Assembly: GCA_020431405.1 (NCBI GenBank)
Contig: JAGQIK010000162.1
Span: forward strand, 1-49,313
Source of the DNA: Myxococcales bacterium
Lineage (GTDB): Bacteria; Myxococcota_A; Polyangia; GCA-2747355
DNA length: 49,313 nucleotides
Direction: 5' to 3'
Shown: piece after piece, positions 1 through 49,313 of the stretch
Numbering within the stretch: the stretch's first letter is position 1
How the letters are laid out: each line of letters starts with the position of its first letter
Made by a program: the position numbers and the translations under genes
The notes under the pieces: generated by a model
Database searches by the model: none
Told to the model about the DNA's origin: nothing
Seen by the model: the letters and a program-made list of their open reading frames with translations, nothing else

Positions 1-122
1 AGGACGTTGGCGGGCGGGGCGGGGAACGGGCGGCCGAGGAAAAAGGGGTCGAGCTTGGGGAGTGAGCTTCCCATCAGGGTCCCCTTTCGAGAGGGGCGGG
101 GCCGCGGAGGGGGCGGCGTTTG

Positions 123-139
123 CCCCCCCCCCCCCCCCC
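123..139. repeat. Poly-C homopolymer, 17 nt
   Basis: An uninterrupted run of 17 C lies in the non-coding region upstream of the ArsA-type ATPase. Homopolymers this long are prone to slippage and to sequencing or assembly error, so the exact length should not be trusted. It is not inside any supported gene. Confidence 0.85.
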
Positions 140-145
140 TCCGAA

Positions 146-266
146 GGCGCATCAGGCGTGCCAGCCCAGCGCCACGATCATCAACTCGACGCACGCACGC
201 ACCACCCACCCCTGCAACACCCACGCACTGCTCCAACCCGCGCTGGGCTGGCGCGCCTGATGCGCC
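146..266. repeat. 27-bp inverted repeat with 67-nt spacer
   Basis: Positions 146-172 and 240-266 are reverse complements over 27 bp with one mismatch (T at 159 where C is expected). The spacer is 173-239. The arms stop abruptly at both ends and no T-run follows, so this is not a normal intrinsic terminator. It may be the edge of a small non-autonomous element or a cruciform-forming site. Two other intergenic inverted-repeat elements in the window (29463-29669 and 35101-35264) have a similar plan but different arm sequences. Confidence 0.7.
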
Positions 267-411
267 ACCAAGGGCAGACGCCGCCGCATCCGCGGCAACG
301 ACCCGACACAAGACCGAGGTGGCGCGTGCAGGTCTGCCTCGTGGTCGGTCTCGGTCTCCGCGTTCGTCCTCGGCCAGTCGGCGTCGGCGCTCGGTCTCGG
401 CTGTCGGATTC

Positions 412-515
412 GGCGCTCGGCCTCGGCCTCGGTCTCGGCCTCGGCCTCGGTCTCGGTCTCGGTCTCGGCCCTCGGTCTCGGCCCTCGGCGCTCGGCCCTC
501 GGCGCTCGGCCTCGG
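412..515. repeat. Degenerate 6/7-mer TCGG(C/T)C array
   Basis: CTCGGC and CTCGGT units follow each other almost without break, with occasional 7-nt units (GCCCTCG). It lies immediately upstream of the ATPase at 555. The units resemble the GCCTCGG heptads found in three other intergenic places of the window. It may be a simple-sequence expansion; no coding function is likely. Confidence 0.7.
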
Positions 516-554
516 CGACACCGAGCTTGCGGCAACCCGCGCCTTCGGGCGATC

Positions 555-1508
555 GTGCCGTCGATGAGCAAACGCAAAGATCTCTGCCCTGTGATGCTCT
601 TTTCCGGCAAAGGCGGCGTGGGCAAGACGACGCTGGCAGCATCGACCGCGGTGCACCTGTCGCGCAGCGGCTCGCGAACGCTGCTCTTGTCGACCGACCC
701 CGCGCACAACCTCAGCGACGTGCTCGGCGTCGAGCTGGGACCTCAGCCGAGGCGCATCGCCGAGCGCCTCGACGCGATGGAGGTCGACGCGCGCGGGATG
801 TTCGGCGAAGCGGCCCAGAGCGCCGACCAGAACAGCGCGATGGGCAAGATGATGCAGCTCGCCAGCGAGACGCCAGGCGTCGACGAGTTCGGCGCCATCG
901 AGGTGCTGCTGCAGGTGCTCGAGAGCGCTCAGCACGACGTGGTCGTGGTCGACACGGCGCCGACGGGGCACACGCTGCGACTGCTGATGGTGCCCGAGCT
1001 GCTCGACGGCTGGCTCGGCACGCTGCTGTCGCTACGCACGCGCATCGCACGGGCTGGCCGTCTGTTGCGCCGCCTGCTTCCCGGCGGCGCGCCCGACGCC
1101 GCGGCGCTCGAGCAGGATCTCACCGGCAGCCGCGAGCGCATCCGCGTGCTGCGCGATCAGCTCACCGACGCCGACCAAGCTCAGATCATCCTCGTTTCGA
1201 TCCCCGAAGAGATGAGCGTGCTCGAGACGACGCGCACGATGCAGATGCTCTCCGGCCACGGCATGCCCGTCGGCACCGTGGTGGTCAATCAGCTGCAGCC
1301 CGAGAGCGATCACTGCGTGCACTGCGAGCGGCGGCGCGAGATTCACATCTCGCAGCTGGCGCGGCTGCGCGAGGCTGTCGGCGACGTGCCGCTACGCGTG
1401 GTCGAGAGCCAGCCGCGCGCCCTTCGCGGCCTCGACGAGCTGGCGCAGATGGGGCGCCTGCTGTGGGAGCCAGCGGCAGCGCTTGGAACTTCCCCGGAGG
1501 ACTGCTAG
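555..1508 (+). CDS. ArsA/Get3-family ATPase
   Basis: Cytosolic ATPase of the ArsA/GET3 (TRC40) family, 317 residues. Seen: deviant Walker A GKGGVGKTT at residues 18-26, the STDPAHN segment at 46-52 and the switch region DTAPTGH at 134-140. A CVHC pair at C254-C257 matches in position and form the zinc-binding CxxC of Get3-type members. There is a single ATPase domain, unlike the duplicated ArsA of arsenical pumps. No arsenic genes are nearby, so arsenite export is unlikely; a targeting or chaperone role is inferred. The start may be GTG 555 or ATG 564, which is in frame three codons later. The gene stops 42 bp before the aminotransferase, which has its own ribosome-binding site. Confidence 0.88.
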   Translation: MPSMSKRKDLCPVMLFSGKGGVGKTTLAASTAVHLSRSGSRTLLLSTDPAHNLSDVLGVELGPQPRRIAERLDAMEVDARGMFGEAAQSADQNSAMGKMMQLASETPGVDEFGAIEVLLQVLESAQHDVVVVDTAPTGHTLRLLMVPELLDGWLGTLLSLRTRIARAGRLLRRLLPGGAPDAAALEQDLTGSRERIRVLRDQLTDADQAQIILVSIPEEMSVLETTRTMQMLSGHGMPVGTVVVNQLQPESDHCVHCERRREIHISQLARLREAVGDVPLRVVESQPRALRGLDELAQMGRLLWEPAAALGTSPEDC

Positions 1509-1550
1509 AACCCCAGGGATTCCGAAAAGCACTGTCCTAACGGAGGGTAT

Positions 1551-2789
1551 ATGGGTCAGAGCGAGGCGACCGCGCAGGCCACCAGCGACGTGGCGCGCGA
1601 CATCATCGCCAAGTCCGATGCCTACGGCGCGCACAACTACAAGCCGCTGCCCGTGGTGCTCGAACGGGGCGAAGGCGTCTGGGTCTGGGACGTCAACGGC
1701 ACCAAGTACATGGACATGCTCAGCGCCTACTCGGCGCTCAGCCAGGGCCACCGACACCCGCGCATCATCGCGGCGCTTGTCGAGCAGGCCCAGCGCATCA
1801 CGCTCACCTCGCGCGCGTTTCGCAACGACAAGCTCGCCGGGCTCTACGAGCGGCTGGTCAAGCTGACCGGCCTGCCGCGCGTGCTGCCGATGAACAGCGG
1901 CGCCGAGGCGGTCGAGAGCGCCATCAAGATCGCTCGCAAGTGGGGCGTCGAGCACAAGGGCGTCGAGGACGGAAAGCAGGAGATCATCGCCTGCAGCAAC
2001 AACTTCCACGGACGCACCATCGCGATCATCTCGTGCTCCACCGAGGAGCAATACCGTCGCGGTTTTGGCCCGCTCAACACGGGCTTTCGCATCGTGCCTT
2101 ACGGCGACGCCGACGCGTTCGCCGCCGCGATCACCGACAACACCGTGGGATTTCTCGTCGAGCCGATCCAAGGCGAGGCGGGCATCAACATCCCGCCCGA
2201 GGGCTATCTGCAGAAGGCGGCCGAGATCTGCAAGCAGCGCGGTGTGATGCTGCTGCTCGACGAAGTGCAGACCGGCTTCGGTCGCACGGGCAAGATGTTC
2301 TGCTGCGAGCACGAGGGCGTGAAGCCCGACGCGATCATCATGGGCAAGGCCCTCTCGGGCGGCGTCTATCCGGTCTCTGCGGTCGCTGCCAGCGAAGAGC
2401 TGATGGGCGTGCTGCACCCCGGCGATCACGGCTCGACCTTCGGCGGCAACCCGCTCGGTGCGGCCGTCGCCTGCGCCGCGCTCGACGTGCTCGTCGACGA
2501 GAACCTCGCCGAGCGCGCCGCCGAGATGGGCGCCTACGTGCTCGAGCGGCTGCGCGCCGTCGACAGCAAACACGTGCGCGAAGTGCGCGGTCGCGGCCTG
2601 TTGATCGGCATCGACCTGCACGAGAGCGCCGGCGGCGCGCGCCGTTTTTGCGAGGCGCTGATGCTCGACGGCCTTCTGTGCAAAGAAACACACGAGACGG
2701 TGATCCGCCTGGCGCCACCGCTCGTCGTCACGCGCGATGAGCTCGATTGGGCTCTCGAGCGCGTGGAACGCGTCCTGTTGGACAACTAG
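1551..2789 (+). CDS. rocD: Ornithine--oxo-acid aminotransferase
   Basis: PLP-dependent class-III aminotransferase, 412 residues, the usual length for ornithine aminotransferase. It converts ornithine and 2-oxoglutarate to glutamate-5-semialdehyde and glutamate in arginine and ornithine breakdown. The N-terminal signature ([14 protein letters not shown] at residues 27-40, then [13 protein letters not shown]) is typical of this enzyme. [14 protein letters not shown] at 234-247 holds the cofactor-binding Asp, and the Schiff-base lysine is K266 in GKALSGG. The ATG at 1551 follows a CGGAGGG ribosome-binding site at 1541-1547. The next gene starts 12 bp after the stop, so the two are probably cotranscribed. 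Other class-III transaminases such as acetylornithine enzymes are possible but fit the N-terminus less well. Confidence 0.93.
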
Positions 2790-2801
2790 GAGGCCCCACA
2801 G

Positions 2802-4652
2802 ATGGCTCAGTACGCCGCAGACGTTCGCGACATCAAGTTCGTGCTCTTCGAGCAGCTCGACATCGACGGGCTGATCACCACAGAGCGCTTCAACGACTTT
2901 TCGCGCGACGACATCGCGATGATCGTCGACGAGGGCTACAAGCTGGCGCGCGAGGTCTTTGCGCCATCCAACGAGCCCGCCGATCGCGAGGGCTGCACCA
3001 TCGAAGATGGCAAGGTCACCGTGCCGAAGGTCATGCGCGAGCCGTGGAAGGCGTTCATCGACGGCGGCTGGCTCGGGCTCGCGATGAATCCCAAGTACGG
3101 CGGGCAGGGCGCGCCGGACGTGCTGCGCAAGGCCGTCGACGACATGTTCTTCGGCGCCAACATCTCGCTCAACCTCGGCCTGCTGCTCACGCCGAGCTCG
3201 GGCCACCTGATCGAGGTCTTTGGCACCGAGGCCCTGCGCAAGACCTACTGCGAGAAGATGTACACCGGGGTCTGGAGCGGCACGATGTGTCTCACCGAGT
3301 CGGGCGCCGGCTCGGACGTGGGCGCGTCGAAGACCAAGGCGACCAAGGTCGACGACCACTACCTCATCGAGGGCGAGAAGATCTTCATCACTTTCGGCGA
3401 GCATGACCTCACCGAGAACATCGTGCACTGCGTGCTCGCGCGCGTCGAAGGCGCGCCCGCCGGCACCAAGGGCCTCTCGTTGTTCTGCGTGCCCAAGTTC
3501 CTGCCCGACGCTAACGGCAAGCCCGGCGAGTTCAACAACGTCGTCTGCGCCGGCATCGAGCACAAGATGGGCATCAACGCCTCGCCCACCTGCACGATGA
3601 CCTTCGGCGCCAATGGGCCGTGCAAAGGTTGGCTGCTCGGCGACGAGAACCGCGGCATGGCCGCGATGTTCCAGATGATGAACGAGGCGCGCATCAACGT
3701 CGGCATGCAGGGCGCCGCGCTGGCCAGCGCCGCGATGCTCGAGGCATTGCGCTACGCGCAGGAGCGTCTACAGGGCTCGCACATCAAGGACTTCAAGAAC
3801 GCCGACGCACCGCGCACCGCGATCATCAACCACCCCGACGTGCGCATGATGCTGATGCGGCAGAAGGCGTACTGCGAAGGCATGCGCTCGATGCTGATGT
3901 ACACCAGCTATGCGTTCGATCGCGAGCAGGCGGCGAAGGACGAGCAAGAGCGCGAGCCGTGGAGTGCGGTGCTCGATTTCCTGACGCCGATCTGCAAGGC
4001 CTACTGCACGGACATGGGCTTTCGCGTCACCGAGTGGGCGCTGCAGTGCTTCGGCGGCTACGGCTATCTGAAGGACTACCCGGCCGAGCAGTACATGCGC
4101 GACAGCAAGATCGCCTCGCTGTACGAAGGAACCAACGGCATCCAGGCGCTCGATCTGGTTGGCCGCAAGCTCGGCGGTCGGGGCGGCGGCAACGCCAAGG
4201 CCGTCGGCAAGATGGTCAGCAAGGTCGCCGAGAAGGCGGCCGGGCACCCGCGCTTCGGCGAGCTCGGCAAGGCGCTGGGCGTCGCGCTGGCGCGCTGGGG
4301 TGAGGTCAGCAAGGGCCTCGGCGCTGCGGCGGCGGGCGGCAACATGCTCGCGCCGATGCTCGGCGCCACGCAGTATCTCGGCCTTTGCGGCGACATGCTG
4401 ATGGCTTCGTTCCTGCTCGAGCAGGCGCTGATCGCTGACACGGCGCTCGAGAAGGCCGGCGTCGATCCCGCCGACGCCAAGGCGTTGCTCGCGGCAGCCC
4501 GCACGGACGCCGAGGTGCGCTTCTACGACAGCAAGATCAAGACGGCGCGCTTCTTCTTCGCCAACGAGCTGCCGCAGCTCGAAGCGAAGGCGCGTTCGGT
4601 GACCTCGGGCGACACGAGCGCGATGGACATCGTTTGGCCAGAGCTGGCCTAG
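2802..4652 (+). CDS. Acyl-CoA dehydrogenase, long form with N- and C-terminal extensions
   Basis: FAD-dependent acyl-CoA dehydrogenase of 616 residues, about 200 more than ordinary members. The opening (MAQYAADVRDIKFVLFEQ) is the N-terminal extension of the ~600-residue subgroup that includes 3-methylmercaptopropionyl-CoA dehydrogenase (DmdC-like). The core has the flavin-site segment MCLTESGAGSDVGA near residue 163 and the C-terminal signature YEGTNGIQ at 441-448; E442 sits where the catalytic base of medium-chain-like enzymes lies. The tail after about residue 460 fits the extra C-terminal domain of this subgroup. A strong AGGAGG site at 2788-2793 overlaps the rocD stop. The substrate cannot be deduced; fatty-acid or amino-acid-derived acyl-CoA is likely. 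Confidence 0.9.
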   Translation: MAQYAADVRDIKFVLFEQLDIDGLITTERFNDFSRDDIAMIVDEGYKLAREVFAPSNEPADREGCTIEDGKVTVPKVMREPWKAFIDGGWLGLAMNPKYGGQGAPDVLRKAVDDMFFGANISLNLGLLLTPSSGHLIEVFGTEALRKTYCEKMYTGVWSGTMCLTESGAGSDVGASKTKATKVDDHYLIEGEKIFITFGEHDLTENIVHCVLARVEGAPAGTKGLSLFCVPKFLPDANGKPGEFNNVVCAGIEHKMGINASPTCTMTFGANGPCKGWLLGDENRGMAAMFQMMNEARINVGMQGAALASAAMLEALRYAQERLQGSHIKDFKNADAPRTAIINHPDVRMMLMRQKAYCEGMRSMLMYTSYAFDREQAAKDEQEREPWSAVLDFLTPICKAYCTDMGFRVTEWALQCFGGYGYLKDYPAEQYMRDSKIASLYEGTNGIQALDLVGRKLGGRGGGNAKAVGKMVSKVAEKAAGHPRFGELGKALGVALARWGEVSKGLGAAAAGGNMLAPMLGATQYLGLCGDMLMASFLLEQALIADTALEKAGVDPADAKALLAAARTDAEVRFYDSKIKTARFFFANELPQLEAKARSVTSGDTSAMDIVWPELA

Positions 4653-5029
4653 GTGCGCTCGCGCTGCTGCTGGTGCTCGTGCCTCGGGCGCCAGCAGCAC
4701 GCGCCGCCGATGACGATCCCTGGCTCGGCGTCGACAAGGCCAAGCACTTCGGCGTCAGCACGGGGCTCGGGGCCGGCGCCTACGCCGGTCTGTGGCTGCT
4801 CGGCAGCCGCGACACGCCGCTGCTGCGGCTCGCGCTCGCCGCCGGCCTGGCGCTGATGCCGGGCCTCGCCAAAGAGATCTACGACGCGGGCCAACCGCGC
4901 AACCGCTTCAGCGGCAAGGACATGCTCTACAACGCGGTGGGCGTGACTGTCGGCGCGCTGCTGTTCTACGTGATCGAACGATTGGTCTCGCCACGCCGTG
5001 CACCCGTCGCCGCGCGGGCGAATCATTGA
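4634..5029 (+). CDS. YfiM/DUF2279-like small membrane protein
   Basis: Predicted 131-residue envelope protein starting at TTG 4634 and overlapping the end of the acyl-CoA dehydrogenase by 19 nt. It opens with a hydrophobic signal-like segment ending in ARA. The body carries the pattern DKAKHFGVS, then KEIYDAG, then FSGKDMLYNAVGVTVG, which matches the DKxxHF / KExYD / SxKDL layout of the YfiM (DUF2279) and VanZ-like families. Two hydrophobic stretches (about residues 45-75 and 105-120) suggest membrane embedding. Function is unknown in the family. The TTG start is inferred because it is the first start that includes the hydrophobic leader. Confidence 0.7.
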   Translation: MARAGLGALALLLVLVPRAPAARAADDDPWLGVDKAKHFGVSTGLGAGAYAGLWLLGSRDTPLLRLALAAGLALMPGLAKEIYDAGQPRNRFSGKDMLYNAVGVTVGALLFYVIERLVSPRRAPVAARANH

Positions 5030-5061
5030 CCTGACGCGCTAGCAGGTCGAGAATCCGGGCC

Positions 5062-6549
5062 GTGGCCATCGCTGTACCCACGATCGAGCGCGCGGCTCGA
5101 GCGACCATCGTGCTCGCGTTGCTCGCCGCCGGCGTGGGCGTCGTCGCGCTGCTGCTCAGCTCCGATGCGGCCAACGTCTCGGAGTTCGGCGCGCTGTTCC
5201 TCTGGTACGCCAAGCACCGCTTCAGCGGCAATCTCGTGCTGATCGGGTTCTGCGGGCTGGCCGCGCTGAGCGCAGTCGCCTTGTTCTTCGCGCGTCTGCG
5301 CGCCGGGTTCGTCTGGAACCGTGACCTGCAGAGCGGCGCTGTGCCGTCTCGCCAGGCCGGCGCCTTTAGCACCGATCAGCTCGTGCGCGAGGCGCGCGCC
5401 GCGCTCGAGCCATATCTCGGTGGCCGCCCGCGCATCGGCGAGACGGTCGACGCGATGCTCGGCCTGCCGGTGGACCTCGCGGCGTCCGAGCTGCTGATCG
5501 ACGGCGAACCCGGCGACGGCAAAGACGACGCGACGATCTCGCTGCGCATGGCCATGACGCGCGTGCGCGTGGCGACGATGTCGTCGTCGCTGATGGCGCT
5601 CGTGCTCGACGAGCTGCGCGCCATCGCGGGCATCGATGGCGAGTTTGGCGAAGGCTCGCTCGAGCTCAGACAGCAGCAGTCGTCGGAGTCGATGCGCGTG
5701 GTCATCGCGCAGGCGGCGGCTGGCACGCGCGTGCGGCTGCAGGTCATGAGCCACATGGCGATCGCGCTGACGCTCGAAGAGCTGCAGATGCCGACGCAGG
5801 TGCTGCAGTCGTTCGCGCGCGCGCTCGAGCAGCGAAGCGGCCTCGTGGCCATCGTGGGGCCGCGCGGGCAGGGCGTCACGACCACCGTCTACGCCGCGGC
5901 CCACTACATCGACCGCTACCGCAAAGAGCCCGGGCTCATCGCCTCCGTCGAGGCGCCCGTGCGCCACGATCTGCCCTTCGTACATCAGACCGAGGTGCGC
6001 GAGGGGATCTCGGGCGCGCGCGTGCTCGAGTCGCTGGTCGCGCGCGGGCACGGTGTGCTGATCGTGCGCCAGGTCGACGACCGCGAGACGGCGCGCATCG
6101 CCGTAGAAGCCTCTCGCGAGCGGCTGGTGGTGCTGACGATCAACGAGGGACGCTGGCGTGACGCGCTGTCGTGGCTGCGAGAGGCGTCCGGCGCGCTGCC
6201 GGCGACGACGGTGGTCGGCCAGCGCCTCGTGCGCCGCGTCTGCGCGAGCTGCGCTGAAGCGAGCGAGCTGGGCGAGCGCGAGCGCGAGCTGCTCGCCAAA
6301 GGCGGCGTCAGCCTCGGCGTCAGCGTCGATCCCAAGGTTGGCGCCGGCTGTCGCTCGTGCCGGCGAACGGGCTATGTCGGACGCATGCCGCTCTACGAGC
6401 TGGTGCAGATCGACGGCGGCGCAGACCTCGACAAGGTCAGCGCGCACCCGACGCTCGAGGGCTCGCTGCGCGACGCGCTCGACGCCGGCGAGACCAGCGC
6501 CGCCGAGGCGCTCGCGCTCGTCGAGCAGCTGCGGGAGCAGCGCGCGTGA
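5062..6549 (+). CDS. Membrane-anchored GspE-like protein with degenerate ATPase motifs
   Basis: A 495-residue protein with two N-terminal hydrophobic helices (about residues 12-35 and 52-76), then a domain of the GspE/PilB secretion-ATPase family. Every catalytic motif is altered. Walker A reads GPRGQGVTTT at 266-275, with V272 replacing the lysine. The Asp-box reads VEAPVR at 296-301. The Walker B region is IVRQVDDRETA at 334-344, with Q337 in the usual Glu position. The His box is replaced by VVLTINEG. The tetracysteine zinc ribbon is kept (C394-x2-C397, C430-x2-C433), followed by RRTGYVGR as in true GspE. Inference: a membrane-tethered pseudo-ATPase used as a scaffold or sensor. The GTG start at 5062 is 32 nt after the previous stop; the stop overlaps the next start (GTGA). 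Confidence 0.85.
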   Translation: MAIAVPTIERAARATIVLALLAAGVGVVALLLSSDAANVSEFGALFLWYAKHRFSGNLVLIGFCGLAALSAVALFFARLRAGFVWNRDLQSGAVPSRQAGAFSTDQLVREARAALEPYLGGRPRIGETVDAMLGLPVDLAASELLIDGEPGDGKDDATISLRMAMTRVRVATMSSSLMALVLDELRAIAGIDGEFGEGSLELRQQQSSESMRVVIAQAAAGTRVRLQVMSHMAIALTLEELQMPTQVLQSFARALEQRSGLVAIVGPRGQGVTTTVYAAAHYIDRYRKEPGLIASVEAPVRHDLPFVHQTEVREGISGARVLESLVARGHGVLIVRQVDDRETARIAVEASRERLVVLTINEGRWRDALSWLREASGALPATTVVGQRLVRRVCASCAEASELGERERELLAKGGVSLGVSVDPKVGAGCRSCRRTGYVGRMPLYELVQIDGGADLDKVSAHPTLEGSLRDALDAGETSAAEALALVEQLREQRA

Positions 6550-7226
6550 GCGGGCGCGACCGATATCGCAGCGGCGACGACCGCCGCGAGGCGGAGCGGC
6601 GCGAGGCCGAGCGGCGCGAGGAAGAGCGGCGTGAAGCGGACCGCCGCCGCGGCGTGCGCTCCGAGGAGCGCATCGAGATCGAGCCCAAGCGCAAGCGGCG
6701 CTCGACGGCGACCGTGGAGCGTCTCAAGGAGCCGCTGCGTCCGAGCTGGGGCGATACCGGCGAGCTGCGCTTGCCGCTCGCCGACGAGCCATCAGGCGTC
6801 TTTCACGTCGAGGCGCTGGCCAGCGGCGAGAGCGAGGTCGCGCCGCTGGTGCACAAGCCGTCTCAGGTGCGCCCGCGCACGGCGGCCGAGCGCTGGCTGC
6901 GCCTGATCTTCGGGGTCTCGCTGTTGCTCGCCGCCGGTCTGACGTTCGGTCCGGCCTACGTCAACGCGACCAAGCGCTTGTCGGGCGGCGAGACCTATGA
7001 CGATTGGCGCGCGCGCACAGTGCGCGTCGAGTCCTCGCCAACGGGCGCCAAGGTCTACATCGGCAGCGCGCTGCGCGGCACCACGCCGCTCGAGACGGTG
7101 GTCAAGTGTCGCGGCCGAACCATCAGCGTGCGCGTAGAGCGTGCTGGCCACGAGATCTGGCAGTGGAACGGCATCTGCTCGACCAGCGCGATGTTGCGCC
7201 TGCGCGCGGCGCTGGCGCCCAAGTAG
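6546..7226 (+). CDS. Single-pass membrane protein with C-terminal PEGA domain
   Basis: GTG at 6546 overlaps the preceding TGA by 3 nt, giving a 226-residue protein translationally coupled to the GspE-like gene. A longer in-frame start upstream would run deep inside that gene and is rejected. The N-terminus has charged EAERRE-type repeats (about residues 15-35), then a disordered basic region. One transmembrane helix follows (about 120-140, WLRLIFGVSLLLAAGL). The C-terminal domain begins VRVESSPTGAKVYIG and continues with RGTTPLETVV, the hallmark of a PEGA domain, a surface or periplasmic beta-fold common in myxobacterial kinases. Function is unknown; its coupling suggests a partner of the pseudo-ATPase. 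Confidence 0.8.
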   Translation: MSGRDRYRSGDDRREAERREAERREEERREADRRRGVRSEERIEIEPKRKRRSTATVERLKEPLRPSWGDTGELRLPLADEPSGVFHVEALASGESEVAPLVHKPSQVRPRTAAERWLRLIFGVSLLLAAGLTFGPAYVNATKRLSGGETYDDWRARTVRVESSPTGAKVYIGSALRGTTPLETVVKCRGRTISVRVERAGHEIWQWNGICSTSAMLRLRAALAPK

Positions 7227-7289
7227 CCGCCGCGGAGGCGGGGTTGCAGCGAGAGCGCCGAGGCGCGGAAGCATCGCGCAGCCATACCG

Positions 7290-7295
7290 TATACT
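7290..7295 (+). promoter_or_regulatory. Candidate -10 box of a near-leaderless promoter
   Basis: TATACT ends 7 nt before the ATG at 7303 and no Shine-Dalgarno sequence is visible. If this is a -10 element, transcription would start at or very near the ATG. No clear -35 is seen. Similar hexamers sit 7-12 nt before the starts at 10891, 12748 and 24786. Confidence 0.35.
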
Positions 7296-7302
7296 TGGGC
7301 CG

Positions 7303-9054
7303 ATGAACGCGAAACGTGTGCTATCAGGCGTGTTTGTGTTGGCGACCGCGCTGTCGCTGGCGCTTTCTGGCTGCAACAAGAAGGACGACGGCGACGGCGA
7401 CGATCCCGGCTCGGGCTCGGGCAGCGCCGGCAGCGCCGGCAGCGGCAGCGGTAGCGGCAGCGGCAGCGGCAAGAAGGGCGGCTGGGCCGCGCTGCTCGGC
7501 CTCAAGACGAAGAAGGCGGCCAAGGCGGGCGCTGGTGGCAAGGGGGCAGGGCCTGTCGAGCGCCTCGCGCCCGGCGCTTCGCTCGCCGAGGTGGTCAAGG
7601 CCTTCCGCGGCTACCAGTCCTGTCTCGATGGGCTGCAGGCGAGCCTGCCGCCCGATCTCGGCATGGACATGCTGTCCTACTACAACATCCCCGACGCGCT
7701 GTGCCGCACGCGCGAGGCGCTCTCCAAAAACGACGTCACCGCCTGCCAGCGCGTGGTGAGCTACTCGCTGCGCAACAGCTGCGCCTTGATCTACGCCATC
7801 TACACCAAGCGCCCCGAAGACTGCCCGCTGAGCTACCCGCGTCGGCGCGGTCGCGACGGCTACTGTCTGGCGATGGCGAGCCGCGATCCGTCGCTGTGTC
7901 GCGGGAGCAAGAAGGAGAAGGACGAGGTGCGCTGCAAGGCGATCCTGCACAAGGACGCCGGCGAGTGCGACCAGCTGACGAAGCCGGCCGATCGCCAGGT
8001 CTGCAAGCGCGAGTTTCGCCGCTGGTCGCCGTCCATCGGCAAGGTTGTCGCGTCGCTCGACAAGTCGTTCAAGCCGCACCTCGAGCTGCGTTTCGCCGGC
8101 CCCGCCGCCGGCCAGATGCCGCAGGTCGCCCGTCCGACCTGCGCGCGCTTCGGCGTCGTGGCCCCGTCGCACGGCGAGGCGACGATGGTCAACTTCTGCG
8201 AGTACTACCCGTACGGCTATCGCCGCAGCACGACCTTCGGCGCCTACAGCTCGCACCGCGTCAAGGTCAACCTCGCCTTCAAGCCGCCGGCGAGCGGCAG
8301 CAAGACGGTCAGCTTCGGCACCGACGCCACGCTCACGATCAAAGCTGGCACCTACGGCCGCTATGCCGAGTTTAGTAGCGCCAGCGGGCAGATCACCTTC
8401 GCCGCCTTCGAGCGCAAGCGCGGCGGCCGCGTCACCGGCACTTTCAAGGCGACGCTCAGGCGCGGCACCGAGCAGCTCGTCGTAGACGGCCGCTTCGACA
8501 CCTACGTGCGTGACCTCGTCTCGCCCACACAGCTGACCTACCGCTACGGCCGCTACGGCAGTCGATACGGTGGCGGCAAGTACGGCCTCACCAATCCGTT
8601 CGCCCCCAAGCCCCGCGGCAGCCTCTTCGGCAGCGGCGGCGGCATGGGTCGCAACATCGGCGGTGGTGGTCTCATCGGCGGACGTATCGGCGGCGGCGGC
8701 TCCGTGCGCGGCGGCGGTATCGGTATCTCGGGCAGTCGGCGTCGCTACGCCGCGCTGCTCAGCTCGGCGACGATCAAGCCCGTGCGCGTCAAAGGCAAGA
8801 TCATCGGCTACGCCATCAACTCGCCGCGCGCCGACAGCATCTGGTCGCGGCTGGGCGTGCTCGACGGCGACGTGTTGATCAAGGTCGGCAACAAGCTGTG
8901 GGTGCGCACCATCGGCGACGTGGTCAAGATCCGTGGCGTGCTGCGTGACGCGCGCGGCTCGCTGGTGCTGCAGGTCCAGCGCGCCAAGCGCTCCAAGCGT
9001 CTCTTCGTCAAGAAGGCCACCATCGTTCAGCTGCAGCAGGACTTCTACTTCTAG
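7303..9054 (+). CDS. Lipoprotein with Cys-rich domain and C-terminal GspC-like PDZ domain
   Basis: Predicted 583-residue lipoprotein. The signal peptide ends in lipobox LALSGC, followed by a Gly/Ser/Asp linker. Residues about 100-240 are Cys-rich with at least ten cysteines and may be disulfide-bonded. A beta-rich middle part follows, then a Gly-rich linker (about 440-480). The C-terminal domain, about residues 485-575, contains GKIIGYAINSPR, then WSRLGVLDGDVLIKVGN, the pattern of the PDZ domain of type II secretion protein GspC. It follows the GspE-like and PEGA genes in the same direction, so a shared envelope function is plausible. No other T2SS genes (GspD, F, G, K-M) are present. An ATG at 7303 is chosen because it opens a standard lipoprotein signal; longer frames start inside the previous gene. 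Confidence 0.82.
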   Translation: MNAKRVLSGVFVLATALSLALSGCNKKDDGDGDDPGSGSGSAGSAGSGSGSGSGSGKKGGWAALLGLKTKKAAKAGAGGKGAGPVERLAPGASLAEVVKAFRGYQSCLDGLQASLPPDLGMDMLSYYNIPDALCRTREALSKNDVTACQRVVSYSLRNSCALIYAIYTKRPEDCPLSYPRRRGRDGYCLAMASRDPSLCRGSKKEKDEVRCKAILHKDAGECDQLTKPADRQVCKREFRRWSPSIGKVVASLDKSFKPHLELRFAGPAAGQMPQVARPTCARFGVVAPSHGEATMVNFCEYYPYGYRRSTTFGAYSSHRVKVNLAFKPPASGSKTVSFGTDATLTIKAGTYGRYAEFSSASGQITFAAFERKRGGRVTGTFKATLRRGTEQLVVDGRFDTYVRDLVSPTQLTYRYGRYGSRYGGGKYGLTNPFAPKPRGSLFGSGGGMGRNIGGGGLIGGRIGGGGSVRGGGIGISGSRRRYAALLSSATIKPVRVKGKIIGYAINSPRADSIWSRLGVLDGDVLIKVGNKLWVRTIGDVVKIRGVLRDARGSLVLQVQRAKRSKRLFVKKATIVQLQQDFYF

Positions 9055-9075
9055 CGCAGCAGTGCGGCGTACCGG

Positions 9076-10623
9076 CTAGGCGGACATCAACGTCTTGTAC
9101 ACGCGTGGATCTATCGCTGCCGCGCTCAGCATGCCGCCCCAAAGCGCACCAGCGATGCCCGGCAACATCACGTCCTGTCCCGATAGATAGAGCCCCCGGA
9201 TGGGCGTACGCGGACTGAGGGCCTCCGACAGCACCCGTCGCGGTGTCGTCTCGAGCCCATAGAAGCCGCCCTTCTCGTGCGCAGTGAACCTCGCCGTCGC
9301 GAGTGGCGTGCCGAGCTCCTGGTAGACGACCAGCGGCGCCAACGCCGGAAACTTCTTCGTGTAGTACGCCATCATGCGACTCTGGATGTTCTTCTTGAAC
9401 GCCTTCCACTCGTCGGACCGCACGTCGGCACGTCCTTCGGCGAGCTCGGCGACACCAGACCAGTCGGCAAGCACCATGAACTGGCCCGTGTGACGGTTCC
9501 GCGGTCCCGGATCATGTGTCTCGTCTTTGAGCGACGGGAACGATGCGTACACGCTTGGAATCGGTCCGTCGAGATCCCTCCACAGCCCCTCGTTGGTATC
9601 CCAGCTCTCGTGGAACCAGTGGCCGGAGCGCGTCGCGCCGTGCCGCGCGATGTCTCCTTCGAAGCCCAAGTAGACCTCGAAGTGGCAAACCGAGGGCTCG
9701 AGCCGCGAAATCTCCACAGCCCACGGCTGTTGGCGCGCGTTGTCCGGCAACAGTCGCTTGACGGTTTCGCCGGCGCCGATCGCTGAGACGACGACCGGCG
9801 CTCTGATCTCGTCGCCAAGGCTCGTACGCACACCGACCGCCGCACCATCTTCGATCAGCAGCGCCTCGACCGGCGTGGCCGCACGCGCGCAGCCCCCCGC
9901 CGCTTCGATCACCGGCACCAGGCCGCCCGCGATGGCCGATGCCCCGCCGGCCGGGTAGCCCGCGCCATCCAGATAGTGGTTCATGACCGTGGCGTGAATG
10001 GCAAAGCTCGCCCGGTCAGGTATGCCACCAAAGGTTCCCCACTGCGCCGACAGCACGGCGGCGAGCTTGGGCTCGCTGATGATGTCGGCGATGACGTCGC
10101 CGGTAGTGCGATTGCACCAACGTTGGATCTTCTTCTTGTTCCACCAGCGATGCGCTGAACGGAACGGCTCGGGCATCGAGCGCTCGGCGGTGGTGAGCCT
10201 CAAGGCGTTGTCGCCCGACTGCAATGCCTCGAAGTAGGCATCGATTTCGCCCTTGTGGCCGGGAAACCGCTCTTTGAGCTCCATCTTGAACGCATCGGCT
10301 GGGCGCCCGACGGCAAGCTCGAATCCGTCGGGAAAGTGCAGCGTGTCGTAGACGGTGCCAACCGAGCGGAACTCGATGGCCCCGCCACTTAGCCAATCGA
10401 GCATCTTACCGGCCGGTTGATCACGCCCGAAGGAGCCACAGTAGTGCAGCCCGACATCCCAGCTGAAGCCTTCTCGCGAGAACGTGTGGGTCAGTCCTCC
10501 GATCTGTTGCGCTTGCTCGAGAAGCAGCACCTTGCGCTCCATGCGGGACAGAGCGGCCGCTGTCGTCAGCCCGCCCATGCCCGACCCGATCACGATGGCG
10601 TCGTATTCAGTTGCTCCCCTCAT
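9076..10623 (-). CDS. FAD-dependent oxidoreductase, retinol saturase/CrtI-like
   Basis: A 515-residue flavoprotein of the phytoene desaturase / all-trans-retinol 13,14-reductase superfamily. The N-terminal FAD-binding Rossmann motif is GSGMGGLTTAAAL from G13, and is followed by EQ..IGGLTHTF and a DVGLHYCG segment characteristic of the retinol-saturase branch. The C-terminus has LYLSGQDVMLPGIAGAL, the second FAD-contact motif of that branch. It probably saturates or isomerises a polyene or other hydrophobic substrate; the true substrate is unknown. ATG 10623 is chosen because a GGAGG site lies 8 nt upstream and the Rossmann fold begins right after; the frame stays open far upstream but without sense. 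No other carotenoid genes are nearby. Confidence 0.85.
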   Translation of the reverse strand: MRGATEYDAIVIGSGMGGLTTAAALSRMERKVLLLEQAQQIGGLTHTFSREGFSWDVGLHYCGSFGRDQPAGKMLDWLSGGAIEFRSVGTVYDTLHFPDGFELAVGRPADAFKMELKERFPGHKGEIDAYFEALQSGDNALRLTTAERSMPEPFRSAHRWWNKKKIQRWCNRTTGDVIADIISEPKLAAVLSAQWGTFGGIPDRASFAIHATVMNHYLDGAGYPAGGASAIAGGLVPVIEAAGGCARAATPVEALLIEDGAAVGVRTSLGDEIRAPVVVSAIGAGETVKRLLPDNARQQPWAVEISRLEPSVCHFEVYLGFEGDIARHGATRSGHWFHESWDTNEGLWRDLDGPIPSVYASFPSLKDETHDPGPRNRHTGQFMVLADWSGVAELAEGRADVRSDEWKAFKKNIQSRMMAYYTKKFPALAPLVVYQELGTPLATARFTAHEKGGFYGLETTPRRVLSEALSPRTPIRGLYLSGQDVMLPGIAGALWGGMLSAAAIDPRVYKTLMSA

Positions 10624-10713
10624 AGCTGCCTCCGTCGCATTGTGTTGCGCGCGTTTCTCGCGCTTTGCAGAGCGGTACCTGCTGACCCCATGCTCGAGAC
10701 GGATTCCCTTTCG

Positions 10714-10827
10714 ATGAATCCTTTCGACCCACACGCGACCAGCCAGCGCGGTCGCGTGCGAGCATCCCCGTGTAAAACCTGCCGTTCTTCCCCTTGCTGC
10801 AAGCACGAGGCAGGCAAGTTGCTCTAG
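10714..10827 (+). CDS. Possible small Cys-rich protein (37 aa)
   Basis: A short frame from ATG 10714 encodes a basic 37-residue peptide with four cysteines spaced C-x2-C-x4-CC (CKTCRSSPCC), resembling a small metal-binding knuckle. It lies between the FAD enzyme and hemF, in the direction of hemF, and ends about 50 bp before the hemF promoter-like hexamer. No good ribosome-binding site is visible. It may be a chance frame. Confidence 0.25.
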   Translation: MNPFDPHATSQRGRVRASPCKTCRSSPCCKHEAGKLL

Positions 10828-10877
10828 CCTTCGCAATCTGCGGGCCGGCGGTCCTTCAGCTTTCGCCATCGCCCGGT

Positions 10878-10883
10878 TAGGCT
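10878..10883 (+). promoter_or_regulatory. Candidate -10 box before hemF
   Basis: TAGGCT ends 7 nt before the hemF ATG and there is no Shine-Dalgarno sequence. The same hexamer occurs 12 nt before the VKOR-DsbA gene and in a fuller promoter at 15510-15538. A weak -35-like TTCAGC lies about 17 nt upstream. It would yield a leaderless or near-leaderless mRNA. Confidence 0.4.
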
Positions 10884-10890
10884 CGCCACC

Positions 10891-11853
10891 ATGACGGCAT
10901 CGCCGAGCAAGCAAGCGCCTCCTCCCGCCGACATGCGCGAGCGTTTCGAGCGCATGGTGCGCGAGGCTCAAGATGCGATCTGCGCCGGCATCGAGGCCTT
11001 CGAGCCGACGGCGCGGTTTCGACGCGATGGCTGGCAGCGTGACGGCGGCGGCGGCGGCGAGAGCCGCGTGCTGCAGGAAGGCGCTGTTTTCGAGAAGGCG
11101 GGCGTCAACTTCTCGTCTGTGTTTGGCGAGCTGCCCGCCGCGGCCGTGCGGTCGATGGGCGGCGGCGATCGTCTCGGCGACGACGCCAGCGGGCAGCTGC
11201 CGTTCTTCGCCGCCGGCGTCAGCGTCGTGATCCACGCGCACAGCCCGATGGTGCCGACGGTGCACTGCAACTACCGCTACTTCGAGCTCGAAAAGCCCAG
11301 CGGCGAGAAGGTCTGGTGGTTCGGCGGCGGCGCTGACCTCACGCCGAGCTATCTCTTCGAAGAAGACGCGCGCCACTTTCACCAGGTGCATCGCGAGGCC
11401 TGCGACCGCTTCGACCCCGACTACTACCCTCGCTTCAAGGTGTGGTGCGACGAGTACTTCCACATCGCGCACCGCGGCGAGGCACGCGGCGTTGGCGGCA
11501 TCTTCTTCGACAACCTCGGTGACGGCGATCCCGAGGCGCTGTTCGGTTTCAGCAGCGCCTGCGCCGCCGCGTTCGTGCCGGCCTACGCGCCGATCGTCGA
11601 GCGCCGCAAGGAGGCGCCCTTCGAGCCGCGCCACAAGCGCTGGCAGCAGCTGCGCCGCGGGCGCTACGTCGAGTTCAACCTCGTCTACGATCGCGGCACG
11701 ACGTTCGGTCTCAAGACCAAGGGGCGCACCGAGAGCATCCTCATGTCGCTGCCGCTGACCGCGCGCTGGGAGTACGATCACCAGCCGCCACCGGACAGCG
11801 ACGAGGCGCGACTGCTCGCCGTGCTGGCGAGCCCCCGCGACTGGCTTGCCTGA
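10891..11853 (+). CDS. hemF: Oxygen-dependent coproporphyrinogen III oxidase
   Basis: Aerobic heme-biosynthesis enzyme that decarboxylates coproporphyrinogen III to protoporphyrinogen IX with O2. The 320-residue length is normal for HemF. Family motifs are clear: [18 protein letters not shown] from residue 115, [12 protein letters not shown] at 141-152, and the signature [16 protein letters not shown] followed by GGIFFD. The C-terminal [13 protein letters not shown] and [10 protein letters not shown] segments also fit. The start ATG has no Shine-Dalgarno but has a TAGGCT hexamer just upstream. The 3' end overlaps the metallophosphoesterase gene. An O2-dependent enzyme implies an aerobic or facultative host. 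Confidence 0.95.
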
Positions 11854-12715
11854 TCGCCGCCGAAAGTCGCGGCTCGCCTTCGACAACGTTGGCCTCAAGC
11901 CGCTGATCCGCAAGGCGCGGCTGGTGCTGCTCGATCCGCTGCACAGCAACCCGCGGCTGCCGTGGGCGCAGGCGATCAACGACGCGCAGTCGCGGCTGCA
12001 GCCTCTGCAGCCTATCCACGTGCAAGTCGACGTGGCGGGCCTCTCGCGCGCGCTGCGCCTGGTCTGGATGAGCGACCTTCACGCCGGGCCCACCACCGGC
12101 GACGTGATCATCGAGCAGGCCGCGCGGGCCGCCGCCGCCTTCGAGCCGCACGTGCTGCTGCTCGGCGGCGACTACGTCTACTACGACGCGCACGCGGTAG
12201 AGCGGCTGCGGCCGCTCGTGCGGCGCTGCGCGGGCAGCCTCGCCACGCTCGCGATCTACGGCAACCACGACTGCTACGCCAAGCGCACGCCGGTGATGTC
12301 GGTGCTTGTCGAGGAGGGCGCCGTCGAGCTGTGCAACGCCTCGCGGGTGATCGAAGGGCTGCACGTGGCGGCCGTCGATGACTACGCCTTCGGCGAGCCC
12401 GATGGCGCAGCGGCGCTGCGCGACGTGCCGGCCGACGCGCCGCTGTTGTTCATGACGCACAACCCCGATGCCATCGTCGAGCTCGGCACGCGCCGCGCGG
12501 CGCTGTCGCTCGCCGGGCACACCCACGGCGGCCACGTGTGTCTGCCCAACGGCCGGCCGCTGTTGATGCCGACGCAGCTCGGCTATCTCGCCGGACGCTA
12601 CGAGACGCGCTGGGGACCGCTGGTGGTGAGCCGCGGGGTCGGCTCGATCGACGTTCCATTTCGCACATTTGCGAGGCCTGACGTGCTGCTGGTAGAGCTT
12701 CGGCCGCTGCGCTGA
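11846..12715 (+). CDS. Calcineurin-like metallophosphoesterase
   Basis: A 289-residue phosphoesterase with the full set of metal-binding motifs in order: SDLHAG (D77, H79), GGDYV (D109), GNHD (N140, H141), THNPD and GHTHGG. This resembles YaeI/YkuE-type enzymes, some of which hydrolyse the lipid A precursor UDP-diacylglucosamine or phosphodiesters, often at the membrane. There is no obvious transmembrane leader here, so a cytoplasmic or peripheral location is likely. The start is TTG 11846, overlapping the hemF stop by 8 nt, which implies translational coupling. The substrate is unknown. Confidence 0.87.
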
Positions 12716-12729
12716 TAGGCAACATGAGC

Positions 12730-12735
12730 TAGGCT
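12730..12735 (+). promoter_or_regulatory. Candidate -10 box before VKOR-DsbA gene
   Basis: TAGGCT lies 12 nt before the ATG at 12748, with CTCGCC between it and the start as in hemF. No Shine-Dalgarno sequence is seen. The -35 is unclear. Confidence 0.35.
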
Positions 12736-12747
12736 GTTCGACTCGCC

Positions 12748-14166
12748 ATGCGACGCCTGCCTCACATCCTCGCCCTCGCTGGGGCGCTGCTCGGCACGGT
12801 GCTGGCCGCGCTGTCGTCCTACGACTTCGCCAAGCACCTCGACCGCCAGGTGCACGCGCTGCACTGCGGCTTCGGCGCTAGCGGTCCAAACGTCGCCAGC
12901 GGCTGCAAGGTGGCGATGATGAGCAGCTACTCGTCGCTGTTTCGCGGCGCGGTGTGGGGCGGCGTGCCGGTGGCGTTGCCGGCGATGGCGCTCTTCGCGT
13001 TCCTCGCGTTCGCCGTGGTGGAGACGTGGGTCTCGCGGCGCGACCACGACGCGCGCAGCATGCTGCTGCTGATGATCGCCGCGGCGGTTCCGTTGCTCGC
13101 CTCGCTGGTGATGGGCAGCATCTCGATCTTCTCGCTGGGGTCAGCCTGTACGGTCTGCATCGGCATCTACCTGGCGAGCGGGCTGTGCTTTGCCGGCGCG
13201 CTGATGTTGTGGCTGCGCGCGCGCCGTGCGCCCGTCGCGCCCGTTGCAGCGCAGGCGCCGATCGCGCCGGCAGCGGCCGCCAAGAGCGCCGCGCCGGCGA
13301 AAGACACGACGGCCATCGGCCACGAGCCGGCGTGGGTCGGCGAGCTGTCTGGCGACGCGCGAGATCCGAGCGACCCCGCGCTGGCCCCGACGGATCCGCT
13401 GCCGCAGGTGCCGCGTACGCCGCCGCAGCAGCAGCACCAGCAGCCCGCGGCGGAGCCGGCCAGCGTCGGCTACCTCGCCGGCATGACGGGCATCGCCGTC
13501 GCCTCGGTGCTGCTCGTAGTCGTCACCTATATCGCCGGGTCGCCCGACCAGTCTCGCTTCGCTGCTGGCTGTGGTCAGCTCGAGAGCGCAGGCGACAAGC
13601 AGCGCGTGCTCGTCTCGCTGCCACGTGACGGGCTCGGCGCCGACGCGCGCTCGGCCATCGAGGTGCTCGATCCGCTCTGTCCGGCCTGCGCCGCCTTCGA
13701 GCAGCGCCTGCGCGCTACGGGCTTCGAGCAGCGGCTAGCGCGGCGCGTGCTGCTCTTCCCGCTCGAGTCGGGCTGCAACTGGATGGTCGAGCGCACGCTG
13801 CATCCGGGCGCCTGCGCGATCAGCGAGGCCGTGCTGTGCGCCGGCGATGGCGCGCCCGCGGCCGACGTCATCCAGTGGGCCTTCGCCAACCAGAAGGCGA
13901 TCATGGACGCCACGCGCGCCGACAAGGACGCCGCCAAGCGCATGGTGGCGCAGCGCTTCCCGCGCGTCGCGCGCTGCGTCGGCACACCGAAAGCGCGCGC
14001 TCGACTCAATCGCGCGCTGCGCTGGGCGGTCAAGAACCACCTGCCGGTGCTGACGCCGCAGCTCTATGTCGGCGGCGTACAGGTCTGCAACGAGGACCTC
14101 GACATCGGGCTCGACTACACGCTGTCGCGCATGCTGAAGCGGCGCGAGCGAGGAGGCGCTCGATGA
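12748..14166 (+). CDS. VKOR-DsbA-like disulfide-forming fusion protein
   Basis: A 472-residue membrane protein. Residues 1-160 form a vitamin K epoxide reductase (VKOR) domain: a first helix, the loop cysteines C40 and C53 with the SGCKVAMMSSYS segment, then further helices and the active CTVC pair at C134-C137. A Pro/Ala/Gln-rich linker follows (about 160-245), then another helix (about 250-270). The periplasmic domain is thioredoxin/DsbA-like with CPAC at C311-C314 and a late LTPQLYVGG strand resembling the cis-Pro region. VKOR reoxidises DsbA-type oxidases using quinone, and here both partners are fused. The stop overlaps the next start (ATGA), and the third gene is a TlpA-like protein. 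Confidence 0.87.
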   Translation: MRRLPHILALAGALLGTVLAALSSYDFAKHLDRQVHALHCGFGASGPNVASGCKVAMMSSYSSLFRGAVWGGVPVALPAMALFAFLAFAVVETWVSRRDHDARSMLLLMIAAAVPLLASLVMGSISIFSLGSACTVCIGIYLASGLCFAGALMLWLRARRAPVAPVAAQAPIAPAAAAKSAAPAKDTTAIGHEPAWVGELSGDARDPSDPALAPTDPLPQVPRTPPQQQHQQPAAEPASVGYLAGMTGIAVASVLLVVVTYIAGSPDQSRFAAGCGQLESAGDKQRVLVSLPRDGLGADARSAIEVLDPLCPACAAFEQRLRATGFEQRLARRVLLFPLESGCNWMVERTLHPGACAISEAVLCAGDGAPAADVIQWAFANQKAIMDATRADKDAAKRMVAQRFPRVARCVGTPKARARLNRALRWAVKNHLPVLTPQLYVGGVQVCNEDLDIGLDYTLSRMLKRRERGGAR

Positions 14167-14843
14167 CGCGCGGCATCCGCTTCGGAACGCTCGGCGTGTG
14201 CGTGCTGCTGCCCACGCTGCTGACGCTCGTCTGGGTGCGCGGCGCCGCGAGCCGGCTGTCGGCGCAGAAGGACAAACCCGCGGCGAGCGCGCCGCTGGCG
14301 GCGCCTTCGGACAAGGGCTACTGCTCGCCGGCGCTCAAGCGGACGCTGCGTCGCGTGCTGCAAAGCTGCGGCCTCGTCAGCGGTGGGCGCGGCTGCCAGC
14401 CGCTGCAGGCCAAGACCGTCGCCACGCTCAGCGGCGGCGACTTCAACGCGCTGTTCACGCCGATGAAAGATCGCGGCGCCATCGTCGAGTTCGCGCGCGG
14501 CAAGCACGACCTCGACGCCGCTGACACGGCGCTGGTCGACAAGGTCTTCGCCGAGCGCAAGGGGGCGAGTTACTTCTTCGTGGTCGGCCGCGCGTCGCCC
14601 GATGGACAGCTGCGCTTCAATCGCCTGCTGTCGCGCAAGCGCGCCGAGGCGGTGATGACGCACTTGCGCCAGCGCTTTTCGGATCCTGATCTCGAGCAGC
14701 AGGTGGGCCTGCTCTGGCTCGGCGCCGAGTTCGCGCAGCTCGAGCAGAAGTTCTGCGACTGGCGCCGCAGCGCGAGCGACAAGTGCGATCGCACCAAGCT
14801 CAACCGCAGCGCGTTCATCGCCTGGATCGACTGCCGGCTGTGA
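14163..14843 (+). CDS. OmpA-like domain protein
   Basis: A 226-residue predicted envelope protein whose ATG overlaps the VKOR-DsbA stop by 4 nt. It has an uncleaved or cleavable hydrophobic N-terminus (about residues 8-26). The C-terminal part has the OmpA/Pal-like pattern: VEFARGKHDLDAAD, then VVGRASPDG, then NRLLSRKRAEAVMTHL. In OmpA-like domains this region binds peptidoglycan, but the match is loose. It has six cysteines, more than usual, which fits a product of a disulfide-forming operon. The previous and next genes are both thiol-redox proteins. Function is unproven. Confidence 0.7.
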   Translation: MTRGIRFGTLGVCVLLPTLLTLVWVRGAASRLSAQKDKPAASAPLAAPSDKGYCSPALKRTLRRVLQSCGLVSGGRGCQPLQAKTVATLSGGDFNALFTPMKDRGAIVEFARGKHDLDAADTALVDKVFAERKGASYFFVVGRASPDGQLRFNRLLSRKRAEAVMTHLRQRFSDPDLEQQVGLLWLGAEFAQLEQKFCDWRRSASDKCDRTKLNRSAFIAWIDCRL

Positions 14844-15457
14844 GCGCTCGCGTCCCGAACGCGCGCGCCGCGCTCGTGCTCTTCGCGCTCGCTGCGCTTT
14901 GCGCGGGCTGCCCGCAGGAGTCGACCTCAGTGCCGGGCCGCGTCAACGCTGCCAGCGGCGCCGCGGGCGAAAGCAGCGCGGCCAAACGCGCCAAGATCGC
15001 CGCCGGCTTCTGTGACGTGACCCACGCGGCGGGCAAGGGTCCGCGCTTCGAGCTGCCGAAGCTCGCCGGCGCAGCTGCGCCCGAGCTCGGCGGGGGCAAG
15101 CGCCTGTGGGTCAACGTATGGGCCACCTGGTGCAAGCCCTGCGTCGCCGAGCTGCCGCTGCTGTCGCGCTGGCCGGCGCGCCTCGCGGGCGTGCGCTTCG
15201 TGATGCTCTCGGCCGACGCCGACGCCGACGCGCTGCGCGCCTTCTACAAGCGTCGCCCCAAGACGCCGCGCGGCCCACGCCTCGCCGATGCGGACGCCAA
15301 GGCGCTCGCCGCGTGGCTCGGCAAGTACGGCCTCGCTGCCGGAGCCAGTCTCCCCGTGCATTTCTTCGTCGGCGCCGACCAGCGCGTGCGCTGCGTGCGC
15401 GCCGCGACGCTGCGCTCCTCGGACTACCCGCGCGTCGCCGCCATGCTGGCGCCTTGA
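14840..15457 (+). CDS. TlpA/ResA-like thioredoxin lipoprotein
   Basis: Starts at GTG 14840, overlapping the previous stop (GTGA), and encodes 205 residues. A signal peptide ends in lipobox LCAGC, so the protein is probably anchored in the periplasm-facing membrane. The thioredoxin-like domain has the active site WATWCKPCVAELPLL and a later SLPVHFFVG with the cis-Pro. TlpA/ResA proteins usually reduce disulfides, for example in cytochrome c or copper-centre maturation. Together with the VKOR-DsbA fusion this operon covers both oxidation and, probably, reduction of envelope thiols. Confidence 0.87.
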   Translation: MSARVPNARAALVLFALAALCAGCPQESTSVPGRVNAASGAAGESSAAKRAKIAAGFCDVTHAAGKGPRFELPKLAGAAAPELGGGKRLWVNVWATWCKPCVAELPLLSRWPARLAGVRFVMLSADADADALRAFYKRRPKTPRGPRLADADAKALAAWLGKYGLAAGASLPVHFFVGADQRVRCVRAATLRSSDYPRVAAMLAP

Positions 15458-15509
15458 GTGCCCTTATCTCCTCGAACTCGTGACAATTTCGGGTCGTTGG
15501 GAGTAGCCG

Positions 15510-15538
15510 TTGCGATCGCGGCCTCGGGCGTCTAGGCT
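15510..15538 (+). promoter_or_regulatory. Candidate sigma-70-type promoter of the amidohydrolase lipoprotein
   Basis: TTGCGA (15510-15515) and TAGGCT (15533-15538) are separated by 17 nt. Expected transcription start is near 15545, leaving a leader of about 55 nt with a GGAGG site at 15590-15594 before GTG 15602. Confidence 0.5.
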
Positions 15539-15601
15539 GGCGCCCGTCTAGCCCTCGGGTCATCTTGACCATGTCTCACTAGCCTTCGCGGAGGTCCTCG
15601 C

Positions 15602-18163
15602 GTGCGCCGACTAGCCGTCCTGCTTAGTGTACTTTCCCTGGTCTTTATCACTGGATGCGGCGACAGCAGCGGCGGCTCGGACGCCGGGCCCGACGGAGCG
15701 CGCGACGGCTCCGGCGAAGGTGTCGGCACCGGTGACGGCGGCGACGGCGGTGGCGGCGACAGCGGCCCGACGGTCGAGGTTTGCGCCAACGACCCGATCC
15801 CCGCTGCCTCGGCCGGCACCTGCGAGGTCACCGCGCAGGGCAGCGCCGCCGGCGTGGTGCTCTTCCGCGGCACGCTGCTGCTCGCCGACGGCAAGGTGCT
15901 CGAGAATGGCCACCTGCTGATCAAGGACGAGGGCATCGTCTGCGCCGCTTGCGATTGCAGCGGCGAGGCCGACTTCGCCTCCGCCAAGGTCGTCTCCTGC
16001 AAGGACGGCGTCATCTCGGCCGGCTTGATCAACCCGCACGATCACCTCTCGGCCGCGCTCGCGTCGCCCAAAGCGCCCAAGGCGGGCGTGATCTACGACC
16101 ACCGCCAGGAGTGGCGCCGCGGCGCCAACAACAAGCCGAGCATCTCCACCGGCTCGAGCAAAGCCGCCTCGGGCAACACCGACGACGTCTACTGGTGGGG
16201 CGAGCTGCGCATGCTGATGGGTGGCGCGACCAGCATCGCCGGCGTGGAAGGCGCCGCGGGCCTTTTGCGCAACCCTGACATCAACGAGAATCGCGAGGGT
16301 CTGACCGAGAAGCAGACCTGGAACCCGACGTTCATCTTCGACGACTTCCAGGGCGCGGTGCGCACCGACTGCACTTATACCGGTTACCCCAACATCGACC
16401 GCGCCAAGACCGAGCATGCCTGGGTGCCGCACGTCGCCGAGGGCACCAACGATCAGGCCGCCAACGAGTTCCGCTGCCTCAGCGGCTCGCCGGGCGGCGT
16501 CTACGGCCTGCTTCCCAACGCTGCGTTCGTGCACGCGATGGCGCTCACCGCTGGCGACATCGCGCTGATGGCGAGCGAGGGCACGGCGATGATCTGGAAT
16601 CCGCGCTCCAACATCAGCCTCTACGGCATGACCGCCGACGTGCTGCAGATGAAGCGCGCCGGCGTCGTCGTCGGCCTCGGAACGGACTGGATGTACTCCG
16701 GCTCGATGAACCTGTTGCGCGAGCTCAAGTGCGCCGACTACTTCAACAAGACGCATCTCGCCGGCGGGCTCAACGACCTCGACCTGTGGCGTATGTCGAC
16801 GGTCAACGCCGCGATCACGCTGCGTCTCGAGCAGCGCATCGGCCGGCTCGCCGCGGGCCTGGCCGCCGACATCGCGATCTTCAACGGCGCCACCAACAAG
16901 CACCACCGCGCCGTCATCGCCGCCGAGTCGGCCGACGTCGTGCTGGTCATGCGCGGCGGCACCGCGATCTACGGCGACGCCAAGCTGCTCGAGGATCTGG
17001 GCAAGGGCTCCTGCGACAGCGTCGACGTCTGCTCGTCGCAAAAGCGCGTCTGCGTCGCCGAGCAGATCGGCAAAGACCTCGCCAAGCTCACTGCCGACGT
17101 GGGCAGCAACGCCTACAAGCTCTTCGAGTGCGGAACCCCGCCCGGCGAGCTGTCCTGCGTGCCGGCACGGCCCGGCGAGTACGACGGCCCGACGGCGACC
17201 GACAAGGACGGCGACGGCGTCGATGACAGCACCGACAACTGCCCGAGCGTCTTCAACCCGGTGCGTCCGATGGACAACGGCAAGCAGGCTGACGCTGACG
17301 GCGACGGCGTGGGCGACGCCTGTGACCCCTGTCCGCTCGAAAAGGACGCCACCAACTGCAAGGGACCCAATCCCAGCGACCGTGATGGCGACGGCGTGCC
17401 CAACGACCAGGACAACTGTCCGAACGTAGCCAACAAGGATCAGGCCGACGGCGATGGCGACAACATCGGCGACGCGTGCGATGGCTGCCCCACCGAAGCC
17501 GGCGCCGTGTGCAGCCTGCTGATCAAAGAGATCAACGACCCGAGCCTCGGCAAGCAGCCCAAGCTCAACGACGACGTCACGATCAAAGACGCGGTGGTGA
17601 TCGCGATCCGCCCGCGCTCCAACTACGGCTTCTTCGTGCGCCAGGGCAAAAACCCGCACGAGGCGCTGTTCGTCTTCACCGGCAACACCGTGCCCGAGGA
17701 CGACGGCGGCGTGAAGCTCGTCGTCGGCGACAAGGTCACCGTCAGCGGCAAGTACGACGTCTTCAGCGACCAGCGCCAGATCGCCAACGTCAAGAGCATC
17801 GTCAAGACCGGCAGCGGCGGTGACGCGTCGCCGGTGGACATCAAGACCAAGGACCTGCAGCCCAGCTCGGCCTCGGGCGACAGCTGGTCCAACCACCTGG
17901 TGCGCGTGCAGACCGTGCAGGTCAAAGCCTACGTCGATCAGGCCAACAACGACTGGTTCTGGATCAGCGACGACGGCAACGCCTGCACCGGCACGAGCCC
18001 GCCCTGCACGCAGGTCGGCGACTTCTTCTACGACGGCCTCAAAGATGACGGAAAGCCGGCGACCTCGGTCGGCACCAACTACAGCCAGGTCATCGGCATC
18101 GTCAACGCCTACCAGAAGACCTACACCCTCGACGTGCGCACCGACGCCGATCTGATCCCCTAA
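15602..18163 (+). CDS. Amidohydrolase-like lipoprotein with TSP3 repeats and C-terminal beta domain
   Basis: An 853-residue predicted lipoprotein (lipobox VFITGC) with a Gly/Asp-rich linker. Residues about 60-465 form an amidohydrolase-superfamily domain: [11 protein letters not shown] in place of the HxH strand, [23 protein letters not shown] with the late Asp, and the C-terminal [13 protein letters not shown]. Residues about 520-645 hold calcium-binding thrombospondin type-3 repeats ([48 protein letters not shown]). The last ~200 residues resemble the OB-like beta domain of secreted nucleases and DUF5689-type proteins. Amidohydrolases are normally cytosolic; surface display with TSP3 repeats suggests breakdown of an external amide or cyclic compound, or a non-enzymatic role. 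GTG start with a GGAGG site. Confidence 0.82.
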
Positions 18164-18202
18164 GTCGTTCGTCGTTAGAGGGAACATCCGACCGGCGGGG
18201 AG

Positions 18203-18232
18203 TGTCCCTAGTACAAGAACGTACTAGAGACA
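18203..18232. promoter_or_regulatory. Imperfect palindrome between two secreted-protein genes
   Basis: Arms 18203-18214 and 18221-18232 (core CTAGTAC...GTACTAG) pair over 12 bp with one mismatch and a 6-nt loop. It lies 40 bp after the amidohydrolase stop and 23 bp before the next ATG. There is no T-run, so it may be an operator or a weak terminator. Confidence 0.5.
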
Positions 18233-18254
18233 TCACCCCAGCCAGGTCGGACCT

Positions 18255-18920
18255 ATGGGACCCATCTCGTGCTCGATCGCGCGTGGCGCTGTCGCGGCCA
18301 TCGCGCTGCTAGCCCTCACCGTCCCGACCTCGAGCCACGCCGCCAGCACCAGCAAGGCATCGCGCCCTAGCGCGCACCCCAGCGTGGAGACCCGCTGCGA
18401 GGCGCTGCTCGGCAACGCCGCGCAACGACAGCACAACCGTACGCGCCGCGAGCAGCGCTTGCACTTCGTCGACGAGAGCGTGGGCTCGGTCACCGTGGCG
18501 CACAGCACCGACAGCTGGCGCAGCCCGCAGCCGATCGCGGTGCCCGGCCTGCGCGTGGTGGGCCTGCGCGGCAGCGGGGACGAGGGTCACGCGTTGGTCC
18601 GGCTCGCACCCGATTCGGCGCGTCGCCTCGGCTGCCGCGCCGGCACCTACACCGTGCAGGTCGATGACAATCTCGGCCCGCTGCGCGTGCTCTCCGTCCT
18701 CCACAACATGCTGCTCGTCGAGCACGGCGAGCGCCTCGCCTATCTGCCCAAGCCCGGCACCCCCGAGCCGTCGTTCGTGCTGGCCTGGGGCTCGCGCTAC
18801 CGCGTGATCGTCTCGGCCTCGCCGAGCGCCAGCAGCAGCGGCCGCTCCCCCTACTCGTCCTACCGACCCTATCGGCCGAGCTGGCGCCGCCGCATCTACT
18901 ATCGGCGCGTCATTCGCTAA
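18255..18920 (+). CDS. Secreted protein of unknown function
   Basis: A 221-residue protein with a signal peptide (hydrophobic core about residues 10-25, cleavage near SHAAS). I do not recognise a family. The mature part is Arg- and Ser-rich with a likely beta-rich middle section (about 80-170), two lone cysteines and a Tyr/Arg/Pro-rich tail ending in RRRIYYRRVIR. The tail may be disordered or bind acidic polymers. The gene is convergent with prs; their 3' ends overlap by 4 nt. Confidence 0.6.
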   Translation: MGPISCSIARGAVAAIALLALTVPTSSHAASTSKASRPSAHPSVETRCEALLGNAAQRQHNRTRREQRLHFVDESVGSVTVAHSTDSWRSPQPIAVPGLRVVGLRGSGDEGHALVRLAPDSARRLGCRAGTYTVQVDDNLGPLRVLSVLHNMLLVEHGERLAYLPKPGTPEPSFVLAWGSRYRVIVSASPSASSSGRSPYSSYRPYRPSWRRRIYYRRVIR

Positions 18921-19843
18921 AACAGCGGGCTGATCGAGCGTCCCTCGTGGATGTGCTGGATCGTGTTGGCGAGCAGCTCTTCCACCGAGACCACCGTGAT
19001 CTTCTCGATGCGCTTTTCGGTGGGCAGCGGCACGGTGTCGGTGCAGATAAGCTCCGCGAGCTTGGAGCGGTTGATGCGGTCGACGGCCGAGCCGCTGAGC
19101 ACGCCGTGCGTGACCGTCGCACGCACGCTGCGCGCGCCGCTGGTGACGAGCAGGTCGGCCGCCTCGCATAGCGTGCCGCCCGTGTCGACCATGTCGTCGA
19201 CGATGATGCAGTGCTTTTCGCGCACGTCGCCGATGAGGTGCATCGACTTGGCCTTGACGCCGCGCCGGTCGATGAGCGCCATCGCCGAGCCGAGGCCGTG
19301 GGCGAAGCGGCTGCCGAGGTGCACGCCGCCGGCGTCGGGCGAGACGACGATGATGTCTTCGAGGCCGCTCTTGCGCAGGTGCGCGATGAGCAGCTTGCCG
19401 GCGCGCAGGTGATCGAAGGGCATGTCGTAAAAGCCCTGGATCTGGCCGGCGTGGATGTCGACGCTGACGATGCGATCGATGCCGACGGCGGTGAGCATCT
19501 TGGCCACCACCTTGGCCGAGATCGGCACGCGCGGGCTCATCAGCCGGTCCTGGCGGCTGTAGGCGAGGTACGGCACCACCGCCGTGACACGGCCCGCTGA
19601 CGCGCGCTTGCACGCGTCGGCCATCAGCAGCACTTCCATCAGGTGGTCGTTGGCGTTGTAGCTCATCGACTGCATCAGGTAGACGTCGCTCTGACGCACC
19701 GTCTCGTTGAGCCGCACGTCGACCTCGCCGTCGGGAAAGCGGCGCACGTCGATGTCGCCGATCTCGGTGTCGAGGCGGCGCGCGATCTTGTGCGCCAGCT
19801 CGGGGATCGAGCTGCCGCAGTAAAGCTTCAGGCCTTGGTACAC
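18917..19843 (-). CDS. prs: Ribose-phosphate pyrophosphokinase
   Basis: Makes PRPP from ribose-5-phosphate and ATP, 308 residues, the usual length. Seen: FPDGEVDVRL (37-46), SMSYNANDHLMEVL, YSRQDR (96-101), DIHAGQIQGF (129-138) and the PRPP-binding VDDMVDTGGT (215-224). The catalytic flexible loop is atypical: where family members have a DKRR segment, this one reads IDRRGVKAKS (191-200), slightly shorter and lacking the usual lysine. The R5P-side segment is SPDAGGVHLGSRF instead of the common GGVxRAR. GTG 19843 has a GGGAG site upstream and starts 4 nt after the transketolase stop. The cluster links pentose-phosphate flow to PRPP. Confidence 0.9.
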   Translation of the reverse strand: MYQGLKLYCGSSIPELAHKIARRLDTEIGDIDVRRFPDGEVDVRLNETVRQSDVYLMQSMSYNANDHLMEVLLMADACKRASAGRVTAVVPYLAYSRQDRLMSPRVPISAKVVAKMLTAVGIDRIVSVDIHAGQIQGFYDMPFDHLRAGKLLIAHLRKSGLEDIIVVSPDAGGVHLGSRFAHGLGSAMALIDRRGVKAKSMHLIGDVREKHCIIVDDMVDTGGTLCEAADLLVTSGARSVRATVTHGVLSGSAVDRINRSKLAELICTDTVPLPTEKRIEKITVVSVEELLANTIQHIHEGRSISPLF

Positions 19844-19847
19844 GCGT

Positions 19848-20816
19848 TCACTCTCCCTCGAGCGGCGCTCGTGCCGCCTTGCGCGCGATGGCACGCCGGC
19901 TGGCGTCGGCGATAGCTTCTGGCGTCAGCTCGAAGTAGCGCAAGAGATCGGCCGGATGTCCAGAGCGACCGAAGGTGTCACGCACGGCGACGCGCTCCAT
20001 CGGCGCCGGGCAGCGCCGCAGCATCACCTCGCCGACGGCGTCGCCGAGACCGCCGATGACGTTGTGCTCCTCGGCGGTGACCACGCAGCCGGTCTCGCCG
20101 ACGCAGCGCACGACGAGGTGCTCGTCGATGGGCTTGACCGTCGCCATGTCGACTACGCGCGTCGAGATCGCGTCGCGCGCCAAGAGCTCGGCGGCCTCGA
20201 GCGCTTTGTGCAGCATCAGCCCGATGGCGAAGATCGTCACGTCGTCGCCGTCGAGCACCGTACGCCCGACGCCGATGCGAAACGGCACCGGATCCTTGTA
20301 GAGCAGCGGCAGGTTCTCGCGCGTCAGGCGGATGTATGTCGGCCCGTCGTACCAGGCAGCCGCTTCCACCGCTTGGCGTGTCTCGACGGCGTCGCCCGGC
20401 ACCAGCACCGTCATCGTCGGGATGGCGCGCATCACGGCGATGTCTTCGAGCGCTTGATGCATGGCGCCGTCCTTGCCGACCGTGACGCCGCCGTGGGTCG
20501 CGACGATGTTGACGTTGCAGCCGGGCAGGGCGACCGCGTTTCGGATCTGCTCCCAGCAGCGGCCGGTGACAAAGATCGCGAAGCTCGAGACGAACGGGAT
20601 CTTGCCGGCGAGCGCCATGCCGGCGGCGGTGCCGATCATGTCCTGCTCGCTGATGCCCATGTTGAAGAAGCGATCGGGGAAGCGCTCGGCGAACAGGTGC
20701 GTGAAGGTCGAGCTCGACAGATCGCTGTCGAGCACGACGATGTCGCGGCTGCGCTCGCCGAGGCGCACCAGCGTCTGGCCGTACTCCTCGCGCGTGGAGA
20801 GCAGCCGCTCGCTCAT
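19848..20816 (-). CDS. Transketolase, C-terminal subunit
   Basis: A 322-residue subunit with the pyrimidine-binding and C-terminal domains of a split transketolase. NMGISEQDMIGTAAGMAL carries the Glu that activates thiamine diphosphate; GGVTVGKDGAMHQALEDIAVMR follows, then the C-terminal VVTAEEHNVIGGLG and DTFGRSG motifs. Two-gene transketolases occur in archaea and many bacteria. It overlaps the N-terminal subunit gene by 4 nt (20813-20816), so the subunits are translationally coupled. 1-deoxyxylulose synthase-like activity is excluded mainly by the size and motif set. It transfers two-carbon units in the pentose phosphate pathway. Confidence 0.9.
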   Translation of the reverse strand: MSERLLSTREEYGQTLVRLGERSRDIVVLDSDLSSSTFTHLFAERFPDRFFNMGISEQDMIGTAAGMALAGKIPFVSSFAIFVTGRCWEQIRNAVALPGCNVNIVATHGGVTVGKDGAMHQALEDIAVMRAIPTMTVLVPGDAVETRQAVEAAAWYDGPTYIRLTRENLPLLYKDPVPFRIGVGRTVLDGDDVTIFAIGLMLHKALEAAELLARDAISTRVVDMATVKPIDEHLVVRCVGETGCVVTAEEHNVIGGLGDAVGEVMLRRCPAPMERVAVRDTFGRSGHPADLLRYFELTPEAIADASRRAIARKAARAPLEGE

Positions 20817-21694
20817 CGCGTGCCAGCCCTCTCACCCGCCGGCTGTTTCGCCTTGTCGAGCTCCGCGAGGGCTTCGGCGAGCTGATGTGCATCGGGAGCG
20901 CGCGAATGCCAGCCGATGGCGTTCTCCATGAACGAGACGCCTTTTCCCATTACCGTGCGCGCGATGATCGCCGTCGGCCGCTCACGCTCGCCACGCGCAG
21001 CGTCGAGCGCGCCACACAGCGCGGCGAAGTCGTGGCCGCTGACGTCGAGCGCGCGCCAGCCGAAGGCTTCGAGCTTGGCGGCGAGCGGCTCGACGTTCTT
21101 GATGTCGCGCACCGCGCCGTCGAGCTGCAGCCCGTTGGCGTCGATGATGGCGCAGAGGTTGGCGGTGCCGCGATGCCCGGCGCTCATCGCCGCCTCCCAG
21201 ATCTGTCCCTCCTGCAGCTCGCCATCGCCGAGCACGACGTAGACGCGCGGCTCTTCGCCGCCGTCGACGCCGCCGCGCAGCGCCAGCGCCATGCCGTGAC
21301 CGATGCTGAGGCCTTGCCCGAGCGATCCCGTGGACGCCTCGACGCCGGGACAGCGGCGCGAGTCAGGGTTTCCCTGCAGGATGCTCTCGAGCTGCCGCAT
21401 CTGGCGCAGCTCGGCGCGCGTGACATAGCCCGCCTGGTGCAGCGCGACGTAGAGCGCCGCCGAGGCGTGCCCTTTGCTGAGCACCATGCGGTCGCGCTGC
21501 GGCCACTCCGCGTTGTAGGGCGTGTGGTGCATCTCGCGAAAGTACAGACAGGTCAGGATGTCGATGCACGACATCGCGCTGCCCGTGTGACCGCTGCGCG
21601 CGTGGTGGATCGTGCGCAGCAGCAGCACGCGCAGCCCGCGTGCGATCTCGGCAAGCTCTTGGGGTGCGACCTCGTGGGCCGGGCCTCGGGTCAT
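20813..21694 (-). CDS. Transketolase, N-terminal subunit
   Basis: A 293-residue thiamine-diphosphate-binding half of transketolase. Seen: HHARSGHTGSAMSCIDILT near residue 28, LSKGHASAALYVAL, GSLGQGLSIGHGMAL and the cofactor motif GDGELQEGQIWEAA ending at the N of IIDANGLQ. Partner of the subunit encoded immediately downstream. Its ATG overlaps the TGA of the upstream Ser/Thr kinase gene by 4 nt, an unusual coupling of a transmembrane kinase to a central-carbon enzyme. Confidence 0.92.
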   Translation of the reverse strand: MTRGPAHEVAPQELAEIARGLRVLLLRTIHHARSGHTGSAMSCIDILTCLYFREMHHTPYNAEWPQRDRMVLSKGHASAALYVALHQAGYVTRAELRQMRQLESILQGNPDSRRCPGVEASTGSLGQGLSIGHGMALALRGGVDGGEEPRVYVVLGDGELQEGQIWEAAMSAGHRGTANLCAIIDANGLQLDGAVRDIKNVEPLAAKLEAFGWRALDVSGHDFAALCGALDAARGERERPTAIIARTVMGKGVSFMENAIGWHSRAPDAHQLAEALAELDKAKQPAGERAGTR

Positions 21695-24600
21695 TTCTTC
21701 TTGAAGGGATCGAGGATGTCTTCGTTGCCGCCGCCCTTCTTGGGACGGCGTGGCGCGGCGGACTTGCCGCCTTTCCTGCGCGGCCGGCGGCCGGCGTTGC
21801 CCTTCTTGAGCTTGATCGTTTTGGCCGTCACGTCGTGGCGGATGGTGACGCGCCGGGTCTTGTAGCCCTTGAGATAGACCTCGATGCGCCCGTCGCCGAG
21901 CTTCTTGCGAGAAAGCGACATCGGCGTCTTGCCCAGCTCCTCGCCCGTCTCGGCGCGAAACACCATCGCACCGCTGGGTGTGCTGGTGATGCGCACGGCG
22001 TCTTTGTCTTCCACCGCGCTGCCGGCAGCCGTGCCCTTGGCGGCGCTGCCCTGGGCGCTGCCGGCCTTGCCGCTGCCCTTGACCGCGCCCGCCGCGCTGC
22101 CCGTGCCGCTGCCGCCGACGCCGCTGCCGTCGTCGTCGCCGTCACCCGCGTTGTAGAAGACGCCGAAGTAGACGCCGATGCCGCCGCCGACGAGCAGCAA
22201 AAAGATGACGAGCCCGATCAGCGGCGCCTTGCTGCGCGGGCGGCGTCCCGGCGGCATCATGCGCTGGTCGCCGATCAGCGTGCGGCCCTCCTCCTTGAAG
22301 TAGGGATGAGTGCCGGGACGCTGCTCTTCCTTGTTGGTCTGTTGGTGCGACCAATCGCCGGTCTTCTTCTTTTTCTCGCCGCCCTCCGCCGACACTTCGC
22401 CTTCGGCTTGGCCATCGGCGCCGGTCGGCCCGCGCTCTTGCTGCGGCTGCGCTTGCGTCATCGCCGTGCCGTGCGGATCGCGCCCCAAGATCACGGGCTC
22501 GCGCGACGCCACCGGCTGTATCGGGGCGGGCTGCTGCTGATGGTCGCCGCCGCCGAATGGATGTCCCGGGCCCTGGTCGTCGGGCGGCTGCCATTGCGGC
22601 TGCCCCATCCGTGGCTGCCCGATCTGCGGCTGCACGACCTGCGGCCGCACGACCTGCGGCTGAACGGCCTGTGGCTGAACGGCCTGCGGTTGCGCCACGT
22701 GTGGCTGTACAACCTGCGGCTGCTGCTGCATCACGGCGTGCGGGGGGGCCGCGTGGCCGGGTTGCTGCAACACCGGCAGGGGCTGGTTTGGCAGTGGCTG
22801 GTTGGGCAGTGGCTGGTTGGGCAGTGGCTGGCTCGGGCCGAGCGTCTTCGCCGGTCCACTCGGCAGCGGTTGGCTCGGGCCGGTGGACATCGGCCGCCTC
22901 TGGCCGGTCGACTGCGCCTGTCGCGGGCGCGCCATGTTCGCGTATGCGTGCGCTGGGTCGGGTACCGCCGTGGGTCCCGCCTTCAACACGCCCGTCTGCT
23001 CGCTGCTGTCGCCACGCAGCAGCGAGTCGATCATCGTCGGCCGGTTCGAGTCGGCCGGCTCGTGATCCTCGGCGGATGCGATCAGCGTCTTGGCTTGCGG
23101 CGTCACCGCCTGGCGTATGTCGTCGAGCGAGGGGGCCGTGTCGGGATCGGGGCCGATGGTCGGCGAATCGGAGGTGACCGGTCGAGCCTGGCGTGGGCCC
23201 GTGCGCGGAAAGGACCCGCTGTCGGGCGGCCCCGGCTGCGAGCCGCGCCCTACGGCCACGTTGGCGGGGTTCGACGGCGCGCGGCGCTGGGCGTCGGGCG
23301 AAGCCGTCGGCGTCGCCGACGTCACCAGGTCGCTGGTCTCGCGCTTCTTGAGTGGCTTTCCCACCGGACGGCTGATCGCCGCGTGCGCCCCGGTCGGCGG
23401 CTTGGAGCGGCGCCCCAGCGTGATCGGTCCCACCGACGATGCCTGCGGTTTTGCCGGCGCCGCGGGGTTCTGATAGTTCATGTCGCTGGCGTTGAGCTCG
23501 CCGAACATCACCGTCTTGCGCTCGCCGCTGGGACGGTCGCCGCTGCTGCTCGGCGTCGCCTTGGGTGTCGCCTTGATCGGGCTGCTCGGCGGCGGCTTGC
23601 GATCAGGGGGCCTGCGATCTGGGATCTCGATGCGCGTCGGCCGCTCTTCGCTGTCGTCCGGCGGCGGCTGCGGCAGCGGCGCCGAGAACGAGCCGCGCGC
23701 CGACGAAGGCCGCTCGTGGTCCTTGGCCGGCCGCGTCAGGCGCTGATCCTCGTGCGAAAGGGCAGCCTCGAGGTCGCGCGTGAGGTCGTCGGCGGGCGTG
23801 ATGTCGAGCATGTGCTGCAGCAGGCTGTGGCCGGCCTGTTGTGCGCGTTGCCACGCCGTCATCTCGTCGGCGAACAGCTCGTGCATGTAGCGCGAGAGCG
23901 CGATGTCCGAGAGCGGCACGCCGAGATCGACGGCGAACTGCTCGAGGTCGGCCTGCATCGCGCGCGCGGTGGGGTAGCGATGGTCGGGGTCGCGCGCCAG
24001 CGCCTTCATCAGCACGTGCTCGAGCTGCTTGGGGTAGTCCGGCCGCATCGAGCTCGGCAGCCGCACCTGGCCCTTGGAGATCTGCTCGTAGATCTGGATG
24101 TCGCGCTTGCCTTCGAAGAGGTGTCGCCCGATGGTCGCCTCCCACAGCGACGTGCCGAGCGTGAAGATGTCGCAGCGGTGGTCGACCTGATTGCCGAGCA
24201 CCTGCTCGGGCGACAGATAGCGCACCTTGCCTTTGATCAGGCCGGGCTGCGTGAGGCTGATGCGGTTGGCGGCCTTGGCGATGCCGAAGTCGACGAGCTT
24301 CACGTTGCCGTCGTAGGTCAACATGATGTTGCTCGGGCTGAGGTCGCGATGAATGATGCCGAGCTTCTGGCCGTCGAGCGTGCGCACGTTGTGCGCGTAT
24401 TCGAGCGCCGAGCAAACCTTGGCGCCGACCATCGCCGCTACCGCCACCGGCACCGGCTCCTTGCGGCGCTTGAGGCTCTGGCGCACCGAGGCACGCAGGT
24501 CCTGCCCGTGCAGAAACTCCATCGCCAGGTAGAGGTTGCCGCTGACCTCGCCGACCTCGTAGACCTGCCCGATGCCCGGGTGGTTGAGCATCGCGGCGAT

Positions 24601-24786
24601 GCGCACCTCGTCCTGGAACATCGTGACGAACGACTCGTCCTCGGCGAAGCGGCTCGCCACCAGCTTGATGACGACCATGCGCTGCACGTTGGCCACGCCC
24701 GACGAGCGCGCCAGATACAGCTCCGCCATTCCGCCGCGAGCGAGGCGGCGAAGCAGCGTGTATTTGCCGAAGGCGATCTGCTTCAC
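21691..24786 (-). CDS. Transmembrane Ser/Thr protein kinase with Pro/Gln-rich linker and PEGA-like domain
   Basis: A 1031-residue Hanks-type kinase. Catalytic domain at residues 8-280: Gly-loop LARGGMAELYLA, K41, E60, HRDLSPSN (H146, D148, N153), DFG with D167, and SPE at 192-194. All key residues are present, so it is probably active. A long linker (about 340-850) is rich in Pro, Gln and Ser, with repeats such as PLPNQ and AVQPQ. One transmembrane helix lies at about 853-875. The C-terminal external part holds a Gly/Ser/Ala linker and a PEGA-like domain from about residue 930 (VRITSTPSGAMVF). GTG start at 24786 with a TATACT hexamer 11 nt upstream. It is followed without gap by the transketolase genes. 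Confidence 0.92.
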   Translation of the reverse strand: MKQIAFGKYTLLRRLARGGMAELYLARSSGVANVQRMVVIKLVASRFAEDESFVTMFQDEVRIAAMLNHPGIGQVYEVGEVSGNLYLAMEFLHGQDLRASVRQSLKRRKEPVPVAVAAMVGAKVCSALEYAHNVRTLDGQKLGIIHRDLSPSNIMLTYDGNVKLVDFGIAKAANRISLTQPGLIKGKVRYLSPEQVLGNQVDHRCDIFTLGTSLWEATIGRHLFEGKRDIQIYEQISKGQVRLPSSMRPDYPKQLEHVLMKALARDPDHRYPTARAMQADLEQFAVDLGVPLSDIALSRYMHELFADEMTAWQRAQQAGHSLLQHMLDITPADDLTRDLEAALSHEDQRLTRPAKDHERPSSARGSFSAPLPQPPPDDSEERPTRIEIPDRRPPDRKPPPSSPIKATPKATPSSSGDRPSGERKTVMFGELNASDMNYQNPAAPAKPQASSVGPITLGRRSKPPTGAHAAISRPVGKPLKKRETSDLVTSATPTASPDAQRRAPSNPANVAVGRGSQPGPPDSGSFPRTGPRQARPVTSDSPTIGPDPDTAPSLDDIRQAVTPQAKTLIASAEDHEPADSNRPTMIDSLLRGDSSEQTGVLKAGPTAVPDPAHAYANMARPRQAQSTGQRRPMSTGPSQPLPSGPAKTLGPSQPLPNQPLPNQPLPNQPLPVLQQPGHAAPPHAVMQQQPQVVQPHVAQPQAVQPQAVQPQVVRPQVVQPQIGQPRMGQPQWQPPDDQGPGHPFGGGDHQQQPAPIQPVASREPVILGRDPHGTAMTQAQPQQERGPTGADGQAEGEVSAEGGEKKKKTGDWSHQQTNKEEQRPGTHPYFKEEGRTLIGDQRMMPPGRRPRSKAPLIGLVIFLLLVGGGIGVYFGVFYNAGDGDDDGSGVGGSGTGSAAGAVKGSGKAGSAQGSAAKGTAAGSAVEDKDAVRITSTPSGAMVFRAETGEELGKTPMSLSRKKLGDGRIEVYLKGYKTRRVTIRHDVTAKTIKLKKGNAGRRPRRKGGKSAAPRRPKKGGGNEDILDPFKKK

Positions 24787-24797
24787 GTCGAAGTGCG

Positions 24798-24838
24798 AGT
24801 ATACAGGAAGTGAACGCCCAGGCGCGAAGGCGCCTTCG
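24798..24838 (-). promoter_or_regulatory. TATACT hexamer and 14-bp perfect palindrome before the kinase
   Basis: On the minus strand, TATACT (24803-24798) lies 11 nt before the kinase GTG. Upstream is a perfect palindrome at 24825-24838 (CGAAGGCGCCTTCG). The palindrome could be the end signal of the HAD gene, an operator for the kinase, or both. No -35 is evident. Confidence 0.4.
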
Positions 24839-24852
24839 GCGCAAAGGCCTGT

Positions 24853-25572
24853 TTAGATAGCGTTTGCGATGCGCGTGACCTCGTCGAGGTCGCGGATCGT
24901 ACGCGGCTTGCTGGCGCGCGGCTGAGCGAGCGGGTCGAGCAGGGCGAAGTGCATGCCGGCGCCGCGCGCGGCCGCACCGTCGACGCGGTCGATATCGCCG
25001 ATATAGAGGCAGTCGCCCGGCTCGACGTCCATCCGGCGCGCAGCGCGCAGCAGGAATTCGGGATCGGGCTTGGCCACGCCCTCGATGCCCGAGTCGAGGC
25101 GCACCTCGAACAGGTCGCGCACGCCGACGTTTTCGAGCTGCGCCTCGAGCGCGCCGTCGTTGTTGGAGGCGACGCCGAGCAGAAAGCCCGCGTCGCGCAG
25201 CCGCTCGAGCCGCTCGCGCAGCCCCGGCATGGCGAAGTGAAAGATGTCGCTCTCGCGCGGGAAGCGCTCGCTCGCCGCCTTCGCGAGCGCGGCGGCGGCC
25301 GGCTCGGCGTCGTCGAGGCCCACGCCGGCGTGCACCAGCAGCTTGACCATCAGGAAGCGCCGGATCTCGTCGCTGTCGACCGCCATGCCCTCGCGCTGTC
25401 CGACATCGTCGATGTCGACGCTGTAGATCGCGCGGTAGTAGGCGAGGTGCAGCGCGTCGCGCGTGACGCGCAGCGCGCGCTCGGCGGCCTGCTCGACGAC
25501 CCAGTCGAAGTGCGGATGTAGCAGCACGCCACCCGCATCGAGCAACACGGCTCGTATCGCGATCTTGCCCAC
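24853..25572 (-). CDS. HAD-superfamily hydrolase
   Basis: A 239-residue HAD subfamily IA-like protein. Motif I is LLDAGGVLL with nucleophile D12 but Gly at position 14, where phosphatases usually have the general-acid Asp. Motif II is GVASNND, motif III K in GVAKPDPEFLL, and motif IV YIGDIDRVDGAAARGAGM. The helical cap lies between about residues 20 and 110. DxG variants occur in HAD families and may have altered or low phosphatase activity. GTG start at 25572, only 5 nt after the FHA-kinase stop, so it is in the same transcript. The substrate is unknown; sugar phosphates would fit the neighbouring transketolase and prs, but this is a guess. Confidence 0.82.
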   Translation of the reverse strand: MGKIAIRAVLLDAGGVLLHPHFDWVVEQAAERALRVTRDALHLAYYRAIYSVDIDDVGQREGMAVDSDEIRRFLMVKLLVHAGVGLDDAEPAAAALAKAASERFPRESDIFHFAMPGLRERLERLRDAGFLLGVASNNDGALEAQLENVGVRDLFEVRLDSGIEGVAKPDPEFLLRAARRMDVEPGDCLYIGDIDRVDGAAARGAGMHFALLDPLAQPRASKPRTIRDLDEVTRIANAI

Positions 25573-25577
25573 GCGCC

Positions 25578-27248
25578 CTACGAGTGTTTCGGCCGGCTCA
25601 CGCTGTCGAACGGCTGCGTCTCGTGGGTCAGCCGGAACGTGACGCCGGCAACCTCGAAGCTGTCGCCGACAGTCAGCCGCACCGGCGACGAAGCGGCGCG
25701 TCCCTTGAACTGGATCTTCACGCGCCCGTTGTTGGGCTCGAGCCAGTAGCCGTCGTTCTTGCGCTTGATGTGGCCCGAGACGCCCTGCAGGCGCACCGGA
25801 CCGATCTGGATGCGGTACGTCAGCTCGGCGTCCTCGGCGAGCGACTGCTCCATCGTCTCGCCGCCGTTGCTGATGATCAGCTTCGGCACCGGCATCTCGG
25901 CGCGCGGCTGCGGCGACTTGCGCCCGCCGCCCGGCGGCAGGAACGTCAGCGACGCGCTGCCGATGCCGATGCGGTCGTGTGGCTTGAGCATCTGCGGGCT
26001 CGTCACGCGCACGTCGTTGACGAACGTGCCGTTGGAGCTGCCCAGATCTTCGAGGAAGAAGCCGGCGCCCTGCTTGAGGATGCGCGCGTGCTGGCGCGAG
26101 ACGCGCGCGTCGGCGATGGCGAGCTGTCCGGCGCGCCCGATGATCAGCTCGTCGCCGAGCTCGATCAGCTTTTCGCCCTGGTCGGTCTTGACCAGCAGGC
26201 GCGCTACCGACGAGTCCTCGATCTCGAAGATCAGGCTGTTGCGGTCGGGGATCTGCTCGAGGTCGTCACGCGAGAGGTGATCTTCGACCTCGCCCTCCAC
26301 CGGTTTGGCCGGCTCTTTGGCGATCACGCGCTCGACCAGCGCCGACAGGTGCGAGCCGCTGTAGTCGGGCGCGGTGGCCGAGAGGAACTTGGTCAGATCG
26401 ACCTGCAGCTCGTGTGCGGTCTGGTAGCGCTCCTCCGCTTTGGCGTGAAGCGCCTTTGCCACGATGGTGTCGAGCTGCGGTGGGATCTCGGGGCGCACGG
26501 TCGATGGCGCCTTGATGTCGGCTTTGCGCACGGCGGCCACCAGCTCGCCGACGTTGTTGCCGTTGTAGACCATCTGGCTGGTCAACATCTCCCACATCAC
26601 GATGCCGGTGGCGAAGATGTCGGTGCGCCGGTCGGCCTTCTGCCCCATGGCCTGCTCGGGGGCCATGTAGTTGACCTTGCCCTTGATCACGCCGGCCTGC
26701 GTCTTGGTGCTCATGCCGGCGGCCTTGGCGATGCCGAAGTCCACCACCTTCACCTCGCCGTTGCGCGAGACGAGGATGTTCTGCGGCGAGATGTCGCGAT
26801 GCACGATGTTGAGCGGCTCGCCCTGCTTGTTCTTGCGGCTGTGGGCGTAGTGCAGGCCGCTGCAGATCTGCCGGCCGATGTAGGCCACCGCCTCGATGGG
26901 CAGCCGCTCGCCGAGGGCGTGCAGCCCGTTGACGAGCTCGAGCACGTCCATCCCGTCGACGAACTCCATCGAGATGTAGTAGATGCCCTCGACCTGACCG
27001 AGGTCGAAGACCTGGCAGATGTTGACGTGCGAGAGGCCGACCGTGATCTTGGCCTCGTCGATGAGCATCTGGATGAAGCGCTCTTCGGTGGCGTACTCCG
27101 GGTTGATGACCTTCAGCGCGAGGTACTTCTCGAAGCCGGCCAGGCCCTCCGTCTTCGCCAGGTAGATCTGCGCCATGCCGCCGCCGCCGATGGGGCGGAC
27201 GATGTGGTAGTTGCCGAACTCGCTGCCGGCCGCGATCTGGTGTTGCAT
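25578..27248 (-). CDS. Ser/Thr protein kinase with FHA domain
   Basis: A 556-residue soluble Hanks-type kinase with no transmembrane helix. Kinase domain at 12-290: GGGGMAQIYLA loop, K46, E65, HRDISPQN (H150, D152, N157), D170 of DFG, and APE at 196-198. Residues about 360-430 form an FHA phosphothreonine-binding domain: IIGRAGQ (G371, R372), SRQHA (S384, H387) and SSNGTF (N406). The last ~110 residues look like another beta-sandwich (GHIKRKNDGYWLEPNN, VTFRL) that resembles a second, degraded FHA domain. Kinase-FHA fusions usually bind their own or a partner's phosphothreonine. The ATG lies 58 bp after the ABC-F stop. Confidence 0.93.
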   Translation of the reverse strand: MQHQIAAGSEFGNYHIVRPIGGGGMAQIYLAKTEGLAGFEKYLALKVINPEYATEERFIQMLIDEAKITVGLSHVNICQVFDLGQVEGIYYISMEFVDGMDVLELVNGLHALGERLPIEAVAYIGRQICSGLHYAHSRKNKQGEPLNIVHRDISPQNILVSRNGEVKVVDFGIAKAAGMSTKTQAGVIKGKVNYMAPEQAMGQKADRRTDIFATGIVMWEMLTSQMVYNGNNVGELVAAVRKADIKAPSTVRPEIPPQLDTIVAKALHAKAEERYQTAHELQVDLTKFLSATAPDYSGSHLSALVERVIAKEPAKPVEGEVEDHLSRDDLEQIPDRNSLIFEIEDSSVARLLVKTDQGEKLIELGDELIIGRAGQLAIADARVSRQHARILKQGAGFFLEDLGSSNGTFVNDVRVTSPQMLKPHDRIGIGSASLTFLPPGGGRKSPQPRAEMPVPKLIISNGGETMEQSLAEDAELTYRIQIGPVRLQGVSGHIKRKNDGYWLEPNNGRVKIQFKGRAASSPVRLTVGDSFEVAGVTFRLTHETQPFDSVSRPKHS

Positions 27249-27306
27249 GGCGCTCGGAGACTCCGAAGTATTCTCACACCATTAGCTAGTCTGGCTCAAG
27301 CTTAAG

Positions 27307-29406
27307 CTAGCTCGCAGTGCGCTCTTCCGCTTCGGCGGCTGCCAGCTGCTCTTGGGCGTGCTCCCAGCGGCCGTAGAGCTCCTCGAGCTTGTCGCGGTTG
27401 CGCTCGAAGCGCTGCAGCGTGTCGCGAAAGCGCTGCTGGTCCTTGTAGAGGTCGGGATCGGCGAGCTCGGGCTCGAGCGCGGTCTGCTCGTCTTCGAGCG
27501 CGCTGACGCGCGCTTCGAGGTCGGCGACCTGCTTGCGCAGCTTGCTCGTCTTTTTGCCCGTGGCGCGGCGCGCCTCGGCCTCGGCGCGCTTGCGCTCTTT
27601 GCGCTGCTGCGCCGTCTCGGTGGGCTTGGGCGGCTTGTGCTTGGCTTTGCTCTTCTTGCTGCTGCTGTTGCCGTTACCCTCGTCGGCCTTGCCGCCGCCG
27701 GGACGCGACTTGGCGGCGGCCGCCGCCGCGCGCTCCTCCGCGAGGGCCAGCGTCGTGGTGGGGCCGCCTTCGTACTCGCCGCGCGCGCGCGCTTCGAGGT
27801 GGCGCAGGTACTCGCTGAGGTTTCCCGGGTACTCGACGATGCCGCGGTCGGCCACGTCCCAGATCTTGGTCGCCAGCCGATTGATGAAGCTGATGTTGTG
27901 CGAGATGAAGACGATCGTGCCGCCGAAGGTCGCCAGCGCCTCGGCGAGCGCTTCGGACGAGGCGAGGTCGAGGTGGTTGGTGGGCTCGTCCATCAGCAGC
28001 AGGTTGCCCGGCTTGACCAGCAGACGCGCCAGCAGCACGCGCGCCCGCTCGCCGCCCGACAGCACGCCGACGACCTTCTCCACCTCGTCGCCGGAGAAAA
28101 GGAACGCGCCGCAGATGCCGCGCACCTGCGACTCGCCGCGATCGGGGGCGATGCGCCAGACCTCCTCGAGGATCGTCGAGTGGCGGTCGAGCTGCTCGGT
28201 CTGGTGCTGGGCGTAGTAGCCGATCTCGACGTTGGCGCCGTAGCTGATCTCGCCCGCGTCCGGCGCCATCTCGCCGGCGATCATCTTGAGCAGCGTCGTC
28301 TTGCCGATGCCGTTGACGCCGACGATGCAGATGCGGTCGCCGGCGTAGATGTTCTTCTTGAGCTTGTCGTAGAGCACCAGCTCGCCGAAGGCCTTGCGCA
28401 GCCCTTCGATCTTGACCACGTCGCGGCCCGAGCGCGCCACCTCGGGGAATCGAAACGAGAGCGTGCGGCGGTCCTCGAGGCGCCGCTCCGACTCGAGCTC
28501 CTTGGTCAGCTTCTTGACCATCTTGGCGCGGCTTTGCGCCTGGCGCGCCTTGGTCGCCTTGGCGCGGAAGCGCTCGACGAAGCGCTGCATGTCGCGCAGC
28601 TCGCGCTCGCGGTTGCGCGCGCGTGCGTCGAGCACCTCGCGCTCGGTCTCGCGCTGTTCGAGGTAGGCCTCGTAGTCGCCGCGGTAGGTGCGCAGGCCCT
28701 CCGGCTCGAAGCTCACCACGCGCTCGATGTGGCGGTTGAGAAACTCGCGATCGTGGCAGATCAACACCAGCGCGCTCCGCACCTCGGTGAGGAAGGTGTC
28801 GAGCCAGCGCACCGAAGGCACGTCGAGGTGGTTGGTGGGCTCGTCGAGAAACAGCACGTCGGGGCGCTGAAAGAGCAGGCCGGCGAGGGCGGCGCGCATC
28901 TTCCAGCCGCCCGAAAGCTCGCTCACCGGGCGGCCGAAGTCGCGCTCCTGAAAGCGCAAGCCCGACAGGATCTGCGCCGCGCGGCGCTCGCTGTAGTAGG
29001 TCTCGAAGTGCTCGAGGCGCTCGCGGATCTCGCCCAGGGAGATGGCGAGCTGCATCTGCTCGTCGGGGTCCTCCGACGCTTCGAGCTCGCGTTCGGTCTC
29101 TGCCAGGCGCTCCTCGATGTCCGCGCGCCCGGGCACCGTGGCGAGCACGGAGCCGAGCAGCGTGTCGCCGGGAAGCTCCGTGATGTCCTGCGGCAGATAG
29201 CCGATGCGCGAGCCCTTGGTGCGGCGCACCTCGCCGCTGTCGAGCTGCTGCTCGCCGGTGAGCACGCGAAAGAGCGTCGACTTTCCGGCGCCGTTGGGGC
29301 CAATGAGCCCGATACGGTCGCCTTCGCCAACGCGCAGGTTGACGCCTTCGAGGATGGTTCGACCGCCGAAGCTGAGCTGGGCGCCTTCGAGCACGATGAG
29401 CGACAT
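27307..29406 (-). CDS. ABC-F family ATPase (Uup/YheS-like)
   Basis: A 699-residue soluble protein with two ABC ATPase domains in one chain and no membrane segment, as in ABC-F translation factors. First domain: Walker A GPNGAGKST (36-44), ELSGGWKMR and LFLDEPTNHLD. Second: GVNGIGKTT (about 363-371), VLSGGERAR and LLMDEPTNHLD. Between them is the charged linker typical of ABC-F. The C-terminus (about 560-690) is Lys-rich then coiled-coil (QVADLEARVSALEDEQ), as in Uup and YheS. These proteins act on the ribosome E site, and some give antibiotic resistance. The long C-terminal coiled coil favours the Uup/YheS type. The ATG lies next to the heptad element. Confidence 0.92.
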   Translation of the reverse strand: MSLIVLEGAQLSFGGRTILEGVNLRVGEGDRIGLIGPNGAGKSTLFRVLTGEQQLDSGEVRRTKGSRIGYLPQDITELPGDTLLGSVLATVPGRADIEERLAETERELEASEDPDEQMQLAISLGEIRERLEHFETYYSERRAAQILSGLRFQERDFGRPVSELSGGWKMRAALAGLLFQRPDVLFLDEPTNHLDVPSVRWLDTFLTEVRSALVLICHDREFLNRHIERVVSFEPEGLRTYRGDYEAYLEQRETEREVLDARARNRERELRDMQRFVERFRAKATKARQAQSRAKMVKKLTKELESERRLEDRRTLSFRFPEVARSGRDVVKIEGLRKAFGELVLYDKLKKNIYAGDRICIVGVNGIGKTTLLKMIAGEMAPDAGEISYGANVEIGYYAQHQTEQLDRHSTILEEVWRIAPDRGESQVRGICGAFLFSGDEVEKVVGVLSGGERARVLLARLLVKPGNLLLMDEPTNHLDLASSEALAEALATFGGTIVFISHNISFINRLATKIWDVADRGIVEYPGNLSEYLRHLEARARGEYEGGPTTTLALAEERAAAAAAKSRPGGGKADEGNGNSSSKKSKAKHKPPKPTETAQQRKERKRAEAEARRATGKKTSKLRKQVADLEARVSALEDEQTALEPELADPDLYKDQQRFRDTLQRFERNRDKLEELYGRWEHAQEQLAAAEAEERTAS

Positions 29407-29462
29407 GGCCCACGTTGATTACCGCATGCCCGCGCACATCGCAAAGGACCAGCGGTCAGGTT

Positions 29463-29669
29463 CGGGCCTCGGGCCTCGGGCCTCGGGCCTCGGGCCTCGG
29501 GCGAGTCGCATTCTTCTGCACTACGGAGAGCAAGCTCGACATCCGCGTGCGATCCTGTGGCCCGTTTGCATGGCTCGCGCAGCCCTAACGTACGGCATCG
29601 CAGTACCGCGAAGCGCGTAGCGCGAGCCTACGGCGCGACCTGAAGCCCGAGGCCCGAGGCCTGAGGCCC
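29463..29669. repeat. Heptanucleotide inverted-repeat element (A)
   Basis: Left arm: five perfect CGGGCCT heptads at 29463-29497 plus a partial one to 29502. Right arm at 29645-29669 is the reverse complement (GCCCGAG units) with one mismatch over 25 bp. The core between them, about 140 bp, has no gene. It lies between the divergent ABC-F and kynU genes, a gap of 324 bp. The heptads also occur at 41393-41419, and variant heptads form the arms of element B at 35101-35264. Confidence 0.75.
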
Positions 29670-29688
29670 TGCGGTCATCCTCAACGCC

Positions 29689-29711
29689 GATAGCTGAGAG
29701 CTGATAGCTCT
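29689..29711 (+). promoter_or_regulatory. Heptad triplet and small palindrome before kynU
   Basis: GATAGCT, GAGAGCT and GATAGCT follow each other as heptads (29689-29709). The last part forms a palindrome AGAGCT-GAT-AGCTCT at 29697-29711, 20 nt before the kynU ATG. It could be an operator of the kynurenine operon or an extension of the heptad element next to it. No clear -35/-10 pair is seen. Confidence 0.35.
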
Positions 29712-29730
29712 GTTATCGTCTCGGCCGCTG

Positions 29731-31032
29731 ATGGACGCGCACGACATGGATCCGCGCGAGTTTCGCGGCGGCGAAGACTACGCCCGAGCACGCGACGAGC
29801 GCGACCCGCTCGCCGCGCTGCGCGACCGCTTTCTCGTGCCGCGGCACGGCGACGGCGAGCGCGTTTACTTCTGCGGCAACTCGCTCGGCCTGCAGCCTCG
29901 CCGAGTGCGTGACGTCATCGACGAGGAGCTCGAGGACTGGGCCAAGCTGGCGGTGGACGCGCACTTCGATGGCCGCCGCCCCTGGTACTCCTACCACGAG
30001 CAGTTCGCGCCCAGCGCGGCGCGGCTGGTGGGCGCACGACCGAGCGAGGTCGTGCTGATGAACAGCCTCACCGTCAACCTGCACCTGATGATGGTCAGCT
30101 TCTATCGGCCGACGGCCAAGCGGCGCAAGATCCTCATCGACGGTCCGACCTTTCCGTCGGACATCTACGCGGTCAAGTCGCAGATCGCGATGCACGGCTA
30201 CGATCCCGGCGAAGACCTGATCATCGTGCAGCCGCGCGACGGCGAGCACACGGTGCGTGACGGTGACCTGCTCGGCGCTATCGCCGAGCACGGCGAGCAC
30301 ATCGAGCTGGTGCTGCTGTCAGGCGTCAACTTCTTCACCGGGCAGCTTCTCAACATCGAGGGCGCGGCGCGTGTCGCGCGCGATCACGGCTGCGCGATGG
30401 GGCTCGATCTGGCGCACGCGGCCGGCAACGTGCCACTGCAGCTGCACGACTGGGGCGTCGATTTTGCCGCCTGGTGCAGCTACAAGTACCTCAACGGCGG
30501 CCCTGGCGCCGTGGCCGGCTGCTTCGTGCACGAGCGCCACGGGCGCGCGCACGATCTTCCACGCTGCGCTGGCTGGTGGGGCAACGACCCCGACACGCGC
30601 TTCGAGATGCACTTGCGCCCCGACTTCGTGCCGCAGCTCGGCGCCGCGGGCTGGCAGCTCTCCAATCCGCCGATCTTCGGCCTCGCGCCGCTCGTCGCCT
30701 CCTTCGAGCTGTTCGACGAGGCCGGCATGCGCGCGCTGCGCAAGAAGAGCGAGCAGCTGACGGGCTACCTGCTGTTTCTGCTCGACGAGATCAACAGCGA
30801 GGCGGGCGACGCGTCGCGCGTGGAGGTCATCACGCCGCGCGAGAGCGCGCGACGAGGCTGCCAGCTGTCGCTGCTCGTGCACGACCGGCCCAGCGAGCTG
30901 CACGCGGCGCTCGACGGGGCGGGTGTGACCTGTGACTTCCGGCCGCCCAACGTGATCCGTGTCGCGCCGGTCCCGCTCTACAACCGCTTTCACGACGTTT
31001 GGCGTTTTGCCCAGGTGCTGCGCGAGCTGTAG
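29731..31032 (+). CDS. kynU: Kynureninase
   Basis: PLP enzyme that cleaves kynurenine (or 3-hydroxykynurenine) to anthranilate (or 3-hydroxyanthranilate) and alanine. The 433 residues match the family. Motifs: YFCGNSLGLQPRRV at the N-terminus, LMNSLTVNLHLMM, GLDLAHAAGN with the cofactor Asp, and the Schiff-base lysine K252 in WCSYKYLNGGPG. The GWWG segment after RCAGW is a substrate-site hallmark. First gene of a three-gene operon; kynA begins 25 bp after its stop with its own GAGAGGG site. The ATG at 29731 has no strong ribosome-binding site. Confidence 0.95.
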   Translation: MDAHDMDPREFRGGEDYARARDERDPLAALRDRFLVPRHGDGERVYFCGNSLGLQPRRVRDVIDEELEDWAKLAVDAHFDGRRPWYSYHEQFAPSAARLVGARPSEVVLMNSLTVNLHLMMVSFYRPTAKRRKILIDGPTFPSDIYAVKSQIAMHGYDPGEDLIIVQPRDGEHTVRDGDLLGAIAEHGEHIELVLLSGVNFFTGQLLNIEGAARVARDHGCAMGLDLAHAAGNVPLQLHDWGVDFAAWCSYKYLNGGPGAVAGCFVHERHGRAHDLPRCAGWWGNDPDTRFEMHLRPDFVPQLGAAGWQLSNPPIFGLAPLVASFELFDEAGMRALRKKSEQLTGYLLFLLDEINSEAGDASRVEVITPRESARRGCQLSLLVHDRPSELHAALDGAGVTCDFRPPNVIRVAPVPLYNRFHDVWRFAQVLREL

Positions 31033-31057
31033 ACACGCTCGCGCGAGAGGGATTGCG

Positions 31058-31846
31058 ATGAGCGAGCTAACCTACGCCAGCTACCTCGAGGTCGAGAAGT
31101 TGCTCGAGCTGCAGACGCCGCGCTCCGAGCCGGCCGAGCACGACGAGCAGCTCTTCATCATCATCCACCAGGTCTACGAGCTGTGGTTCAAGCTGCTGCT
31201 GCACGAGTTCGAGAAGGTGCGCGCCGACTTTCTTTCGGGCGAGCTTTACGGCGCGATGCACACCTGGAAGCGCTGCCGCACGGTGATGAAGACGCTCGTC
31301 GGTCAGCTCGACATCCTCGAGACGATGACGCCGCTTTCGTTCGCCAGCTTCCGTGATCGCCTCGAGCACGCGTCGGGCTTTCAGTCATCGCAGTTTCGCG
31401 AGCTCGAGTTTCTGCTCGGCTACAAACGATCCGAGATGCTGCGCTACCACCCGCAGGGATCGCCGGCGTACGAGCGGCTCACGGCGCGGCTGCGCGAGCT
31501 GTCGGTCTACGACGCGTTCTACGACCTGCTCGAAGCACACGGGTTGGACATCCCCAACGAGCTGCGCGACCGCGACGTCGAGCTGCCCAACGTCGCCGAC
31601 GACAAGGTGCAGGACGGGCTGGTCGAGATCTACAACTCGCGCCCGGACCTCGCGCTGCTGCTCGAGCAGATGACCGACTTCGACGAGGGTTTTCAGGAGT
31701 GGCGCTACCGCCACGTCAAGATGGTGGAGCGCACCATCGGCAACAAGACAGGCACCGGCGGATCGCTCGGCGTCGCCTTTCTGCGCGAGTCGCTCTTTCG
31801 GCCGGTGTTCCCCGACCTGTGGGCGATCCGCGCGCGGCTCGGGTGA
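31058..31846 (+). CDS. kynA: Tryptophan 2,3-dioxygenase
   Basis: Heme enzyme that opens the indole ring of tryptophan to N-formylkynurenine, 262 residues, normal for bacterial TDO. Family motifs: FIIIHQVYELWFKLLLHE with the active-site H37, SGFQSSQFRELEFLLG, and RYRHVKMVERTIG with the heme ligand H219, then NKTGTGGS that closes over the substrate. ATG 31058 is preceded by a purine-rich GAGAGGG site. Earlier starts in the same frame would lie inside kynU. The stop overlaps the kynB start (GTGA). Confidence 0.95.
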   Translation: MSELTYASYLEVEKLLELQTPRSEPAEHDEQLFIIIHQVYELWFKLLLHEFEKVRADFLSGELYGAMHTWKRCRTVMKTLVGQLDILETMTPLSFASFRDRLEHASGFQSSQFRELEFLLGYKRSEMLRYHPQGSPAYERLTARLRELSVYDAFYDLLEAHGLDIPNELRDRDVELPNVADDKVQDGLVEIYNSRPDLALLLEQMTDFDEGFQEWRYRHVKMVERTIGNKTGTGGSLGVAFLRESLFRPVFPDLWAIRARLG

Positions 31847-32478
31847 GCGCCGTGACCGACACCCTGATCGATATCTCGCCCGTGCTCTCGGCTCGCATCG
31901 GCGTCTGGCCGGGCGACACGCCGCTGTCGCGCACCGTGATGTGCGACATGCAAGACGGCGACAACCTCACGCTCTCGTCGCTGATGACCACCGTGCATGT
32001 GGGTGCGCATGCGGATGCGCCCAACCACTACGGCAAGGACGCGCCCGGTATCGACGCGGCCAAGCTCGAGCGCTACATCGGCCGCTGTCAGGTCGTACGC
32101 GCGACGGTGCAGCGCGGCCAGCGCATCGCGCTGTCGATGCTCGAGCAGCCTGTCGAAGCCGAGCGCGTGCTGATCTACAGCGGCACCTTCGCCGACCACG
32201 AAAACTGGAACACCGACTTCGCGGCGCTCGAGCCGAGCCTCGTCGAGGCGCTCGCCGATCGCGGCGTGAAGCTGATCGGGATCGACACGCCGAGCGTCGA
32301 TGTCTTCGACTCCGAGGACCTGCCGGCGCACAACGCGCTTCTGCGGCGCGACGTCTCGGTGCTCGAAGGCATCGTGCTCGGCGCGGTGCAGCCGGGGTTC
32401 TACGAGCTTATCGCCCTGCCGCTCAAGCTCGAGGGCTTCGACGCCTCGCCGGTGCGCGCGGTCTTACGCGCGCTCTGA
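31843..32478 (+). CDS. kynB: Kynurenine formamidase
   Basis: Metal-dependent hydrolase of the cyclase/KynB family, 211 residues, that removes the formyl group of N-formylkynurenine. Motifs: DISPVLSARIGVWPGD near the N-terminus, the metal-binding VHVGAHADAPNHYG, then IGIDTPSVD and the DLPAHNALL segment. GTG 31843 overlaps the kynA stop; GTG 31852 is an alternative three codons on. Completes the set converting tryptophan to anthranilate plus alanine and formate. Its 3' end overlaps the convergent surface-protein gene by 15 nt. Confidence 0.94.
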   Translation: MSAVTDTLIDISPVLSARIGVWPGDTPLSRTVMCDMQDGDNLTLSSLMTTVHVGAHADAPNHYGKDAPGIDAAKLERYIGRCQVVRATVQRGQRIALSMLEQPVEAERVLIYSGTFADHENWNTDFAALEPSLVEALADRGVKLIGIDTPSVDVFDSEDLPAHNALLRRDVSVLEGIVLGAVQPGFYELIALPLKLEGFDASPVRAVLRAL

Positions 32479-33663
32479 CCGGCGCCGGCGCCAGACCGGG
32501 ATCAACAACAGCCCCAGCACGAGCAGCCCGCTGAGCACGTCGCGCGTGCTGCCATGGCCCACGTCGCAGCAGCCACCGCTGTCGCTGCTGCCGCCGCCGC
32601 CGCCGTCGCCGCCCGAGTCGCGATTGGTCGCACCCGAGTCGACGGTGCTGTCGGCGACGAGGCTGTCGACGCGCGAGTCGCCGCCGGGCGTCGTCGAATC
32701 GACGCTGGTGTCGGCGTTCGGCGTGCTGTCGACGGTCGTGCTGTCGACGGTCGTGCTGTCGGCGGGTGCGTCGGCGGTCACGCCGTCGGTGGCCACCGTG
32801 TCGACCGTCGTGTCGGCGCTCGCCGCATCGACGGTGCTGTCGGCGCCGGTGTCGGCTGTGGAGTCGGCGGTGGTGTCAGCCGTCGTGTCGGCAGTGGTCG
32901 TGTCGGCTGTCCCCGTGTCGGCGCCGGCGTCGCTCGCGCCGGTGTCGGCGCCAGCGTCGGTGTTCGAGCCGCTGGGCGTGATCGAGATGTCGTCGATGGC
33001 GAGCTCGTCGCGCGAGCCCGAGCCCGCGTCGTCGTCGCTGCTGAAGCGAAAATAGATGAAGCCGCCGTTGGCGATGTTGAGGCCGCTGATGGTGGTGCTC
33101 ACCACCAGACAGACCCACGTGGCGTTGGCCGTCTGTGTCGTCGGGGTCGACGCCGGGCTGATGCCGGGTACCGCCTGATAGGTGGTGTCGTCCGTCGAGT
33201 AGTCGAGCGCCAGCGTGCTCGAGCGGTCTTCGTTGTTGAGGAAGCAGCGGTTGACCGAGAAGGCGACGCTGGTGACGACGCTGCCGGTGTTGTTCTGCAC
33301 GCGCAGCGTGGCGTCGCCGGGTGTGAAGTCGGTGCTGCCGGGCTGCACGCCGAGCGCCGGGTTTCCGCTGCCCGCCGCTTGGAACGCGTACATGCCGCCG
33401 ATGCTGACGCCGCCGGTGCTCGCGCCGCGCGCGAAGTCGCCGCTGGTAAACGTGCCGCCGAAGGTCGTCGGCCCGTCGGACATGCCCGTGATGCGCCAGG
33501 TGTTCGAGTCGAGCTGCCCCGCTGCGGGCGTGGGCGAGAGCCCCGTGCCGGTGTAGCCGGTGAAGTCGATCGTCGCGGCTTGCCCGAGGGTCGTCAGGCT
33601 CAGCTGCGCGAACGCAGTGCATGGAAGCAGGCTGATGATCGAAACGATAAGCAGGTGTCGCAT
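32464..33663 (-). CDS. Surface protein with Asp/Ser/Thr repeats and MYXO-CTERM-like anchor
   Basis: A 399-residue secreted protein. Signal peptide: MRHLLIVSIISLLPCTAFA. Residues about 20-235 form a beta-rich domain (GFIYFRFSSDDDAGSGSRDELAIDDISI) resembling the C-terminal part of lectin-like or PEP-CTERM-type exported proteins. A long Asp/Thr/Ser/Ala-rich stalk follows (about 235-360; DTTADTTADSTADTGAD type). The C-terminus is tripartite: a Gly/Ser stretch with a CC pair, a hydrophobic helix (LSGLLVLGLLLIPVW) and an RRRR cluster. This is the architecture of MYXO-CTERM sorting tags, which are processed by a dedicated system in Myxococcota. Exact family and ligand are unknown. Confidence 0.78.
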   Translation of the reverse strand: MRHLLIVSIISLLPCTAFAQLSLTTLGQAATIDFTGYTGTGLSPTPAAGQLDSNTWRITGMSDGPTTFGGTFTSGDFARGASTGGVSIGGMYAFQAAGSGNPALGVQPGSTDFTPGDATLRVQNNTGSVVTSVAFSVNRCFLNNEDRSSTLALDYSTDDTTYQAVPGISPASTPTTQTANATWVCLVVSTTISGLNIANGGFIYFRFSSDDDAGSGSRDELAIDDISITPSGSNTDAGADTGASDAGADTGTADTTTADTTADTTADSTADTGADSTVDAASADTTVDTVATDGVTADAPADSTTVDSTTVDSTPNADTSVDSTTPGGDSRVDSLVADSTVDSGATNRDSGGDGGGGGSSDSGGCCDVGHGSTRDVLSGLLVLGLLLIPVWRRRRSERA

Positions 33664-33736
33664 GACGCGAACTTAACAACGCTCGGCGTCGGTTGCGAGG
33701 CCTTGATGTGTCAGCGCGTCGACGAGCGCAGCGGCG

Positions 33737-34528
33737 CTAGCCGAACACCGCGACGCACTGCCGTGCGATCAGCGCCAGGTCACCCGACGGATGCCACAAG
33801 CGCGCGGTGCAGAAGGCGTAGCCGTCGCGCGCCTCGTCGGTGCGCGCGTGATAGGCCCACCATCCTTCGCAGCGCTCGCCGCTGAAGTCGCGCACCACAT
33901 CGAGCGTCCACGTCACCGAGCTCGCCGGCGTGCGTCCGCGAAAGCTCGAGAGCACCGGCGCGGGCCACGCGTCCATCAGACCGATGGCGTGGTCGACGCT
34001 GTCGAGCTTTTCGCCGTCGGCGAAGCGCGTCCAGCCAGCGAGCTCGCGCGAGGCGACGCCGCTGTGTGGAGGCTCGCCGAAAGCCCAGCGTAGCCGAATG
34101 TGCGTCAGAAAGTCGGGCATCACACCGGGCAGGTGCGGCATATCGACGAGCGTCTCGGGCGGCGCGAGCTCGGGCATCGCGTCGGCATCCACGCGCAGGA
34201 TCGACTCGCGCCGCGCGCCGAATAGACACTGCGCGCTGCCGCGTGTCTTGTCGCCATCCTGCACCAGCGCGGCTTCGACGAAGGTCGCGGCGCGTCCCGC
34301 GCGCAGCACGCGCGCTTGAAGCTCGCTGAGCTGCGCCGCGGCAGGGCCGACAAACGCGATGCTGGCCCAGCGCAGCCGGCGCTCTTGATCCCGCACCTCG
34401 CGCCGCGCGCGCTGCACCAGCAGCGCCGCCACCAGGCCGCCGTAACACGCGCGGCCCTGTTGCCATTCTGCCGGAAGCTCGATGGTGTCGCCGCTCGCGG
34501 CCGCGAGCAGCTCGTTGAAGGAGCTCAC
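33737..34528 (-). CDS. Acyl-CoA thioesterase-like protein (double hotdog)
   Basis: A 263-residue protein with the layout of the 4HBT_3/TesB-like thioesterase family: two hotdog halves. The N-terminal half has GRACYGGLVAALLVQRA (helix packed on the beta sheet) and the RAGRAATFVEAALVQDG strands. The C-terminal half has PASSVTWTLDVVRDF and a late YAFCTARLWHPSG strand pair. It would hydrolyse acyl-CoA; chain length is unknown. The gene is divergent from the next one by 67 bp. Confidence 0.82.
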   Translation of the reverse strand: MSSFNELLAAASGDTIELPAEWQQGRACYGGLVAALLVQRARREVRDQERRLRWASIAFVGPAAAQLSELQARVLRAGRAATFVEAALVQDGDKTRGSAQCLFGARRESILRVDADAMPELAPPETLVDMPHLPGVMPDFLTHIRLRWAFGEPPHSGVASRELAGWTRFADGEKLDSVDHAIGLMDAWPAPVLSSFRGRTPASSVTWTLDVVRDFSGERCEGWWAYHARTDEARDGYAFCTARLWHPSGDLALIARQCVAVFG

Positions 34529-34595
34529 GTTGTCGACGCTAGCACACAGGCTGGGCCCTTGTATTTCGGTGAGCCGCAGCTAAGAGGCGAGCATC

Positions 34596-35084
34596 ATGTC
34601 TTCGCTCGAGGCCCGCATCCCGATGACGCTGCGCCTTCCGCGCCGCGAGCTGTCGCACGGCGGCGTGGTGCGCCGTGCGGTGGAGCGCGTGGTGCGCCCG
34701 CGCCGCAGCGATCGCGCTCGTGTCAGCGCGCGCTTCGCGCTCAGCGGCGACGAGCTGCGCTTCGCGCGCGATCTCGTAAGTCGCAACAGCCACTACTGGA
34801 TCTACCGCTGCGACCAGGCCTCTTCGTGCGGCGACTTCGTCGTCGTCGACATGTCGGCGCCCGCGCTCACCGCGCGTCGCGCCTACGTGCTCGAGCTCAA
34901 GCGTGACCTCGAGCTGCGCCCAGGCGGCGGCGAGGCTGGCTATCAGCTGCGCCGCGCCGCCGAGGCGCTCGACGAGCTCGCGCGCCGCGACGCGGTCATC
35001 ACGCTCGACGGAGCGCACCAGCGGCTCGCCGGGGCGCGGCAGGTGCTGTTGAGCTTTCTGAAGCTGCGCACGTGCACGCGCTAG
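34596..35084 (+). CDS. Small protein with a possible PD-(D/E)XK nuclease-like fold
   Basis: A 162-residue protein of no family that I recognise. After a basic N-terminus comes CGDFVVVDMSAP (D80, D85), then AYVLELKRDLEL (E100, K102) and GYQLRRA (Q117) in a helix. The spacing D-x19-ExK with a following Gln is reminiscent of the PD-(D/E)XK nuclease core, but short basic proteins can mimic this. C72 and C78 in RCDQASSCGD could form a pair. AAGAGGCGAG precedes the ATG at 34596. It is followed by inverted-repeat element B. No defence or repair genes are adjacent. Confidence 0.6.
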   Translation: MSSLEARIPMTLRLPRRELSHGGVVRRAVERVVRPRRSDRARVSARFALSGDELRFARDLVSRNSHYWIYRCDQASSCGDFVVVDMSAPALTARRAYVLELKRDLELRPGGGEAGYQLRRAAEALDELARRDAVITLDGAHQRLAGARQVLLSFLKLRTCTR

Positions 35085-35100
35085 GTCTCGCGACTACTAG

Positions 35101-35264
35101 GCCACGGGCTCAGGGCCACAGGCCGCAGGATCGCGCGCTGACGCTTTGCACGCTCCGCATTCGCTCCGAGGTCTGCATGCACCGAGCGATCGACCGAAGC
35201 AGCTGCGAAGCGTGCAGCCATGCTCGCCGTCCGCCCCTGTGGCCCGTGGCCCTGAGCCTGTGGC
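35101..35264. repeat. Inverted-repeat element (B) with heptad arms
   Basis: Arms of 29 bp at 35101-35129 and 35236-35264 are reverse complements with three mismatches. Each arm reads as degenerate heptads (GCCACGG, GCTCAGG, GCCACAG, GCCGCAG). The 106-bp core has further partial inverted symmetry (TGCACGCT against AGCGTGCA) and could extrude as a cruciform. It lies between the 34596 gene and the convergent RidA gene and has no gene of its own. Confidence 0.7.
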
Positions 35265-35268
35265 CTGG

Positions 35269-35691
35269 CTAGCGCCCCGCCAGCGCGATGACCTTCAGCT
35301 CCACCGCGATGGGGGTCGGCAACGCGCCGACCTCCACCGTGGTGCGAGTTGGCTGGTTGTCCTTGAAGGCTTCGGCGTAGAGGCGATTGAAGGCGGCAAA
35401 GTCGCGCTTCATGTTGGTCAGAAAGACCGTCACGTCGACGATGCGCTCCCAGCGCGAGCCGGCCGCCTCGAGGATCGCGCGCACGTTGGCGAACACCGAT
35501 CGCACCTCGGCCTCGATGTCGTACGCGACGATGTTGCCCTCGTCGTCGAGCACCAGCCCGGGCACGCTGCCGTCGGCGGCGCTGCGCGGACCGACGCCCG
35601 AGAGAAACAACAGCTCGCCGACCTGGCGCGCGTGTGGATACAACCCGACCGGCTTGGGGGCATTGTCCGTGGTGGTTGCTTGCGAGGTCAT
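35269..35691 (-). CDS. RidA-family protein, probable 2-aminomuconate deaminase
   Basis: A 140-residue Rid/YjgF-family protein. The N-terminal PKPVGLYPHARQVGELLFLSGVGPR and the C-terminal RTTVEVGALPTPIAVELKVIAL match the 2-aminomuconate deaminase branch (AmnD/NbaF-like) better than housekeeping RidA. That enzyme converts 2-aminomuconate to 4-oxalocrotonate. It starts 3 nt after the stop of the aldehyde dehydrogenase gene, which is the previous step, so the pair is an operon. The generic RidA arginine appears as R116 in PTRTTVEVG. A general enamine/imine deaminase remains the alternative. Confidence 0.8.
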   Translation of the reverse strand: MTSQATTTDNAPKPVGLYPHARQVGELLFLSGVGPRSAADGSVPGLVLDDEGNIVAYDIEAEVRSVFANVRAILEAAGSRWERIVDVTVFLTNMKRDFAAFNRLYAEAFKDNQPTRTTVEVGALPTPIAVELKVIALAGR

Positions 35692-35694
35692 CGC

Positions 35695-37149
35695 TCAAAG
35701 CTCCGGCGTCGCGATACAGACGTTCTTCGGCTCGGTGAAGAAGCGCAGCGCCTCGAGACCGCCTTCGCGCCCGACGCCCGACTGCTTGACGCCGCCGAAG
35801 GGCACGCGCAGATCTCGCAGCATCCAGCAGTTGACCCACACGGTGCCCGACTGCAGGTCGCGCGCGACACGATGCGCGCGCGAGATGTCGCGCGTCCACA
35901 CCGACGCGGCGAGGCCATAGGGCACGCTGTTGGCGTGCGCGATGACCTGACGCTCGTCGTCGAACGGCGTGATCGTCACCACGGGACCGAAGATCTCCTC
36001 CTGGTTGACGCGGCACTGCACGTCGAGATCGGTGAGCACCGTGGGCTCGACGAAGTAGCCGCCCGCGACGCGCTCGGGCAGCCCCTTCGGTCGCTGGCCG
36101 CCGCAGCGCAGCGTGCCGCCTTCTTGTCGCGCGAGGTCGATGTAGCCGCAGACCTTGTCGCGGTGCGCCGCCGAGACGAGGGCGCCGTGCTCGGTGCGTT
36201 CGTCTTGCGGATCGCCGATGACGATCTGCCGAGTGGCCGCGACAAAGCGCTCGACGAACTCGTCATAGACGGCGCGCTCGACGAACAGTCGCGAGCCGCA
36301 GAGGCAGATCTGGCCCTGATTGGAGAACGCCGCGCGTTTGCTAGTGCGCAGCGCCTCGTCGAGGTCGGCGTCGGCGAAGACGATGTTGGGGTTCTTGCCG
36401 CCGAGCTCCAGCGAGAGCTTCTTGAACATCGGTGCCGCGGTGCGCGCGATGGCGGCGCCGGTCTGGGTGCCGCCGGTAAATGAGATCGCGGTCACATCCG
36501 GATGCTCGACGATCGCGGCGCCCGCCTTGGCGCCGAGGCCGTGCACGATGTTGAGCACGCCGGGGGGCAACCCCGCTTCGCGACAGATCTCGGCCAGCAG
36601 AAACGCCGTCGCCGGCGTCAGCTCCGACGGTTTGGCCACCGCCGTGTTGCCGGCGGCGAGCGCGGGCGCGATCTTCCAGGTGAACAGATAGAGCGGCAGG
36701 TTCCAGGGCGAGATCAGCCCCGCGACGCCGAAGGGCTGGCGCATCGTAATGTTGATGGCCCGCGTGTCGGTGCTGTGAGACTCGGAGCTTACGTGCAGGA
36801 TCGCGGTGGCGAAGAAGCGGAAGTTGGCGGCGGCGCGCGGGATATCCACCGCGCGCGCGAGCGCCACCGGCTTTCCGTTGTCCTTCGACTCGGCGCGCGC
36901 CAGCTCGTCGCAGCGCGCGTCGATGATCTCGGCCACGCGCAGCATCAAGGCCGAGCGCTCCGAGGCGGGCATACGCGACCAGCCGGGGTAGGCCGCCTTG
37001 GCCGCCGCGACTGCGTCGGCGACATCAGCTGCGTCGCTATCGGGAATCGAGCCGTAGACTTCGCCCGTGGCGGGCTCGATGTTGTCGAGCGTGCGGCCGC
37101 CGCGCGGAGCGACGAGCTCGCCACCGATGTAGTTCTGCAGTCTCATCAT
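35695..37149 (-). CDS. 2-Aminomuconate semialdehyde dehydrogenase-like ALDH
   Basis: An NAD(P)-dependent aldehyde dehydrogenase of 484 residues, closest by its motifs to the ALDH8A1/AmnC-type enzymes that oxidise 2-aminomuconate semialdehyde. Seen: ISPWNLPLYLFTWKIAPALAAG, SFTGGTQTGAAIA, LELGGKNPNIVF with the catalytic Glu, FSNQGQICLCGSR with the nucleophilic Cys, and EEIFGPVV. ATG 37149 has a weak GGAA site; an earlier frame start at 37218 adds a basic leader with no family match. Partner gene RidA follows. With kynU-kynA-kynB upstream in the window, it belongs to kynurenine breakdown. Confidence 0.88.
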   Translation of the reverse strand: MMRLQNYIGGELVAPRGGRTLDNIEPATGEVYGSIPDSDAADVADAVAAAKAAYPGWSRMPASERSALMLRVAEIIDARCDELARAESKDNGKPVALARAVDIPRAAANFRFFATAILHVSSESHSTDTRAINITMRQPFGVAGLISPWNLPLYLFTWKIAPALAAGNTAVAKPSELTPATAFLLAEICREAGLPPGVLNIVHGLGAKAGAAIVEHPDVTAISFTGGTQTGAAIARTAAPMFKKLSLELGGKNPNIVFADADLDEALRTSKRAAFSNQGQICLCGSRLFVERAVYDEFVERFVAATRQIVIGDPQDERTEHGALVSAAHRDKVCGYIDLARQEGGTLRCGGQRPKGLPERVAGGYFVEPTVLTDLDVQCRVNQEEIFGPVVTITPFDDERQVIAHANSVPYGLAASVWTRDISRAHRVARDLQSGTVWVNCWMLRDLRVPFGGVKQSGVGREGGLEALRFFTEPKNVCIATPEL

Positions 37150-37224
37150 GATTCCGATGCCTTGTCGCAGTTGCCAATAAAGCAGCGGCCATCGCCGTCG
37201 AATGGGCGGTGTCGACACTCAACG

Positions 37225-37253
37225 TTTACAAAACCAAGGCGTATTACTAGCAT
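37225..37253 (+). promoter_or_regulatory. Strong sigma-70-type promoter for the zinc-ribbon kinase
   Basis: TTTACA (37225-37230) and TAGCAT (37248-37253) are separated by exactly 17 nt in an AT-richer island. The inferred transcription start is near 37260, giving a leader of about 50 nt before ATG 37311. It lies between the divergent ALDH and kinase genes. Confidence 0.6.
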
Positions 37254-37310
37254 AGTCCACGCTAGAGGCGCCTAGGCCCCACCGTGTTTCCCACTTCATC
37301 AGGTGATTAG

Positions 37311-39377
37311 ATGCTCGTTTGTCCCGTCTGCAACGCGCGCTACGAGGACGAAACCAAATTCTGTCCCAAGGACGGCTCCGCGCTGGTGGCCGATCAGGCC
37401 GTGCAGTCGCTCACCGGCCAGGTCATCGCCGGCCGCTACCGTCTGGTGAAGCTGTTGGGGCAGGGCGGCATGGGCGAGGTCTACGCCGCCGAGCACGTCC
37501 ACATCACCAAGAAGGTCGCGGTCAAGGTCCTGCACCCCGAGATCAGCTCCAACCCCGAGGCGCTGGCGCGCTTTCGTCAGGAGGCGCAGAGCGCATCGAG
37601 CATCGGCCACGAGAACATCGTCGCCATCGACGACTTCGGGCAGATGCAGGACGGCCGCTTCTATCTGTGCATGGAGTTTCTCGAGGGCGAGAGCCTCAGC
37701 GACGCGATGGCGGCGCCCGGCGGCATGGACCCCATCCGTGCACTCGACGTGATGATCCAGGTCTGCCACGGCCTGCACTCGGCGCACAGCAAGGGCATCG
37801 TCCATCGCGACATGAAGCCCGAGAACGTGTTCCTCACCAAGGACAACCGAGGGCAAGAGGTCGCCAAGATCCTCGACTTCGGTATCGCCAAGGTCTCGGG
37901 CACCGACGAGAACTCCAACCTGACCAAGACCGGCACCGTCTTCGGAACGCCGCACTACATGTCGCCCGAGCAGGCGCTCGGACAGAAGGTCGATCAGCGC
38001 GCCGACGTCTACTCGCTGGGCGTGATGCTGTTCGAGATCTTCACCGGCCAGGTGCCCTTCAAGGCCGAGTCCTTCATGGGCATCCTCTCGCAGCACATCA
38101 CGAAGCCACCGCCCTCGCCGAGCACGGTGACGCCTGGCCGTTCGATCCCCAAGGCGATCGAGGACGTGATCCTGCGCTCGATGGCCAAAGAGCCCGACGC
38201 GCGCTTCAACAACGTCGAAGAGATCGCCGCGGTGTTGCAGACGCTGCGCAACGAGACGGCCGGCGTCGGCCCCGTGGGCAGCATCCCGGCGCAGCCGCAG
38301 CCGCAGGGCGGCGCCTCGGGTATCGCGCCGACGATGATGGCCGGCGGCGGGCAGACGCCGATGCCGACGCCCGCGCCCAACATCCCAGGCACGCACAGCC
38401 CGCACGCCGGACTGACCGGGCCGCAGCAGCAGGGCATCCCGCAGACGATGATGTCGCAGCCGGGGCAGGTGCCGGTGATCGGCACGCCGCCCGGGCAGAT
38501 GAACAGCCAGAGCGCGGTGCCAGTGGTGCCGTCGCCGCCGCCGCAGCAGATGCGCGGCAAGGGCAAGAAGGGCGGCGGCAAGAGCCGCACCGGCCTGGTC
38601 ATCGGCCTGGTGGTGGGTCTCGTGCTGATCGGCGGCGGCGCTACCGCGGCGATCGTCTTTTGGGGCGACATCACCGGCAACAAGGGTGACGACCCCGGCA
38701 CGGGCGCCATCGCCAAGAACACCGGCTCTGGCGGCGGCTCGGGTGCCGCCACCAACATGAACGACCCCAACGCCGGCTCGGGTGGCAGCGCCAAGGGTAC
38801 GGCCGCCGCGGCGGGCACGGGCAGTGCTGCACCGCCGCCTGGAACGGCGACGGGCACGGGTGCCGCGGTGGCGTCCGGAACGGGAGAGAAGCCAGGTACC
38901 GGCGACCCCGCGGGTGGCACCGGCGCCGCGCCTGGCACCGGCGAGCCGCCTCCCGGGACCGGCGAGCCGCCGACCAAGATGGGCAAGGCGCCGCCGGACA
39001 ATCCGCCCGACAACCCGCCAGACAATCCGCCGCCCAAGACCAAGCAGCGGCCGACGAAGGTCGTCAACAACCCGCCGCCGAAGAACGTTCCGCCGGCGCA
39101 GCCGGAGTTCAAGTCGACCTATCGCGTGCGCGTCGTCACCAGCCCGCGCGGCGTGGCGATCCTGCAGGGTGGCGTGCGTGTCGGCCGCACGCCCCACACG
39201 TTCACCATGCGACGCGGCGCGTCCATGCGCGTGTTGCTCGCCAAGGGCGGCTGGCGCGATCGCCGCGTGACGATCCGCGCGCCGCGCACGGGGCTCAAGG
39301 ACAGCACCGTGCGCTTCAGCCTGCGCCGCGGCCGCAGCGGCAAGGCGCTGGGCATCCCCGGAAACGACCCATTCTAG
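37311..39377 (+). CDS. Transmembrane Ser/Thr kinase with N-terminal zinc ribbon and PEGA domain
   Basis: A 688-residue kinase. The N-terminus carries a zinc-ribbon-like knuckle C4-x2-C7...C18-PKDG, a type common before myxobacterial kinases. Kinase domain at 43-310: LLGQGGMGEVYAA, K72, E91, HRDMKPEN (H165, D167, N172), D189 of DFG, and SPE at 218-220. All catalytic residues are intact. A Pro/Gly/Gln-rich linker leads to one transmembrane helix (about 428-452). The external part is Gly/Thr/Pro-rich with GTGEPP repeats, then a PEGA domain from about residue 604 (YRVRVVTSPRGVAILQGG). Its own promoter lies at 37225-37253. It shares the direction of the PilZ-Hsp70 gene that follows. Confidence 0.92.
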   Translation: MLVCPVCNARYEDETKFCPKDGSALVADQAVQSLTGQVIAGRYRLVKLLGQGGMGEVYAAEHVHITKKVAVKVLHPEISSNPEALARFRQEAQSASSIGHENIVAIDDFGQMQDGRFYLCMEFLEGESLSDAMAAPGGMDPIRALDVMIQVCHGLHSAHSKGIVHRDMKPENVFLTKDNRGQEVAKILDFGIAKVSGTDENSNLTKTGTVFGTPHYMSPEQALGQKVDQRADVYSLGVMLFEIFTGQVPFKAESFMGILSQHITKPPPSPSTVTPGRSIPKAIEDVILRSMAKEPDARFNNVEEIAAVLQTLRNETAGVGPVGSIPAQPQPQGGASGIAPTMMAGGGQTPMPTPAPNIPGTHSPHAGLTGPQQQGIPQTMMSQPGQVPVIGTPPGQMNSQSAVPVVPSPPPQQMRGKGKKGGGKSRTGLVIGLVVGLVLIGGGATAAIVFWGDITGNKGDDPGTGAIAKNTGSGGGSGAATNMNDPNAGSGGSAKGTAAAAGTGSAAPPPGTATGTGAAVASGTGEKPGTGDPAGGTGAAPGTGEPPPGTGEPPTKMGKAPPDNPPDNPPDNPPPKTKQRPTKVVNNPPPKNVPPAQPEFKSTYRVRVVTSPRGVAILQGGVRVGRTPHTFTMRRGASMRVLLAKGGWRDRRVTIRAPRTGLKDSTVRFSLRRGRSGKALGIPGNDPF

Positions 39378-39495
39378 CGATTCCGGGCGAGGCCCTTCGC
39401 GCCGGGGCCCATTCGGTGCTCCGACACTTTTTGGTTTAGACTTGGCTCGGCGGCTGACGCGCGGTAACTGGCTGCGCCGCCCCTGAGCTATCGCT

Positions 39496-41376
39496 TTGAC
39501 CGACGAACGAGTCCAGCGCCGCCATCGACGCTACAGCGTCGCGCTCAACGTAGAGATATCTGCGCGCGACTGGGACGACGTCAAGGTCCTCAGCACGGTC
39601 AACGTCAGCCGCGGCGGCGTCTTCATCCGCAGCCACAGCACGGTGCCGGTCGGCTCCCTGCTGGCGATCAACGTGCGCTTGCCAGACGGCACAACGCTGA
39701 CGGCCAGCGGCGTGGTGGTGCACAGCATCCCGCACGAGGCGGCGCAGCAGGCCGGCAGCGCGGCGGGGTTTGGCGTGCGCTTCGACGAGCAGCACGCGCT
39801 CGATCTCGGCTTGCTCGAGGCCATCGCGGCGAGCCACTCGGGTGGACGCAGCGGCTCCTATCGCCTCGACGAGCTCTACACGAGCATGCCCACGCTGGTC
39901 AGCGTGCCGGGCACGACGGTGCAGCTTCAGACCAGCGCACACCAGCTGATCGAGCGCGACGATGACGGCGAGACGCGCGAGGCGAGCAGCGAGTCGCTCG
40001 TCGGGCGCGAGGACCCGATCAGCTACGAGGTCGAGATACCGGACGCACCGGTGGAAGACCTCGTCATCGCGCCCACGCGTACGCACCGCGCCCAGGACGA
40101 AGACGAGACCGAGATCCCGATCCACATCGACGACAGTGAGGCCACCGGGCCGCGCGCCGACGAGCTCGGCGCGCCACACCGGCCGCGCCGCCAAGTCATC
40201 GTGCCGGACGACGTGATCTTCGGCGTCGACTTCGGCACCAGCTTCAGCGGTATCGCCGTCGTCACGCGCCACGAGGTGGCGATGCTGCTCGACGAGGAAG
40301 GCAACTCCGTCTTTCCGTCGACGGTCTGCTACCTCGAGGATGGCAAGCCGCTGGTGGGCTGGGAGGCGCGCATCAAGACGGCGACACACCCGTCGACCAC
40401 CATCGCGTCGTGCAAGCGCCTGATGGGGCGCCGCTACGAGCACGCCTCGATCCAGCCGTTCCTCGCGCAGCTCGCGGCGCGCACGCACGCTGGCCCCAAC
40501 GGCCAGGTGATGGTCGATGTCTACGGCCAGGCGATCCCGGTGATCCAGATCGGGCGCGACATCTTCCGCTTCCTCGCCAACATCGGCACCGAGACGACCA
40601 GCGTGCCGGTCAAACGCATCGTCATCTCGGCGCCGGTGGAGTTCGACGACGTGCAGCGGCGCGCCATCCGGCGCTCGGCCGAGCTGGCCAACCTCGAGGT
40701 TGTCGACTGCATCGACGAGCCCGTGGCGGCGGCGATGGCCTACGGCCTCGGCCGCGACGATGGGCTCATCGCGGTCTACGACTTCGGCGGCGGCACCTTC
40801 GACTGCACGCTGCTCGAGATCAAGAAGGGCCGCTTCAAGGTGCGCGGGCGCGCCGGCGACGCCTGGCTCGGCGGCGACGACTTCGACGCTGCCATCGCCA
40901 ACCACGCCGCCGACCAGTTCTGGCGCCGCACCAAGGTCGATCTGCGCAACCGCCGCGTCGAATGGCGCCGCCTGCTGCTGCACGCCGAAGCGGCCAAACG
41001 CCGGCTCAGCGTGCAGCGCAGCTGCAAGCTGCACGTGCGAGCGATCGTGCTCTCGCTCACCGGCGCCATCGACCTCGAGATGGAGCTCACGCGCGACCTG
41101 ATCGACGAGCTCTGCCGCGACCTAGTCGACCGCACGCTGATGTCACTCGACGAGTGCCTCGAGGGCGCCGGCGTCACGCCGCAGCAGGTCGACCGCGTGG
41201 TGATGGTCGGCGGCGTGGCGCGCATGCCGCTCGTGCGCAAGCGCGTTCAGGAGTATTTCGAGCGCGAGGTGTCGCTGGTCGTCGACCCCGAGCACGCCGT
41301 GGTGCTCGGCAACGCGATTCACGCGCGCTTTATGTCGCTGCGCAAAGCGCCCGCGCCGGTGGTCGAGAGCGAGTAG
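39496..41376 (+). CDS. PilZ-Hsp70 fusion protein lacking a substrate-binding domain
   Basis: A 626-residue protein. Residues 8-110 form a PilZ c-di-GMP-binding domain with both ligand motifs: RxxxR (R8, R12) and NxSxxG (N36, S38, G41). A mostly acidic linker (about 115-240) follows. Residues 242-615 form an Hsp70/DnaK-type ATPase: DFGTSFSG at 245-252, [42 protein letters not shown] at 429-436 and [14 protein letters not shown]. It ends there, so the peptide-binding domain of DnaK is absent. TTG 39496 is the only start between an in-frame TGA at 39484-39486 and the PilZ motif. Inference: an ATPase switched by c-di-GMP. Residues about 190-220 contain [13 protein letters not shown], with no known domain. 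Confidence 0.9.
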
Positions 41377-41392
41377 CCGCCGGTTTGCCGCG

Positions 41393-41419
41393 CTGGCCTC
41401 GGGCCTCGGGCCTCGGGCC
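41393..41419. repeat. Single arm of GCCTCGG heptads
   Basis: About three and a half GGCCTCG units directly after the PilZ-Hsp70 stop, followed by CGAGCGAAGCGAG. Same heptad as element A at 29463-29497, but no reverse-complement arm is found nearby. Confidence 0.75.
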
Positions 41420-41435
41420 GCGAGCGAAGCGAGCT

Positions 41436-42044
41436 CTAGATGCGGTCGCCGGCGATCAGCGTGTCGACGGCGCTGGCGCCGCGCTTGCCGATGCTGTGGA
41501 TGTTGACTGCGCCGCCGGTGTCGCCGACGAGGTACTGCTTGCCGCGCTGGCGGATCACCTTGGCCACGTTGGTGGCGGCGATGCGCGAGCCGAGCGCCGC
41601 GGTGGCGGCCTCGACATCCGACGCTGCGAGCGACTGACCCGCCTTGCCGGCGAAGTAGTAGCAGAGCAGGATGCGTGGCAGCTGGCTCGACTTGTCGATG
41701 ATGTTCTTTTTGATCTGACCCCAGCGCGCGTCCTTCTTGATCGCGCTGACCAGCTGCGACGGCGCCATCGTGCCGTTGCTCGCAGCGCTGGCGCCGGCGC
41801 TCGCGGCGCTCGTCGCCGCGGCCTTCTTGGCGGTCTTCTTTTTGGCAGCCTTCTTCTTGCTGGCCTTCCTGCCCGCCTTCTTGGCCGCCTTGGCGGCCTT
41901 CTTGGGGGCAGCCGTCGTCGTCGCCTTGCCCTCGATCTCGGCGCGCAGGGCGGCCAGCTTGCGATCGATGAAGCGCTTGCTCGACGACTCGACTTCGATC
42001 TCGATGTTTCCGATACGGCTGCGTACGCGGTAGACGTCGGCCAT
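41436..42044 (-). CDS. Histone-H1-like protein with possible winged-helix C-terminus
   Basis: A 202-residue protein. Residues 1-36 start ADVYRVRSRIGNIEIEVES and may form a small beta/helix domain. Residues about 40-75 are an Ala/Lys-rich tail (KKAAKAAKKAGRK, SKKKAAKKKTAKKAA) like eukaryotic H1 and bacterial AlgP/Hc1-type proteins. The C-terminal ~110 residues (LVSAIKKDARWGQIKKNII, LPRILLCYYFAGK, RIAATNVAKVIRQRGKQYLVG) look like a winged-helix DNA-binding domain. It therefore probably binds DNA. ATG 42044 is preceded by GGAGG (GGGAGGACGAGTCAG); a longer frame upstream is rejected because it would cover the operator array at 42077-42121. Confidence 0.75.
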   Translation of the reverse strand: MADVYRVRSRIGNIEIEVESSSKRFIDRKLAALRAEIEGKATTTAAPKKAAKAAKKAGRKASKKKAAKKKTAKKAAATSAASAGASAASNGTMAPSQLVSAIKKDARWGQIKKNIIDKSSQLPRILLCYYFAGKAGQSLAASDVEAATAALGSRIAATNVAKVIRQRGKQYLVGDTGGAVNIHSIGKRGASAVDTLIAGDRI

Positions 42045-42076
42045 CTGACTCGTCCTCCCTGAGCTCGAGGAAATTC

Positions 42077-42121
42077 CGTATCCGGATAGTGGGATAGCGT
42101 ATCCGATTCGTATCCGGATAC
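42077..42121 (-). promoter_or_regulatory. CGTATCCG triple site with two palindromes (operator-like)
   Basis: Three copies of CGTATCCG start at 42077, 42098 and 42109, 21 and 11 nt apart, i.e. on the same DNA face (two turns and one turn). The first and third copies are halves of the palindrome TATCCGGATA (42079-42088, 42111-42120), and GGATAGCGTATCC at 42092-42104 is a third inverted pair. All lie 33-77 nt upstream of the H1-like start. The arrangement is typical of a repressor or activator site; autoregulation by the downstream DNA-binding protein is possible. Confidence 0.6.
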
Positions 42122-42155
42122 TGTGGCGCGGATCCAAAATGCGCGTCAAGCGCTG

Positions 42156-42176
42156 GATCTGCCTGATCGGCAGATC
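42156..42176. promoter_or_regulatory. Perfect 8-bp hairpin GATCTGCC-TGATC-GGCAGATC
   Basis: Arms 42156-42163 and 42169-42176 are perfect reverse complements with a 5-nt loop. It lies between the end of the LPP20 lipoprotein gene (42261) and the operator array, in the minus-strand direction. No T-run follows, so it is either a weak terminator of the lipoprotein cluster or another binding site. Confidence 0.45.
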
Positions 42177-42260
42177 GCCGCGGACGACGGCTCCGCGGCC
42201 AGCGAATCGGCGGATCCAGTGTCGGGGAGTAGCGGGAGCGGGGAGGAGAGCGCGGGGGCG

Positions 42261-43319
42261 CTACTTGGTCAGCGCGGCTTCGATCTGGGCGGCGAGCTTG
42301 GGCACCACGTCGTAGCAGAGCTTCGACGCCACCAGCTGGATCGACTGCGCCAGCGTCTGGCGACCCGTCTTGACGTCGTGCGTGAAGGCGCCGAGCGTCT
42401 TGCCGTCGTCGCTGCCGGTGATGCGCATGTTGAGCGTGCCGCGCACCATCATCGTGCCGTTGTTGTAGCCGGCGCGCTTCATGTCGATCTTGCCGTGGAT
42501 CCACAGGTCGACGTCGCTCGAGCCTTCGAGCACCTGGATGCCGCGCTTCTGCAGCGCGCTGCCCAGGCAGCTCTGCACCTTGGCGCGCTCGCGGCCCTTG
42601 ATGTGGAAGCCGATCTTGATGCCGGCTTTGCTGCGCGTGAACTTCGCCACCAGGCGCGCGAAGCCCCACACCGGCGGCATGCCGCGCTTGTAGGGGCTGA
42701 CCACGCGCAGGTCGGCGTTGAGCGCTTCGCGGCGCTGCAGCAGGTTCATCGCCTTCTTGTAGTTGAGGTAGCGCGCCGTCTTGTTGCTGCGCTGGCGATC
42801 ACCCTCCTGCACCGAGGCCTGGATCTGCGCGTCGAGGCGCATGATCTCGCTGCGCAGCGTCTGCGCGGTGGAGTTGCGGTCGAGCAGCGCGAGGCAGTGG
42901 AAGGAGCCGTCGCCGTTCCAGACCTCTTTGATCTCGATCCCCTTGAGCGTGTAGTTGGTCGAGACCTGCGTCAGCTGCTGCACGTTCATCGCCTCGATGC
43001 GCACGCCGGCGCCCGAGCCGTTGACCTTGCTGAAGTGGCCCTGCCAGTCACGCGAGACCTGGCTGATGTTCGAGGAGAAGATCTTGGCGATGGCGGCGCG
43101 CGCGTCGCCCTCGCACGGCGTACGGCCGCGGCCGTGCCCGACGCCGAGCATGAACTCGCGGTCGGAGTAGCGGCTGCCAGCCTGGCCGCGATCAACCCAG
43201 GCCGGTTTGGCGCCACCCGACACCACGGCTCCGCCACCCGCGGGTGGATAGGCCGGGCCAGGTGGAGGGCCGCAAGCGGCGATGGCGACGACAGCCGCCG
43301 CAGTCATAAGCTTCTTCAT
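42261..43319 (-). CDS. LPP20-family-like lipoprotein
   Basis: A 352-residue lipoprotein: lipobox VAIAAC, then a Pro/Gly-rich stretch. The domain at about 35-170 (PAWVDRG.. YSDREFMLGVGHGRG, RAAIAKIF, LKGIEIKEVWNGDGSFHCLALLDR) has the LPP20 pattern, in which the DRxEAL-like and WxxxxG.xYALA elements bracket a beta-alpha fold. The second half (about 210-350) resembles a CsgG/LpoB-like strand pattern (IKIGFHIKGRERAKVQSCLGSALQKRGI, VDLWIHGKIDM). ATG 43319 has GGAGG 7 nt upstream. It is last of the five-gene envelope cluster. An outer-membrane location facing the periplasm is inferred. Confidence 0.8.
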   Translation of the reverse strand: MKKLMTAAAVVAIAACGPPPGPAYPPAGGGAVVSGGAKPAWVDRGQAGSRYSDREFMLGVGHGRGRTPCEGDARAAIAKIFSSNISQVSRDWQGHFSKVNGSGAGVRIEAMNVQQLTQVSTNYTLKGIEIKEVWNGDGSFHCLALLDRNSTAQTLRSEIMRLDAQIQASVQEGDRQRSNKTARYLNYKKAMNLLQRREALNADLRVVSPYKRGMPPVWGFARLVAKFTRSKAGIKIGFHIKGRERAKVQSCLGSALQKRGIQVLEGSSDVDLWIHGKIDMKRAGYNNGTMMVRGTLNMRITGSDDGKTLGAFTHDVKTGRQTLAQSIQLVASKLCYDVVPKLAAQIEAALTK

Positions 43320-43407
43320 CGAGTCACCTCCAACGCGAGCCACGCGTAGATTCTCTTGTCTGGCCGCGGAGCTTCTGGTCCGCGGCGATTCTCTGCCGCG
43401 CGCGCCG

Positions 43408-44832
43408 CTAGGGCAGCGTGCGGTAAAAGATGAACTGACGCTTGCCGGCGTCGACCTTGACGCCCGGAATCTGCAGCTGCTTGCCGCTGTCGAGCTCGAG
43501 CAGCACCGTGTGCGTGCCCGGCTTGACCCAGATGCGGCCCACGTCGATGCGCGCCGGAAGCGTGGTCCAGGCGCGCTTGTCGGCTTCCTCGAGCGCCTGG
43601 AACAGCGCGCTCGAGCCCTTGCTGAGCAGGAAGCCCAGCGCCTTCTTCTCGCCGCCGCCGATGGCGCCGGCCGCCTTGCTGGTTAGCACCTTGGTGATGG
43701 TGCGGATGATCGCGGCCTTGAAGATACGGCCCATCTTGTCGCGCAGGGTGACCCGCGCGATGCGGTTGAGCGGATACATCGTCTGCGTCAGCGCGCGCGC
43801 CGGGCCGTTGGTCATGAAGACCTTGTTGTGTGCCGGCGGGTGCGTGATCAGCTGCGGGAAGGCGATCTTGACCGTGGTCCAGCCGGCCGGCGTGACGGTG
43901 ATCGTCGTCTTGCGCATGAACTCGCCGCCCGGCTCGCCGTCACAGCGAAACGCCGCGGCCGTCTTGAAGATGCAGCGCACGAAGTAGTCGGTCTTGGACG
44001 GGCCCTCGCCGTTGAGGTGAAAGAGGATGATCTCGCCCATGCCGGCCTTGAAGTTGGCGACCGACTGCGCGCCAGCCGGTCCGGCCGCGGCCTGCGCCGC
44101 GTTGGCCTCTTCCGTGGAGTTGCTCAGCATCGCCGCGCGGTAGAGGTCGCCGGCCACGAACGCCGGCGGCTGCAGCCCGTAGTTGCCGGACCACTCCTTG
44201 GTGTAGACCTCCCAGGACTTCTTGTAGGCGATGCGCGCGTCGTCGTACTGCTTGTCCATCTCGAAGAGCAGGCCCATCAGCCAGTGCGCGAAGGCGTCCT
44301 GGTTGTAGGTCATGCGGCCCTTGGTCTTGGCGTTGGTCGCATAGAGCTGCAGCTTCTCGTTGATCTTGCGCGCCTCGACCATCGCCCCGTCGAACTTGCC
44401 CATGCCGAGGTAGGCGAAGGCCTTGAACACGTTGAGCAGCACGCGCTCGTAGGCCTCGCCCTTGTAGTCGGTGGCGGCCTCCGAGGAGAACGCCGCCTTG
44501 ATGTTCTTCGAGATCGACTTGGTGTAGAGCTCTTTGGTGCGGTTCTCGCACTTCTCGAAGACGTCAGCGGCCGCCTTGTACTGGCGCGTGAGGTAGAGCA
44601 GCATGCCCTCCTCCATCCAGAAGGCGACACGGTCCTGCTCTTTGAAGGCACCGTCCTTCTTCGCCTTGCGCAAAGTCGCCAGCGCACCGTCGTAGTTGCG
44701 TTCGAGCATGTACCCGCGGACGCGGCCGAGGGTCTTGACCATGTTGGCCTGGCCGCAGCCCACGGCGCTGATGACCAGCGCGGCGAGCAGGACGGGCCTG
44801 AGTGTGGGTCGCAGGGCCCTGACAATCCTCAC
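43408..44832 (-). CDS. COG3014-like TPR lipoprotein
   Basis: A 474-residue lipoprotein (lipobox ISAVGC). The N-terminal half has TPR-like helices: YMLERNYDGALATLRKAK, YLTRQYKAAADVFEKC, GMGKFDGAMVEARKINEKL and EMDKQYDDARIAYKKSWE. The middle and C-terminal parts are beta-rich (KTDYFVRCIFKTAAAF, TTITVTPAGWTTVKI). This matches the layout of COG3014-type lipoproteins, which commonly sit beside LpoB and LPP20 genes in Gram-negative bacteria. Probably an outer-membrane scaffold. GTG 44832 with a GGAGG site upstream. It lies 55 bp after LpoB. Confidence 0.8.
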   Translation of the reverse strand: MRIVRALRPTLRPVLLAALVISAVGCGQANMVKTLGRVRGYMLERNYDGALATLRKAKKDGAFKEQDRVAFWMEEGMLLYLTRQYKAAADVFEKCENRTKELYTKSISKNIKAAFSSEAATDYKGEAYERVLLNVFKAFAYLGMGKFDGAMVEARKINEKLQLYATNAKTKGRMTYNQDAFAHWLMGLLFEMDKQYDDARIAYKKSWEVYTKEWSGNYGLQPPAFVAGDLYRAAMLSNSTEEANAAQAAAGPAGAQSVANFKAGMGEIILFHLNGEGPSKTDYFVRCIFKTAAAFRCDGEPGGEFMRKTTITVTPAGWTTVKIAFPQLITHPPAHNKVFMTNGPARALTQTMYPLNRIARVTLRDKMGRIFKAAIIRTITKVLTSKAAGAIGGGEKKALGFLLSKGSSALFQALEEADKRAWTTLPARIDVGRIWVKPGTHTVLLELDSGKQLQIPGVKVDAGKRQFIFYRTLP

Positions 44833-44887
44833 GAGGAGCCTCCGTAGCTATTGAGAGAGAGCGTGAACAGCGGGGAATGCTCGGGGT

Positions 44888-45502
44888 CTACCACTGACTC
44901 GAACGGCGCTGGACGACCTTCTTGATGCGCTTCTGGCCGATCCAGACCTTCTTCTGCGACTGCACGTTGACCAGCTCCATGGTGGTCAGGTACGCGCGGA
45001 CCTCGGCGCCGCCGGCGGCGTCGTTCGACGAGATGACCCAGCCGTTGAGCACGAAGTCGGTGCCCGTCTCCTGCTGGTTCGACTTGACCGTCTTGTCCGA
45101 CGCGTTGGCCGCCTGGTCGCGGCGCTCGGCGCGCGCGGCGCCAGTCTCGTCGGAGGCGGCGACCACGTCCGCGATGCCCGAGTTGAGGATCTCGCGCTCG
45201 ACCTGCTTGGTGAAGAACTTGGTGTTGATGTGCTCGGAGGAGCGGTTGCGGATCGGGTAGAGCTTGACCACCGGCTTGCGGCCCTTCTCCTGCTTGAACT
45301 GCGAAGCCCACGGACGCGAGAGGCAGTCCTTGATCATCGCGTTGGCCACCTGATTGGCGTCGGTGTCGTTCCAGTTGCCCGACAGGTCCACCTGGGTGTT
45401 GGCGTTGGTGCGCTGCACCGTGGTGGCCGGGCCTTGCTGGTAGCAACCAGCCGTGGCCATAACGGCGCTGAACAGTAGGGCTGCTGCGATTCGGGTCTTC
45501 AT
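44888..45502 (-). CDS. lpoB: Penicillin-binding protein activator LpoB-like
   Basis: A 204-residue lipoprotein (lipobox ATAGC) with a clear LpoB pattern: VDLSGNWNDTDANQVANAMI, then KPVVKLYPIRNRSSEHINTKFFTKQVEREILNSG is the core, followed by AERRDQAANASDKTV, ETGTDFVLNGWVISS and WIGQKRIKK. In E. coli LpoB activates PBP1b from the outer membrane during peptidoglycan synthesis. The ATG at 45502 has AGGAG about 10 nt upstream. Neighbours are CsgG/FlgT-like and COG3014 lipoproteins. No PBP gene is in the window, so its target is unknown. Confidence 0.9.
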   Translation of the reverse strand: MKTRIAAALLFSAVMATAGCYQQGPATTVQRTNANTQVDLSGNWNDTDANQVANAMIKDCLSRPWASQFKQEKGRKPVVKLYPIRNRSSEHINTKFFTKQVEREILNSGIADVVAASDETGAARAERRDQAANASDKTVKSNQQETGTDFVLNGWVISSNDAAGGAEVRAYLTTMELVNVQSQKKVWIGQKRIKKVVQRRSSQW

Positions 45503-45532
45503 GGCGGTCTCGCTCCTGTGTCTCGTGCGGCG

Positions 45533-46780
45533 CTACAGCCGCGTCTCGAATTTGAGCTCGTCGATCACTCGACCAGTGAGGGTCGAATAAACTTTGAAGT
45601 GCGCCCGCCGGCTGCCCGGCGATCCGTAGAACTTACCCTCGAGCACCATCTCTACGCCACGCTTCCATAGCGAGCGGTAGGCGAAGAAGCGGCGACGGCG
45701 GCTCGACATGCGGGCGAGCCGGTTGACGCGGTTGCCCTCGATCTGCTGGAAAGAGGTGTTGCCCTCCGACATCTTGTCGAGCAGCACCTTGCGAAAGCGC
45801 CGCGCCAGCTTCTCGTTGGACCCAGCCTCGTCCACGATCCGTCCAACGGCGATGGCCCACTTGTACTTACGGTTGGTCACCGCCGCACCGAGGGCGATGC
45901 CGTCTTCGGGCATCGAGCCGCGCACTTTGACCTCGAAGCCGCCCGACACGCGGCGCGTGAAGTAGGCGGTGGCGACCGTCTTGGGGCCGTCGAGGCTGTC
46001 AGGGCTGCTCATGATGTTGAAGGGGATGCCGGGGCGCAGCCGACCGCCGTAGCCGCGCACCTTGACGGTGCGGCGACCGCTGTCCACCGAGTCGACCGTG
46101 CCGCTGACCTGGTAACGGCTCAGGCGCCAGCCGAGCGCGCGCATCGCCGCGTTGGCGCCGTCGTAGAAGGCGCGCGCGTTGACGTTGAGGAACATGTCAG
46201 CGTTGCTGCCGCGGCTGCTGCCGCCGGTCATTTTGGCGGCGATGCGCCGCGCCGCGACCCGCACGGCGATGCGCATCTTGCGGTAGCTGCGGAAGTCCAC
46301 GTCCTGCGCGACGGTGGTCTGCAGGTTGGTGGCGTCCATCACGTGCACGCTGAGGATGTAGGCGTCGCCGACGTGGCGCAGCTTGCCGGCGAGCACGTAC
46401 TGCGCGCGCAGATAGCGGCGCGCGGCGCGCATCACGCTCGGCTGCAGCACGCCGGTCCAGCGCAGGCCGTAGCGGCGCAGCATGCGCAGCACCATGCCGG
46501 CTTGCACGACGCGCAGCCGGCCCGAGTTGACCAGCTGCGTGACGAAGGTCGCCTGCGCGTTGCGCCCCATGGAGCTCCACACGCTGGGCGAGCTGAAAGG
46601 CAGCACGGCGACGACCGGTTTGCCCGAGACCTGACGCGGCGCGACGTCCGCGCGGGCGTGCGGGGCAGCGATCATCGGGGCCGCCATCATGACGGTGAGT
46701 GCCAGCCAGAAGGCGGGCTGTCGATGGCGCTTCGCTGGCATCGGCGAGTCGCCAAGCGACGCAAGACGCGAGGGCCTCAT
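45533..46780 (-). CDS. CsgG/FlgT-like envelope protein
   Basis: A 415-residue exported protein. The signal segment is within residues 14-45 (hydrophobic ALTVMMAAPMIAA, cleavage near ARA). Residues about 55-180 have the CsgG/TolB-like pattern: KPVVAVLPFSSPSVWSS, GRLRVVQAGMVLRMLRRYGL, AQYVLAGKL. Residues about 205-330 have repeated beta elements of SH3-like character (VSGTVDSVDSGRRTVKVRGYG, GGRLRPGIPFNI), as in the C-domain of FlgT. The last ~80 residues are basic. No lipobox is visible. ATG 46780 is chosen because GGAG lies 8 nt upstream; 46801 and 46741 are alternatives. It stands between LPP20 and LpoB genes. Confidence 0.75.
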   Translation of the reverse strand: MRPSRLASLGDSPMPAKRHRQPAFWLALTVMMAAPMIAAPHARADVAPRQVSGKPVVAVLPFSSPSVWSSMGRNAQATFVTQLVNSGRLRVVQAGMVLRMLRRYGLRWTGVLQPSVMRAARRYLRAQYVLAGKLRHVGDAYILSVHVMDATNLQTTVAQDVDFRSYRKMRIAVRVAARRIAAKMTGGSSRGSNADMFLNVNARAFYDGANAAMRALGWRLSRYQVSGTVDSVDSGRRTVKVRGYGGRLRPGIPFNIMSSPDSLDGPKTVATAYFTRRVSGGFEVKVRGSMPEDGIALGAAVTNRKYKWAIAVGRIVDEAGSNEKLARRFRKVLLDKMSEGNTSFQQIEGNRVNRLARMSSRRRRFFAYRSLWKRGVEMVLEGKFYGSPGSRRAHFKVYSTLTGRVIDELKFETRL

Positions 46781-46911
46781 ACCTAACTCCATCCACTCCA
46801 TCGCGTCGAGCGTGCTTTGGTGAGCGAGCTGCTCGGCTTCAGATGCGCGGCGACACGGTGGCTACGGCTGTTCGACTGAGGGTGTTTTGATGACCGGAGC
46901 TGCGTGCGCGC

Positions 46912-47502
46912 TTAGTGACCGCGAGCCGTCTTCTTGGCGAGCTCTTTGTCGAGATCGTTGAAGGCGCGACGCGCGTTGGCGCGCACGTAGGTCGCGATGC
47001 GCCTGTTGAGCCGGTTGGCGTCGTTGAGCGACTTCATGATGCCGTTCATGTCGAGGATCGCGAGCGCGTAGAGCGCACCCGACTGCGGGTCACGCCAGTG
47101 ATCGCGGATCTCGACGCCGCGCAGCGTGACTTCCGTGATCGTCTTCTGCGCCGCGACGACGTCCTGCTCTTCGGCGCTGGCCTGGAAGTTACCGGCCGTC
47201 GTGGAGCGCTGGTAGTCCTTCATCATCTTGGCGATGTAGGCGTGGAACATGGAGGCAACCGAGCCGCGCGCGCGGTTGTCGGAAGTCTGGCGAGCGAGGG
47301 AGATGTTCTGGATCCCAGTGACGATGCCAACCCCGTAGAAGGCCTTGCCGTTGGCGCCGTCGTAGGCGCCGCTGCCACGACGCACCCAGCGGGGTTTGCC
47401 ATCGGGCGTAACGCCATGGATCGGATGGCTGGGTCCCGCTTCGTAGGTAGCGCAAGCGGGGAGCATCGAAGCGGCCATAATAATGGCAAGACAGGTCCTC
47501 AT
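46912..47502 (-). CDS. LPP20-family lipoprotein
   Basis: A 196-residue lipoprotein with lipobox MLPAC. The mature part has PRWVRRGSGAYDGANGKAFYGVGIVTG, then ASMFHAYIAKMMKDYQ, TLRGVEIRDHWRDPQSGALYALAILDM, the standard LPP20 fold pattern (YGVG..., then W...G.LYALA.L). Its ATG at 47502 has a GGGAGG site 8 nt upstream. It is the first gene of the envelope cluster, and a promoter with a perfect TTGACA lies about 80-107 bp upstream. Relatives in Helicobacter and Vibrio (FlgP) are outer-membrane lipoproteins; the paralogue at 42261 is the other LPP20 here. Confidence 0.87.
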   Translation of the reverse strand: MRTCLAIIMAASMLPACATYEAGPSHPIHGVTPDGKPRWVRRGSGAYDGANGKAFYGVGIVTGIQNISLARQTSDNRARGSVASMFHAYIAKMMKDYQRSTTAGNFQASAEEQDVVAAQKTITEVTLRGVEIRDHWRDPQSGALYALAILDMNGIMKSLNDANRLNRRIATYVRANARRAFNDLDKELAKKTARGH

Positions 47503-47580
47503 CGTGGAATCCTCCCGTGCGGTGCTGTCTATGCAGCGCCGCCGATACGGTCGTCACAGCCCTCAGTGCGAACGCTCGCG

Positions 47581-47609
47581 AGGGTATTGCCGCGTACGAC
47601 CTGTGTCAA
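47581..47609 (-). promoter_or_regulatory. Sigma-70-type promoter of the envelope lipoprotein cluster
   Basis: On the minus strand, a consensus TTGACA (47609-47604) and TACCCT (47586-47581) are 17 nt apart. The inferred start of transcription is near 47574, with a ~70-nt leader before ATG 47502. Confidence 0.6.
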
Positions 47610-47781
47610 TGCGTCCTTCGCGTCGCCGCCGACGGGACGCTCACCACCCCGATGAGCCGACCCGATCGTCGTTGCATGCCTTTCGCCAGATACACGTGGA
47701 CGGTCTGTGTTACGGGCGCCGATGCACGATCTTTCCGGCTTACAGATCGGAGATTCTTCGCGAATGTGATCTGACGCACGG

Positions 47782-47946
47782 GTGAGTGGTGTGGATGGCG
47801 CATCGAAGCGCGGCTTCGACGTCCGCGTGCGCGGCGCTATTCAAGAGGCCAAGCGCGCGGCGCGCGATCGCGACATGGATGGCAGGATGGTCGTGCGGGA
47901 GCGGCGGGTGCGGCGGGTGCGGGAGCGGCAGGCGGCGGAGAGCTAG
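47782..47946 (+). CDS. Possible small basic protein (54 aa)
   Basis: A frame from GTG 47782 to TAG 47946 gives a basic peptide (FDVRVRGAIQEAKRAARDRD and RERRVRRVRERQ) that would be largely helical. No ribosome-binding site is obvious. It overlaps the 3' end of the winged-helix gene on the other strand. Arg-rich products are common artefacts of GC-rich DNA, so coding is doubtful. Confidence 0.2.
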   Translation: MSGVDGASKRGFDVRVRGAIQEAKRAARDRDMDGRMVVRERRVRRVRERQAAES

Positions 47947-48365
47947 CCGATGGCCTTCTCGGAGCGGAAGCGGGTCATGAACTCGGCGAGGTTCGCGCGG
48001 AAACGCTCTCGGATGCTGAGCACTTCCTCGTCGAGCTCGTCGACGGGCTCGCTGTTGAAGAAGTCGTGCTCGAGGCGCGTGAAGCCGTCGAGCTTCTCGA
48101 GCGTCTTGCTCATCTCGCGCGGAGCCGCGACCAGCACGCCCATCTCCGTTAGCTTTCTGACGACCTTTTCACACTTGCTCTCGGAAATCCGTGCCTCGCT
48201 GGCAACGTCGGCGAGGCTGCGTTTTCCGTCAAAAAGCTCTGCGATCTTGAGGACGACAGGCGGGAGGCCACCAGCAGCGTCACAATCGGCGTCATAGGCG
48301 TAGGTCGACGAGGTTTCGGTCATTTCTTCTTCAATTCGGGCGATGGCGGCGCTGGCTCTCGTCAT
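47943..48365 (-). CDS. Winged-helix domain protein
   Basis: A 140-residue protein. Residues about 35-85 (VVLKIAELFDGKRSLADVAS, EARISESKCEKVVRKLTEMGVLV) fit the winged-helix scaffold seen in many myxobacterial regulators, in which a DGxRslxdIa helix precedes the recognition helix. The C-terminal ~45 residues are acidic and helical (EPVDELDEEVLSIRERFRANLAEF). The N-terminus is Ala/Glu-rich. ATG 48365 has GAGGAG 6 nt upstream, which decides for it over ATG 48323. Probably a transcriptional or signalling adaptor; target unknown. Confidence 0.7.
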   Translation of the reverse strand: MTRASAAIARIEEEMTETSSTYAYDADCDAAGGLPPVVLKIAELFDGKRSLADVASEARISESKCEKVVRKLTEMGVLVAAPREMSKTLEKLDGFTRLEHDFFNSEPVDELDEEVLSIRERFRANLAEFMTRFRSEKAIG

Positions 48366-48498
48366 GTGCGGCTCCTCGGGGGCTAGGCTCGCTTGCCGTG
48401 TCGCGGCGTGTGCTTGGGCTCCATACGGAGCAAGTCGCGGGCCAGGACACGAAATCTCAGATCACGGGCTTTTGCGCCACGAAGTGTGTCATCGACGA

Positions 48499-48525
48499 TG
48501 TGCCATCCACGACGTGAATGGCACA
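48499..48525. promoter_or_regulatory. 27-bp near-perfect palindrome
   Basis: Twelve of thirteen base pairs match around a central A (arms TGTGCCAT and ATGGCACA, inner CCACG/CGTG). Only the 9th pair fails. A second perfect 11-nt palindrome, CATCGACGATG, lies at 48490-48500. It is 134 bp upstream of the winged-helix start. Its symmetry suggests a dimeric regulator's site rather than a terminator, as no T-run follows on either strand. Confidence 0.55.
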
Positions 48526-48575
48526 GCCTCTGGCAGATCCCAGTGATAACCGCCTCGCTCACTTTCTGCGTATCA

Positions 48576-48589
48576 GGCGCCGAAGCGCC
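48576..48589 (-). terminator. UUCG-tetraloop hairpin, possible terminator-like structure
   Basis: On the minus strand GGCGC-TTCG-GCGCC forms a stem with the very stable C(UUCG)G loop. It lies about 180 bp downstream of the CAP-domain gene. No U-run follows, so it may only stabilise a 3' end. Confidence 0.3.
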
Positions 48590-48769
48590 CTCGTGCGTGT
48601 GCTGCTCGTGATGGCAGTGCCGACAGGGCGGTTGCAGGTGACACCTTCGTGGACGTCACATGCGTCAGGCAGCCAAGGCGGCCGGCGTTGCAGCCGACGT
48701 CGCTCGTCCCATGCGAGTGGGGACGATCTACCCCGTTGGCGGCGAGCTGTTGCTCGCAGTCAAGGGCCG

Positions 48770-49313
48770 CTAGCGCTGCGGCGCCACCAGCGCGGCGAAG
48801 CACTGCGTGACGTAGTGCAGCCCACGCGGCCCGGCGGCGACGCCGATCCCGAGGTGCGTCATGCGCGCGTCGAGCAGCAGCTTGCGATGGCTGGGGCTGC
48901 GCATGAGGCTGTCGTGGGCGCGCTGCGCGCTGCTGGCGAGGGCCAGGTTCTCGCCAGCGGCGCTGTAGCTCACGCGTTGCGCGGCGAGGCGGCGCGCGAG
49001 GGTGCTGCCGCGCGGGCCGACGTGGCCGAAGAACGCGTGCTGTCGCATGGCGCGGCTGTGGCGGCGGGCCACGCTGGCGAGCGCCGGCGAAGGCACCAGC
49101 GGCGGCAGGCCGTAGTCACGGCGCGTGGCGGCGACGAGCGCGAAGAGCTTGCCGGCGAAGGCGCTCGGCGTGGTGGCGATGGCGCGCGGGTAGAGCTTGG
49201 CCACCGGCAGCGCGCGCTTCTTGCCGACGTTCACGCCGAAGAGCGCGGCCACCTGCGGGCCGCGCCGCGTGTCGACCATCACTTCGATCACGTGCTCGCC
49301 GCGCAGTGACGGC
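48770..49313 (-). CDS. CAP-domain (SCP/PR1) protein, cut by the window edge
   Basis: The frame is open to the end of the window, so the N-terminus is missing. A GTG at 49291 exists but the residues before it (SLRGEH) continue the same beta strand, so the true start is beyond the window. The visible 180 residues begin with a beta segment (VIEVMVDTRRGPQVAALFGV). A CAP domain of about 120 residues follows: LVAATRRDYGLPPLVPSPALASVARRHS with the first His, MRQHAFFGHVGPRG, SAAGENLAL with the Glu, SLMRSPSHRKLLLDARMTHLGIGVA, then the last strand. Bacterial CAP proteins are usually secreted and their function is mostly unknown. This one is likely exported, but the signal is not visible. Confidence 0.82.
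   Translation of the reverse strand, partial: PSLRGEHVIEVMVDTRRGPQVAALFGVNVGKKRALPVAKLYPRAIATTPSAFAGKLFALVAATRRDYGLPPLVPSPALASVARRHSRAMRQHAFFGHVGPRGSTLARRLAAQRVSYSAAGENLALASSAQRAHDSLMRSPSHRKLLLDARMTHLGIGVAAGPRGLHYVTQCFAALVAPQR

Follow-up and report, generated by a model that had tools for sequence, protein, structure and literature searches.

An open reading frame at positions 39496-41376 (+) of the 49,313-nucleotide stretch of Myxococcota DNA analysed here (the window) encodes a 626-amino acid protein in which an N-terminal PilZ domain is joined to an Hsp70 nucleotide-binding domain (NBD) with intact ATPase residues, but with neither a substrate-binding domain (SBD) nor the residues through which J proteins stimulate DnaK. 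We propose, with a probability of roughly 0.5, that this is a c-di-GMP-responsive, J- and peptide-independent ATPase derived from Hsp70, which would act as a nucleotide-gated switch or scaffold.

Domain organization of the window protein

The gene begins with a TTG codon, a start backed by its relatives, whose own starts align with it. Its codon-position GC content (0.71/0.45/0.92) has the pattern of a real gene, with that of its neighbors being similar. The features of the gene and its product are as follows.

39496-41376, + strand: gene with TTG start for a 626-aa protein, PilZ - disordered linker - Hsp70 NBD (sequence, Pfam, alignment, codon-position GC)
39514-39819, + strand: PilZ domain, aa 7-108 (Pfam PF07238, E-value 8.7e-9, 36.1 bits, cut-off 22.5)
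39517-39531, + strand: c-di-GMP motif 1, R8-R-H-R-R12, RxxxR (sequence)
39601-39618, + strand: c-di-GMP motif 2, N36-V-S38-R-G-G41, [DN]xSxxG (sequence)
39838-40197, + strand: low-complexity linker, predicted to be disordered, aa 115-234, ~120 aa, poorly conserved (pLDDT <50; alignment)
40216-41334, + strand: Hsp70 NBD, aa 241-613 (Pfam PF00012, E-value 2e-96; Foldseek)
40228-40251, + strand: phosphate-1 loop DFGTSFSG, aa 245-252 (sequence; equivalents of DnaK D8, G10 and T11 in 23/23)
40414-40416, + strand: catalytic lysine K307, equivalent to DnaK K70 (conserved 23/23)
40705-40725, + strand: J-domain contact strip D404-C-I-D407-E408-P-V410 (residue mapping to DnaK)
40777-40803, + strand: phosphate-2 motif YDFGGGTFD, aa 428-436, DnaK D194, T199 and D201 (conserved 23/23)
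41335-41373, + strand: tail of 13 residues where DnaK has its interdomain linker and SBD (sequence, domain mapping, tblastn)

The PilZ domain passes its curated Pfam cut-off, while a match to TIGR02266 (aa 33-101) lies below the cut-off of that model. Both c-di-GMP contacts, R8-x3-R12 and N36-x-S38-x2-G41, are located where the initial annotation had put them, and the two actin-like motifs which it had read in the Hsp70 part are likewise present, DFGGGTFD lying inside the longer phosphate-2 motif.

Membership of the Hsp70 superfamily is borne out by the NBD fold and the catalytic residues, as seen with Pfam, residue mapping, AlphaFold and Foldseek. The NBD was modelled with a pLDDT mostly above 90, as against less than 50 for residues 105-234 and 619-626, and in Foldseek the model had its top PDB matches with Hsp70 NBDs (TM 0.94 to the target). 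The PilZ part was poorly predicted (pLDDT ~25-70), because the alignment depth in this region is just two sequences. An MreB/FtsA-like actin identity was also considered for the NBD and rejected, as such matches are weak (MreB E-value 7e-14 versus HSP70 E-value 2e-96).

The window protein resembles DnaK (PF00012, TIGR02350) in the fold and catalytic residues of its NBD, with ~35% identity, but it is not a canonical DnaK. The Pfam HSP70 match covers only profile positions 1-375 of 599, and the stop codon follows 13 residues after the NBD, with neither interdomain linker nor SBD, which agrees with the earlier observation that the chain ends where the SBD of DnaK would start. The NCBIfam models for DnaK and HscA align to the Hsp70 segment far under their cut-offs, the DnaK score being 299 bits versus an equivalog cut-off of 823. 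In DnaK, the positions which respond to DnaJ are R151, R167, N170 and T173 (PMC4022485). R167, N170 and T173 are replaced in the window protein by D, D and V respectively, although the catalytic E171 among them is retained as E408. R151 is also retained here, but is found in only 6 of the 23 SBD-less NBDs described below.

A clade of SBD-less Hsp70 NBDs in Myxococcota

The tree contains 23 SBD-less Hsp70 NBDs, that of the window included, whose chains end 4-21 residues past the domain. A PilZ domain is present in 13 of these proteins, four of which have the order J domain - PilZ - NBD. With IQ-TREE all 23 fall in a single Myxococcota clade of 27 rows (support 100/100), the other four rows being proteins which bear an SBD, and a single origin of SBD loss was not rejected by the AU test (p 0.36). 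Residues were counted by mapping to E. coli DnaK numbering. D8, G10, T11, K70, E171, D194, G196, T199 and D201 are present in all 23 SBD-less NBDs, while R167 is kept in none of them, N170 in one and T173 in four; each of these three J contacts is present in 28/28 SBD-bearing relatives outside the clade. R167 is also missing from the four proteins of the clade that bear an SBD, so the loss of J contacts probably preceded that of the SBD and the two losses are not independent observations. Judged by these sequences, the clade is likely to have lost its J-docking residues first and its SBD afterwards, probably once.

The initial annotation had raised the possibility that the fusion is unique to one genome. 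This is answered by full-length co-linear relatives in two other genomes of the order and by a paralog in the window's own genome (L095, 680 aa). The order-level comparison comprised four genomes, namely the window genome, G001, G002 and G003. Two copies occur in G001 (605 and 621 aa), one of them belonging to the Myxococcota MAG AB_03_Bin_128 (L112), and one in G003 (618 aa), while no co-linear PilZ-NBD relative was found in G002, a genome that is 67% complete. When 379 genomes from the phylum and 318 from the class were searched, the co-linear form was confined to the window's order, with related Hsp70 NBDs being more widely spread.

A number of other arrangements were encountered among these proteins. 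The single-chain J domain - PilZ - Hsp70 NBD proteins (L090:3694-5904, L235:3285-5954, L236:1884-4037, L239:2495-4651) were found in four genomes, all from a single other family within the class, and none has the SBD or R167. A second type of PilZ-NBD gene (L096:2139-6104 and L099:642-4129) adjoins a divergent DUF429 gene in a neighborhood shared by two genomes. Stand-alone SBD-less NBD genes (L091:2061-5965 and the homologous L092, L093, L230-L232, L234 and L237) have a conserved neighborhood with TldD/PmbA-like genes, of which two were seen, and an upstream gene of unknown family. No stand-alone PilZ gene was found adjoining the PilZ-less NBD-only genes at the loci examined. The Hsp70s of L097, L006, L086 and L100, which lie within the clade of the SBD-less proteins, possess an SBD of ~126-129 aa and have lost R167 and N170. 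The nearest SBD-bearing sister group of Hsp70s has a conserved locus (L087:3028-8625, also L083, L085 and L098; four genomes of the order) with genes for a Rec-GGDEF protein, the short-SBD Hsp70, a DnaJ protein and a Ser/Thr kinase.

Comparison with known PilZ-DnaK and SBD-less Hsp70 proteins

No characterized example of a chaperone-like ATPase under second-messenger control had been known to the initial annotation, a statement contradicted by CsdK1 (Mxan_3778) and CsdK2 (Mxan_6605), PilZ-DnaK chaperones of Myxococcus xanthus reported in 2023 (PMC10313047). These contain an NBD, linker and SBD and allow the PilZ protein CdbS to accumulate under heat stress; CdbS is bound by the DnaK part of CsdK2 and not by its PilZ domain, mutation of the PilZ motif being without effect (PMC10313047). 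In an earlier survey of the 24 M. xanthus PilZ proteins, four were found to have DnaK or DnaJ domains (PMC8316039). Fusions of a sensor with Hsp70 are thus already known, and the novelty is confined to the form without an SBD, of which no description was found in the open-access literature searched.

Like CsdK1 and CsdK2, the window protein comes from Myxococcota and has PilZ at its N-terminus with an Hsp70 NBD after it, the c-di-GMP motif also being kept in CsdK2. CsdK1 and CsdK2 possess the linker and SBD and bind a client, while the window protein lacks both linker and SBD and has lost the J contacts. For the tree, a CsdK-like PilZ-HSP70 with an SBD from an Archangium MAG (L249:3139-5805, 889 aa, R/N/T J contacts present by sequence) was used as a stand-in, with CsdK1 and CsdK2 themselves being compared by description. 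The NBD of L249 falls outside the 27-row clade with IQ-TREE, and its monophyly with the group of the window protein was rejected (AU test, p 9.8e-5). The window protein is therefore not a CsdK ortholog, as far as this stand-in shows, and the fusion of PilZ with Hsp70 had two or more separate origins in Myxococcota.

These results bear on the possibility that the window protein is a chaperone of the CsdK type, which would stabilize particular clients such as stand-alone PilZ proteins, with c-di-GMP being secondary, either via its own NBD or with substrate binding supplied by another Hsp70 or a J protein. Such a role is suggested by the action of CsdK1 and CsdK2 on CdbS, by the J domain lying within the same chain in four relatives and by the Rec-GGDEF, DnaJ and Ser/Thr kinase genes at the sister Hsp70 locus. 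With the SBD missing, the J-contact residues lost and a shared origin of the fusion with that of the CsdK-like protein rejected, we consider it rather improbable.

The animal ER protein Hspa13/STCH is, like the window protein, an NBD-only Hsp70; its ATPase is active and is not stimulated by peptide (PMC9691929). It is eukaryotic, has no sensor domain and, unlike the window protein, keeps most of the J-interacting sites of its NBD (PMC9691929). The resemblance between the two is likely to be convergent. PilZ domains joined to an enzymatic domain are also known in myxobacteria from PixB and Pkn1 (PMC8316039), but the output of these is an acetyltransferase or kinase, while in the window protein the output domain is the Hsp70 ATPase.

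Conservation of the c-di-GMP motifs

RxxxR is intact in 12 of the 13 PilZ-NBD fusions and [DN]xSxxG in 9, and both are intact in 9/13. The window copy is one of these nine, as are three of the four proteins co-linear with it. The four exceptions are the own-genome paralog L095, where RxxxR is absent and the second motif reads GxSxxG, and three of the four J-PilZ-NBD proteins. Conservation of these residues in relatives, on which the earlier interpretation depended, is thus found in most of the co-linear relatives but not in the paralog. The window genome has a c-di-GMP network, with 56 PilZ and 22 GGDEF hits. Control by c-di-GMP, as proposed initially, is plausible from the sequences, but does not extend uniformly across the family.

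Alternatively, the PilZ domain may be a c-di-GMP-independent module for protein interaction or localization, and the NBD a platform for ATP-dependent assembly. The degenerate motifs in 4/13 fusions are in keeping with this and, together with the long variable linker, would allow PilZ to act as an interaction module. Against it, neither motif is degenerate in the window copy or in most of its closest relatives, and for the window protein itself we regard this explanation as rather improbable.

The upstream kinase gene

The gene preceding that of the PilZ-NBD protein was previously suggested to be part of the same circuit.

37311-39377, + strand: Ser/Thr kinase with zinc ribbon, kinase and weak PEGA domains (Pfam; 118 bp gap upstream of the PilZ-NBD gene)

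In such a two-part circuit, phosphorylation by the kinase would target the PilZ-NBD protein or the disordered linker within it. The short gap and shared strand could point in this direction, as could the Ser/Thr kinase gene two genes upstream of the paralog L095 and the kinases flanking the sister SBD-bearing Hsp70 in several genomes. The synteny is nevertheless not conserved in the nearest relatives, among which only L095 has a Ser/Thr kinase nearby; the neighbors are a glycosyltransferase and a WD40-like protein at L081, SulP (by sequence) and MFS proteins at L082, and a histidine kinase at L084. Adjacency is also weak evidence in a genome with at least 151 kinase domains, three of them in the 49-kb window, where neighbors of this kind are ordinarily expected by chance. 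The kinase is probably not a functional partner, and the circuit seems very improbable. Two further Ser/Thr kinase-like ORFs were recognized by sequence in the window at 21694-24786 and 25581-27248, both on the minus strand.

Finally, the missing SBD taken alone could hint at an artefact of assembly or at a DnaK gene that is truncated or decaying. This explanation is refuted by an end point common to 23 proteins from many genomes, by coding-type GC3, by intact catalytic residues and by the lack of any SBD remnant downstream, and retains almost no probability. In tblastn searches with six different SBDs, no match was obtained in any frame, either in the window or at the remaining loci without an SBD, which shows that no frameshift underlies the short C-terminus.

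Proposed function

With both the J-stimulation residues and the SBD gone, a canonical chaperone cycle is unlikely, and the description 'chaperone-like' given in the initial annotation does not fit. The preferred explanation, that of a c-di-GMP-responsive switch or scaffold, is favored by the domain architecture, the ATPase residues (23/23), the occurrence of both PilZ motifs in 9/13 fusions and the abundance of PilZ and GGDEF domains in the genome, with Hspa13/STCH as precedent for an active SBD-less Hsp70 (PMC9691929). The PilZ domain would serve as a c-di-GMP sensor, tethered through the disordered linker to an ATPase whose activity would require neither bound peptide nor canonical stimulation by J proteins. 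Binding of c-di-GMP may bias the ATP/ADP state of the NBD, or the nucleotide state may gate the binding of a partner, the outcome being a nucleotide-gated switch or scaffold and not a client-folding chaperone. Binding, hydrolysis and the coupling of the two are predicted here from sequence.

The long, poorly conserved linker argues against tight intramolecular coupling. In addition, as CsdK2 binds its client via its DnaK part and tolerates mutation of its PilZ motif, a PilZ domain need not control the ATPase to which it is joined. The four J-PilZ-NBD fusions suggest that in some members the connection to a J domain persists in cis, and they would allow for a remnant of chaperone function. Extended to the whole group, the interpretation would be that these are signalling ATPases of Myxococcota derived from Hsp70, which have left the chaperone role, kept the ATPase and come under c-di-GMP control via PilZ, some with a J domain in cis; this wider view is put forward tentatively, at somewhat less than even odds.

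Studies of Hsp70 NBDs have usually treated J proteins and peptide as what drives them. The clade described here drops both and keeps every catalytic residue, and its frequent association with a c-di-GMP sensor domain would make it a natural test of whether a small-molecule signal can run an Hsp70 ATPase. If the proposal is true, an Hsp70 NBD has been turned into a molecular switch gated by a second messenger. With PilZ having joined Hsp70 on at least two occasions in Myxococcota, links between c-di-GMP and chaperones may extend beyond the case of CsdK and CdbS.
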